Part shown: piece by piece, positions 1 through 59,767 of the stretch | Position numbering within the stretch: position 1 is the first letter of the stretch | How the letters are laid out: each line of letters starts with the position of its first letter | Notes under the pieces: generated by a model | Database searches by the model: none | Told to the model about the DNA's origin: nothing | What the model saw: the letters and a program-made list of their open reading frames with translations, nothing else | Origin: Planoprotostelium fungivorum | Taxonomy: Eukaryota > Evosea > Variosea > Cavosteliida > Cavosteliaceae | Reading direction: 5' to 3' | DNA: 59,767 nucleotides | NCBI GenBank assembly: GCA_003024175.1 | Contig: MDYQ01000175.1 | Location: forward strand, 1-59,767 | Made by a program: the position numbers and the translations under genes

Positions 1-2412
1 GCGGCCTTGTAGGGTCGAAGTCTCTGTCCACCACTTGGACGTAGGCTGCATCGCAACGAGGGATCCTTCCTTGGCACAATGCCGTGTGTCGATCGGATCC
101 ACATCTGATGCATAGTCTCTTCGACTCTCGGTAGCTGGTAATGGCACTGATGACGTGTTTTACTCCTTGTTCGTCTTTCCATAGATAGAGTATTCCCGTT
201 GGAGTGCCCATGGGTCTACGACCTTTGGAAGCATTGTTTCTGTCGTTGCGATCGTTCCGTCGGTTGTCATCGTTCCTTCTGTTGTTGTGTGGATGATCCC
301 TATCATCCCTTCTACCGTTACGGTCCTCTCGTCCTCCAGTTCCGTGGACAGGGCCGTGGTTATTGTTGGTAGATGTACACGGACGTTCCACCACTGCTAC
401 TGTGGGGTTGGTGTGGTTGGATCCCGTCAATGGCTTGAACTGAGTAATACGCCTTTCGGCTTCCCAGGCCCACTTGTAGGCTGCCGCTACGGTGGTGAAG
501 CCACCAACGGGGAAATGATCGATCGAACTACTCTTGATAATGTCCAGCAGTCCACCGTGGAAAAGCCTGGCCAGAATGGGCTGTGTTGCCAGCACTGGAG
601 ACACCTCCATGGCCTTCTGCTCCAACTCGTTCCTCCACGCAAGTACTGGTTGACCAACGGACTGTCGGGCAGAATTCAACTTCTGGATGGCCTTCTCCAT
701 AGCGTTGACATCGTAGAGGAGATGCCATACTCCCGCCAGGAATTCATCCCACGACTTGATCGGCAGCGTGGAGGTGAAGCTCATCGTGTAGTTTTGTAGA
801 GCATGGTTTTTTGACTCGATTCCACGGATAAAGAGCAACATCAGGGNCGGTAGCTGGTAATGGCACTGATGACGTGTTTTACTCCTTGTTCGTCTTTCCA
901 TAGATAGAGTATTCCCGTTGGAGTGCCCATGGGTCTACGACCTTTGGAAGCATTGTTTCTGTCGTTGCGATCGTTCCGTCGGTTGTCATCGTTCCTTCTG
1001 TTGTTGTGTGGATGATCCCTATCATCACTTCTACCGTTACGGTCCTCTTGTCCTCCAGTTCCGTGGACAGGGCCGTGGTTATTGTTGGTAGATGTACGCG
1101 GACGTTCCACCACTGCTACTGTGGGGTTGGTGTGGTTGGATCCCGTCAATGGCTTGAACTGAGTAATACGCCTTTCGGCTTCCCAGGCCCACTTGTAGGC
1201 TGCCGCTACGGTGGTGAAGCCACCAACGGGGAAATGATCGATCGAACTACTCTTGATAATGTCCAGCAGTCCACCGTGGAAAAGCCTGGCCAGAATGGGC
1301 TGTGTTGCCAGCACTGGAGACACCTCCATGGCCTTCTGCTCCAACTCGTTCCTCCACGCAAGTACTGGTTGACCAACGGACTGTCGGGCAGAATTCAACT
1401 TCTGGATGGCCTTCTCCATAGCGTTGACGTCGTAGAGGAGATGCCACACTCCTGCCAGAAATTCATCCCACGACTTGATCGGCAGCGTGGAGGTGAAGCT
1501 CATCGTGTAGTTTTGTAGAGCATGGTTTTTTGACTCGATTCCACGGATAAAGAGCAACATCAGGGACTTGTTGTCTTCCCTGAAAGCATGCCAGCGGTAG
1601 TCAATGTCGTGCATCCACGTTCTCAACGTGTTGTTGTTGATATTGTTGTTGCCAATCAGTATGGGGGATCCCATCTTCTGCAGCTTCTTCCACACTCCTG
1701 TGAGATCGCCATAATTCACCCTCATGTCTCGTAGCCACTGAGGTAGGCCCAGACCCACTTGGTCGGCAATCAACAAGTCGGAGGCTGGGAGAGCAATTTC
1801 CTTCTCCGTTGTTGTGGTAACCTCCTTCGGTACTTGGGACACCTCCCTCACTACAACAGTGGGTGGTTTGTCTGGCTGCTTCTCTGCCTGTCTCATGTCT
1901 TGTGGCATGGGAGAGTCGAGTCCCTGACGTTCTCGTGCCCTCATGGGTGTTACTGGTTCCACAACTTGTTGTTGACGTCCAGCTCCAGTTGTAGTGGTGA
2001 CAGCGACAGGTCTAGGTGGTAACCTCTCCAGGACAGACGTTATCAACGACGTTACGTTGACTAAGGATGTCTTCAGACGATCGATGTTCGACTCCGTTGA
2101 GGCCCTGTTCTTGTCCACCATGGCTTGAAGACCGTTGATCATGTTGAACAGCTGTCTGTCCATCCCAGGAGGGTGGTCGTTCTCCTCCACTTCCGGTTGG
2201 TTGGAATTATCCTCTCTCTCGTTGTCTTCTCCACCTTCAGTGGGACTAGCTACTTCTTTGTCGGCTAATTCAGACGTAGGAGACGAAGGGACAGAAGGTG
2301 ACTCCCCCTCGACATGCTTCGAGTTGCTCCTCTCTGAGCTCTGAGGAGTGCGAGCCACTTTGGTTGGAGGTGTTGAGGACTTCTTTCCTTTTCTCTTGAA
2401 CGATCTTGGCAT
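1..2412 (-). CDS. Gag-like retrotransposon protein, partial, crossed by an assembly gap
   Basis: Reading leftward from an ATG at 2412, the frame stays open to the N at 847. The N-terminus is basic (MPRSFKRKGKK), followed by an acidic and Ser-rich stretch. A helical region around residues 250-420 resembles retrotransposon Gag capsid domains (motif SWDEFLAGVWHLL). Next comes an Asn/Arg/Asp-rich low-complexity tail (about 2-kb-equivalent positions 850-1050). In the left copy of the duplicated block the same frame continues past the repeat into a Cys/His cluster at about 60-120 (CIRCGSDRHTALC). This resembles a CCHC nucleic-acid-binding knuckle, but its last spacing is x3 instead of x4. No protease, reverse transcriptase or LTR could be identified because the element leaves the window. 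Gag would package element RNA. Alternative: a domesticated Gag gene. Confidence 0.6.
129..846. repeat. Left copy of a 718-bp near-identical direct repeat
   Basis: This block matches 848-1565 at a constant offset of 719 with only about seven single-base differences that I could find (for example c/a near 309 and three within 725-740). It lies inside the Gag frame and ends exactly at the N. It is best read as an unmerged contig overlap or two alleles or copies of the element. Confidence 0.9.
847..847. other. Assembly gap (single N)
   Basis: The only ambiguous base in the window sits exactly between the two copies of the 718-bp repeat, so contig ends were joined here. Confidence 0.97.
848..1565. 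repeat. Right copy of a 718-bp near-identical direct repeat
   Basis: Same content as 129-846. Only this copy is attached to the N-terminal part of the Gag frame, and only the left copy is attached to the C-terminal Cys/His part. If the two are merged, one continuous Gag frame results. Confidence 0.9.
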
Positions 2413-3410
2413 GACCTGGCAACGAAATTAACTCTCGTTCTGTAAACAGTGGTATAGATATACGCTGTTCTCTCGCAGATGATCTCCCTGATGAAATCGA
2501 TCGCCCGATCGATCTCACCAGTGATCTGATGATGTCCAGATTGTCTCAAAGGGGGCTCAGACGTAATTGTCTACCACTCGTGGACTCTCTAAACGCTTCT
2601 TCTCCAATGATATGAATCAACCCTTGATCGGATCACGATTCTCACGAGCAGCGATTAACGACTCAATCGGCGTGGATAATTTATCTTAATAAGTCTGGCA
2701 ATGATGCCGTCGATTATGATGTTATAATGGGCTCGATGTGCAATCACTAGATGGCAGTCCGTAGTAGAACCCTTCCAATCCCGATTCTGACACCACCCGC
2801 TTTTCTCTCTACCCAAAGTGATGGATAAGATAATATGATGCCGGCAATGTGTCAACAAGACACTGCTGACCCCTTCTCTTTCGAGACGATCCTCTTTCTC
2901 CCTTTTCCCTCTTTTCTTCCTCTAGTGGAAGATGTATGATATGATATCAAGGAGACGAGTTTGGAGAATGTTATAAATGGATTGTCTCACTCTTGATGAT
3001 GGGGTGAAGGATACACAAGGATGGATTAGTTGGATGGTATAAGTTCGAGACCTCTTCTTGGGGATGGGCTTCGAACAATCCCCTTTTATTACACAATACA
3101 ATTGTAGACCGTTAAATCAATTCCTTTGTCGTCGATATTCCTTCTCTACAACGTAGCGTCATAACAGCTTACCTGAAAAAGACTGTGAGGGAGATTGGAA
3201 AGGAGCCATCTATTGTTCACACCAAATGCCCCTTCTATTGGATCAGTCAACATCGATTTGACGGCAAGATTCCAGCAAAGGCAGTAGAGAAGCAGATAGA
3301 TGCGATGACGACAATGAACATGAAGAAATGAATTTCGAATTTAAAAGTTAAAAAACGAGTGTTAAAATTGAGATCTATGGTCCACCTACCATCTCTGAGG
3401 TACATGATGA
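2413..3410. other. Non-coding stretch upstream of the Gag frame
   Basis: Open frames here are short and look like chance. This is where the 5' untranslated region or 5' LTR of the leftward element should lie, but I could not recognise LTR ends, a primer-binding site or a partner repeat inside the window. Confidence 0.4.
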
Positions 3411-3416
3411 GGAGAT

Positions 3417-3826
3417 CAAGATAACTATAAGGATGAGAACATCTGCTTTGTCTTCGAGAGTAACGTGCTGAGATCATCCTTCTTGGAGAGAATCAACACT
3501 CTCCTGGCCTTGGGAGAAGATCAGATCATGATGGCTCACCCGTCAGGTACTTCTCACATCACATCATCAGCATCACATTGATGATTGACGTTGCATCTTT
3601 AGGTCAGAAGAAATCTTCACGTCGTCTCTACAATGAACACTGCCTCTTCCTCGTTCCACAACTGAGCCATTCACCCCCGATCTCTGCTGCCACCTGGGTC
3701 AACTTCTGGGCTTGCTGCAGAGTCAGCGCCGCACCAACAGAATCCCCCGACGTCTGCGCCAAGCAGAAAGGCCTCATCAAGGTTGAGAGTGAATTGAAGG
3801 CCAAGCTGAAGAATTTGGAGACCTGA
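3417..3826 (+). pseudogene. Decayed fragment resembling dynein heavy chain
   Basis: From about 3432 one frame reads [13 protein letters not shown] then [18 protein letters not shown]. This resembles the AAA4-side motif of dynein heavy chains (family form: FLEDINNLLNSGEVP). A GT at about 3546 and a cttta-g acceptor at 3601 allow the frame to continue to a stop at 3826, ending in a short Lys/Glu-rich coiled-coil-like piece ([13 protein letters not shown]). Dynein heavy chains exceed 4,000 residues, so this is at most a scrap. The GEVP element is altered (GEDQ) and no ATPase motif is present. It could also be a chance resemblance. Confidence 0.3.
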
Positions 3827-5326
3827 ACAAGACCTCCGTCCACATCTTGGACGACATGATCATCGGCAATTGAGAGACTTTCAAATCGGTGCGACAGAGA
3901 TGATGGCCAGAAGAAGGCGGCGCAGAACGTGGGAAACATGTGACCGCTGGCTGAGAGCTTCATCTCAACGTGATGAACAGTGACCTCAATAGTATCATCA
4001 CCGACTTATATCAGAGGTGAGAAGAATGAATGTCATCATCCATCAACAATCGTGCATCACTCAATCTACATCATCATGATCAACAAGATCAACATGATGA
4101 TGAACTCACAATGGAAGCCATCAACTCGAAGGCCGTTGGATCTCTCATCCAAGGAATAGGAGAAGACAAATATTCGGACTTACCCCTACAAATTCAAAGC
4201 TACCAAGGATCTTGGACAAAGGAGCGAAGAGGAGAAAGGGACACAAGAGAAAAGAATGATTTGAATGTAGTTGAAATGAGAGGGTGGAGCGTGGATCATG
4301 ACGGACTTCTCTCCTCCTGTACAGATCCACAGATTTCTCCTTGACAGGTCTCAGTGCCATCACAGTTGGACGCATTCAATAAACCGGGCACACATCACAA
4401 AAAAGATTGGAGATTCCCTTCTTTGTGCTCTCAAGGGTAAGGAAAGAGGAGAGGAAAGGAAAGGAGAGTTCACATGGAAAGCAACATCAATCGATGGAGC
4501 ACAGAAAAGATCACACGTTTGGCAAGAAGTAGCCAATAAAGGGGATGATTCAATCTATTTGCAGTACATTAGTCATCACACCTTTCATCTTCATCGTTTG
4601 GATCATCGTTGTCATCGTCTAGGTATTCATCTGATCTGATAACAACAATCTAAGAAGTCAAAACATTTCATCAACGCACCTATACACATCTGTGGAACAT
4701 CACCACGCTGGTCAGCTTGTTGGACACATCCAATTAAATAATTAAACAAACGGACGTCAGCAGAAAAGAATTGAGAAAACATAGAAAAAGTGAATTGAGG
4801 TAGGAAGCAAGAGAGTTGCTAATAAACCTATAAAATAAAGCATAATCTCTGTCACCCCCCCCCCTATTTGATGTACAAAACAATTTTTTGATCGAGTGTG
4901 ATAATGGCTTAAGAGATTTATCCATGTGTAAACACATGGATACAGATGGACCAACTTTGTTGTAGACCGTCAGAGTCCACGGTCTTTGTGCTTTTTTCAA
5001 CATGAACATCTTATCTTCATATTGCAGTCGTTCTGTAGTGGTATGTTTCTCACGCAGATCGCCTATGCTGCGTGTATCGGTGTGTCACATCGTCATTCTG
5101 TTCCTCATTCAACATTGAATGATAGATTGATGACATTGCGATCAAGGGGAATTGCGATACTGCTTGCGGCTCTCTCTCATGCGGAAGACGAAGTAGACCA
5201 GGTGAAGAGCAGAACCACAGACAGAACTTGTACAATGATACATCACATTATTAATAGGTCAGCTCCTCTTCTAACAAACACCGGCATTGAAGAACACTCT
5301 TATTTATCCACATTGGGCCATTGACG
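3827..5326. other. Gene-poor stretch with no resolved gene
   Basis: Short open frames occur on both strands but none shows a domain, signal peptide or exon chain that I can defend. A piece at about 4110-4200 (AINSKAVGSLIQGIGED) looks protein-like and may be further debris of the fragment to its left. A ten-base run of C lies near 4855-4864. Confidence 0.4.
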
Positions 5327-8300
5327 TCATTCCTTTGATGGAGCATCTAGTGGGCTGAATGGGTGTGAATTCTCATCTGTCTCTCCAGTTATCTGAGGTG
5401 AACTGGTTGGTGATAGGTGTCTTGGTGAATCAGGAGCAATCTCAATTGGAGGGGTCTCAAAACTGGAAACTTGACTGTCTTTGTCTGATGCAGGGACATC
5501 CAATGTAGAAGCCTCTGCTGACATTGAAACGTCCTGTTCGATATCATTCTTCCTGTTCCTCCTCTTCTTTGTGTAATAGATGGTCCCCAGTATCACTGCC
5601 ACAGCAGCCACAAGGACAAATGCCACAGAGGCAGCCACAACATACACTCCTTGTCCTGAGCTCAGTACACCAAGTTGAGGAAATAGCCTATTTGGATAAG
5701 TCGATTTCCACCCACTGTCTGACTCACGATTTGGCGCTCGTCTGCTTGACATCAATGGGCTGAATGGAGAAGACGGTGAATTCAGTCAAATGATGGCACC
5801 GGCAGTACGCTGAGGATTGATCCGTGTAGTCTAGATAACAAGAATCATCACTGTTCCATCCCTCCACTCGACTGCCTCGGTACGAGCAGGTGATGTATGG
5901 GTCGTTTGCTTCAGATGTGTTCAGTGGAAAATTGAAGACGAAGCCCTTGGCAACGTTCTTGTAGACCCCTGGACTGATAGACAGAGACACAACACCGTGA
6001 GCTGATGAGGATTCAGTTTGAATGACCGGACGTGGGATGTTCTCACTTGTAAAGTTGTCTGTAGTCTCTGCACCGATGCTGTTGAGGTCGACTGGCCATG
6101 CAAGCAGCTGAATGTTGAGGCAATCGTTGTTGGAGACGTTTGCATTTGTGAGCACGTCAGAAGGTAGATCGGCTGTCATTCCAGATTCAGCCCTCAGAGT
6201 GCCAGCGGCAGAGTTGGGATTTCTTGTGGCCGACAGCATATTGAAGCTCTGTGTGGAATAACTGGCGGGCGTTTCACCACACACTCGATTTCTGACAGAA
6301 ATGTCATGAAGTCGATTGACTGCGTGCTCAACTGCGCTGACCACCTCCTCCGAGTCAGTCTCTCTATCAGATGATTGCTTCACCTCTTGATCAGACACAC
6401 CGTCGTTCTCTGATCGTTTCCTGTTCTTTCTTGTACTCAAGAGAGGTGCTAACAATGCATCAAAGGCTAAGGCGGCCGTTTTACCGGTAGAAGTCGTGAT
6501 GGGGTCCGTCGATTGTGACTTTGCCGCCAGCTCGATGCCACCACTGATGAATTGGGCCGCGTTGAGGCGACCTGAATTCTGCTGACTGGAAGAGTCTGAG
6601 CCAACCACGGTGAAGATGGTGTTGATGCGCGACGACAGTTGTGTATTGTCGATGGATGTGACATTCTCGGTGGTGGCCGTGTTGACCAAAAGACTGATGA
6701 GATTCTGTCGAGTGATCAGCACGATGTGATGATGTTCATCCTCTCTCACGTCTTTGATGCGTCCTGCTTCTTCGTTCGTGACGTTACTGTTGGTGATGAA
6801 ATTGGCCAGAGCGTTGACAGTTGCTGAAGCCTGCTCCACGGTCTGGTTGACGGGTGATGTTTGGTTCAGGAGAGAAGAGACGATAGACGTGGCAGAAACG
6901 TTAGACTCGATGGGATTGGACAGCTGAAGGGTATAGTTCGTGCTGGCCTGAGCTCCCCACACGTTGGACACCTGTCACGTCAGCATGATATCGCCATGAT
7001 GATGAGATTACACACCACGACGGTCAATAAGATGCTCTTTCCTCCAAAGAAATTGTCCCTGAAATACAGAGAGGTATTACCACTGAGAGAAGTCTTGATT
7101 CCGTCAGCTCCATCGATCGATGTAAACTCACCGCAACGGTTGCGTCGTCTGCCAAGTAAGAGAAGGAATAAGACAGAGGGAGGTCCTGAACGGGTGCCAC
7201 CCATCCGTCCGTAGAGATGTGAAAGGTGGTCGTCAACTGATATCCCTGAGGTGGCACGACGTTGATGCTTCCGCCGTAGGGAGGGGATGCAACCCTTTTC
7301 ATTTCAATTCTCGTTTTTCTTCGTAGACTCACTTGACGATGGTGGTGGTGTAGCCAGGTGTGCTCCCCGGTATTGCGACCGCACATTGTACATTGAACTG
7401 TACCACGGCACCGTAAGATAATGTGTTGGCCTTGAGTAGCAGAATGTGACGATTGATCTCCGTTAGATTGTTCTTCTGTATGAGATCCATGTCAGAAGTG
7501 ATCCAGTTGCATCTGAGCGTGTAACCATCGATAGTGGCTCCATCAGAAGTGGCGGCGGCCACTTGTAACGACAGTCTGTCCGTGGGGTTGAAGTAATCCT
7601 TGGTTAAGGGCAAGATGGTGAGAACTGGTGGCTGTCCCGCGACCATGGTGACCGATACGGAGGCGGTGGAAGATAATTTTCCGACGCTGGTCACGGTGAC
7701 GGTGAAGGTGTAGAGACCTGGGTTGAGGCTTCCGGATGATACGGTGATGGAGGGAAAACTGTCGAACGATAGAGGAGAACCAGAGGCGTCGAGGCAGGCG
7801 GAACTGGAGGACGAGCAGCTCCACGAGTACGACAGAGGAGACAGGCTGTCTGGATCGTAACTGCGGGAGGCGTTGAATCTCAGAGCGTCAGATAGAGATC
7901 GAGTGTAAGCCGAGTTTCCGTTGATGATGGCCACGGGAGGCTCACTGCGAACAACCACGTCGACCTGTCATTCAACGTGAGTGATACGATCGACCTTCAT
8001 CTCCTCTCACCAAACTGCTCGTTTTTCCCACAGACCAAGTGGCCAATACCACGTACGTCAGCCTCGTTCCGGCCTGAAGAGTGTTGGCAGGCACGCTCCA
8101 GCTCTTCTTGTTGGACAGAATGGTTTTCGGATCAGATTGTAACCACCACGACCAAGAGAAAGTGTCGTCTCCACACAGTGCAACAGAAGGATCTAACAGA
8201 GCGGCGAGGGGTGTGGCGTAGCGGTGGAGAGTGTAGATGGTAGAATTACCATAGTTGATGGTGACCGTGGGGGAGGGCAGAGTGAGCAGATACGAGGCAG

Positions 8301-11300
8301 AGATGACTCCAAGATAAGCACGAACGGTGTAAGAAGCTCCAGGAGCGGTAAAACGCGAGGGAATCTGTACCCTTCGACCGGAGGAAGATTTGAGGGCGCT
8401 GGCCAAGTTTTCATCGTCAGAAGTCCAGAGGATCTGAGTGGATCAGTTGTGAAGAGAAGAGATGTGTGTCACCTGTGCACTGGGATAAGGATTTACGGTG
8501 GTATTGGACCACGTGAGATACAATGTGATGGACTGACAGGCATACAGCGCGTCAGATTGGATGCTTACATCAGCAACGGTGGCCTTTGTGTTGGTTGTGG
8601 TGCTGGTAGTGCTGCTTGATGTTGTGGGAGACACAGTGCTTGAGGTGGTGGAGGAGCTGCTAGTGGTAGAGGTGGTACTGGAGGATGTTGATGAACTGAT
8701 ACTCGACGTGCTCGATGTAGAGCTAGTGGTAGTGGGTGCCACAGTGCTCGATGTAGAGCTAGTGGTAGTGGGTGCCACAGTGCTCGATGTACTGCTCGAT
8801 GTAGTACTTGATGTCGTGGGTGCTACAGTGCTTGATGTAGTGCTCGATGTTGTGGGAGACACAGTGCTCGATGTGGTACTCGATGTAGTACTTGATGTTG
8901 TGGGAGACACAGTGCTTGATGAGGTACTTGATGTGCTGCTCGATGTTGTGGGAGCCTCAGTGCTCGATGTTGTGCTTGATGTTGTGCTTGATGTTGTGCT
9001 TGATGTTGTGCTTGATGTTGTGCTCGATGTTGTGCTCGATGTTGTGGGAGCCACAGTACTAGATGTAGTGCTTGATGATGCAGTTGATGAGCTCGAGCTC
9101 GATGTGGTGCTAGATGTGGTGCTAGATGTGGTGCTAGATGTGGTGCTAGATGTGGTGCTAGATGTGGTATCCAATTGAGTAGTAGTCTGAGCCTCGGTTG
9201 TTGTCTCAGCCTCCGTGGTGGTATACGCTTCTGTGGTTGTCTCGGCCTCCGTGGTGGTGTACACTTCTGTGGTCGTCTCAGCCTCTGTGGTTGTATACGC
9301 CTCAGTGGTCGTCTGTGGCTCTGTAGTTGTCTGGGCTTCGGTTGATGTGTACGCTTCTGTGGTTGTCCCATCCTCTGTAGTCGTGTACGCTTCGGTGGTT
9401 GTCTCAGCCTCTGTAGTTGTGTACGCTTCGGTGGTCGTCTCAGCCTCTGTGGTTGTAAATGCCTCAGTGGTGGTCTGAGCCTCTGTAGTTGTCTGGGCTT
9501 CGGTCGATGTGTATGCCTCGGTGGTTGTCTGTGCCTCTGTTGTTGTGTATGCCTCGGTAGTTGTCTGTGCCTCTGTAGTTGTATATGCCTCAGTGGTCGT
9601 CTGTGCCTCCGTGGTAGTGTACGCCTCAGTCGTCGTTTGAACTTCCGTTGTCGTGAGAAACGTGAGACCGAAACACCGAGTGTTCATCCAGGTGGGCATG
9701 AGTGTCTGCAGCTTGAGAGAGCAAGTCATCAGGGCCGGCGGTTGATATGAATTCATGTAATCGCTGAAAGCGTTGGAGTCCATGAACCATTCTCTCAGCG
9801 ATGTTGCACCACTCAGATCAGGCATCGCACCGTTGACGCTGACTCCAAAGAGTCGGATGACTTGCACGGCCGCGTTGAATTTGACAGGGAAGCCTGCGAC
9901 GGACGTATTGGACATCTCGACCGTTCCTCTTGATTGAATCGATGGAGCAAGGGAGTTGGTGCTTCCACCTGTACGGGATGAGAGGTTTTATTTTATATTT
10001 TATATTTTATTTTATATGAGATCTTCACCTCGCATGGTGATGTCGACACCGTCAATGTCACGACCGTTGGGGTTGTTGAAGTTTGTGTTTGAAATGTTAC
10101 AGACTTGACAGCCTCCAATGGAGACGGGACTGTCATTTAGGAAACTGCTGGCACCTACCACTGCAACTCCACCGCGTGAAACCAAACTGGAGCCAATGGT
10201 ACCATTCGAATTGTTCGTAAAGGTGGAGTTGTAGACGTAGATCGGACCATCCGAATCGACTCCGGCGGCACCGTAGAAGGCTGAACGCTTCAGATATCGT
10301 ATGGATGGACGGTCTCACCTATGTTATCTCTGATGTCACTGCTGATCACGTAAAGTCCATTGACTCCAACTCGAATGGCTGCACCCCATCCGTCTGTGGT
10401 TGTTGATGGAGGTCTGAGAGATGGACCTTGGTTGGTGTTGCCCTGGAACAGACTGGTGTTGACGTACAAGAAGGGTCCCGTGTGGTAGATCGCTCCACCG
10501 TTGGTGGCTGCGTTCCTGAGAGAATGAGACGAGAGGGCGGGAGAGGTCGACTCACTGTATGAACTTGCTCTGGCTGACGGCAAGGCTACCGGTGGAGTTG
10601 ATGGCACCTCCAGAATAAGAAGCTGCGGGAGTGAGATGATGCGTTATCCATCGACGTCACCTGCATTGTTCTGAAAATCACAACCGATCACTTTTACGCT
10701 TGAATTCGAGCTGGAGAGATTGATAACACCTGCATTCGTGGCTTTGTTTCGGTAGAACTGCGAGAAATTCGTCAGTTTGAGGAGCGAGCACACGGGTCAC
10801 CTGACTGTTCACGAAAGAGCCCGTAGATCCATTGAGGAAATTGAACAAGGAACCACCGGAGATGGCATTGTCCGTCACAGATAATCCACTGACGAACAGC
10901 GCTCCCTCCACGGAGGCAAGAGCGGCGCTGTACGTGTTATTGCTGAAGGATCCGCCGATGATGTTGACCCTGGCGGTCGAGGTGACACTCAAGCTCTGGA
11001 AGGCATTCCGAGTCCAAGTGGTGCCGATGAAGGTGATGTTAGAGCCCGCTTCGGCCGTGATGGTGGTGGGGGGAAGGGTGGTATCGTAATTGCTGAAGAT
11101 GCAATTGACAAAAGTCACGTTCCAACCTATGAAAGTGAAGATGCAGCTGGAAAAAAAACTTCCACTGTTGCAGATGACGTTGAGATTTCCACCCGTGGTA
11201 GATTTCATCTGGATGGGTGTACTACAACCGGGGACTTGTGTGTTGATGATCAGACTGGCCACCGGACAATTGGAATCGATGTTGAGAGCAGCTGTGTCGA

Positions 11301-13810
11301 TTCAGATGAGAATCGAGTGATTCGGCTCACTCTGGCTGAAATTCGAATTGCTGGTCTCCCAACTCTGGAAGCAAGGTCCTCTGTTTTATTATCAGTCTCT
11401 TCGTGTGTGCAAGGTGGAGTCACTCACTGGCAGGCGGTGATGTCGAACGGCTGTGTGGTGTAGCAAGGAGTGGTGAACACCTGAGTCAAGGGAATCGTGT
11501 TGTTGCTGAACCACGATGCGCCACTGTCTCCTACGTTATTGATGAAGCTCGATTGCGTCAGAGTCGTGAAGCCAATACAGCGGAAACCACCACCGGAAAA
11601 TCTTGCCACGTTGTTGACGAAATTGACGAGGGTGAGTGTACCATTGCCTGAACGGATGAGTCGATCGATCGTATCGTTCGATGATTCACCTGCCATGGAT
11701 AGGCCACCACCGTTTCTGGCTGAATTGGACGTGAAATTTACGTTCTTGAAGGTAGAAGAGGAAGCGGTGGAATAAGTGTAGATAGCACCTGACGACAGTT
11801 GATATTCATTCCTCCCTCACGATCTTCACCTCCATCACCGGAAGGAGATTGAACGACATTGTTGAAGAAAGTACTGTCTTGAACGTTCGCATAAGGAGAA
11901 TAGATGGCACCACCACCTTCTAATGGTCAGGAGAATCAACGCGATCGCACTCACTATTCGTGCTTGTGTTGTTTCCAAATTGAGATCGAATAGCTTGCAC
12001 GAAACTGAGAGCGCAGACTGCGCCTGGACTCGCTCAGTCAAGGTGAGGGGACGTCACTCACCACCACCCATAGCTGCACCGTTAACGTTGACAGAGTTAT
12101 TCATCAAGTTGGCGTCCTGCAGGTAGACGTAATACGAATAGATGGCACCACCTCCAGCGGTAGCGGTGTTGGACTGGAAGGTACTCGATTGAGACTGCGT
12201 GGAGTTGTTCGTCATGATGGCACCACCGTACTTTGCGTTGTTGCCAAAGAAGGTATCTGCAATGGTCAGTGTGAATCGATGCATCGTTTGTGACTCACTG
12301 TTGAAACTCGTCAGATTGAGACCTGCGATAGCACCTCCGTTTCCAAGGATAGCGGAATTGGATTGGAACATGTTGCCCATGAAGGTACCGAAGGCAGAGG
12401 AGGATACGGAGCCTCCATTGTTCTGAGCCGTGTTCCTGTCTCCATCAGATGATCATCATCATCAGGCGATACACACCCAAAGAAGGTGCAAGCGTCCACC
12501 ATGATGACTGTGCTGGCTTCCGGCGTCGTTGATATTGCTCCTCCACTTCCACCGGCGGTGTTCTTGTTAAACGTGACCCTGTGGAATTCCATGTTTTTAC
12601 CGCTGACAGCTCCGGCGTTGGAGGTGGCCGAATTGTTGAAAAAAGTGGAGTCTATGATGTATACGATGTTGTCGCCACCCACGGCTCCACCTTCACCGCC
12701 GACGTTGCCAGAGAAGGTGGACGATTGGACGTTGACGCTGTAGCCGGCCCAGACGACTCCACCACGGGCAGGTGTTCCCGTGGAGGTGGCCGCGTTTCTC
12801 TCGAATGAGCATCCGATGATGGTGGCGTTGATCGATGATGTGATGGCGACACCTCTGTTGGGGGCGGTGTTGCTGTTCTGGGAGGTGGTGAGGGGGGATG
12901 CGATAGAGGATGACTCACAAAGTTACAATTGGTGGCTTGAATGATGGAACCGCTGAGGATGGTGCCAGTGATGGATCGGAATCGAGAGCCGGTGGACATC
13001 ACATTCGGACCCGATGCGACGGTGCCAGAGACGCCAGTGAAGTTCGAGTTGGAGATGATGATCCATGATGTAGCTGACAAGAGAGGGGATGAAGTTGTAG
13101 TATAGGTCAGATTGAAGTTGGAATTGTTGATGGAGGTGTTCTTGGATGATACTCCCGTCAAGCCCCAGAAATTTGAGTTGTAGATCTGCATCCAACCGTT
13201 GGGGGAGCTGAGAGATGAAGGCAGGGAGGATGGTGGTGAAGTAAAGAGGGTACTTCCAATCACGGTCACATCTGCCGTCGTCAGCGTGAAACGAGTCGAC
13301 GAGAATCGATCGACTCACTGACTCCTGGTGCATTTACGGAAGAAGAATTGAAGTTAGAGTTTATGATGGTCACGGCCCCCACCATATTGTAATTCCAAGC
13401 AGTTGAAACACTATTTCCATTCTGTATGAGCACCTGAAACGTCAATCGAGGGTGACGATCTGACCGATACACACCAATCCAAAACCAGTAAAGGTGTATG
13501 AGCTAGCAGTCACTTGTCCACTGCCTTGGAAAGTGATGTTCAAGGTCTGGCCGGCACTGCCGGATAGGGTCTCGTTCGCACCTACCAGGACGGAATCGAT
13601 GATGACAGTCACGGGATTTGTGGAACAACCGGCGCTGGCCGAACCGAAGCCTGACGAAGAGATGAGTCACCTCCATCTTCTTTAGAACACACCCGCTGCG
13701 AGACCGCCACTACTGGATGTTGTGGAGGTGCACACAGATGAGGCAAGTAGGGGCAACGCTAATAATACACAGAGCAAGAACTGCATCTGAAGCTGTGCGT
13801 TGGACCGCAT
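5327..13810 (-). CDS. Very large secreted/cell-surface receptor: beta-helix repeats, mucin-like stalk, REJ, GPS, one TM
   Basis: The start at 13810 gives a signal peptide (MRSNAQLQMQFLLCVLLALP). Many small exons then encode Asn/Ser/Gly-rich repeats of the type GSxFSNN, typical of right-handed beta-helix (pectin-lyase-like) surface proteins (about 13800-9990). Next come a Thr/Ser/Glu-rich mucin-like stretch (9660-8600), then a REJ-like region (8440-7020, with RFNASRSYDPDS). A GPS motif follows at 5780-5900, with paired Cys, a Trp and the HL-T cleavage-type sequence CRCHHLTEF. One hydrophobic span (VAASVAFVLVAAVAVILGTI) and a tail of about 90 Ser/Asp-rich residues end the protein. Splices worked out include 5688-5727, 6972-7015 and 7094-7131 (38-44 nt). 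REJ plus GPS is the polycystin/adhesion-GPCR signature, but there is a single span. Two fused gene models are possible; the only signal peptide is at the far end. Confidence 0.8.
8600..9175 (-). repeat. Ser/Thr minisatellite (SSTTSST / SSTVAPTT units)
   Basis: Short tandem units encode SSTTSST and SSTVAPTTSS repeats on the minus strand inside the large surface-protein gene. The copies are near-perfect, so length is likely to vary between strains. The products would be a heavily O-glycosylated, extended stalk. Confidence 0.85.
9176..9660 (-). repeat. TTTEA minisatellite (18/36-bp units)
   Basis: Tandem units encode alternating YTTTEA and QTTTEA/ETTTEA blocks on the minus strand. The array is in frame with the flanking exons and is followed by the Ser/Thr array. 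Confidence 0.9.
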
Positions 13811-13991
13811 GCTAGAGTTGTGTTTCGGTTGCTGCTGAAGGATCTTGGTTCATTCAACCGGTAAGGCCCTTAAGCTCCGAAAAGCTTAAAAACGGCTACA
13901 CAAAGTCGGCCTTACGGTTCAGAGAAGGCTATTTTAGGTCCTCAAGCGTGGGAAGGCCAAATAAAGAGTAAAATCCGCGTGGAACACACTT

Positions 13992-15312
13992 CTATTTCGC
14001 CTGGACGACGTCCCTCATTCCCGTGTGTCTCAGAAACAAAAAGTAATTGGCGGGATCGACTCTCCTTAGGTATTTGATGAGCTTGTGTCTGTGGGACACT
14101 ATCCTCTGGTAGCTGTGTCGTGATTCTGCATCGGAAGGGTACTGAGTCACGTGTCTCTGAAGTGACTCGACTCTCTTGTGAACGGCCATGGCTGTGGAGG
14201 GTCAGAGATGGGTCCGTCTACAACGAGACGTCACCCATGGCGGCGGGGGCTCCGGTGTCGTACTCGTCTTTCTGGAAGGGAAGCATGGCTTGCCTCGTGA
14301 GAAATTTTCTCTTCTCGTTGGGTGAGGCGTCACGGTAGGTCAGGGCGGCCTTGACCTGTCGGGAGGTTCAGTCGACTGTGGACAGGTGGTGATGAGATGA
14401 TGATGATGGAGAGGATGTGCGATGACACGTCAAAGTCGAAACACGATGTCGTCACGCATCACGCGTCCATGCGATGACAAACGATGACGACCCGAGTACA
14501 TCTCCCATCCAATCCCTCACCTTATTCGGAGCGTTCTTCAGCTCGTCTGCCTTGATTCCAAATCGATAGTGTCCCCTGTATTCCTTTGGAATCTCCTCCC
14601 AGAACGTCTCCTCTTCGTTGGGATCGAACGCATCGATGGGCGTGTGGCTGACTTCATTCGACAGTGACCTCCACCCGGGCTCGGCCTCGGCCTCGATTTC
14701 GGCTCCAGTTCCATTGTTCTCTTCATCGGGGTAGTCATCAGAGATGTTGGACTCTGAGATGGTGAAGAATCTCTTCTTGAATTGGGGTTTGTGCATGGTG
14801 CGGTAGTTTCCATCATCGTAGAAACCGATGGGCGTCTTCATGTCTTCGATCCAGTTCATGACTTCTCTCGGATAGAATCTCTTGTAGCGTAGCTCCTCCA
14901 GGGTCTTGTAGACGGGGGCGTTCTTCCTCTCATCGTATCTCTTCTTCTCCTGTTTGATCATCTCGATGAAGGCCTTCTTGTCTAATGTCTTGGGGCTGGG
15001 CAGTTTGACGGGCCTCCTCTCCTTTGGAATCTGGTCGCTGAAGTTCTCGGTGGCCGGGATGACATCTGGATCGACGGGTTCATCAAAGTTCTCGGGTTGA
15101 AACTGTGGGGCATCTTCGGTCTTTAAGAGGTCGATCATGGACTGGAGGGGATCTCTGTCTGCCTCTTGGCCGTCGGCGGACTTTGAGTCTTCAAAGATGT
15201 CGGAGATGTCCATATCAGAGAAGGCCTTGGGGGTCCTGTTGTCTTGATTTTTAATGGACAGACTGCTGATGAGATCGTCTAAACCGAAGTCATCTGTCTT
15301 CTTGGAGGACAT
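13992..15312 (-). CDS. MRPS15: Mitochondrial ribosomal protein uS15m with a long N-terminal extension
   Basis: The last exon encodes the S15 core: EYDTGAPAAM, then helices ending HSYQRIVSHRHKLIKYLRR and DPANYFLFLRHTGMRD, matching the family pattern around the rRNA-binding HS..RG..LV..R..LL.YL motif. Three exons join through an intron at about 14361-14525 and a 43-nt intron at about 14193-14235. The first exon adds about 280 residues of acidic, partly charged sequence not found in bacterial S15 (about 89 residues). It includes FYPREVMNWIEDMKTPIGFY, which may be a mitoribosome-specific domain. A classical presequence is not evident in MSSKKTDDFGLDD, so import may use another signal. It is divergently paired with the alanyl-tRNA synthetase gene. 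Confidence 0.8.
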
Positions 15313-15655
15313 GCATCTTCTTCCTGAGACTGTGATTTCAGAAAATCATATCATGCGATGTGACTGGCGATAGATCACCTGATTGAATAGAGATGATGGC
15401 ACGAGTAGTAGTCTTTGAATTTAACACAGCTGCAGACCGTGAATCGAGATTTCAAACATTTCATCATGTTCAAACCTGTTCTATTGTGCCCCGCCGTACC
15501 AACCACGTGGCGAAGTGATCCGCATCTTCTCACCAAGCTTAGAGTGTTCATTTGTGCACCTTCAAAAGATGTGATGTGATGATGATGCGACCAGCAGTGA
15601 GATATCTTATTTTTCTGACAAGGAACGGGGAAAGAGCAAACCGCATCCAAACACG
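15313..15655. promoter_or_regulatory. Shared intergenic region between divergent uS15m and AlaRS genes
   Basis: These 343 bases separate two start codons on opposite strands, so they must hold both promoters and 5' untranslated regions. Both neighbours serve translation. No TATA box or repeated factor site is clear by eye. Confidence 0.5.
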
Positions 15656-18600
15656 ATGAGCGAGTGGACAGTACAGAAGGTTCGCCAGACCTTTATTGAC
15701 TTCTTCAAAAGCAAGGAGCATGAGTTTGTTCCATCATCTCCCGCAGTCCCCGTCAATGATAAGACTCTTCTCTTTGCGAACTCGGGTATGAACCAGTTCA
15801 AGCCCATTTTCCAAGGAACTGTGGACCCCACCAATCCTCTTTCCAAATTGAAGAGAGCAGCGAACAGGTACGCTGATCACAATCCCATTATCTCGACGTG
15901 TCACATGATCTCACTTTCATCTGCAGCCAAAAGTGTATCCGTGCCGGAGGTAAACACAATGACCTCGACGATGTCGGCAAAGACACCTACCATCACACAT
16001 TCTTTGAGATGTTGGGTAACTGGTCGTTCGGTGATTACTTCAAGCAAGAGGCCATCGACTGGGCCTGGGAGCTCTTGACTAAAGTGTATGGTCTGCCCAC
16101 AGATCGTCTGTACGTCACATACTTTGAAGGTGACGACCGCTTCGGTCTGAAGCCCGACGAGGAAGCTCGTCAGATGTGGCTCAAATATCTCCCAACCGAG
16201 AGAGTCTTGCCATTCGGTGAGTCGTCATGAACATTCGATTCTAATCGTACATTTTCATTCGTTCCATTCGATGCCGACGTTGACTTCCTCAGGCATGAAG
16301 GAGAACTTTTGGGAGATGGGAGAGACTGGACCCTGCGGACCCTGCTCCGAGATCCATTTCGATCGCATCGGTGGAAGAGATGCCGCCCACCTCGTCAACC
16401 GCGATGATCCGCTCGTCATCGAGATCTGGAACTTGGTCTTCATGCAGTTCAACCGTGAGCCCGACAGAAGTCTGAGGACGTTGCCCGCCAAGCACGTGGA
16501 CACTGGAATGGGTCTGGAGAGACTCGTCTCCATCCTGCAGAACGTGAACAGCAACTACGACACCGATATCTTCACTCCTTACTTTGAGACGATCCGTCAA
16601 GCTACCGGAGCTCCTCAATACGCTGGAAAGGTGATCATCTCCCCATCGACGTCACCACCATCGTCTCCCATCCATCCTCATCCTCCATCACGATCATCTC
16701 CCATCCATCCTCATCCTCCATCACGATCATCTCCCATCCATCATCCTCCTCCATCACGATCATCTCCCATCCATCATCATCCTCCATCACGATCATCGAC
16801 TGACGCCGAGAAACAGGTCGGAAAGGCAGAAGACCCCCAGAGCATCGACATGGCCTACCGTGTCGTCGCCGATCACATCCGAACCCTCTGCTTCGCCATC
16901 GCCGACGGTGCCGTTCCCTCCAACGAGAAGAGAGGTTTCGTCCTGCGTAGAATCCTCCGCAGAGGCGTCCGCTACGGTTCAGACAACCTCGGCGGCGGCG
17001 TCGGTTTCTTCTCGAAGCTCGTACCCAGAGTCGTCGAGCTGATGGAAGATTTTTACCCCGAGCTGAGGTCACAGATCGACACCATCTCCTCCATCGTCCA
17101 AGACGAAGAGAAGTCCTTCGAGAAGACACTGAAGAAGGGAAAAGAGCATTTAGAGAAGGCCATGGCTGCATCGAAAGACACGATGATCATCAGAGGTTCT
17201 GATGCGTTCACCCTCGCCGACACCCACGGCTACCCCATCGATCTCACCCAACTCATCGCAGAGGAGAACGGCTACACCGTGGACGTGAAAGAGTACGCCG
17301 TACTCGTCGAGGAAGCGAAGAAGAAGAGCAGAGAGGCCAGACAGAAGGAGAGCGACATGATGAAATTAGACGTCAACGCCACCGCCCAACTTGGAAGAGA
17401 GAACACCCCCACCACCCGCGACGAGTACAAGCACGAAGTCAAGCCGGTACAAGCGAAGATTCTGGCCATCTGGAACGGCAGCGAATTCGTGCAGGAGGTC
17501 TCGGAGCAAGACAAGTACCACGGCATCGTTTTAGACGTGACCAACTTTTACGCCGAGCAAGGAGGACAGATCTACGACACGGGTGTCTTGACCAACTCGG
17601 CCGGCTTCACCTTCGAGGTGGAGAACGTGCAGACGTACGCCGGTTACGTCCTCCACATCGGTCAGCTGAGCAACGGAACCATTCGAAAGGGTGAAACGGT
17701 GACGGCAAAGATCGACGAAGGGGCCAGACACAAGATCATGTCCAACCACACTTCGACTCACATCTTGAACCACGCGTTGAGGGAAGTCCTTGGTGATGGT
17801 ATCGATCAGAAGGGTTCGTTGGTCGACTCTGAGAAATTGAGATTCGATTTCTCTCACGGAAAGGTGAAGACATCTACATCATCACATGATCATTACACAT
17901 GATCATTACACCATCACACATCATCTTCATTACACCATCACATCACCGTCATCATCATCACACCAGCACATCATCATCATTACACATCATCATCATGATG
18001 CTGACGAGACACTCTAGCCCCTCACAACCGAAGAACTGAAGAAGATCGAAGAACTAGCCGACGCCGACATCAAGGCGAAGTACGGAGTCTACCGTCTAAG
18101 TGTCCCCCTCGCCCAAGCCCAGAGCATCTTCTCTGTTCGTGCCGTCTTTGGTGAGACGTACCCCGACCCCGTTACGGTCGTCTCCATCGGCAAGCCGGTT
18201 GAAGACCTCATCTCCAACCCCTCCAACCCCGAATGGAGAAGGTTCTCCATCGAATTCTGCGGTGGCACCCACATCAAGGACTCTTCCCTCGCGAGAGATT
18301 TCGTCATCATCTCGGAGACGATGATCTCGAAGGGAGTTCGTAGGGTCGTCGCGTGGACGGGAGAAGAGGCGAAGGGAGCCGTGCAGGCTGGACAAGACTT
18401 TCGATCGAGACTGGAGGCGGCGAGAAAGAAGGAGGACGACAAGGAGGTGTCGCAGCTGTCGGTCGAGTTGGAGGGTCTGTCTATCCCCGCCGTGGACAAG
18501 AGAGAGCTGAGGAAGACGGTGGAGGAGATCATCAAGGCCTCGAACAAGCAGCAGAAGAACGTTGTAGAGGACGCGAAGAACAAGGCGGAGGAGCTGGTGA

Positions 18601-19029
18601 AAAAGGCTTTAGAGGAGAAGAAGAATCTCATTGTAGAGGACCTCGACGTCGCCACGGACAAGAAGGCCATCGCCGCCGCGCAGAAGGTTTGGCTCGTTGT
18701 AGACGGAGGGCGTTGTAGATTGACCGTTCGTAGGTGGTCCGCGAAAAGTTTGCCGACGGTGCCGCCGCTTTCTTCTCGAAGGACAACAAGAGCACACTCG
18801 TCTCTGTGGACGTCGGTGCTTCTCTCTTGACAAAGCTAACCGCCGACGCTTGGGTGAAGGAGATTGCAAAGTCCATGGATGCCAAGGGAGGAGGCAAGCA
18901 GGCCACCGCACAGGTGAGAGAAGGGAAGAGGAGGGTTCTGAAGAGGTGCAGGCCAGTGGAAATGACGTCAGCAAGCTGGAGGCTGGAATGCAGACTGCCA
19001 GGGCTTACGCGGCGGAGAAACTGCAATAG
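15656..19029 (+). CDS. AARS: Alanyl-tRNA synthetase
   Basis: Class II synthetase that charges tRNA-Ala. The N-terminus ([17 protein letters not shown]) and the segments [46 protein letters not shown] and GMGLERL fit motifs 1-3 of the catalytic core. The editing domain has HxxxH in [11 protein letters not shown] and the zinc-type CGGTH. The C-terminal part is helical and ends [19 protein letters not shown]. Introns lie at about 15866-15925, 16215-16291, 16631-16816, 17864-18016, 18688-18734 and 18915-18945. The second editing-domain exon begins after the ctag at 18016. Length is about 960 residues, as expected. One gene probably supplies both cytosol and mitochondria, as in many eukaryotes, but no presequence is seen. 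Confidence 0.95.
16631..16816 (+). repeat. AlaRS intron made of ~30-bp tandem repeats, length 3n and stop-free
   Basis: The family alignment requires joining YAGK to VGKAED, which removes these 186 bases (gtgatc...aaacag). The interior repeats units around ccatccatcctcatcctcc and cacgatcatctccc four to five times. It is in frame with no stop codon, so retention would insert 62 Pro/Ser-rich residues in the catalytic region. Confidence 0.75.
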
Positions 19030-19291
19030 AAGACGGCTCGAATAAAGTGGTCGTGTGAGATGGTTGTCTTTCATGATCGTCATCATGGTTCATTTAGGAT
19101 TTCTCTGAAGCTATCTTCTTACCAATTGGAGAGAGACTGATGCAATAACCACGGATGCACAATCATGGGATCTAATGTCTATAGGGCGTGACACATCCTG
19201 GTTTGCAAATCTGTCCGTCTACAACGTCAGAGTGTCTATTGACGTGTTCTTCCGCCTCCACACCGTATTCGGAAATCATAACAACAGCAGC

Positions 19292-21098
19292 ATGGCTAAA
19301 TCAAAGAACAAAGTCAACTTAGCCAAGTTGGGGGTCATGTGTGGCTTGACGACCCTCTTTTTCCTCGCAGAGATCATCGTTGGGTATTTAACCCACTCTT
19401 TAGCCTTGATAGCAGATTCGTTCCACATGCTATCTGATCTCATTGCACTCATCATCGCCATCGTCGCCATCAAGGTTTTTAAGAATGTGATTGGGTTGCA
19501 TCTGATACAGTCACCAGCTATCAGAAAAACACCGCACGGATAGAATGACTTACGGGTGGGTTCGCGCAGAAATCCTGGGAGGTCTAGTCAATGGTCTCCT
19601 ATTACTGGCTCTCGTTTTCAACATCGTATTAGAGGCTATCCAGAGGTTTTTCGATCCACAAGGTCGGCACCTTCACATGTTCACATTACGTCTCGCGGCT
19701 GATTCCAATCAGAGATTTCCAACCCGGTGCTTGTCTTAATCGTCGCCAGTGTGGGATTAGCCTTCAACATCCTGGGTCTACTCTTGTTCGCCGGCCACGC
19801 TGGACATAGTCACGGACACAGCCACGGACATGGACATTCACACGGAGGAAAATCGAAGAAAAAGAATCATGGACACGACCATTCTCACGGACACGAAGAG
19901 GAAGGATCTCACGAACATGGACACTCTGAATCGCACGGAGATCATTCACACGGACACAAGAAGGATGACCATTCACACGGCCACAAGAAAGAAGAACATT
20001 CACACAACCACAAGAAAGAAGAACATTCACACGGCCACAAGAAGGACAAACATTCACATGGACACAAGAAAGAGAAGCACTCTCACGATCATTCTCACGA
20101 GAAGGTGCGCGACGATCGAGTCGAATGAGTCTGATCCGATGCAGGCCGAAACTGCCGTAACCATCCAAACTGAAGATGAATCGAACGAGAGAACGGAAAC
20201 AGATGTAGAGAGGGACCCGTTAGAACACCACCATCACCATTCATCGGACGAAGAGAAGGGAGAATTTACCGTCAGAAATATTCCGAGTAAGAAGAGCTCT
20301 GCCAACAACATCTTGGACACAAAGATTGACATGGCCCTGACGGTTGCCGACATAGAAGGTGATGATCACATCGAGTGCCGTCAGCTGACATGCAGATCAG
20401 ATGACGGTCACGAGTCAAGTTCTACCCTCTACGGTGTCTTCTTACACCTCGTGGGAGATGCATTGGGATCCATCGCTGTCATCGGTAGCTCTCTCTTCAT
20501 CTGGTTGACCAATTACTCGTGGAGATTTTACATCGACCCCGCCACCAGGTCATCCCTCTTTTACATCGACACACGATGTCTCATGATCTCGTTGCACCTC
20601 AAGCTGACTTGAACAGTATCATCTTGTCTCTCTTGCTGGTGAAGAGTGCTTACGGTTTGGTGAAATCGACTTCTCTTGTCTTTCTGCAGAGCGTACCGTA
20701 CAACGTGGACTTGAAGGAAATCAAGAAGGACATCAACGACGTGATCATCGTCATCGCCATCATCATGCTGACGTACATAGATACCCGGCGTGGTCGGTAT
20801 CCATGAGTTACACATCTGGCAGTTAGATGACAAGAGAAACATCTGCACGGTTCACGTGGCCAGTCGAGGTGATGACATGATGCAGATCGGGCAGGCGATC
20901 AAAGATGTGAGACATCATCATCATCGTGACGGAGGGATGACTGAAAGAGGGAAGGTGTTGCACAAGCACGGGGTTCACAACACGACGGTACAGCAGGAAG
21001 TCATAGAAGATGATCTGCCGATGGAGCCCGAGGCCGAGACATGTGCTCTTCTCTGCAAAGAAAACGCCTGCAGGAAGCGTGTCTGCTGCTCCGAATAA
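19292..21098 (+). CDS. ZnT/CDF-family zinc transporter (SLC30A1/Zrc1-like)
   Basis: Cation diffusion facilitator moving Zn2+ out of the cytosol in exchange for protons. TM1-2 contain SLALIADSFHMLSD with the metal-site HxxxD. TM3-4 begin MTYGWVRAEILGGLVNG. A cytosolic loop of about 130 residues after TM4 is packed with HSHGH and HSHGHKK repeats (19800-20110). TM5 carries LYGVFLHLVGDALGS with the second HxxxD, and the C-terminal domain has HELHIWQLD and a Cys-rich end. Introns of about 40 nt, for example at 20105-20141, restore the frame. The stop codon TAA lies inside an AATAAA motif. The size and His-rich loop fit the ZnT1/Zrc1 group; membrane location (plasma membrane or vacuole) cannot be read from sequence. 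Confidence 0.92.
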
Positions 21099-21163
21099 AT
21101 GCATCGACTTGATAGACATTGTCATTTCACATGATTGTGATCATGGATGGACACGTGATCTCT

Positions 21164-22120
21164 TTATACTTCGTTCCAGTACTTTGCCATGAGCGTGTTC
21201 TCTTCTTCCTGGGACCACTTGGTGAAGCGAAGGGAGCGTGTTACGAGTCTGTGGCGTCTGGCTTGTATGGCCTCGCCCGTCTTTGGATGAGTAAAGTCTG
21301 CCATAAAGGTCTCCTTCTTGATGATGGAGCCATACTTGTGATGGCCGGGCAAGTCTTCCCAGTTTAGACCCTTCTCGGCGAGCACCTGTCCATGGTGTCG
21401 GTCGCTTGCGAGGTGTTATGGAAGTCACCTTTTCGATGATCTGATTGGATGTTAGATTCTGGAGGGACTTGTGGGGCAAGACGGCCTGTCCGAACATGGA
21501 CTTGGAGTTTCTCGTGGTATCGTGGGCCGATCTCCAGAAGATGTTGTTGAAGACCTGCCAGGTATCAGACGTTATACGTTGCATTCGATCTCACCTCCAT
21601 CGTGGATGGAAGTGAGAAGACTCTGGCATCGAAGAAAGTGTTGCCTGCGGTGCACTTCTCACGGCATGGATGGTCTACGGGACAAAGGAGGGCGAGATGA
21701 TGGTTGAAACGAGCTGAACAATAACCGGCGGCAAGAGTAGAGACTTTGACGACTCTACCGTTGAAGATGGCGTTCGTCTCCTTCTGATCGACGATGGCTG
21801 CGAAGACGAGGGATATCTCATCGCTGGCGACAAATGCTGATCTGTTGTGGGATCAGATGTTGTTATCCGATGGAATCTGACCTGGCTGAGAAATATTGTA
21901 CCAGATCTCCTGCTGTGGCTATCATCGCATCCGAAATCACATCGTCAAAAGGCTTCTTAAACCCTCTCGTGAAGGTCGAGAAAGAGTGTCCGTCCAAACG
22001 GATGATAAAGGGTAGAGAAGGATCCAATCTCATCTCCATCTTGTCCTCATATGACTTCATGCGAGCTCCTAGGGACATCGGTACCACTTCGGGATCGTTC
22101 ACGACTGGAGCGTCCGTCAT
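21164..22120 (-). CDS. Thg1-like protein (3'-5' RNA polymerase, tRNA 5'-end repair or tRNA-His guanylylation)
   Basis: Exons join to give KSYEDKMEMRLDPSLPFIIR, LDGHSFSTFTRGFKKPFD, then SDEISLVFAAI and FNGRVVKVSTLAAGY. This is the Thg1/TLP core. The metal-binding carboxylates are present (Asp in RLDGH, Asp-Glu in SDE). A 48-nt intron lies between YFSAR and SAFVASDE. Later exons have WRSAHDTTRNSKSMFGQ and end LMAKYWNEV. Thg1 adds G-1 to tRNA-His; TLPs in Dictyostelium repair mitochondrial tRNA 5' ends. The FTRGFKKPFD form looks closer to TLPs than to canonical Thg1, so the repair role is my preference but is not proven. It is convergent with the ZnT gene, only 65 bases away. Confidence 0.85.
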
Positions 22121-22383
22121 GATCTGTGTCTGTATAAATTGTGTTTACCGTTTGATGATGGCACGGCCGTTCGGAGAATGATATGGGATCACGTGATCTC
22201 TTCCAGGAATCCATTCTTCTCACCCCTTCTCGTCTCAGAAAACACAGCACAGAGTTGTCTCTCACCACGATGGACATACTGTGTTCGTACAATATCTCCG
22301 ATCACGATGGACGCACTATTCTCATCTTCTAATCGAGACACAGATGAAACGTTACACTCTCGATTTTAATTACATCGCCTCAT

Positions 22384-24553
22384 CTAAAATTTTCGCGGCT
22401 CATCTTTGTCTCGATCATCTGCAGGCCGCAGAAGAATGCCTCGTGTGGACCTCCTTTCTCGTAGAACACGTGACTGAAGGGGCTCTCCTCTTCTATAAAC
22501 AAGTCCTTCCAGCCCAGGTACCATCTCATGATCTCCCGAGCTCTTCCTCTTGTCATGACTTGGGATAGCCAAAAACTGAGAGCTTGCAGCCAACGAGGGA
22601 AGAAATAGTGTTGGAGGAGGCGGTGGACGTCCCAGATGTATTCTTCTCTGACTTTTAGAAGGAAGCGACACCATCTGCGTTGGTGTCAGTATCCGTGGTG
22701 GATGATGATGTGATGATGATAGACGAGCGAGATGTTGATGACACAATGATGATCGTGATGATAATATGATGATCGTGATGACGATCACATTGTGATGTAT
22801 GATGATGATCACCTCATGACAGTCAAGATGGGGCCCAGATCTTGATCCGAAGGTGTCACCTTCAACTTCAACTTGATCAACTTCTGTATCCTGGGTACCA
22901 CACACGCAGCGAGTCGATCCATGAGATAATGCGGCAGTACGTCCCACCAGTTCTCCATCAGTGACAGCACAGACAGATCTTCCGCGTCCCATCTTTCGTC
23001 CCTGATCGGCCTGTGTACCTTGTGAAAGACGATGGCGATCCAATTCTCCACGATGGGATGGTTCTGCTCCACCACAAATAGCCACGGCCGAATGTCATTT
23101 TCCACGTGGTCGCATTCAGATGAATAGGGGTCCCACTCTTGTAACTTGTTCGTCATCTGCTCGCCTACTTCTGGCGTGGAGATCTGAAATTTCGGTGAGA
23201 TTTCGTGTGCGTAACGTACGTACCATTCGGTGGATGGGACAGATGGTGGACCAGTTCATCAGGGTGGACAGAGTTGTGCTGGAGGCTTTCTTTATATCGG
23301 ACCAATCGATCGGACGCAGGTGATCACGCAGACATGTCTTCATGATGTCAGAGAAGATGTCGTTGACTTCTGTGTCGATGTCAGAGAAGAGAGCCCTGAC
23401 AGTGTATCAGCCATGATGTCGATCGCGATCGTGTCGGATGATCGTGATGATGATGATGATCACACCTCCACATGATAGCTTGGTTGAGGAAAGAGTTGGT
23501 ATCTCCCTGCATCCATTCGGTCTTGATGATGAACTCTAAACAAGGAAGGACCCAGTAAGAGAACAATTGGTCCAAGCCAATCTGCGAGAAAGTCTTAGGG
23601 CAGCGATTGCGAAAGAACCTGGGAGGGTCAGAATAAAATGAAATAAATTCCATTTTTCACCGATTGAATTGATAGATGGAGTGGATCCATCTGTGAAAAT
23701 GTTGGCTCGATGTAGATGGATTGAACCAAGTTTCCCGCCACAATTGCTCCAGTGAGCAGTACATCTGGGTGTGTCAGATCGACAAACTTCGAAATTCAAA
23801 ATCACCTGATTGGCGGCAAAACTGTAGCTGCCCAGATCTGACAAAATGTCCCACTGATTCTCCATCATGCGATATCGGTCGATCAGCTGAGCCTGTGCGT
23901 TGGGATCGTTCAGGTCTAACCTCTGTACGAGGTCGAACCAGCTCTCCGCTTCACTCTTCAATTGTCTGATCTGTGCATCATGAACATCTGGATGACGAGA
24001 ACACATGATTAGACGATCGGTACTCACTTGAAACTCGTACGCCTTCCTCTTTCGGTTCTCTTCTTCGATGGCCAATTTTTCTTGCCTCTTTAACTCTTCC
24101 AACTCTTTCTCGACTCTATCTAACTCTTCTTTGGCCGTCTGTCGATCGTCTTCCACCTGATGATACAACATTAGTTGGTGGAAGATGAGGCTTTCGATGT
24201 GTCACCTCTTGTGCTAGTGATTCTGAAGATGCAAAGAACTCGTTGGCTTCGTCTGAGATGTTGTCTTCATCATCGTCACTGGCGAGATTGATTGTCTCTG
24301 TCATCAATCTCTTCTGCCCTTCGTCCATCATGTTGAATCGTTGAGACGATCCCTCTTTCTTCCACTCGGCCCATTTCTGTCGATTTGTATCATGAGTTGA
24401 TGATCCCAGACCGGTGCGACCTTGATGGGGTCTAGCCTTGACGGCTTCACGTATGCCTTTCTTCTCTTTTCCTAATCCTTCGCCTGGATTGTACCCATAT
24501 CGTTGTAATAGTTTTCGAGCGACTCCAGAAGATGTCTTCTCCCATTCGTACAT
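22384..24553 (-). CDS. TFIP11: TFIP11/Ntr1-like G-patch splicing factor
   Basis: Residues about 8-50 are a G-patch (GVARKLLQRYGYNPGEGLG). In this family it activates the DEAH helicase Prp43/DHX15 for intron-lariat spliceosome disassembly. A charged coiled coil follows (KEELDRVEKELEELKRQEK). Then comes the GCFC domain, with DRYRMMENQWDILSDLG, KLQEWDP, ENWWDVLPHYLMDRL and a C-terminal part reading HYFFPRWLQALSFWLSQ and MRWYLGWKDLF. About eight short introns interrupt it; one near 23625 holds the recurrent ATTTTATTTCATTTTATT tract. Predicted length is about 640 residues against about 840 in human. It starts 137 bases from a divergent methyltransferase gene. Confidence 0.88.
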
Positions 24554-24689
24554 GCAAAGAGTGATTGTGCGTGCGATTGATTGAGATGAGATGAGATGAC
24601 ATCAATCAGCAGCAGATTTTTTCAAGAAATCTCTTGAAGGAAAGATCGCTCAGCAGCGTCACATCATCGTACGAAGGGGAAGAGATGTC

Positions 24690-25571
24690 ATGGATATAGA
24701 GGATGATTCTGAATCTCTGTCTGGAAGTACTAATACCAAGATGGTTGCCGAACGTTTTATCACGAAGGTGAGAGAGTTATTGCATCGTGAAGCTTAGGAA
24801 AGAAAAGATATCTGATGATTCCACGGTGTTGGACATCGGTTGCGGTTTTGGCACCGTCACAGAGGCTCTCATGAATAGACAACATAGGGCCAAGGTGTGC
24901 GCGATCGACGTCAGCGAATCGTGCGTTCAAGTGATGAGGGGCAAAAAGGAGAGACACGAATGGTCTAATGTGGAATGTCTCGTGGCCGATGCACAGGTCA
25001 CTCTCACCATCTTGACATTCCCTGTCTGATCCACGCAGGCTCTTCCCTTCCCAGAAGACAGCTTCGACGTTGTGATCTCCAATCTTCTCATACAAAATGT
25101 GACCCATCCGAGAGACGTCGTGACAGAGGCTTATCGTGTGTTGAAGAGAGGAGGTCAATTCATCCTTTCATTTTGGACCCATAGCGGTCTCGCTGAGATC
25201 GGCGCTGATGTGTGTATTGCAATGCACCTCTAAGATGTCAACTCATTCGATCTTAGATGATGGAACGTCTGATCGGAGATAGAGGGTCCATGTACGGACA
25301 TATACATACGATAGAGAAAGCGAGAGAGTTACTATTGGATGGAGGCTTCATTAACATCAGCGACGATCGAGTGGAAGACAGCATGTACCTGACAGATTGG
25401 AACGATGAGATGATGGAATGGAGTCTCATGATCTTCGCTCCATCTGTGAGTCAATGGAAGGATCACCTAGCCATTCGATTCATCACCGACATGAAGAAAA
25501 AGATGCAACACATCAAGAGAGAAAATGTGGCCATCAAGATGGAAGCCATCATTATTACCGCCACAAAGTGA
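24690..25571 (+). CDS. Class I SAM-dependent methyltransferase
   Basis: Motif I is VLDIGCGFGTVTEAL; motif II is CAIDVSE; motif III/IV is LPFPEDSFDVVISNLL, followed by EAYRVLKRGGQFILSFW. This is the layout of small-molecule methyltransferases of the UbiE/Methyltransf_11 type. The substrate cannot be read. Exons join at 24769-24794, 24996-25039 and about 25209-25256. The ATG at 24690 is used because of the peptide that follows. However, the same frame is open and protein-like for some 35 codons upstream (FFKKSLEGKIAQQRH) without an ATG, so a further 5' exon is possible. The stop is directly followed by AATAAA. Confidence 0.85.
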
Positions 25572-25678
25572 ATAAAATGACAAACTCGTGCATCTCATCT
25601 GAATCATCCACATCATCTACGGGAACATACATCATCGTTTATTTTATCATCTCCATCTTCCATCCTTAATGACGAGAG

Positions 25679-26906
25679 TCACTCCGCATGAGACTTTGGC
25701 TGATAGACGAGAAACTGTGTGAGGCCTGTGTAACGACTGAACAAGTGGCCGCCATCACTCGTCGGCTGTGTGAAGGCTGTCTGCTCTACCTTCACGTTAC
25801 AACCGTAGACGAGATTACTCCTCGTGGCGTCTAACAGCCTGGACCTCTTTACAACGTTGTAGATGGAAGGGGCCTCACCTGGTAGCCACACCTTTTCGTC
25901 TGTCTTTTGGATGGACCCAGATACGGCTGATGCCACAGACGGCCGCCCGCTTCTTCTTCGAACACATGGCATGAGATGACTGTCTGAAATAAAATCATTT
26001 AAAGGATTTAAAGAGGATGGATGTCTCACTCATCGGCGGCGGGGATGAGAGGAGAGGCTTCTTCGATGATCTCCGCGACGATGCAGCCGATGACTCTTTT
26101 GTTGTTGATGTAGAGAAATATCTGAGGGAGTGTGAGTTAGACGGTGATGGATGTGATGATGTCACCGTCTGACCCAATTGCCAGTGTGGTAGTGATGGCA
26201 CGTAACCCAATTCAGAGTCGATGAAGCGAACGATGTCTTGAACCTTTCACGTGTCATCGATGGAGGAGACAAGGGGACTCACCTTCTTGCTCTGTGATTT
26301 GATGTGATCGTGGGAGATCATGATGATACGACTTCCATCATCTTCGAAACTGTTTCGTCGTCAGAATCGATCGTGAGGTGAGAGTGACGCACTTCTTTAC
26401 GATGGTCTCATCTTTCCAGCCCGTGAAAGGGATGTATTCTCTCCTCTTACTCAATCTCTGATGATGCATCCGATGTGCTGCCTCCTCTGAACCTCTCCCT
26501 GGAGTGTAAATCATTCCACATCCTTCGCAGATGATCTTATCATCCTTGGGTATCTGTCTCGATGAGAATGACCGACGGCATTGATCATCACCTCTTCAAC
26601 GTTCTCTACAGGTGGTGTAACGTCACAATCGACATTGGTTTCGACTACCGTCTGTTGAGAGGAAGACGGAGACTCTAAAGAGGATGCATCGTAGGATGTA
26701 TTAGGATTCGTGGCGACATCACTGTTATTGTCTGTGTGAACGGTTTTCTGTCTCACTGAACGAGACGATCGTACGTTCGACCCATTCTTATCTCGTCGTC
26801 CATATGTGATGCATTTTCTCTTCAGATCTTGTGATGAACGACTGCCATCTCTGATGAGCGTTCAGGATTCCACTTGAATATCTCACCCCTCCTCTATCTC
26901 CTCCAT
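25679..26906 (-). CDS. ESCO: Cohesin acetyltransferase ESCO/Eco1
   Basis: Establishes sister-chromatid cohesion by acetylating SMC3. The C2H2 zinc finger reads CEGCGMIYTPG then HRMHHQRL, followed by REYIPFTGWKDE. The acetyltransferase C-terminus reads SRLLDATRSNLVYGCNV then EQTAFTQPTSDG and FSRYTGLTQFLVY, as in human ESCO1/2. The N-terminus is low-complexity (SYDASSLESPSSSQQ). I assembled a 20-nt first exon (MEEIEEG, ATG at 26906) through a 36-nt intron, and another intron joining VEE to IPKDDK. Between finger and acetyltransferase several introns of 40-60 nt must be removed. Length of about 330 residues is short for ESCO but close to yeast Eco1 (281). Confidence 0.85.
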
Positions 26907-27162
26907 GATGTGCAACCGAAAGTTTCCCGCTCACGTTGTTTTGGTTGTCCGAATTTAAATTCAAACTCCTGCTGGGATATCACGTGCAGCGATCACCGAC
27001 TACATCTCATCAAAAGAGGTCCGATATCCCTTTCCATCGATCGATACCTCTGATCGTCATGAGATGAAGAAGAAGTGTCTATCACATTAGAAGACGAACG
27101 TGAATCGATGCTTCAATCACTCCACATGAATCAGAGACAGACATATAGTATTCATTGAGACA

Positions 27163-27805
27163 TTAACCGTACAACTTGAGATGGCATGGCTTGCAGAATG
27201 GCTTTCCGTTCTGCTTGCTGTAAGCGGCCCCCGAAAGGTTCTTCTTGCAGAAGTTGCAGCGGAAATGCTCGGGATGGTACCTCCTTCCTTCGAAAGAGAT
27301 GCACTTGCTCGTGAAGATGGGCTTCTCGCACTCCACGCAGAGGAGGTTGCTGGCTTCGTAGTAATGGGGTTCGCAGTATGGTGCACCTGTTGGCGTCAAT
27401 CGGATGGAGATTGTGTCGAAGGGCTCACCATCGTCACCGATGAAGAATTGGCCGTTGGGAAATGGTTGTTTGCATTTCGCACAGGCGAAATGTTCGGGAT
27501 GGAAAGACTTTCCTGCGGCATTGAGGCACTGACCTGTGATGGGATCTCCACAGCCACCGCAGCGAGGTGCAAAGGTCTCAACGTAATCCTTGTAACAGTA
27601 TGCGAAACCATCCTCTCCTATAGAAGATGAGAAGATCGATCGATCGTCGCTCGTTCTCTTTACCCTCCTGTACGGCGCTACCATCAGAGAAGTCTTTGCC
27701 GCAGACATTACAGCCGAGGCAGGTGGGGTGCCAGTTCATGTTGAAGGCACGGATGGATACATCGACGAGGTACTCGTTACAGCCGCTGCATGTTTCGTAG
27801 CTCAT
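27163..27805 (-). CDS. Three-LIM-domain protein (LIM-only)
   Basis: LIM1 begins CSGCNEYLVDVSIRAF with WHPTCLGCNVC. LIM2 is CGGCGDPI...FHPEHFACAKC. LIM3 is CVECEKPI...YHPEHFRCNFC, ending FCKPCHLKLYG. LIM domains bind zinc and act as protein-docking modules at actin structures; the paxillin/leupaxin-like spacing fits a cytoskeletal adaptor. An intron lies at about 27610-27660. A second stretch (GEPFDTISIRLTPT) is best read as a 42-nt, stop-free intron, because removing it restores the usual GAPYCEPHYY after FFIGDDG. Total about 175 residues after splicing. No catalytic domain is attached. Confidence 0.85.
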
Positions 27806-27926
27806 GGTTAGGCGTTAAGAATGAGTGTCGGGTAGATCCATCATCCGTTGTAGAGGAGGGAGATGCAACACGATGTGATGTGATACGATATCACAGACAC
27901 CATCTTCATCACCTTCACGAGACGAT

Positions 27927-28154
27927 ATGCAGAGGAATCTCGCCGTGGGCGCCGGCGTCATCGGTCTGGGTCTGTGTGCCTTCTTCTATCCAATGTTCGC
28001 AGTCAAAACCAACACGCAGATCTCCTCCAAGCAAGAGGAACCCCTCCCAAGGCAAGCTGCCGTTCGTGGACAATACATCAATTCAGGATCTAGAGACATC
28101 GGTCTCGATGTGCCGTTGAAAGACTTCATCCAGAGGGAGAAAGAGAAGAAGTGA
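27927..28154 (+). CDS. Small single-pass membrane protein with RGQYINSGSRDIG motif
   Basis: A 75-residue uninterrupted frame has an N-terminal hydrophobic span (LAVGAGVIGLGLCAFFYPMF). The conserved-looking motif RGQYINSGSRDIGLD follows, then a charged end (DFIQREKEKK). I recall similar short proteins with RGxYxNSGSxDIGPD in plants and fungi, of unknown function; this is from memory. It lies between the LIM gene (divergent) and the helicase gene (convergent). Small size and one span suggest an organelle membrane protein, but that is inference. Confidence 0.65.
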   Translation: MQRNLAVGAGVIGLGLCAFFYPMFAVKTNTQISSKQEEPLPRQAAVRGQYINSGSRDIGLDVPLKDFIQREKEKK

Positions 28155-28249
28155 GAGACTCCATCCTTGATCTCACATGACATGGACAGAGATAAGAAAC
28201 AATGAGATGCAGACACGATCGTATGATGAAAATAAAATGTCCTCTATTC

Positions 28250-29104
28250 TCAATCGCTGTCTTCAAAAACGATCTTTGTTGCCTTGGCAGGTGCACCGTT
28301 GGGCAGCTCCTTGAAGTGGCTTCCGTAGAAGGAGTGTTCCTTCTTCTTGATGTGGGTTCCAAACTTTCTCAGATCCTCGGGGGGCTGAGAAGATGATCAA
28401 CATCATCTTCCATCGTGATGATCGTGTCGATGATGATCATGTGTCGATCGTGATGACAATGGAGAGATCTCATGATGATGATCATGTGACCTACCTCGAA
28501 TCCTGCCTCTCTCAAGACATTGCACAGCTCTCCAGAGTGTGACTTGTCGGCCACGGTGAAGAAAGTGTGAGAGATACCCGTCTTACCACCACGACCGGTA
28601 CGGCCGATTCTGTGGATGTAGTCCTCGATGGTCAGGGGGAAGGAGTAGTTGATGACGTACTCTACGTCGGGGATATCTAGTCCACGGGCGGCAACGTCAG
28701 TTGCGATGAGGAGGGGGACCTTGTTCGATTCAGTCTCACTCTACACGATGTCGAATGGATGTGATGATCATCGATCATGTGATGATCATCGATCATGTGA
28801 TGTGATGATGACATCGTCGATGTGATGAGACGGACCTGTCCTGATTTGAAAGCTTCGAGAGAGCTGATTCTCTCCTTCTGTGTCTTGTCCGAGTGGATGG
28901 CTCCGGCAGTGTATCCTGCCCTCTCCAGGGACTGCTGGAGGAGGGGTGCCTCCTTCTTGTAAAGGACGAAGATGAGGATCCTGTTTCCCTTCTTGTGGTA
29001 CTGTGATAAAATCTTCAACAGCCTTGGTGTCTTCACTTTGTGGCTGTCCTCCATAACCTGCTCGTCGTCATCATCATGATCACCGTGTCCACATCATCAT
29101 CATG

Positions 29105-29136
<32 letters not shown>

Positions 29137-31040
29137 CATGATCATCATGATCATCATGATCATCATGATCATCATGATGTGTGACTGTCTAAATGGTTCA
29201 CCTCTACGATCTGCTTGACTCTCTTGTTGGCTGAGAGATCTTGAGAGCCGATGGTGACCTTGACGGGGTCCTTGAGGTACTCTCCGGCCAATTTCTGGAT
29301 GCTGGTGGGCCACGTGGCGCTGAACATGAGTGTCTGTCTGTGATCTGGAACAGTGCTGACGATTTTTCTGACCTTTCATTTTCTCATCAGATCATGATGT
29401 GATCGTGAGATGATGATCAGTGACGATATAGAGGATGGAACGATGAAACGATGACATGACACGTGCACACACCTCTTTTTCGAAACCCATGTCTAACATA
29501 CGATCTGCTTCGTCCAAAACCAAGAAGGATACCTTGTCCAAGATAACTGCCTCGTCCTGCATGAGGTCCTGAAGTCTTCCGGGCGTGGCAACAATGATAT
29601 CGACGCCCTTCAGCTGACCGATCTGGATGCCCTTGGGAATACCTCCGTACAGCACGACTGACTTGACGTCGCATTTCTTACCGACTTCCTCGGCAACCTC
29701 TTGGATCTGCATTGCTAACTCTCTGCGTTAAAGTTAACGACAAGTCTTTGCGATGATGATCCTGATGATCATGATGATCATGACGATCATTTCATCATCA
29801 TGACGATGATCATGATCATCGTCATGAGGAAGTGCACTTACCTAGTTGGGGACAAAACGAGAACGAGAGGACGTCCGCTACCCTTCTGGGGTAATTTGGC
29901 TCTCTTGTCCATGATGTGAACCAGGGCGGGGATCAAGAAGGCAAGAGTCTTTCCTGAACCAGTCTCTGCCACACCAACGACGTCTCTGCCTGTACAAGGT
30001 CAATTCACTTGCAAAGAGAATAAAACGAAATAAAATGGAAACGGAGACGGTTGGGTAAAAAATAAAACGAAATAAAATACCCGAAAGTGCGACGGGCCAA
30101 GTAGAAGCTTGAATGGGAGAAGGTTTTGTGAATTTGCTGGTGGACTCCTTCACCATCTTCGAATAAGCACCTTGAGGGTCCTCAGAGAATCCAACCTGTT
30201 TCATCATCTCAACACGTGCCATCACGATGATCCACATGTCCACGAGATGATGATGAGAAGAGAATCACACCTCGTTGAAAGCCCTTGTGGGGCGGAAAAA
30301 AGTGGAGAAACCGTCGGAGACGGTCACGGTGTTGTCTGCCCAGTACTTTTGGATCTCCTCTGGTGTGGCCTTGCTGACCGATGGAAGCTCTTTGTAGAAG
30401 CTCTTGCGGTAAGAAGGGAGTTGGTAGCTACCTCCACTGATGGATCCGTTCTTTGTGATGTCGGTGGCCTTGTTCTGGAACTCCGTCACCATCGGAGGTA
30501 TCGTGTCGATGGTTCTCACCTTCTTCTTCTTCTTCTCTTTCTCTTCGTCTGAGGACTGTTCTTCCTCTGACTCCTCCTTCTGCTGATGTTACATGAGTAA
30601 CTGGATGTTGAGATGTTCATGTATGGACATACCTTCTTGGGGGTCTTCTTCTTTACGGGTTGCTCTTTCTCTTCGTCAGAGGATTCTTCCTTCTTTGCCT
30701 GAGACTCGTCAATCTGGGATGTATACGTTCATCATGCGCACCTTCTTAGGGGTCTTCTTGGCTGGCTTCTCATCCTCTGATGACTCTTCCTTCTTTGACT
30801 ACGCTCTGTCAATCATTTCGTTCTACATTCACATCAATCGTCTCACCTTCTTAGGTGTCTTCTTGGTGGGCTTCTCCTCGTCAGATGACTCCTCCTTCTT
30901 CTGTTTCTTCGTCACCTTCTTCTTCTTCGTTTGTTGCTCTTCCTCCTCGCTGTCATCCAGCACCTGATGTCTTCAGCTTCATCGTCTGAATTGACACTCA
31001 CTCTCTTCTTTGGCTTCTCCTCGACGTTCTTGATCTTCAT
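28250..31040 (-). CDS. DEAD-box RNA helicase, Dbp3/DDX5-like
   Basis: ATP-dependent RNA helicase. Motifs seen in order: Q motif [13 protein letters not shown], motif [15 protein letters not shown], motif [40 protein letters not shown] and [10 protein letters not shown]. The N-terminal 150 residues are Lys/Glu/Ser-rich with repeated ESSDEEK and KKTPKK units encoded by serial short exons. This layout fits nucleolar helicases such as yeast Dbp3 (60S ribosome biogenesis), although Dbp2/DDX5 types share the core. Introns carry unusual simple repeats (29085-29178) and the ATTTTATTTCGTTTTATT tract twice (about 30010-30080). The end is KIVFEDSD with the stop at 28250-28252. Confidence 0.92.
29085..29178. 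repeat. ATCATG/ATC simple repeat in a helicase intron
   Basis: Tandem atcatcatgatc units, largely self-complementary (gatcatcatgatc), fill most of an intron. The run could form a hairpin in the transcript. Shorter arrays of the same type occur in other introns, for example at 28410-28480 and 28750-28800. Confidence 0.9.
30541..30960 (-). repeat. Serially repeated short exons of the helicase N-terminus
   Basis: Four to five blocks of about 55-65 bases encode variants of KK(E/S)ESSDEEKP(T/A)KKTPKK. They are separated by introns of about 50-60 bases at the same point in the unit. The blocks look like tandem exon duplications. Confidence 0.7.
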
Positions 31041-31160
31041 GTTGCCTCTCTGCTGCCGACGGTTGTGACAATTTTTGAGAATCTTGAGGAAAAAGGGTCA
31101 AAGCAATGAAACCTCTCTACTACAACGAATGTTGGATGAGATACGCCTCAATTTTGCAAC

Positions 31161-32304
31161 ATGGGAAGGTCACCATCGCCACCGAGAAGACACAGGAGTA
31201 GGTCTCCTAGAGATAGAGAACGATCACCTGGACACGATCGATCTCGTCGTGATGGGTCACCGAAGAGGACATCCAGGACTGAGGGAAGAGGAGATAGAGG
31301 TAAAACAATCGAAGTTTCCCACGTTGATCACTCAGATGACGTAAAAGATGATCGACATAGAAAGAGGAATTCGAGCAGCTCTCCCAGAAGGCAGCAGAGA
31401 GACGGGAGAAAGAAAAAGTTTGCATTCGACAAGGAAGAAGAGGATCTGTCGAAATACCAATACGGTAAACCAGGTCTCGATGATGATAGGTGATTCGAAT
31501 CGTCTTCGTCTGACCATTCGTAAAGGATGAACTGATGATGAGACAGCGATGGAGACAAAAAGAAGAAAAAGAAGAAGAAGGCCAAGCCAAATTTCGAACT
31601 ATCAGGTGATATCATCCATCCAATCACATCCGTCACCCATTCCATCATTCGACACCCATCGACATCTCTCTCCAGCATCTTCCATCTCCCACTCTTCTCC
31701 CTCCATCATCATCACGAATCACATCGTGACACACCACAGGAAAGCTCTCGGAAGAGGCCAGAACGACCGAGACCGGCATCATCATGAAGTTCTCTGAGCC
31801 ATCAGACGCCGCCAAGCCCACAGACGTGTGGCGACTGCACCCTTTCAAAGGAGAAGAAGCTTTAGAGCCTCTCGTGTTGGACAAGAAGTCTTTCTTTCTC
31901 TTCGGCAAGGACAAGGGCATCGTGGACGTCCTGCAAGAACATCCTTCTATATCGAAACAGCACGCGGTCATACAGTTTAGAAGGATAGAGGTGAGTGCAC
32001 CTGTCACACGACATGATGGAGATCGGATCACAATGTGACGATGCAACAGATCGAAGATGAAGACTCCATCAAACCCATTGTGGTCATCAAACCTTACCTC
32101 TTAGACTTGGAATCGACAAACGGCACTTATCTGAACAAAGACAAGATTCCCACAGCCAGATATGTTGAACTGAAGCACAAGGATGTCGTCAAATTTGGAT
32201 TCAGCTCGAGAGATTTCGTCGTCATAAAAGAGAGACCGTCTTACCTTCCTTCTACATCATCATCATCTCGTCAACCGTGTTTGCATCACGAGCGGCATGT
32301 CTAA
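31161..32304 (+). CDS. SNIP1: SNIP1/Pml1-like FHA-domain splicing protein
   Basis: The N-terminus is Arg/Ser-rich (MGRSPSPPRRHRSRSPRDRE). After a Lys-rich link and the conserved NFELSGKLSEEA comes the FHA domain: KPTDVWRLHPFKGEE, LLFGKDKG-like FFLFGKDKGIVDV, EHPSISKQHAVIQFR and LLDLESTNGTYLN. FHA domains bind phosphothreonine, and in yeast Pml1 and human SNIP1 this protein belongs to the RES/activated spliceosome. Introns lie at about 31491-31543, 31606-31740 and 31990-32039. It is head to head with the helicase gene (120 bases between start codons). The C-terminus after SRDFVVIKERPS is short and lacks the acidic tail of the human protein. Confidence 0.88.
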
Positions 32305-32357
32305 AGCGTCGCGTTGACACTCGATGAGATACGACCGCTACAAATGATGTCGTTTAT

Positions 32358-32931
32358 TTAGAGGCAGAGGTCCCTCTCAACTTCTAAAGCGGAGGGGGAG
32401 GGTGCAAGAACTTTATGCGGATGAGTCGTGCGTCTGCGTTTGTGATCGGTGGCTGGCTGGGAGCCTCCTCGATCATCATCATCATCGTCTCTGGTCCGTC
32501 TGATTTTCGTCTCTGCGATGACTGGTTGAGGGACTGCTGGGTCATCATCTTCCCTCTTCGACACGATCGTCTTATCTTCATGCTGGATGATGTTGGTCGT
32601 CGACTCGAACCAGGAAGAATCGAGGTCTTGTGTTCTCAGAGGAAGTCCTACCTCTATTTTCGTCAGCTCGATTCTCGCTGCGTCAGCTCTCACCATTAGA
32701 ATTTTCGTGGTGCTCGATTGTGATCGAGAGAGAGTCTCCTCCCTCGATCATGATGCTTGCTGTTGTTTGTTAACAGAATTGAAATTCTTGCAGCCCAAAA
32801 TGTTGACGACTCCGTAATGTCGACGACTGATCGACTCACTCGTAGCCTACTCTCACCGTGATGGACATGGAGAAACTCCCTCTGCAGAGACGAGTATAGA
32901 GTCCTCTGTTCTTCCAACGATTGGAGGACAT
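32358..32931 (-). CDS. Hypothetical protein with acidic/basic C-terminus
   Basis: Not recognised. A plausible three-exon model starts at 32931 (MSSNRWKNRGLYTRL) or, equally possible, at 32868 (MSITVRVGYE). It passes GGDSLSITIEHHENSN and EVGLPLRTQDLDSSWFEST and ends LEVERDLCL. The C-terminal third has a run of Asp followed by basic clusters (KRRRTTHPHK) that could be a nuclear signal. The frame joins were chosen to avoid stops and are uncertain. It is convergent with SNIP1, 54 bases apart. Confidence 0.45.
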
Positions 32932-33341
32932 GTCATTTGTAGTGTGACAGCAATGTATACTTCACCCTCGCATAGACGATAATTTTGAAATCTCTTGTAC
33001 CTTGACAGAGGAGAAATCATTCAAAGAGTGGGAAATAAATCGGGGCGTTGAATGGTTCGAAATAATAACGAACTTATTTGTTTTCGTAGATCCTTCTTTG
33101 AGGCTTCTCACCTATGTCAAAGAGGCAGCGCTAACGCTGTGGAGAGGAGTATCCTATCGAGAAGGGTGGAACTGTCTTCCACTTGCATCGTGATCGTCCG
33201 TGGAGCTGTTGAGTGGTTCTTTATCGAAGCCTCCCCAGACGTGCTTCACTTGTGAACACCTGCAAAACGGTTGGCGCTTTTGGGTCACAAAGGTTTTGGG
33301 TCAAATGATCCAAATGTTACCTAAATGTCAATTTCATTGGA
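32932..33341. other. Intergenic stretch without recognised content
   Basis: Only short chance-like open frames are present. It presumably holds the promoter of the rightward gene at 33412 and that of the leftward gene at 32358-32931. Confidence 0.5.
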
Positions 33342-33411
33342 ATGAAACCGCGTCCAAGGAGCTGGCTCGCCGCCCGGCCGTCCGGTGAACAACGAAAAAT
33401 CAACGTCGGGA

Positions 33412-34930
33412 TGAGTCAATCACATGATGATCCTCCGAAGACGGGCACTATCCCTCGTGAATTAAATGGAGACAATATCGCGAATATTCAGCCGGTGAAG
33501 AAGAAGGTACTGGCCAAGACGCACATATCCTGTCTCCATCCCAAATGTGCAGTTCGTCGAAGGGTTGGGTCTCACAGAGGACATGCGTCTGATATCTATG
33601 GTCACATCTACTTACTTACGGGGAATGGCACGATCCAGGCCTTCCGAGCGCTGTCCAAAGAAGATAGACAGAATTTCGTAGATCAATGGGAGAGTGAAGG
33701 GCTGTTGTCACTGAAAGAAGTTGCTTCAAAGGTGTTTCTTCTCTTTGACTCCATCTTCAAATCACCCACACCCGGAACAGAAAGACGGAGAACTATTGGA
33801 GGAATTTAGAACCACCGTTCAACCACCGTCTTCGGAGGAAATCACCACTCATCACTCTCATGTGACAGAGGTGGAAGATCCAACTTGACTTACGATCTGA
33901 TGATCCAAACAGGATTTATCGATCAGGAACATCATACGACATATCGAAACGATGGGGAGACACGAAATCGACCGCACTGATTTTCTCGAGCTCATCAGCG
34001 CTCTTCTGTCTGCCTCACGCGATGGAGAGTCCATCAGCCCAGCAGATTTCTCATGGAAGAAGGAATGTCTATATAATGGAGGAACCGCAGTCTGGGACCC
34101 AGGAGATGATCTGAAGATTCTCGTCACGAGCGACATCACCCAACGCCCAAAGTATAATGGAGTCATCAACGTCAGCGGGAAGTTTAAACACATCGATGAC
34201 CCACCACTACTGAAACAGAGCTACAGGCTGGGTCGTCCCAGCTCAGGTTAGAGATTCTCTCTCCTCGAGTCACCACTGATGGAGGTGCGCAGGAGTCCTG
34301 AGGTGCAACAGATACACACTCGAAGACGACAAGTTGTGCTCCGTCTGGGCCTTCTACGATCAGACTCGAGCTTCACCTCTCAAACGAAGAAGAGTCTCAC
34401 CGATGTCTCTACTCTCGATGGAAGAAGACTCATTCAACTCATCATGTTGGCTTGATCCATCACCAATCGATTTCCTCATGCCCTCATTTAGAGAAACAAT
34501 CTCTCCACATCTTGAATCAGATGATCTACAGAGCATCCTCTCTTTAATAACAGGGCCCGATTCACCCATGCACTCACTCAGCGATACATATTCCTCCAAT
34601 ATTGAATCAGACATCTTACAAGCTCGGAGCACAGCAATTCTCTCTCCAACCATCATCAACTCGATTGACAAGGACGACCTCGTAGAGGATGGAGTTTTAT
34701 CTTACAAGGGCTCGAGTCATACGAAATGCACGGCAGAGAAGGAGGGAGACACGTATCGATGCAAAGTCACCGTCTTGGGAGGCAAGTTGTCCGATTCAAC
34801 TTGTGTTTGGGTGGAAGAAGGGAGTAGAAGAGAAGAGTTGGTCACCAATCGTATCGTCCACGATGACTGTTGTACCTTCTATAGGAGATTGGAAGGTAGA
34901 GTGAAGGTGATGGATGGGTGTAGACATTGA
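33412..34930 (+). CDS. Uncharacterised nuclear-type protein with CxxHPxC module (new family, member 1)
   Basis: Not a known family to me. The start may be 33412 (MSQSHDDPPKTG) or 33342 in frame. The N-terminal module reads CLHPKCAVRRRVG, then IYGHIYLLTGNG, then AFRALSKEDRQNF and WESEGLLSLKEVASK. A diverged copy is encoded at 38692-39141. Introns of 49 nt (33732-33780), 42 nt (33871-33912) and about 44 nt (34249-34292) link it to a beta-rich domain (KKECLYNGGTAVWDPGDD, VTSDITQRPKYNGVINVSG, then CSVWAFYDQ). A basic cluster PLKRRRV follows, and then a Ser-rich acidic region and a final Cys-containing segment. The spaced Cys/His suggests metal binding and the basic cluster suggests nuclear entry; a transcription-regulator role is only a guess. 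Confidence 0.65.
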
Positions 34931-35590
34931 AGGTTGATGATGAGACAGGTGACGGTGATGGATGGTGTGAATCGTATCTGGAGGGGAGTATTGAAGGGGG
35001 AAGAATCACACAAGAGAAAGGAAATGGGATGATCTCAAGATGACCTCATTGGTCCGCGTGGAGGATGTAGACAAAGTCATCGGCAGAGTGCACGACTCTT
35101 ATTTGCAAATGTTTCATAAAGTGCGCTCGAAGATAAAGAGGACCAGACATAGACCGTTTCATCTTTTTTCATCGTCACTACAGTGACGGCGTAGGCCAGA
35201 TGATTCCATCGCGATACCGTAACGAAACAGAACTACCCCGAAACTCACTCTGATGGATTCAGAAGGATGCCACTGACACAATCACCGATCATCTGATCGT
35301 CGTAAGTGTGCATCTCTTGGAGTTCAAATCGCACTCGTCACCGTCTCACTCGCGGAGAACATCCTCCCCTCTCATGCTGCTCTCTAACCGGAAGAACGGA
35401 TCAATTGGTCTGTAGACGGAAGAAGATTCAATTTCACACGAGTTCCACGATATGTAGGGGAATTCACCACCCACCGTGCTGACAGGGACAACGTAAAACA
35501 CCATGAAAACTGGCTGAAACAAAACCACAGCCACGGTAGAGCTCTACTCAGAATCAAATACGCACGAACACCAACACCGCCACACATAGA
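34931..35590. other. Intergenic stretch with unassigned short frames
   Basis: A 48-codon rightward frame from 35041 (MTSLVRVEDVDKVIGRVHD) and a leftward 62-codon frame ending at 35346 (with FMVFYVVPVSTVGGEF) both look protein-like. Neither can be extended into a clean exon chain. One may be a small real gene; I cannot tell which. Confidence 0.35.
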
Positions 35591-38362
35591 ATGTCTCAGG
35601 TGAGGGGGACGATGGGTTCGGACGACAAAGATTGACGCGGATGATAGTCAAACGAACAACCAAAGACACCATTACTCGTACTGCCCGCAGTCACGGCCAT
35701 CAATCTGGGTGCGAAGGCTCTAAGCGCCGTCACTGGATCGAGTGCCGAAGAGATCAAAGAGAGAGCAGGTTCCCTCTTGAGAGGAGAAGAGACGTCGTCC
35801 GGACTCAAGGTGAGTCACACGAGCATGCATTGTGATCCTCTTCTTACGTAAGAGATAGAATCAGATCGACACGGCTACCAAGTTGATTCGTCACCTCCAG
35901 AGTGAGATCATCGAGAGAGGAGGAGAGTCTCTCGGTATGGCCGCAGGTACATCCTCCATCCTCCTCCATACCTTCCATTGACTCGTTCATCAGAGATCCT
36001 CGAAGACGATGTGATGCATGCCACACGCCCATCCCTCGATGCCGAGTACGTTTTAGAGAGACAACTCGCCACCCTCTTGAACCAGAGGATCGCCGGTGTG
36101 TATCTCCCTCCCTCCTCTAAGAGGATGCATTACGTTGCTGATCGTCTCGATCAGATACCGAACTGGCCGAGCAATACAAATTGACCGCCCAGACCCAAGC
36201 ACAACACTTCAACAAGGTCATCGTAGAGTTGAACGAGAACCTCATGAAAGAACACCAAGTCAAGGAAGAACAAGACATCGACGCCGAGAGAATGAGACTC
36301 CTCGTGAGTACCCATCCTCTATATCTCATCTTCCATCGTCGATCATCATATGATCTTCCATCTTCCATCATCATCTGATGTAGAATGCAGGCCGCCGAGA
36401 CAAGAGAGAGATTAGACAAACTGAAGGTTGAATTAGACCACGCAGAAGAGAAGAGAATGATCGTCCTGAGAGAAGAGCGCGTACAATTCGAAGAGAAGAA
36501 CAGAAGGATCCAGAGCGAATTCGAGGCCGCCACCGAATTCTGCAGGGACCTCAGGAGAAAACTGCAGGCCGAGCAGGAGAACATCAAGAGGCTCGTCGAG
36601 TTGGGAGATGCTTCCGCCCACGAGGTCGAAGCTCTACAGATCGTGAGTCCACCACCGACACGATCATCATCATCATCACGATGGAGATGCTGACGACATC
36701 CATACAGACCAACACCGCCAACACCACGAAGCTGCAGGACCTGTCCACCGAGTTGCAGAAGACCAGACACGACATCGCCAGACTCAACCAGCTTCGACAG
36801 AAGGAATCTGAAGAGTCGAAGCAGGAGATCACCAAGCTGAGAGAGCAAGTCCTCATCGTGGAAGACAAGATCACCATCATTGAAGAGAGAGGAGCAAAGA
36901 TCAAGGCCGTACAGCTCGAGAAGGTGAGACGGAGGGCGTGCGGTTCTGACGCGTTGTAGATCAACAAGGAGAGGGAAGAAGTACTGAGAGAGTACGAAGA
37001 GAAGATGAGACACTTGAAGGAAGAGAACGAAGCCGAAGTGGCAAAGAACTTGTCCGAGTACGAGATTCAAGTGAGTTATCACTCATGACGATGACCTCCT
37101 CATCACCTTCATGACTATCCACTTACCTCCCGACAGGTCACCCAGATCGACGAATTGAAGCAGAAAGACACGGCCGACGTAGAGAAAGAACAGAAGAAGG
37201 CTGCCGGTGACTTGAAGAAGCTCGAAAACACTCTCGCCCACGAGCTTCAGAGAATCCAAGCCAAAATCCTCCAAGTCCAAAACGAGACGAGCAGCTCTGC
37301 CCGTCTGGCCATGATCATCAGAGACCAGATCGCCAGCGAGAAGTCCACTCGAATGGGATTAGAAGGAAGGTTGGCTGGCGTCCGCTCGGAGCTGTCCGTC
37401 TTGGAAGAGAAGAAGGCAGGACTGCAGCAGCAGCTGAAGCAATTCGAAAGGGATCTCAGCAAGGAGAAGGGTGAAGTTGAAATTGGGATTTCGAACGCTG
37501 AAGGAGAGACAGACTACTCTGCCAAACAGTTGGAAGCGGCGAGACAGTCCATGAAGTCCTCTTACTCGAACCAGAGGAGAGTTCTCACCACCACATACGA
37601 GAACGAGATCAAGAAGATCGAAGAGGAGCTCAAGATTCAGACTCGCCTGGCCAACGAGGCCAGAAAGAGATACGAAGACACTTCGAGAAATCTGGAGGAC
37701 AGACAGAGAAGTTTGGAGGGAGAGATGAAGGAGGTACAGCAGCGTAAGAAGGCCGCCGACGAGAAGTTGAGAAAGGCCGAAGCCGCCCTGACCGAAGTCC
37801 AAGACAATCTCGCTCAACTCAACAAGCAGGTGAGACACCCCCTCCATCATCATCATCCGACACCGACAACATGAACTGACGACCTCTATAGGAAGCCACC
37901 CAGAGCTCCCTCTTAGACGAACAGAGATCCAAGAACCGCACCCTCTCCTCCCAACTCGCCGTCCAACAAGAGAGAACATCCATCGCCAGCAACAAGGACA
38001 GAGACACCGTCCGCGGCTTAGAAGTCGAGAAGAACAGCCAGTACGTCTTCATAGACGAGATCAGGAGAGGCATCACTGAAGAAGAAGAGAAGACAAAGAA
38101 GATGCAAGAGGAGAAGAGAAGAGGAGAAGAGCTGGCTACAGCTCAATTGGAAGAGTTGAAGAAGGAGATCGAAGAGGTGAAGAGACGAGCGAGGGAGGAC
38201 AGAGAGAAGGGCATCGAATTAGAGAAGCAAGTGCAGAGGGAGATGAAGGAGAACAGACTGTTGAAGGAGGACATCGTGGAGGCACAGGAGACGAGGGAGA
38301 AGAGCTTCTCGGAGAAGAAGGAAGTGCACAACGTGGAGGTCTCTGTCGTGCAGAGAAATTAA
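35591..38362 (+). CDS. Long coiled-coil protein
   Basis: Exon 1 (MSQ) joins through a 48-nt intron to SNEQPKDTPLLVLPAVTAIN, giving a short head domain (GAKALSAVTGSSAEEIKER). From about residue 80 to the end (about 770 residues) it is almost continuous heptad-rich coiled coil, for example EERVQFEEKNRRIQSEFEA, QKKAAGDLKKLENTLAHEL and EELKKEIEEVKRRARED. At least eight short introns interrupt it. There is no motor, membrane span or known end domain, so it could be a cytoskeletal or centrosomal filament or a tether. The rod and head resemble intermediate-filament layout only in a general way. The end at 38362 has TAA inside AATTAAAG. Confidence 0.85.
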
Positions 38363-38691
38363 AGTCGTTATGATATTACTACGTGACGTTCGTGAAACAT
38401 TCACGGAAAGATGGTGCGATAAAGGATGGGCTGAAACAGACATTGTGACGCGCACAGAGCTGGGGACGCAGAAGCTTTGCATCTTAAATCATAGCGAGAA
38501 TGAGCAATATGGAGTGGATGTGTGACATTGTTTATAAAGTTCATATTGGGCTATCACCATTGAAGAATAAAGCAGACTGTGGCTGGTGAGACAGAATAGC
38601 CAAAGTTCACATTACCTCAACAGATCAACTTCAGAGAGCCGTCCAACTGTCTCGTTGATAGAGGCATTGAGAAGAGAGACATTAATGCCTC
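38363..38691. other. Intergenic stretch between convergent genes
   Basis: Nothing beyond 3' untranslated sequence is apparent; it contains one AATAAAG near 38567. Confidence 0.5.
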
Positions 38692-39141
38692 TTCGTTCCC
38701 AAGTCCCCCATCAATCTGACGAGATTCTGAAACTGAGAATCGATGTAAGATCGGTAATCCTCCGGAGTGTCGCCTCTATTCAAGATAAATCAGATCATGT
38801 CTTAACGATTCGTGCAATAAAACGTCTCACCCAAACGTCTCCTGAATATACTCCAGTGCAGTGCTGGGTGATTCAGGGCTGATCTCAAAACTATTGAGTG
38901 GAGATGTTGACTGGATTACCTCTGCGCTCTTGATTAGGAGATGTCCCTTCTCCTCCCATCTCCGTTTCAGCTTCTCCTTGTCCTCTTGTGCCAGAGCTTG
39001 CCATGCAGATTTTCCCGTTACGGCCTCACACAGATGAAGCAGATGCCTGAATATGGTAGTAGAGGGTGCGATGTGAGGTAGACCTGTTTTCTCCCGAACA
39101 GAGCAATTTGGGTGACGGCACTGTCTTTTACTATTGGTCAT
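38692..39141 (-). CDS. Uncharacterised CxxHPxC protein (new family, member 2)
   Basis: The ATG at 39141 opens MTNSKRQCRHPNCSVREKTG, then IFRHLLHLCEAVTGKSAW, then ALAQEDKEKLKRRWEEKGH and LLIKSAEVIQS. Position by position this matches the N-terminal module of the gene at 33412. Shared features are C.HP.C.VR, the HL.L/HI.L helix, G, AL..ED and the WE..G.L..K ending. A 51-nt intron (about 38790-38840) removes an early stop and adds GDTPEDYRSYIDSQFQNLV to a stop at 38692. At about 130 residues it is the module plus a short tail, without the beta-rich domain of its relative. Confidence 0.6.
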
Positions 39142-39253
39142 GAGCTTGTGGGAGTTCCTTTGATTGTGTCAGGAAGTCTTCTTTCTTTCTCATGTAGACA
39201 CACTGAGGAGGATGGCTCGATTGAAATCTCCCACAAAAAGCCACCACCGCGTG

Positions 39254-39356
39254 GAGCCATCCTTAAAATGATACGTTGCCAGGGCAGCTCCCGAGCCATC
39301 CTCCTTCGGAGCCACCCTTAATAAAATGCGTTGGCAGGGCGGCCCCCGAGCCATCC
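39254..39356. repeat. Direct repeat of ~50 bp upstream of the gene at 39410
   Basis: Two adjacent copies (39254-39308 and 39309-39356) share gagcca-ccctta, aaaatg, cgttg-cagggc and cccgagccatcc, with a few differences. They lie just before the start codon at 39410 and may be promoter elements or a small tandem duplication. Confidence 0.75.
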
Positions 39357-39409
39357 CACGTTTTCTCCTTTGTGAAGTTCATTTTCCAGACAACAAGACA
39401 CCGACCACC

Positions 39410-39830
39410 ATGAACCCCGTACAGGAGCAACAATTCATCGCCAACATCATGCAGGCGAAGAACGGCCTCAGAGGTCTCGATAGAGTGAAAAGAGGAGCAC
39501 TCAAGGCCAACTCCAAACGTGAAGCCGTCGGCATTCTTCTGACATTTGTGGAGGAGGCTCGAAGGCTTCCCATGGATGACTTTCATCGGCAACTCGTAGT
39601 GCAGGTGATCATCTTCTTTCCGCGTGTGTCGCTGATGAGATCTGCAGATCGAGGACAATGCCAATCGCATGGCGAGGTGCACTAATAGTGATAGTCTGAC
39701 GAGGGGCTATGCAAGGATCCAAGAGTTATTGGAAGACACCGATTTCAAGTTGGGTGCCTTGTGGGGCATGTACCTCAGTCAGATCAACCGTGCCGACTTG
39801 AATATACAATTCAGAGGACTGGCTTTGTGA
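39410..39830 (+). CDS. Hypothetical protein, ~123 residues
   Basis: Two exons join at a 43-nt intron (39604-39646). The protein starts MNPVQEQQFIANIMQAKNG and ends LNIQFRGLAL. It is mostly helical with no membrane span or signal peptide. The frame, splice signals and a clean stop support a real gene, but I do not recognise the family. Confidence 0.55.
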
Positions 39831-39937
39831 TAGAGGTCACATCTTGGGCCCGACACGCGTGGAATGATTAGTAGATAAACAAAGTATAGAAAAATGTCGG
39901 TGTTGGTATGTGATTTTAATGTTGGCATTCGACAGGT

Positions 39938-41693
39938 TTAAAGTTTGGCGCGGGTGATTTCGTTCCACAGAGAGAAGGTGTGACCCTTGTCAGGCTCCAC
40001 TATTCCCTTGGCAATTTCCATGTATCTATCATCCTCTATCAATCAAATGGTCATAGAGGTAGCATACCTGGGCACGATGTTGTCGTAGAAGGTGTCTTGC
40101 ATGTGTAACCAGGGAACGCTGTCGTTCATGAGCTCTGACCACGCCTTCTGTTGCATCTGCGTTCGTTTGTCATCATCGACTCGCGTCTCATATGATCACT
40201 ATAGCATGATGATCGTGATGACTCACCTTGTGGATCTCCGCTGCACTCAACATCTCAGTTCTCTTAGCCATCCACATCGGGGTGAAGAATGTCTCCATCT
40301 TGTCCTGCTGTGACATGGCAGAACTGATCATCATCATCAGTCACGCTCACACATCGGCCCTTTCATCATCTTCATCGTACTCACTCTTTCGCGTTCTGCT
40401 CGATCTTCAGTCGAAGTAGAAGGATAGAGAGGTTCTCTCACCTCGATGTTGGTCATGCCGAGGACGATGGAGCTCAGGAGAGGATTGCCAGCGGAGTTGA
40501 AGTGTTGAAAAATCTTCTCGTTGAGAGAAGGATTACCTGCCACATCAACGTAGACCCACTTTCCTTCCGTCTTGACCTGTCTCACATTTAGACATGATCA
40601 ACATCGTGATGATCTTTGTGATCACCTTGTTCAACTCTTCGTAAGTAAAGACTTGATCGTACAGTCCCAGCTTCTTGGTGAACTCTACGTTGCGAGCGGA
40701 CGTCAGACCGATGACCTGATCGATCGTCAGATCACCATCATCTCATTTCCGATCATGGTGACGTGATCACCTGGCGTCTGTTATTCGTGGCCTCATTTCT
40801 CTTCTTTGCGACGTAAGCGAAGCAGTAGGCTGTCTTTGACGATGCCGACGTCACCAAGATGTTGTCTGCCCCCTTGTACTCTTTTCTCTCTCAGTCTCAC
40901 ACACATGGTGTGATGAGCAGTGTGACACTCACTCTCATAGTTGAGCCAGTCTTCCATCCAGAAGCTCGTCCAGAACAGAGGACGGTACAGAGCTGTCTCT
41001 GGCTCTTTGTCTTGACGGTACATGGGGTCAGCTGAGCAACGAGTGATCGTGTTGTATGGCACAAACTCTGAAACGAGTTCAGACGTTGTTGACATACGAT
41101 GATGGTGGAGAGAAGATCGTGGGAGAACATACCAGAAGGAAGATGAGGGCGAGGGACAAAGAGGCCGGTCCTGCTGACGCGACCGATGGGCACCATCATG
41201 TATCTGGACATGCTGAAGTATCCGTATACCTTCTCTCCCACTCTGTCTCTCGTCAGTCATCGACGAACATCGTCTTCTCACTTGACGCTGGGATGGCTGG
41301 AGGCCTCGACGGTGCCGAATCCCCACACAGGAAGAACCCTAAATCAATGAGATCTTTAGAATGCACATGTTCTTCACTCACGCGTGGGTCTTTGGAGACG
41401 TCTCTTTTGTTTGAGGTGCTGGGTGGAACTCGAAGTACCTAAAGAACATGTTAATTTAGGTACTTCGAGTTCCACCCAGCACTCGATTACTGTCTCCGAA
41501 TGACTCACAAGAAACCGGGCATCTCACCCAGCTGTCCATAGGTGATGTTGTTTGTGCTGAAGGCAAAAGAAGACACGCGGATCACGACGTGATCTTTGGG
41601 TGGGACGGCAGGCAGACTCGATTGGACAACGACTGGCTTCTGTAGGCCGCCGGTACCTCTTTCGACGCAGAGAGTGATGTTATCGAAGCTCAT
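39938..41693 (-). CDS. DUF2855-family protein, copy A
   Basis: The exons give the DUF2855 layout: SSFAFSTNNITYGQLGE, GFL and YFEFHPAP, VWGFGTVEASSHP, VYGYFSMSRYMMV, EFVPYNTITRC, YRPLFWTSFWMEDWL, VTSASSKTAYCFAYVAKK, VIGLTSARNVEFTKKLG, WVYVDVAGNPSLNEKIF and an end WNEITRAKL. The family is bacterial and fungal with no assigned reaction; the fold looks like a medium-chain dehydrogenase-type Rossmann protein (SSASSKTA and GLTS elements). About ten short introns. It is one of a tandem pair with 41893-43584; the central exons and introns of the two are nearly identical while the ends differ. One intron contains a perfect hairpin. Confidence 0.75.
41416..41482. repeat. Perfect 28-bp inverted repeat across an intron/exon boundary
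   Basis: Arms at 41416-41443 and 41455-41482 are exact reverse complements with an 11-base spacer. The left arm is the start of a coding exon of DUF2855 copy A; the right arm lies in the preceding intron (transcript order: right arm first). The 3' splice site lies at the stem. Copy B has no counterpart. Confidence 0.97.
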
Positions 41694-41758
41694 CTCTTGT
41701 TCCGATGCGTTGGATCTGATGTTGTAAAATCAACTCGCGGTATCGAAAAGTGACAGGC

Positions 41759-41801
41759 AATTTAGCCGCGGACAGACATGATTTACCCGCGTTCATCCGC
41801 G
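41759..41801 (-). promoter_or_regulatory. 43-nt block shared upstream of both DUF2855 genes (copy A)
   Basis: Identical to 43676-43718. It contains ccgcgg and repeated CCGCG-type words and lies about 65-110 bases upstream of the start codon at 41693. It also encodes a potential upstream ATG frame (MNAGKSCLSAAKL) that in copy A is out of frame with the main start and ends just after it. Confidence 0.7.
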
Positions 41802-41892
41802 GAGAATTCATTCAGCCGTCACAAGCTGTACAACAGCACAAGCAAGCATTCAGCTCACTATTCCGTTTTATTCAATTTTGAAGATAACGACT

Positions 41893-43584
41893 TCAAAGTT
41901 TGGACTCTTCGGTCCACATAGAGAAGGTGTGACCCTTGTCAGGCTCCACTATTCCCTTGGCGATGTCTGAATATCTGTTTCCGTTCAGTCCTGACGAGAG
42001 CTGAACAGAGATGAGCAGTTTACCTGGGCACGATGTCGTTGTAGAAGGTGTCTTGCATCTGCAACCAGGACACGCTGTCGTTCATGAGCTCTGACCATGC
42101 CTTCTTCTGCATCTGTGATTCATGTCAGAGGTCATGACATTTTCGACGATCATCGCGATCATGTCACCTCTGCAATCTCTTCCAAAGTTGTGAATTCTTT
42201 TCTCTTCGCCAACCACATGGGAGTGAAAAAAGTCTCCATCTTATCTCTCTGTGTCATGGCAGAGCTATCGTCGTCATCAGTGATCAAATCACATCACATC
42301 ATCAACGTCATCATCACACTCACTCTTTGGGGCTCTGTCGTCTCGTCAGTCATGCTCATCAGATCAGATGATGATGCTCTCACCTCGATGTTGGTCATAC
42401 CGAGAATGATGGCGGCAGCGAGAGGGCTGCCAGCGGAGTTGAAGTGTTCGAAGATCTTCTCGTTGAGTTCCTTGTTTCCTGATACATCGACGTAGACCCA
42501 CTTTCCTTCGGTCTTGACCTGTCTCACATTTAGACATCATGTTCATCACGATCATCAACACGATCACCTTGTTCAACTCTTCGTAAGTAAAGACTTGATC
42601 GTACAGTCCCAGCTTCTTGGTGAACTCTACGTTGCGAGCGGACGTCAGACCGATGACCTGATCGTCATGAGTGATCGTGTTCATCTCCGATCATGACGTG
42701 ATCACCTGACGCTTGTTCTCGCTGGTCTCGTTTCTCTTCTTTGCGACGTAAGCGAAGCAGTAGGCTGTCTTTGACGATGCCGACGTCACCAAGATGTTGT
42801 CTGCCCCCTTGTACTCTTTTCTCTCTCAGTCTCACACACATGGTGTGATGAGCAGTGTGACACTCACTCTCATAGTTGAGCCAGTCTTCCATCCAGAAGC
42901 TCGTCCAGAACAGAGGACGGTACAGAGCTGTCTCTGGCTCTTTGTCTTGACGGTACATGGGGTCAGCTGAGCAACGAGTGATCGTGTTGTATGGCACAAA
43001 CTCTGAAACGAGTTCAGATGTCGTGATCGTGATGGAGATCATCACGGGAAGGAAGATGAGGGCGAGGGACAAAGTAAGCATTGGGTGTGATCCGATCGAT
43101 GGGCACCATCATGTATCTGGACATGCTGAAGTATCCGTATACTTTCTCTCCCACTCTGTCTCTCTTCAGTCATCGACGATTCATCGTCTTCTCACTTGAC
43201 TTCGGGGTGGCTGGAGGCCTCGACGGTGCCGAATCCCCACACGGGCAGGACTCTACATCATCATGAGTCGACATCGTTGCATCTTCTATATCTATCTTCA
43301 CCCGTGTGTCTTCGGTGAGGTCTCGCTGGTTTCGGGCGCCGGGTGGAATTCAAAGTATCTATGGGACGAATGAGATGATGTCTTCTCTGATTGACTCACA
43401 AGAAACCGGGTGTTTCACCCAGCTGTCCATACGTGATGTTGTTCGTGCTGAAGGCAAAAGAAGACACGCGGATCACGACGTGATCTTTGGGTGGGACGGC
43501 AGGCAGTGTCGATTGGACAACGACTGGCTTCTGTAGGCCGCCTGTACCTCTTTCGACGCAGAGAGAGAGGTTATCGAAGCTCAT
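41893..43584 (-). CDS. DUF2855-family protein, copy B
   Basis: Same exon order as copy A. It starts MSFDNLSLCVERGTGGLQKP, followed by SSFAFSTNNITYGQLGE, VWGFGTVEASSHP, YRPLFWTSFWMEDWL, VTSASSKTAYCFAYVAKK, VIGLTSARNVEFTKKLG and WVYVDVSGNKELNEKIF, and ends with KVWT-type sequence and EESKL at 41893. The frame is open upstream, so translation from MNAGKSCLSAAKL at 43713 would add 43 residues; in copy A the same ATG is out of frame, so the start at 43584 is preferred. Function is unknown. The stretch 42505-43020, introns included, is almost the same as 40565-41070 of copy A. Confidence 0.75.
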
Positions 43585-43637
43585 CTTGATCCGATGGATG
43601 TCGATGTGAGAATGAAGAACTTCTCCTTTATCTGTGA

Positions 43638-43728
43638 GCAGTATACACGCGGTATTGACAAGTGAGTCGGCAGCTAATTTAGCCGCGGACAGACATGATT
43701 TACCCGCGTTCATCCGCGTGTATACTGC
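43638..43728 (-). promoter_or_regulatory. Upstream element of DUF2855 copy B with 15-bp inverted repeat and the shared 43-nt block
   Basis: A perfect 15-bp inverted repeat (gcagtatacacgcgg at 43638-43652 and its complement at 43714-43728) brackets the 43-nt block shared with copy A (43676-43718). The arms end in CGCGG words like those inside the block, so the whole may be a factor-binding cluster or an RNA stem in the 5' untranslated region. Confidence 0.65.
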
Positions 43729-43991
43729 GTGCCTAGGCCTGCTAGTTTGATGTGCTTCCGTTGTTGAGGTGGAATATTCTGCAGGGAAGTCTGATTCTCA
43801 TCGCTTGATGAAGGAGAATCCTCGGTCTCTTTGATGCAAATAGGACATAGCTGATCGTTGTGCGGAGAGCGACGTCTGATGATCATCCACAGAGAGGACG
43901 TGTGTTGAACGATTTGTAAGAGACAGTCGAATGATCGGTCGTCAATTCGCGGACCAGCTGCACGTCTAATGTCAACTTTGTCTTGAAACAT
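43710..43991 (-). CDS. Hypothetical 93-residue protein with CPIC motif
   Basis: Single open frame MFQDKVDIRRAAGPRIDDRS with HNDQLCPICIKETED and a Gln-rich end. The lone CxxC is not enough for a zinc finger. It overlaps the upstream element of DUF2855 copy B at its 3' end, so it may be an untranslated or chance frame. Confidence 0.3.
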   Translation of the reverse strand: MFQDKVDIRRAAGPRIDDRSFDCLLQIVQHTSSLWMIIRRRSPHNDQLCPICIKETEDSPSSSDENQTSLQNIPPQQRKHIKLAGLGTQYTRG

Positions 43992-44033
43992 CCCATTTAT
44001 TTAACCATTACTCTTCAGAAGTTAAGACTGACG

Positions 44034-44642
44034 ATGGAGGGAGCTGATGACGGAGATTCGACAGCACACGGAAGATGCGATGTGAATCATTCGAGGCACC
44101 TGTCGATGTATGCGCCAAGAAAGCATGATTGTGGACCGGTGCATCACCCACCTTCTCTCCTCACGTGCGACGGCCGATCGTCTTCCTTGTCATGCCATTG
44201 CGACACGCTGACGTGGGCTCCACATCCTGGAATGGTAACTTGTATGATGGAGTGCGACACACAGTACAGAGTCGATCGTTCAAGTCTGGTTCTTTGCAGT
44301 GGTCGCGTCCATCCGCGACAGTCCAACCGCTTCGAAACGGTCTCCATCTTCCACATTACAAACCTCCATCGTCCTTAAGGATGCGAGACCCAACCGTTGG
44401 GCTCGAAACGATTCGGACTTGTAAACATTCCAACTTGTAACGTCTATTCGTGGACTTGTGTTTCCGTGACGCTCCTGATCTCCAAATTTCCTCGAAGCTT
44501 CTCTCTCCGGCCGGAGGGAACCGTTCGCTACCGCAATCACCTGCCGTTGGAAATATGTTATGGCGGGAATATATTCTCATACAAAATGCATTACGCTTGT
44601 CCAATCGTTCGGATTTTCCCCCGAATTCAACCTCTTCCGTGA
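44034..44642 (+). pseudogene. Probable broken gene for a beta-rich Cys-containing protein
   Basis: From the ATG at 44034 (MEGADDGDSTAHGRCDVN) the frame has regular Cys and beta-like segments (CHCDTLTWAPHPG, ETVSIFHITNLHRP) and then stops near 44380. From about 44397 another frame continues in the same style (SKRFGLVNIPTCNVYSWTCVS, FSLRPEGTVRYRNHLPL) to a stop at 44642. There is no convincing GT...AG intron between them, so a frameshift or decayed splice site is the simplest reading. Family not recognised. Confidence 0.4.
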
Positions 44643-44741
44643 ACAAAAGTCCAATCACTGAACTTGACTCACAAAGCGGAGGGCGACCAAGAGAGGGAGA
44701 GGGAGACACCGACACAACTACATACGAACATAGACAACGCC

Positions 44742-45446
44742 ATGTCTTCTCTTTGGGGATACCTGTGGGGGAATCAGACGGCCGATAAGATCGATGTGGA
44801 GGCAAAGAAGGAGACGAAGGCTCTGTCTCTGGAGGACTTTGAGGTCTTACAACCTTCAAAGGTCACCAGCAGAGTCCCCGACGAAGATTTTCTAATCTTG
44901 GAGGAATCAGAGGGCAGCAATGAGGCCGACAACATCGCCTTCGTCCCCACTCTGGAAGGATCCGAGATTCTTCTGTCCGCCTCCACCATGCTGCTTATGG
45001 AAGATGCATTTTCCCAGCCAAAGACATCGACGACCGATGAGAAGAACATCAAGGAACAAATACCGGCCCCTCTATCCGACGGCGTCCAACACATGGAGGC
45101 ACCTTCCGATATCATTCAACGCCGTGACGTCAGCAGAAATGAGAGAAGGAGAGAAGAGAGGGAAGAGAAGAAGAGAGCTGGCAGACAACAACGAGAGGAA
45201 CAGAGAGTCGCCATTCAAGAGAGATTGAGAGAGGCAGCCATCCTCGATCAGCTCGCCCAGGAGGCATTAGAGAAGAAGCACTTGTCTCGCCGAGAGCTGG
45301 AATTCGAGAAGAGAAGGAGAGAGAAGATGACAAAGCAACCCCTCGTGCAGATGTCCAACAAGACCATGATGCACAGAAACTGCGGAAGAAGCTACGCCGC
45401 TCAGAGCCGTAAGAACAAGGACTTGAGAGGCACCATCCGCGTGTAG
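44742..45446 (+). CDS. Hypothetical protein with acidic LIR-like motif, possibly TP53INP/DOR-like
   Basis: One exon, 234 residues: MSSLWGYLWGNQTADKID, then the acidic motif VPDEDFLILEESEG. A charged coiled coil follows (RRREEREEKKRAGRQQREE), and the end is MMHRNCGRSYAAQSRKNK. The order short N-terminus, D/E-rich F-x-x-L motif and basic C-terminal box recalls TP53INP1/2, autophagy and nuclear proteins that bind Atg8/LC3 through such a motif. The similarity is by layout and short motif only. The frame is open upstream to an ATG at 44664; the later start is preferred for its compact N-terminus. Confidence 0.6.
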   Translation: MSSLWGYLWGNQTADKIDVEAKKETKALSLEDFEVLQPSKVTSRVPDEDFLILEESEGSNEADNIAFVPTLEGSEILLSASTMLLMEDAFSQPKTSTTDEKNIKEQIPAPLSDGVQHMEAPSDIIQRRDVSRNERRREEREEKKRAGRQQREEQRVAIQERLREAAILDQLAQEALEKKHLSRRELEFEKRRREKMTKQPLVQMSNKTMMHRNCGRSYAAQSRKNKDLRGTIRV

Positions 45447-45513
45447 ATACACACCTGTAGAAACTGTACAGCCTTTTCATCCCTCCATGAAGGGATGGTT
45501 TTCATTGCCACAT

Positions 45514-45680
45514 AAAAAAAGTTGTAAAATGTCTATATCCTCCTTTTCTCCTCACATCAAGGACGAGATGCATCCATCATCATCGTCCATCACATTTTTC
45601 GTCTTCAAAGAAAGTTGCAAGATGTTCATCCTCCTTTTATCACATCAGGACGAGATGCATCCATCATCATCGTCCATCAC
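45514..45680. repeat. Imperfect direct repeat in the 3' spacer of convergent genes
   Basis: Copies at about 45514-45593 and 45606-45680 share aaagttg, cctcctttt, cacatca, ggacgagatgcatcc and cgtccatcac in order. Just before them catccctccatgaagggatg (about 45478-45497) forms a short stem. This may be a 3'-end processing region or a small duplication. Confidence 0.7.
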
Positions 45681-45694
45681 GTTCTCCATCCTCT

Positions 45695-48600
45695 TCATCT
45701 GAGGAGAGTGTAGAGAGCCTGCTCGAAGGCGGGAATGAGCTCGGCCGATCGACTCTTCGTGTTGATTCTGCTCGGACCTCCACCGAAAGACACCTCCACC
45801 ATCATGAGAGCCTCTCCCACCTTGGCCGAAAAGTAGACAAACTCCTGAGGCGCCACCGTCCTCTTGGCCACGTAGAAGAGGTTGGCACCTCTCAACTTTC
45901 CTTGCACGCTGTTCGAGTCGCCAGCCACCTGCACCTCCCTCACGTGCTCATCGGGCATGGACCTGATGATCGTGTCACCCTCCATCACGATGAGGTCACT
46001 CACCTCCACTGAGATAGATAGTCGTCGCGGCTGACTTCACCTGCCTCAGAGAAGATGAGGTGGAAGGGTATGGTGACTTGGAAGTAGAAGACGCCAGAGT
46101 TGTTCTTGAGGGCGATCTGGATGATGTTGGCGGCCTGTTGGGCGGGGCCGAACATGTTGGGGTGGTTTGAGATGGCCAGGGATGTCTCTACGGTGGACAT
46201 TGGGTTCACGGGGGGAACCTGTTTAGACGTTCAGTCTTCATGATGATGATGATGGAGGTGATGATGATATAGGTGATGTCATGATAGAGGTGGTGATGAT
46301 GATAGAGGTGATGAACTAGAGAGGATCATGACCTGAAGCTGAGTGGGAGCGAATCCAAAGGGGTTCTTGTTGAACTGAATGGCAAAGTCACCGAGTGGTG
46401 CACCGGCCTGGTTCTGGATGGTCAAGTCCAAGTGAAGCTGTCCACCCCTGCGAGCGGCCCCGGCGGCCACTTGCATTCCGTTTCCTCTCTCGGCGGGCAA
46501 CACGATCTCCTTGGAGACGGGCTGGGACACACCTACGTACGGTTACGTACGTAACACGGCGGTTACGCACCGGTGGATGGAGAAGACAAAAAGTCGAGCT
46601 CGTCCATGACGTTGACGGGTGCCCTGGCTGCGGGTGCAGAAGTTTGAGGTAAGCTCTCTCCCACGCTGTCCAAATCGAAAATGTTGGGCTGTCCACCACC
46701 CTGCCTGAAGACGGGTCAGACGTACCGTCCGCTCGAAATTCCTCACTGTTCCTGGGGCAAGAGGGACTCTCCATCGGTCTCTCTGTCCTTCTTGACCTTG
46801 TCTTTTCTCACTTCCTTCAACTTGGTGACAAATGTGTCGGGCAATTTGTGGTAGACTGAAGCGAGAGAAGAGATCTCCCTGCAGAGAAGAGACAGCATGG
46901 CCTCGTCGATCTGAATCGTACTCTCCGAGATGAGAGGCTTCTCTCCCAGAACGACGTTCTACAACGAGTCAACTCTTTCGACTCGAGGTCGTCACCTTGG
47001 CGGCCTCGGGGTCGGTGGACAACAGCCTCCAGTAGATGTAACCTCTATCTCTGAGATCTGGGTTGTCCGTCTCCTGTGTGGCCATGTTGAGGACCTTCTG
47101 TACCATGTCCTGCGTGTCCTTCGGTCTCTTCAAGAACAGCTTGACGACGGCAGTGACCAGCTGAAGCTGAACCTGCGAGCTCTCGTCGTGGAAATTGTCC
47201 AAGAAGGAATCCAATAAGGCGTCGGCGTTCTCGATTCTCTCCGCGTATTCTCCAACGATCCAGATCATGGATGCCTTGGCCTCTGGCTCGTCGAGTGTGT
47301 CGAGGTTCTGGCAGAGGGTTGCGATGATGCTCTCGTACTGGTTGGGATACTTTCTGAAGATGTCCTTGATGACAATGATGGACTCTTGGACGACGTAAGA
47401 GACCTGAAGAGGGTGAGATGAGATGATGATGATGATGGATGATGGATGATGATGCGGACCTTCATTTGGATGAGCTCTAAGAGGACGGCGACGCAGCGGT
47501 CGGCGGCCTTGTCGATCTTGATGGCACATCTGCCGATGGCTCTCACGGCCTTTCTGACAAACTCGACGTCGACCTCGGAGGCGGCTTCCTTGAACTCGTT
47601 GAGGACCTGCGTCATGTCAGTCGTTGTAGACGAACAATAAAATGAAATAAAATAGGGCCACCTGCTCGATGTTTCTCTCTGCGGCCAACATGATCATGAT
47701 CTCCAGCTTCTCCATCTTGACGTAGATGGGATCGTTGTACTTGATGAAGAAGACTCTCATCTCGTGCGCAAGGATGCTGGGTTTCTTCTGGACGATGAGG
47801 TTGATGTTACGGAGAGCAACGTACTGAATCTCAGGCTCCTTTGTAGTCAGGAGAGTGACCAGAGGAGGTCCCATCTTCTTGCAGAGACCCTTTTGAGCCT
47901 CGGGGTTCTCGATGTGATCCATGTATGACATGATGACTTTGACGGCAGCGAGCACGACGGCCGAGTTGGCGTGGTTGAGTCTGGGGGCAACACGCTCGCA
48001 GATGGACTCTGCGTCCTTGCTGTCGGCGGTGCTGAACTTGGAGAGGGAGTTGAGAATGAAGACTTGACCCCACCTGTTATGGAGTCGGTGACGATGGAAA
48101 TGAGATGAGAAACTCACTCGGTACACTCGTTGAGGGCGGCGAGGAGTTTGTTGAGGTTAGATGCAGTCAATTGGAGGATAGTTCTTCCACTGATATCTTC
48201 GATCTCGGTGAGAGCAGCGACGGCGTTGGCGACGACGGTGGGGTTGGAGTCGGAGAGGAGCTGAATGAGGAGCTCCAAGAATCCCTGAGTCTCGACCAAT
48301 TCGGCGGAGAGATCGTAGAGCTTGGCAACGCAGAGGGCGGCGGTCTTTCTCACGTAAGGATCCTTGTCCTTGAGGCAGTTGCGAAGGGGCTCGCACAGAT
48401 ATTCGGTCACACGATCGACTCGAATGCAACCCATGGTACGGATGGCGAGGGCACGAACGAGAGGGTTCAGGTCGGAGGCATCCTGGATCGAAATGTGAAC
48501 ATCGAATCAACCGAAAAATGGATCGAAATGTTCACCTTCTGGAACGTGTTGACGGCCAGAATGGCCTTCTCGGGCTGAAGCTTGGCGTGGTTGATGACAT

Positions 48601-48860
48601 ACAAGTAGACCAACTTCTTGAGTTCGAGGTTGTTAGTTTGAATGCAGTTGAGGACGTCGGTGAAAAGCATGGAAACATCCTTTCCGACGGTCATAGCGGC
48701 GATGACCTTCTTCACGGCTTCCTTACGCTTGTCCTCACGCTGGTGGTGCAGCTCCTCCTGGAGCTCAGAGATTTCACCTATCTCATATGAGTCACGACGT
48801 AGGGGAGAGCTCTATCTCACCCTTCTTGGATCCTCCTCCGAAATACTTGGCGTCACTCAT
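45695..48860 (-). CDS. Clathrin adaptor AP-1/AP-2 beta subunit (beta-adaptin)
   Basis: Large subunit of the AP vesicle coat adaptor. The start [20 protein letters not shown] and the helical repeat trunk ([94 protein letters not shown]) match beta1/beta2-adaptin closely. A hinge with NIFDLDS follows, carrying no obvious clathrin-box LLNLD. The appendage has [12 protein letters not shown], the platform part and an end [10 protein letters not shown]. About a dozen short introns, some with tgatgatg runs; one at about 47613-47665 has the ATTTTATTTCATTTTATT tract. The single beta subunit of many protists may serve both AP-1 and AP-2. Head to head with the gene at 48967 (106 bases). Confidence 0.93.
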
Positions 48861-48966
48861 TCCGTGTTGGTGATTGAAATAATTAGCGATGAATATATCA
48901 TCCGAAATTATGAATAAAAGTGAAATAAAATACGGGAGGACCCTTGTGATCAGGTCTGTTGTGGTG

Positions 48967-49926
48967 ATGGCCGATGCAACATTGAACAAGAAAGACAAGA
49001 AGAAGAGGAGCCGACAAAAGAGGAGAAGACTCGAAGCACAAGAGAGAGATGGTGTCGTTCCATCTCAAGATGATCAGATCACGTCGGCGGCGACAGAAGC
49101 AGGGGTTTCAGACGCAACAAACAACATCATCGGTGAGGACATCGACTTCATATTGTCACTCACAGTACAATAGAAGGTCCTCAGGCGACACACATTCCCG
49201 GTCGAGTCTTCGGTGTTTGGAAGGAAGCACTACAAGTTCCCGTAAATCTGACCGACACACTCGAAATGCTGCGAGAGGAGAACAAAATGGATCCATTCTC
49301 ATCATCGTCTGAACGAATCGAAGCACCTAATCCATACGACGAGTTCCATAGAGAAGGACGGAGACAAGATGGTGAAATGAACGAGATCACACAATTGCCT
49401 TACACCGTATGCAGTGACACAGCAACCGAAAGAACCACCGAGTAAGCAACACTTTGGCCTGCGGTGTAAGAAGTGTTTCAGTCTCATCGCTCGAGATCAC
49501 GAGTTTGAACTTCGAAATGGGATCATCTACATCCTCCCATCTGCCCTCCGCGATCACCAATGGGAGGGTCTCATCTATAAAGGTGAACTGGTGAGTGTTT
49601 TTTGTCCACCATCGCCATCGCCATCACATGATGTTCGGTGTCTAACTCAGAGGAGGTCTATTGTCAGAAGATGCATCCAATCGGAGTGAGGGAGAAGAGG
49701 ACCTTTACAAATAAGACGATCAACAAGACAGCCATTCACGTCAGGAAGACAACATTTGTGGAAAACTTTGTAAACAAGTGAGTTGAAAGATGATCGCCAT
49801 GGTGGAGATAATGATGGTCATCGTGAGCTCATCTGAACGTGCAGTCCCGAGTTTCAAGATTCGGACATCATCAAGGACAAGTTGAAATGTAAAGAAACGA
49901 ATAAATTTCCAACTGTTTCCTTCTGA
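48967..49926 (+). CDS. Hypothetical protein with a CxxC domain
   Basis: Joined exons give MADATLNKKDKKKRSRQKR (basic, nuclear-signal-like), GRVFGVWKEALQVPVNLTD, then HFGLRCKKCFSLIARDHEF and IIYILPSALRDHQWEGLIY. A segment EVYCQKMHPIGVREKRTF and an end KETNKFPTVSF follow. Introns of 40-65 nt lie at 49134-49173, 49374-49416, 49591-49651 and 49780-49845. The 43-nt intron at 49374 was chosen because it is the only one that keeps the CKKC frame. CxxC plus a later Cys/His suggests a zinc-binding beta domain of the Yippee/Mis18 kind, but I cannot assign it. Confidence 0.6.
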
Positions 49927-50041
49927 AGAGGAAGAAGATGTGGTCATGTGTGTCTGTGTATGTGCTTGTAGCCACTTAGCTCGTTTCGAGGTAGTCTCAA
50001 GCGTTGGTAGCCAAAGAAAGTCGGGTCGATAATTATTACGT

Positions 50042-51872
50042 ATGATCGTCAACACATTACTACTTACAGGATTCGACTGACGAAAATGCGCAGGTCCCCT
50101 CACTACGAAGAAGGAGATCTATGGCTGGTGGATCTTCGATTTCGCATCGAGCACCTTCGTATACTCTGTCCTGCCGTTTCTCATCGTCGGCCTCTTAACG
50201 TCTATGGCCGACGAGGTAGCCGACGAGGGACACATTTATTTCCTCGGTTTCATCCAGGCCGAGCCAGAGGCCTTTGTGCCTTATTGCATCACACTGTCCG
50301 TGCTCATCCAGACACCCATCTTTGTATGTGTGGGAGCCGTGGCCGATGTGGGAGGTTATCGTAGGAAGCTTCTCATCATCACCTCGCTGGCCTCGTGCGC
50401 TTTGATCTCGGTCTTCTTCTTCATCATTTATCCCGTACCATACTGGCTTGGAGGACCACTTCTCATCATGTGCAACATCATGGTGGGCTGTGCATCCATC
50501 TTCTACAACTCCTTCCTGCCCCTTCTGGTGAAGAACTATCCCAAGGTGAGATCTTTCATCTTATCGAATCATATGATTTTGACATTAATCCTTCGATAGG
50601 TCAGAAATGAGACAGACTCCGAGAAGAAGAAGGAACTATCCGAGCGCGTCGGTAATCGTCTCTCTTCCGTCGGTATCAACGCCGGTTTCGCTGGTGGTGT
50701 CCTCTTTCTCATTCTCAACATCATGGTCTTCCTGATCATGGACCCTCAATGCACGACCGGTTGCCATGCATGCACCCCCGATCTCGCCGACTCTGAAGAG
50801 TTCTGTCCAAAGAGTTGTGGTATCGGCTACGACACCCGAACATGCGACCACGACAACTGGGCAGTCGGTGAGTCACCATCACGTCCGTCGTGTCCATCGC
50901 ATGCCGACCGTCATATAGAGTCAATCTCATCATGGGTGCCCTGTGGTGGCTTGGATTTTCCATGTTCACCTTCGTGTGGCTGAAGAACCGCGTGTCTCAC
51001 CCTCTTCCCCCCGGAGATCACATCATGACTCACTCTGCCAAGAAGATGTGGCAGCTGGCTAAAGACTGCAACAAGCTCCCCACAGCTACCCTCTTCATCT
51101 TCTCTTATTGGGTCTACACCGATGGTATGAACACCCTCTACCTGGCATGCATGGAGTACTCCATCGCCAAGCTCAAGTTCTCTTTCACCGAATCTGGTAT
51201 ATTTACTGTCTTTATCAATCTCACTGCAGTCGCTGGAAACTTTACCTTCTTGTTCTTGTCTAAAAAATCGGTGGGCCATCATCTCATCTGCATCATCGAT
51301 TAGACATCTCATCTCGAGACAGCCCAAGTTTTTCACGGGTAAGAGAATCGTCGTGATCAACCTCCTCTTGTTCCTCTGCATGCTCGTCTTCGTTCGTCTC
51401 CCCTTCACTTTGGACATGAGCGGCAACACATACAAGGGACAGTGGTATTTCATCTCTATCCTCTACGGATTCAGTTTCGCTTCCATTCAAGGATTTTCTA
51501 GAGGTATCCTGGCTCGCATGGCACCTCCCGGTGCAGAAGGTGAAAAATCTTTAAAACCATTTGAAAACGATTTTAAAGTCTGCAGGTGCCTTCTTCTCCT
51601 TCTTCGAGTTCACAAACAAGCTGACATCACCTCTCGGACCTCTCATCATGCCAACCGTCGCCACCGCTACCGGTGACTGGAAGTGGGGTGTCTTTGTCAT
51701 CTCCTTCTTCTTGGTCATCGGTTTCTTCATGCTGATGTTTGTCGATGAAGACAAGGGCTACAACGAGGCACAGAACTACAGATCTTCCGGTGGCCACGAG
51801 AGAGTGGAGATGACGCTCGTGTCACAGGATGACGATGATGAGAGAGGAAATCTGACTCGACACGCACATTGA
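50042..51872 (+). CDS. UMF1/Atg22-like major facilitator transporter
   Basis: Twelve-span MFS protein. The first clear exon (50105 on) reads KKEIYGWWIFDFASSTFVYS, the UMF1/Atg22 signature (W.YDFANS). Later segments are CVGAVADVGGYRRKLLI, IMVGCASIFYNSFLPLL, LFIFSYWVYTDGMNTLY and GAFFSFFEFTNKLTSPLGPL, with a polar tail ending RHAH. In yeast Atg22 exports amino acids from the vacuole after autophagy. Start is uncertain: a 2-codon exon at 50042 spliced to 50105 gives MIKEIYG, but its donor (gtcaac) is weak. A Cys-rich loop (CTTGCHACTPDL) of about 40 residues between spans looks lineage-specific. Confidence 0.85.
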
Positions 51873-52248
51873 GGAATACATTTCGTTTCATTGAAACTTT
51901 TTGTACGATATTCTCGAAAATGTGAATTTATTCTCTTTTATGATCAAAGCAGACACGAACCTCTTCATTGTAGATGTAATTACGAAAACGACAGATTTGT
52001 CCGCAGGTTGATTTACTTCAAATGCCCCCAGTGTCTATTCGATGATAGGAGCTGCCAGCAAATGGCCTCACATCAGCCTCCTAACCTCTCCAAGATGAAA
52101 TCGACCCGAATCTTCTGCACTCAGGCTCGCTTGAATCAAACGACAAAGACAAAGGAAATGGCACGTCAATATAGGAAAACGGAGGCGAACCTTCGCCCGA
52201 AAGTAATTTCGGTCCACCACAGCACACATAACACGAACCACGAGGAAG
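51873..52248. other. Intergenic stretch, promoter side of the secreted protein gene
   Basis: No supported gene. An open frame on the plus strand runs into the next gene out of frame and looks like chance. Confidence 0.5.
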
Positions 52249-53863
52249 ATGAGACCGATTCTTCTACTCGCTTGCCTGTGCTTCATCGCAGCGACCTACG
52301 CTCAGAACTGTGGCTGTGACGCCAACGATCCGGACTATCCGGTGAGATCAACCATATCGAGCACCTTCTCAAGCCTGACCTCGTGCAGTGCTGCTCTCAG
52401 TATGGATGGTGTGGAAACACTGCCGACTATTGTTCGCCCGACAACGGATGCCAGCAGAACTGCTGGGGATCATCATCTTCCGGTGAGTCCACCGTGAGAC
52501 GGGCTGACACCGGTAGGAGGTAGCTCGAGCTCTTCCAGCAGTGGATCGGGCTCTAGCAGTGGAGGCAGCTCATCGAGCGGTGGAGGTAGCTCTGGAGGGG
52601 GTACCAGCGGAGGTGATCCAACCCCTCCCCCGGCGGGTGAGGACAAAGACATTGCATGATGGACGACTCATGGTGTTGCAGGTAGCTGCTTCCCTCTCGG
52701 ATCTGCTTCATTCTCCAATGGTGTTCCTAACAATCGTAGCGACTGGTGGTGTTCTGCTGACGAGACTTACGGGTTCTTAGGGTAATACAACCGACATCAC
52801 GATGCATCATTAATCTCTCTTTAGATTCAGCTACCCACTCGAAGCTGGATGTGATGATTGGAGTAACAGCTACGACGCCATCACGGCCGACATGCAAACC
52901 ATGAAACAGAAGTACGGAGCCACCTTCTTAAGAACCTACCTCCCCGGATGTCGCAGCACCGACTTCTACAAGACCCTCGTCAAGGCCGGAAGAGACAACA
53001 ATATGTAAGACATCACGTCACATGCGATCTGATATGATCATCAGGGCCATCGTACCCATGCTATTCTGGGATTTTGGACAGAATGACGGTCTCATGTACG
53101 AAGCCGAGAACAACTTTCTCAACATGTTGAGCGACCCCGAGGTTGGCAAGATCGCTCCATTCGTCATCCATTCCATCCTCTTTAATGATGAAGTCGGAGA
53201 GGAAGGTGATTACTGGGTGCAGCCACTGAAAGACTTCAAACAGAAGTTGGCTCAATTTGGTGTGAGTCATCGAATGCACGTACGGAATGATGATGATCAT
53301 GTAGATCCCCTTGGCCATCACCGACGATTGGGATAGAACCAACCCCGCTGTCTATAAGAACCAGAACAATGGAGATTGGTTGAACGACTTTGGAAAGCAG
53401 ATCAACGACATCGAAGATTTAACACACAATCACAGTGAGTCTGTTCCACGTCATTGAATGTCTAAACGTGTCGCAGTTCAACCTTACTACCATCCAGAGG
53501 CAGGCAACGCTCGTGATGTTTGGTCTTACATCCAACACGAGGTGTCGGTCTCAATTTATTTCATTTTATTCTTACTCCATTCAGGTCAAATTCATGAACG
53601 ACAACAACCTCAAGAAACCTCACATCATCTCTCAATCTTGCTGGCCTTCTTCTGGTGGTGGCCACGCTTACAGAGGAGGTGATATTGACAACACGGACAA
53701 CTTCATCTTCTATTGGAAGCTGTTCACCGACAACTGTCAATACTGGAAGGACAACCGTGTTGGATGGTTCATGCACGCCTGGTCTGATAACGGAGAGGGG
53801 CCGCTGGGACTTTTAGATGGAAACAACAACCCAAAGTTCGACTTTAATCCTCAGAAGTGCTGA
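52249..53863 (+). CDS. Secreted hevein-domain protein with GH17-like (beta-glucanase) fold
   Basis: Signal peptide [19 protein letters not shown]; then a type-1 chitin-binding (hevein) domain with [18 protein letters not shown] Ser/Gly-rich linker follows, then a GH17-like TIM-barrel: [63 protein letters not shown] and [14 protein letters not shown]17 enzymes cut beta-1,3-glucan with one Glu as acid (NE) and one as nucleophile (ETGWPS). Here the acid-side DE is present, but the nucleophile site reads [10 protein letters not shown], that is Gln for Glu. The protein may therefore be a wall-binding lectin or use another residue. About seven introns of 30-50 nt. Expected role: cyst/spore wall or digestion of fungal prey. 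Confidence 0.78.
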
Positions 53864-54092
53864 CGACGATAAATCACATGCTTGTTACTCATCGCACGGT
53901 GATTAGAGTCATCCTTGATTCGAGTTGCTCGTATCTCCACCGACACTCGTCACAAATGAAACATTCAAATTTGAAGGCTGAATCGATTTATTGTTGCGTC
54001 ACTAAAGAGAGAACAGGCAGAAGCTCAAGATGCAGAACGCTAGACAACTGCTCAAATCTACCGAACGTAAGATTCGACAATATACGACCGTC

Positions 54093-56253
54093 TCACAGCT
54101 GGCAGTAGAAGTAGTTGGGGAGGTCGTTCGTGATGTAGTCGTACCAACGTTTGTTGTATTCGCATGAGTGGAGATCTGGCCGAACGTGGTGTTGGACGAC
54201 GAAGCAGTCGCAGTATCGATGTATTGATTTCTCAGAATGAGATCGATGAACGAGGAACATCTGTCACGCTCGTGAGACACGATGATGATGCAGAAGGAGG
54301 CTACCTTGGATAGGAGGGGAAGGGACTGATGGTGGATGTCACATTGATGATCAAGGTGCTGTTGGTCGACGTGTTGTATAGCGGCCAGTACAGACCGTTC
54401 TGTCGAACATTAGACCAAGCGCGCGGTGTATCACGGCTCACCACGGGATTTGGATCGGAGTTCAGCTGATACTGCTCAAAATAGTTCACGAAAGTAGCTG
54501 ATACTTTCTGTTGATCGGCATTTCCATTCCTGTCAATTCATCAAAACTCGATTGATATTTCGATTTTCACCCAGTAAGATTGTACTTGTATTCCACTTCT
54601 GAAGAGTGGTAGGCGCCGTACAATCGGGAATAAGGATCATCGTTCACATAATCAAAGTAGTAAGCGTGAACGGGGGTGCCTTGAGAGGCCAGGGATTTGA
54701 TGGCAGCTATGCTTCCACAATCGATGATTAATTCTCCGACAAAATCGATCCAAGAGCGAAATTCAGCCGAGCTGTTCATCATGTCAGTCGAATTAAAGCT
54801 CATAGAATCGATGTCACCTGACGTTAAAAACGGCTGTAGTATAAGTTTGCGGGAAGTTATAAGCGGACACGACGTTCGGAACAAGGGAGGCGTTGTAATT
54901 CAGAATGACAGCGAGCTCCTGCAGGATGACTGACGTCGTGAGCGTGGGAAGAAGAGCTGTGATGCCATCGTAGAAGCCTTCGCTTAGGTTCGTTCCTTCG
55001 TCTTTGTTGATTCCGATGATGAATGAAGTGTTGGGCTGTCTCGATTCAGTGGTATACCATCACAGTTCTCACTTTGTATCTTCCGGCATCGAAAAGTAAG
55101 AGAGGCTGATCCAATAGATTGACTCCATCAATGACGGGAACACCGTAAACGATAGCTGGAACCTGTAACATTTCACTACGTTGTTGAACGATGGTAATCA
55201 TGATGATGTGAAGGTGAAGTTACCTGCGACAAGGTAGAAACGTTCAGATTCTGTAAGCAGACAATATTACTGCAGTTGATGTTCAGAGACCGTAGACGTT
55301 TATCTGTCAAGGCCACTTTATCCTAACGATTTCAACTGATGCACCGGAGAGAGACGATTCACCTCGAGCGTGCTGTACCTCCAGTAGCCTGCAGAAGAGA
55401 CGATGACTCTGTTGTAGTATGGCCATGATTTGGGCATGAGCGTGTGCCAATACACGCTGGCACTTCCGGCCGAGCCTCCATCGATCGTGATGTCATCGGG
55501 GTTACCTGTGAGACGTATCACGATGTGATTAGATGAGCTCGTGATTTTACTTCACCTCCAAAATTGCGGATGTTCTGATGGACCCATTTGAGGCTCAGCT
55601 GTTGATCTAAGAGTCCATAATTACCTGTCGAATTTGCGTCGACGATGGCGGCTGATACCATGAAGCCGAAGAGTCCCAGACGATAGTTTCCTTCTACAAC
55701 GATGGTGTTCGTCTGTGCGGCGAGAGCTGCACCCGATATACTGTCATACGAGGCGCTGATGAAGGCTCCACCCTAGTATGATTCAGAAGATGAGACGAGA
55801 TGATGCTTACGTGGATGAAGATGCGAACAGGAAGGTTAGAGGAGACATTGGCCGTTGCAGGTACGAATACGGCGAGGTACAGACAGTCCTCTTGGCCGCT
55901 GCCGTCTGGCTGTACGCAGGCAGGTTGAGTGTTGTTGCACACTGTCAACGTGTTCGTGACGTTGAGAGGCACTGGCGGCTTATGTGCTGGTCAGTTGAGA
56001 CGGTGGTGATGTGACGGTGTGTTTATGTAATGATGTGCTGATGATGTGCTGATGTGCTAACGGTGAATGATCTCACGCGAAACCGAAGCGGTCCCAGAGG
56101 TGGCTGAGCAAATGGAATGTTGAGATACTGAATGACATCGGGCAGAGTAGCATTCTTCTGACCTACGAACGTGTTGTTGCCATTGATGGTCACATTGAAT
56201 AATTGAGCGGCTGACAGAGTCAAACAGGTGAAGAGGATTGTGGTTATCTTCAT
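54093..56253 (-). CDS. Secreted type-B carboxylesterase (cholinesterase family)
   Basis: Signal peptide MKITTILFTCLTLSAAQLF; NIPFAQPPLGPLRFR; CVQPDGSGQEDCLYLAVFVP (family EDCLYLN); the oxyanion GGAF; then the elbow TIDGGSAGSASV with the Ser in GxSxG. GINKDEGTNL carries the acid and GAYHSSEVEYKYN the His of the triad. The end is WYDYITNDLPNYFYCQL. About a dozen introns of 40-60 nt; the model runs from 56253 to the stop at 54093. The elbow is GGSAG instead of the usual GESAG. It is expected to cleave carboxylic esters outside the cell or in endosomes. Confidence 0.9.
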
Positions 56254-56620
56254 CTGATTTGTTGTTGAATGGCTGCCTCACCCTCCGTACTACGTGCATT
56301 TGAATGAAAACTCGCACTCCCGGTACTAGGAATACAGCAGCGTCGGAAGTTAGACCAGTGTCATTTGTCAATACAGCGAGGGGGAACTATTTTTTTCCCC
56401 CGTGACGATTGAAATCGAAAAGTCTTTTCAGCTGACTTCATCAAGCAGACAATCATTCTCGGAATTTGGAGTAAGTAATATCTGTGAGTGTGACGCCCGA
56501 ACTTCTCCCGTGAAGTGACGATGAAGAGAGAGACACCGACGCGAATTCTCCCGACGTCAGGTTTTGCCGAGATACCTGCTCAATCTTTCGATAGGCCCTA
56601 TCTCAGGTTGTAACCCTCTC
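56254..56620. other. Intergenic stretch upstream of the carboxylesterase
   Basis: Promoter side of the leftward esterase gene. No gene or element is recognised. Confidence 0.45.
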
Positions 56621-56734
56621 AGTCTTGGTAGTTATCGTGTGATACCTCACACGGCTCAAAAAGTATGATCAGAGAACGATGTATATAGCCATCATCCGTC
56701 AAGCGTGCCCATCTCATGATGCGCTTCTTCCACA

Positions 56735-56850
56735 GTAAAACGAGACGAATCCATCGTTGTTCATCTATTCTTGCATGGAATGTCCCTTCAGATGGTGTAT
56801 CATCTTTCTCAGAGCGTCTGCTCCCCTCGTGTCTGTCTACATATACAATC
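56735..56850 (-). repeat. Diverged duplicate of the 3' end of the ABC transporter gene
   Basis: On the minus strand, gacagacacgag, ctgagaa, atctgaagg and aatagatgaacaacgat match 58065-58190 in the same order, at roughly 80 percent by eye. The counterpart is the last 30 codons and first 3' untranslated bases of the ABC transporter. Here the frame is broken. Confidence 0.65.
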
Positions 56851-56859
56851 TCCCCCTCT

Positions 56860-57660
56860 TCATCGTGATCTCCCCTCACAGCTCTCTGCACTCGGCAGAT
56901 CGAGTGACAGAGTGATGCCAGGATAAGCTGAGAGGACTGATGGGTCCACACGTGGGCTAGTCAAGAGTAGCCTTACAATCGATAGGTTCCCCCTCTCAGC
57001 CGCTATTCTCAGAGCCTCATTGTTGTTGACAGAAGGATCCACAGAAGGATCCACACGAGGATCCTCCAAGAGAACCTAAACCCTTGTCCGTATCGAACGC
57101 GATGGATCCACACGAGGATCGGCCAATAGCTTCTGTGCCATGACAATATTCTCACTCAAAAAAGCATTTTTTAGGGTGACATAGTAACATCTCCACGATT
57201 TCGGGATGTACGTTAGAGATGGCTCTTGTGATGGCCCTCACGTTGAAGTGGTGCTGCTCACCGATCTCTTTCCATAACTTGCACGTGCGACGCAAACCGA
57301 GTCCTTCTGGTTCTTCTTGCTGCCGTTTTCGGCTGTCCCCTGTATCCCACCAGCATCATCTTCAAGATCTCCCTTGTGACATCGTAGCCAGAGATGAGCC
57401 CGTTCGTGGTCAAGTTGAAATCTCTGACAGATGATCCCTCGAACGAGACTTACTAAATATCTACAATGGCTTACTTGTCTAAAATACACCAGGGGAGAAG
57501 GAGAAGATAGACAACGAAAGTGAAGAGGGGGGCCACAACGTGAGATGGATGACACGTACACCTTCAATGCCATTTTTTTTCTTGTTGCTCCAGCTAGCGA
57601 AGCGACACTTGGTAAAATGAGACGCCGAATATAGCAACGAGCCTCAAAGATGGACCGCAA
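56860..57660 (-). pseudogene. Ankyrin-repeat gene remnant (DPRVDPS type)
   Basis: The minus strand carries pieces in different frames. A possible start MALKVYVSSISRCGPPLHF lies at 57572, FNVRAITRAISNVHPEIVEM near 57230, ENIVMAQKLLADPRVDPS near 57140, and LEDPRVDPSVDPSVNNNEAL then IAAERGNLSIVRLLLTSPRV near 57060-56960. These are ankyrin-type repeats ending in DPRVDPS, but frame changes and stops lie between them with no credible introns. A degenerate gene, or a gene with poorly resolved splicing, fits. In-frame duplicated words (GGATCCACACGAGGATCC) suggest recent repeat slippage. Confidence 0.55.
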
Positions 57661-58121
57661 CGTTGAGTGTGAGTGAAGATGTCGAATAAATCATGTGACA
57701 AAGAGAGGAGGGAGGCTGTGAATCACTATTAATATACCATTTATCTTCCCTCACATATTATGTATATATATGCGCCGATGCCACGTCTCTAATGCAAAGG
57801 TAAAGAAGGTGGGTTGCTTCGATGACTACTAGCCCAATTGTTCAGAATGCCGCTCACATACGACAACACGTGCGTAGACTCTTCTATCTCCTGGTAGGGC
57901 ACCTCCCCTCTCAACGCTCCGTCCATGGGTTTATACCCTTTGTCCCACTAGATTCTTGAATGGCGTCTATGAAGACTTCGCACGCTCGAGAGCAGTAGTG
58001 ATTGCTGCTCTTTCCTAGATGCCACCAGAATTTCTACGCATCTACTCCAATTAGGATGGAGCCTCTCCTGACCTCCATAGACACACGCAATGAAGACAAG
58101 ACGAATCCGATCGTTGTTCAT
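57661..58121. other. Gene-poor stretch next to the ABC transporter end
   Basis: A leftward frame at about 57785-57930 (MDGALRGEVPYQEIEESTHV then LSYVSGILNNWASS) is protein-like but isolated, so it may be more gene debris. An AT run (tatgtatatatatgc) lies at 57760. Confidence 0.35.
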
Positions 58122-59767
58122 CTATTGTTGCATGGGATGTTCCTTCAGATAGTCTTCCATCGTTCTCAGTGCCTCTCCTCCCTTCTCGTGTCTGTCTAAA
58201 TCCAAAACGTGCGTGTGAAACTGAACCAGAGTCTTTCGGTGACCGACGCTGATGATGGAGGTCTCTCCATCACGGAGTGAGCCGATGATCTCGTAGACAT
58301 TCTTCTCGTTGGCGACGTCCATGGCGCTCGTGGCTTCGTCCATGACCACGACGGAAGGTTTAATAACCAAGACCCTGTATCATCGCGATCAGATCATCAT
58401 GATGATGAACGCTTGCTGACCTGCCGATGGCGAGTCTCTGTTGTTCCCCCACCGATAAGATCTTTGAAAAATCCAAATCTTGCGTGCGTAAACCGTGACG
58501 TGTGACCAATTGACTGAGCCCGACTCTTTCTAACACCTTCTCCAACACTTGATCATCATAATGCTCCTCTGAGAGAAGATTAAAATCGAACGAAAACGAT
58601 TGAAACGGATTTAAACTTCACCGTTCTTGTCTTCTCTTGGATAGAGTAACTGTTGTCGCAGGGAACCGATGGGCATGTAAGGCTTCTGGGGTAAGAACAA
58701 CATGTCTCCCAGTTCGGGCCTCTCTACGGTTCCTCTGCCGTGATTCCACAATCCACAGAGGACTCTCAACAGCGAACTCTTACCTGGGTGATCTCTCAGC
58801 TCGATGACATCACATCATGACATCTAATCACAGCACAGCACATCACATAACAACATATCACATCACAGCACAGCACATGATATCACATCACATCATATCA
58901 TATCGCATCACATAATCTCACATCATCTCACATCATCTCACATCACATCACATCACATCACATCACATCACATCAATGCATCATCTTATCACTCACCGAT
59001 ACCACTGCGACCCACGATGAGCAACCTCTGCTTCTCCTGCAGTTCCAGATTCACATCCGAAAGAATGATCGTCCTCTTCAGAGAGGAAGGTGCCATCACA
59101 GTCACCCCAATCAACTTCACCCTGTCCGACGTAACGAAACGTATACGGTCCGTCTGGGTCTGCCCTCCGTCTTTTTTCTGCGATCGATCGGCCGCGAATC
59201 TGCGCGAGTCGGTGAAATTTCACGGAATTTCCGTCACCTCCTGTGCAGCGTCCCCTCTTGCGTCGTTTCTTCGGTCACGTGATCTTGATTTGGACCATCA
59301 TTGAACCGATAATCATTTTCGATGCGTTGTAGTTCGCGATCGAATTGGTAGATGCGGTTGCCTGCTCCCAAGAGAAAGGAGATGCTGTCGAATTGAGAGA
59401 TGACGAGAGACAAGCTGGACAGGATGGTGTTGAATGCGATCTATCCTTCGTTCAACTCTTTCATTTTTTATAGACAAAAAAGGTCTGTTAAAAATCACGT
59501 GACGAATTGTGATTCATCCATATTTAGAATAGAATCGTTCACTCTGACACATGTATATCGATCATAATGTTCACATTGAAATAATCAATTGAGGGTGACT
59601 CACTTGAGCTTGAAAGATGGCACCGTATTCCATCTTACCTTGAAAGAAACGAGGATAAAGAACCAAGACGGGTATCAGCCAAGTGAGATAAGAGTAACTG
59701 TTTTGGAACAAGTTCAAGATCGATTTGCTTCCCCTCTTTGTGCGTTGCAGTTCCATCGTCTGCTGCA
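58122..59767 (-). CDS. ABC transporter, BacA/SbmA-YddA or ABCD4-like half transporter, partial
   Basis: The 5' part is beyond the right edge. The last membrane region reads [20 protein letters not shown] then [12 protein letters not shown], as in ABC_membrane_2 transporters. The ATPase follows: Walker A GRSGIGKSSLLR, split by an intron; a Q-loop region [18 protein letters not shown]; signature [13 protein letters not shown]; Walker [13 protein letters not shown]; and the switch His in SVGHRKTL. The end is YLKEHPMQQ. Bacterial relatives import peptides or vitamin B12; eukaryotic subfamily D members sit in peroxisomes or lysosomes. Which applies here cannot be read. Introns are about 45-190 nt. 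Confidence 0.88.
58800..58980. repeat. CATCA-type simple repeat filling the intron in Walker A
   Basis: Units of catca/cacat repeat dozens of times, perfect in the stretch about 58925-58975. The array makes this intron about four times longer than the local norm and lies between GRSGIG and KSSLLR. Confidence 0.92.

Follow-up and report, generated by a model that had tools for sequence, protein, structure and literature searches.

We find that two genes about 4 kb apart in Planoprotostelium fungivorum, an amoebozoan of the class Variosea, share a compact Cys/His module for which we found no relative outside this genome. The family is real and unnamed; what the first-pass annotation called a family consists of two genes seen in one species. 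The window, that is the whole stretch of DNA analysed, is the entire contig C119 (59,767 bases) of an assembly of 36.86 Mb in 471 contigs. Our preferred reading, to which we give a probability of about 0.35, is that the genes form a lineage-restricted, zinc-stabilised pair, a long nuclear activator and a short competitor or partner, whose module would bind DNA or a nuclear partner. The features of the two genes and of their surroundings are given in Table 1.

Table 1. Features of the window, with positions counted from its first base
Feature	Position	Strand	Content	Basis
Large gene, exon 1	33411..33731, ATG 33411	+	107 aa; module is residues 30-107	Homology to small gene
Module, large gene	33498-33731	+	CLHPKCAVRRRVG, H, HIYLL, AL..ED, WES.G.L..K	
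Large gene, proposed exon 2	33781..33870	+		Putative splices
Large gene, proposed exon 3	33913..34246	+		Putative splices
Large gene, proposed last exon	34293..34930	+	NLS-like PLKRRRV, acidic Ser-rich stretch, Cys-containing C-terminus	
Coiled-coil gene between large and small genes	35600..38362, extent approximate	+		Open frames
Small gene, exon 2	38775-38682, stop 38682-38684	-	C-terminal tail	
Small gene, intron	38776..38830	-	55 nt, GTGAGACG...AATAG	Exon join reproduces C-terminal part of public protein
Small gene, exon 1	39141-38831, from core ATG 39141	-	Holds module	
Module, small gene	38914..39135	-	CRHPNCSVREKTG, H, FRHLLHL, AL..ED, WEEKG.L..K	
Adaptin exon	Within window			Pfam scan of ORFs, E 8e-33
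ATG22-like transporter exon	Within window			Pfam scan of ORFs, E 4e-24
LIM protein exon	Within window			Pfam scan of ORFs, E 3e-26

The two modules align over 73 residues with 23 identities (32%) and 41 positive positions (E = 2e-11; BLASTP), in keeping with the shared stretch of about 75 residues that the first-pass annotation had described near these positions. When the large exon is searched against the genome (36.86 Mb) in six frames, the small module is recovered at E = 2.3e-6. The local alignment score of the pair, 97, is reached by none of 5,000 shuffles (mean 22.9, maximum 50) and by none of 5,000 shuffles that keep C, H and P in place (maximum 77). The zinc half and the helical half were also taken alone, and in each case 0 of 5,000 shuffles reach the score. 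Because the shuffle tests were passed, by each half separately as well as by the whole, we consider the modules homologous rather than alike by chance in their Cys/His pattern. For the tails that follow the modules, homology is not supported (shuffle fraction 0.11 for the spliced and 0.24 for the read-through tail; 2,000 shuffles). Of the 79 columns in the alignment, 21 hold the same residue in both modules: C-x-H-P-x-C-x-V-R, G, H, I, H, L, A, AL, ED, WE, G, L and K. Two Cys and two His outside CxHP keep fixed or near-fixed spacing in both modules (C-x4-C-x8/9-H-x9-H), with His at +9, +12 and +19 after the second Cys in the large module and at +10, +20 and +23 in the small one. Judged by conservation, these two Cys and two invariant His are probably the best candidates for zinc ligands. 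The zinc half is basic in both modules (pI 10.3 and 10.9; whole modules 9.8 and 9.7) and the helical half is mixed (pI 5.1 and 8.1).

Two significant copies of the module were found in the 36.9-Mb genome by single-sequence searches, which a very diverged third copy could escape, and the same two loci were returned with the small gene, a hand-joined long sequence or the module alone as query. The large exon also matched a third locus, C316:164752, which was rejected as not significant (E = 0.12, one internal stop). The pattern CxHPxC-x-[V/I/M]-x occurs at 6 places in the genome, of which two are the modules and the other four do not, by eye, continue into a module. Protein-database searches, which scored 33, 6,426 and 15 candidates and reach relatives sharing exact five-residue words, found no relative outside this genome across about 57-180 and 247-786 residues, that is to either side of 181-246 by the tool's stated length rule; their sole return was the small gene's own record, PROFUN_12580. 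Short patterns matched 46 stretches of viral contigs and 38 of genome contigs, and tblastn confirmed none of them; given that the contig collections searched are viral and prokaryotic, this says little about other amoebae. For either gene, Pfam, NCBIfam and PHROGs gave nothing significant (best E = 0.14; Pfam was scanned at E <= 10, with filters that drop most matches above about 0.1), and PDB sequences gave no significant match to the module. In the literature, no description of either gene stands among the matches listed for P. fungivorum, for amoebozoan WRKY proteins or for lineage-specific amoebozoan transcription factors, and the gene name PROFUN_12580 returned nothing.

From the two module sequences, AlphaFold2 predicts for the large module (33501-33731) a compact fold with a mean pLDDT of 82.8 and a pTM of 0.70 (five models, 73-83), in the order E8-11 H17-22 E25-28 H29-39 H45-50 H53-66, that is beta-alpha-beta-alpha-alpha-alpha. 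The module elements are nearly alike in the model of the small protein, which lacks the short helix 45-50; this model is not independent, because it was run with the same partner sequence. Neither Foldseek nor VIA-align returned a significant PDB fold match to the predicted module, and the first-pass view of a Cys/His module without a named domain agrees with all of these sequence and fold searches. An Ig-like match (T-cell receptor, E = 0.74) for the beta-rich part came from a wrongly joined large-gene sequence and was discarded, the corrected model having none at E <= 10.

The same data would also fit a zinc-stabilised protein-protein or structural module, nuclear or cytoplasmic, that has no role in DNA binding or transcription, and we hold this to be a real possibility. 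Roughly half of the invariant residues (A, AL, ED, WE, G, L, K) belong to the helical half, which could serve as a partner surface, the tail of the small protein is predicted at low confidence to form two helices, and the module has no significant match to any DNA-binding family. Against it stand the strong basicity of the zinc half in each module and, provided that the last frame of the large gene is correct, the NLS-like cluster encoded there.

A search across known families gave no clear match to a zinc-finger or transposon-derived DNA-binding family, the nearest being a sub-threshold, WRKY-like Cys knuckle. The WRKY-GCM1 superfamily has been linked to transposases. Against the PDB, module profile A3 has a single match at E <= 10, to WRKY2 (6j4f) over the Cys knuckle, and profile A1 has six, with WRKY2 first; at E = 0.034 and 0.041, respectively, both are non-significant. 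With a 9-sequence WRKY profile the large module scores 9.5 bits, above all of the shuffles reported (804 of 1,000; best 5.7), whereas the 6.1 bits of the small module are reached by 2 of 893 reported shuffles. Genuine WRKY genes do occur in the genome (6 places above the cut-off), one of them with a degenerate second domain. These genes (C281, C198; L019, L020, L022, L023) are two-domain, and the second domain of the C198 gene reads WQPLRMS in place of WRKYGQK and keeps C..C and HxH; C198 and C426 have identical scores and are perhaps one locus assembled twice. WRKY domains bind zinc through C-x4-5-C-x22-23-H-x-H and fold as an antiparallel sheet of four to five strands. The module resembles WRKY and WRKY-GCM1 zinc domains in its C-x4-C followed by x-V and basic residues, but a WRKYGQK-like strand is absent in or just upstream of both copies, H-x-H is absent from both at WRKY spacing although C-x4-C is present, and the predicted fold is alpha-rich. 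No WRKY row appears for either gene in the Pfam scans, under the E <= 10 limit and filters given above, and a WRKY family search of the genome lists neither module. Because the WRKYGQK strand and the HxH pair are missing we do not file the module as WRKY. An origin as a WRKY-GCM1-type zinc domain that has degenerated strongly, losing the WRKYGQK strand and rebuilding its C-terminal half, we judge improbable.

C2H2 zinc fingers follow C-x2-4-C-x12-H-x3-5-H, and those with CxHPxC bring the module to mind in their C-x4-C enclosing HP and their later His pair. In the module, however, 8-9 residues separate the second Cys from the His and 9 separate that His from the next invariant one, as against about 12 and 3-5 in the fingers; neither copy has classical C2H2 spacing, and the Pfam scans hold no C2H2 row. 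The start of the helix W/F-x-AL-x-x-E-D-K/R likewise recalls the W-x-x-L ... E-K helix of the HMG box, which has nothing matching the zinc half of the module; a genome search for HMG_box (PF00505) gave 12 places, neither gene among them, and there is no such row in the Pfam scans. For zf-BED (PF02892) and FLYWCH (PF04500), the genome has 4 and 2 places, respectively, all below cut-off and none at these genes. The ALOG domain, too, combines a zinc-type motif with helices in a protein specific to one lineage. PMC3537659 describes it as a helical DNA-binding domain with an inserted zinc ribbon and the motifs HxxxC and CxC; these two motifs are absent from both modules.

The two exons of the small gene join to 134 residues, which are the C-terminal 134 of the 161-residue PROFUN_12580, and the stop lies 10 bases past 38692, where the first-pass annotation had ended it. 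The public model starts with 27 further residues, encoded at 39299-39237 and 39156-39142 on the minus strand, plus one split codon; this first exon is probably a mis-annotation, with ATG 39141 the likelier start. The public first exon partly overlaps a 49-nt local direct repeat (39253-39301 / 39308-39356).

In the large gene, exon 1 is clear and the remainder must be spliced. The module frame is open over 33309-33809 (166 codons) and the last frame over 34280-34930 (216 codons). The simplest stop-free model that we found uses introns 33732-33780, 33871-33912 and 34247-34292 and predicts 460 residues, and enumeration with GT-AG introns of 24-130 nt and fixed upstream exons gives 12 one-intron and 223 two-intron alternative routes into the last frame. 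The beta-rich extra domain reported by the first-pass annotation lies in a stretch that spans putative splice sites, and we do not regard it as established. The basic nuclear-type cluster that the first-pass annotation noted is present, as PLKRRRV (residues 277-283 of the 460-residue model), if the last frame is used. The following 76 residues (284-359) have a net charge of -12, 18 Ser and 25 bulky hydrophobics; an equally acidic-hydrophobic stretch of 76 residues occurs in 5 of the 54 window ORFs of at least 150 aa, the large gene's own included. Both the cluster and the acidic stretch depend on the proposed splices.

The large gene seems unannotated in the sizes searched, because the protein searches returned the small gene only, and it may be a decaying gene. 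Its proposed donors (GTGTTTCT, GTGGAAGA and GTTAGAGA) look weaker than that of the small gene. Codon scores of -0.24 (exon 1), -0.13, 0.00 and -0.23 (last frame, old exon limits) for the large gene and -0.17 for the small gene frame are background-like (random windows: median -0.31, 95% point 0.05), and only in the third of the scored segments (0.00) does the gene frame outscore the other five. Codon usage marks neither gene as coding, with a training set that included ORFs without firm family support. The length over which the module frame and the last frame stay open argues against decay, and we think it unlikely that the large member is a pseudogene and the small one alone is functional.

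As the first-pass annotation had it, the pair is inverted around a coiled-coil gene, with the large gene and the coiled coil (roughly 35.6-38.36 kb) on the plus strand and the small gene on the minus strand. Within the coiled-coil gene, the Pfam matches of 37095-37871 all stayed below cut-off and were mostly to coiled-coil families. The adaptin, ATG22-like and LIM exons in the scanned window ORFs are ordinary eukaryotic genes; no tRNA genes were found in the window, and Rfam gave no match there. One or more apparent large cell-surface genes lie at 5327-13314 on the minus strand, in ORFs with a long Thr/Ser repeat, and the ORF at 5724-6974 has a GPS motif below cut-off (Pfam, E = 0.0012), as in adhesion-type receptors. 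At 2-2427 on the minus strand stand two almost identical ORF copies (2-934 and 841-2427), gag-like by eye, which meet at a single N (847) and are perhaps a retroelement fragment doubled by scaffolding.

That the two genes descend from an unrecognised mobile element, the DNA-binding part of which the host retained, is very unlikely: the gag-like copies at the left end of the contig and the transposon origin of several eukaryotic DNA-binding domains, as set out in PMC3537659, would favour it, but the longer, scanned copy has no Pfam gag match, just two copies of the module were found and the small one is intron-bearing, inverted repeats of at least 15 nt are absent from 32700-40300, no match was confirmed in viral or prokaryotic contigs, and transposase families are absent from the 8 window ORFs that were Pfam-scanned besides the two genes.

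We therefore return to the reading of a zinc-stabilised nuclear pair, and propose the following mechanism. Two old paralogues, found so far only in Planoprotostelium, would carry a compact domain of about 70 residues. One zinc ion is most likely bound by its basic first half (C-x4-C ... H ... H), against which the second half would pack as a short bundle of helices, and the target of the domain is most likely DNA or a partner in the nucleus. The large protein would have in addition an NLS-like cluster and a stretch that is acidic and rich in serine and hydrophobic residues, and because of these additions is most likely a nuclear activator, whereas the small protein, having module and tail only, most likely competes with or partners it. 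Both roles are suggested by architecture. The first-pass interpretation is partly borne out. Its regulator family is an inference, one with which the basicity of the zinc half, the acidic stretch and the NLS-like cluster would agree. The stricter version, in which the fold is new, binds DNA in a zinc-dependent manner and is restricted to variosean amoebae, with a long activator and a short single-module antagonist about 4 kb apart, we consider unlikely.

Orphan families are common in thinly sampled protists and are to be expected where few relatives have been sequenced, so that the interest of one more is modest. At present, the pair is an orphan family of two genes whose predicted fold can be tested. 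If the module indeed binds DNA, is stabilised by zinc and has a new fold, it would represent another lineage-specific invention of a transcription factor, in this case in Variosea, a group with few sequenced genomes.
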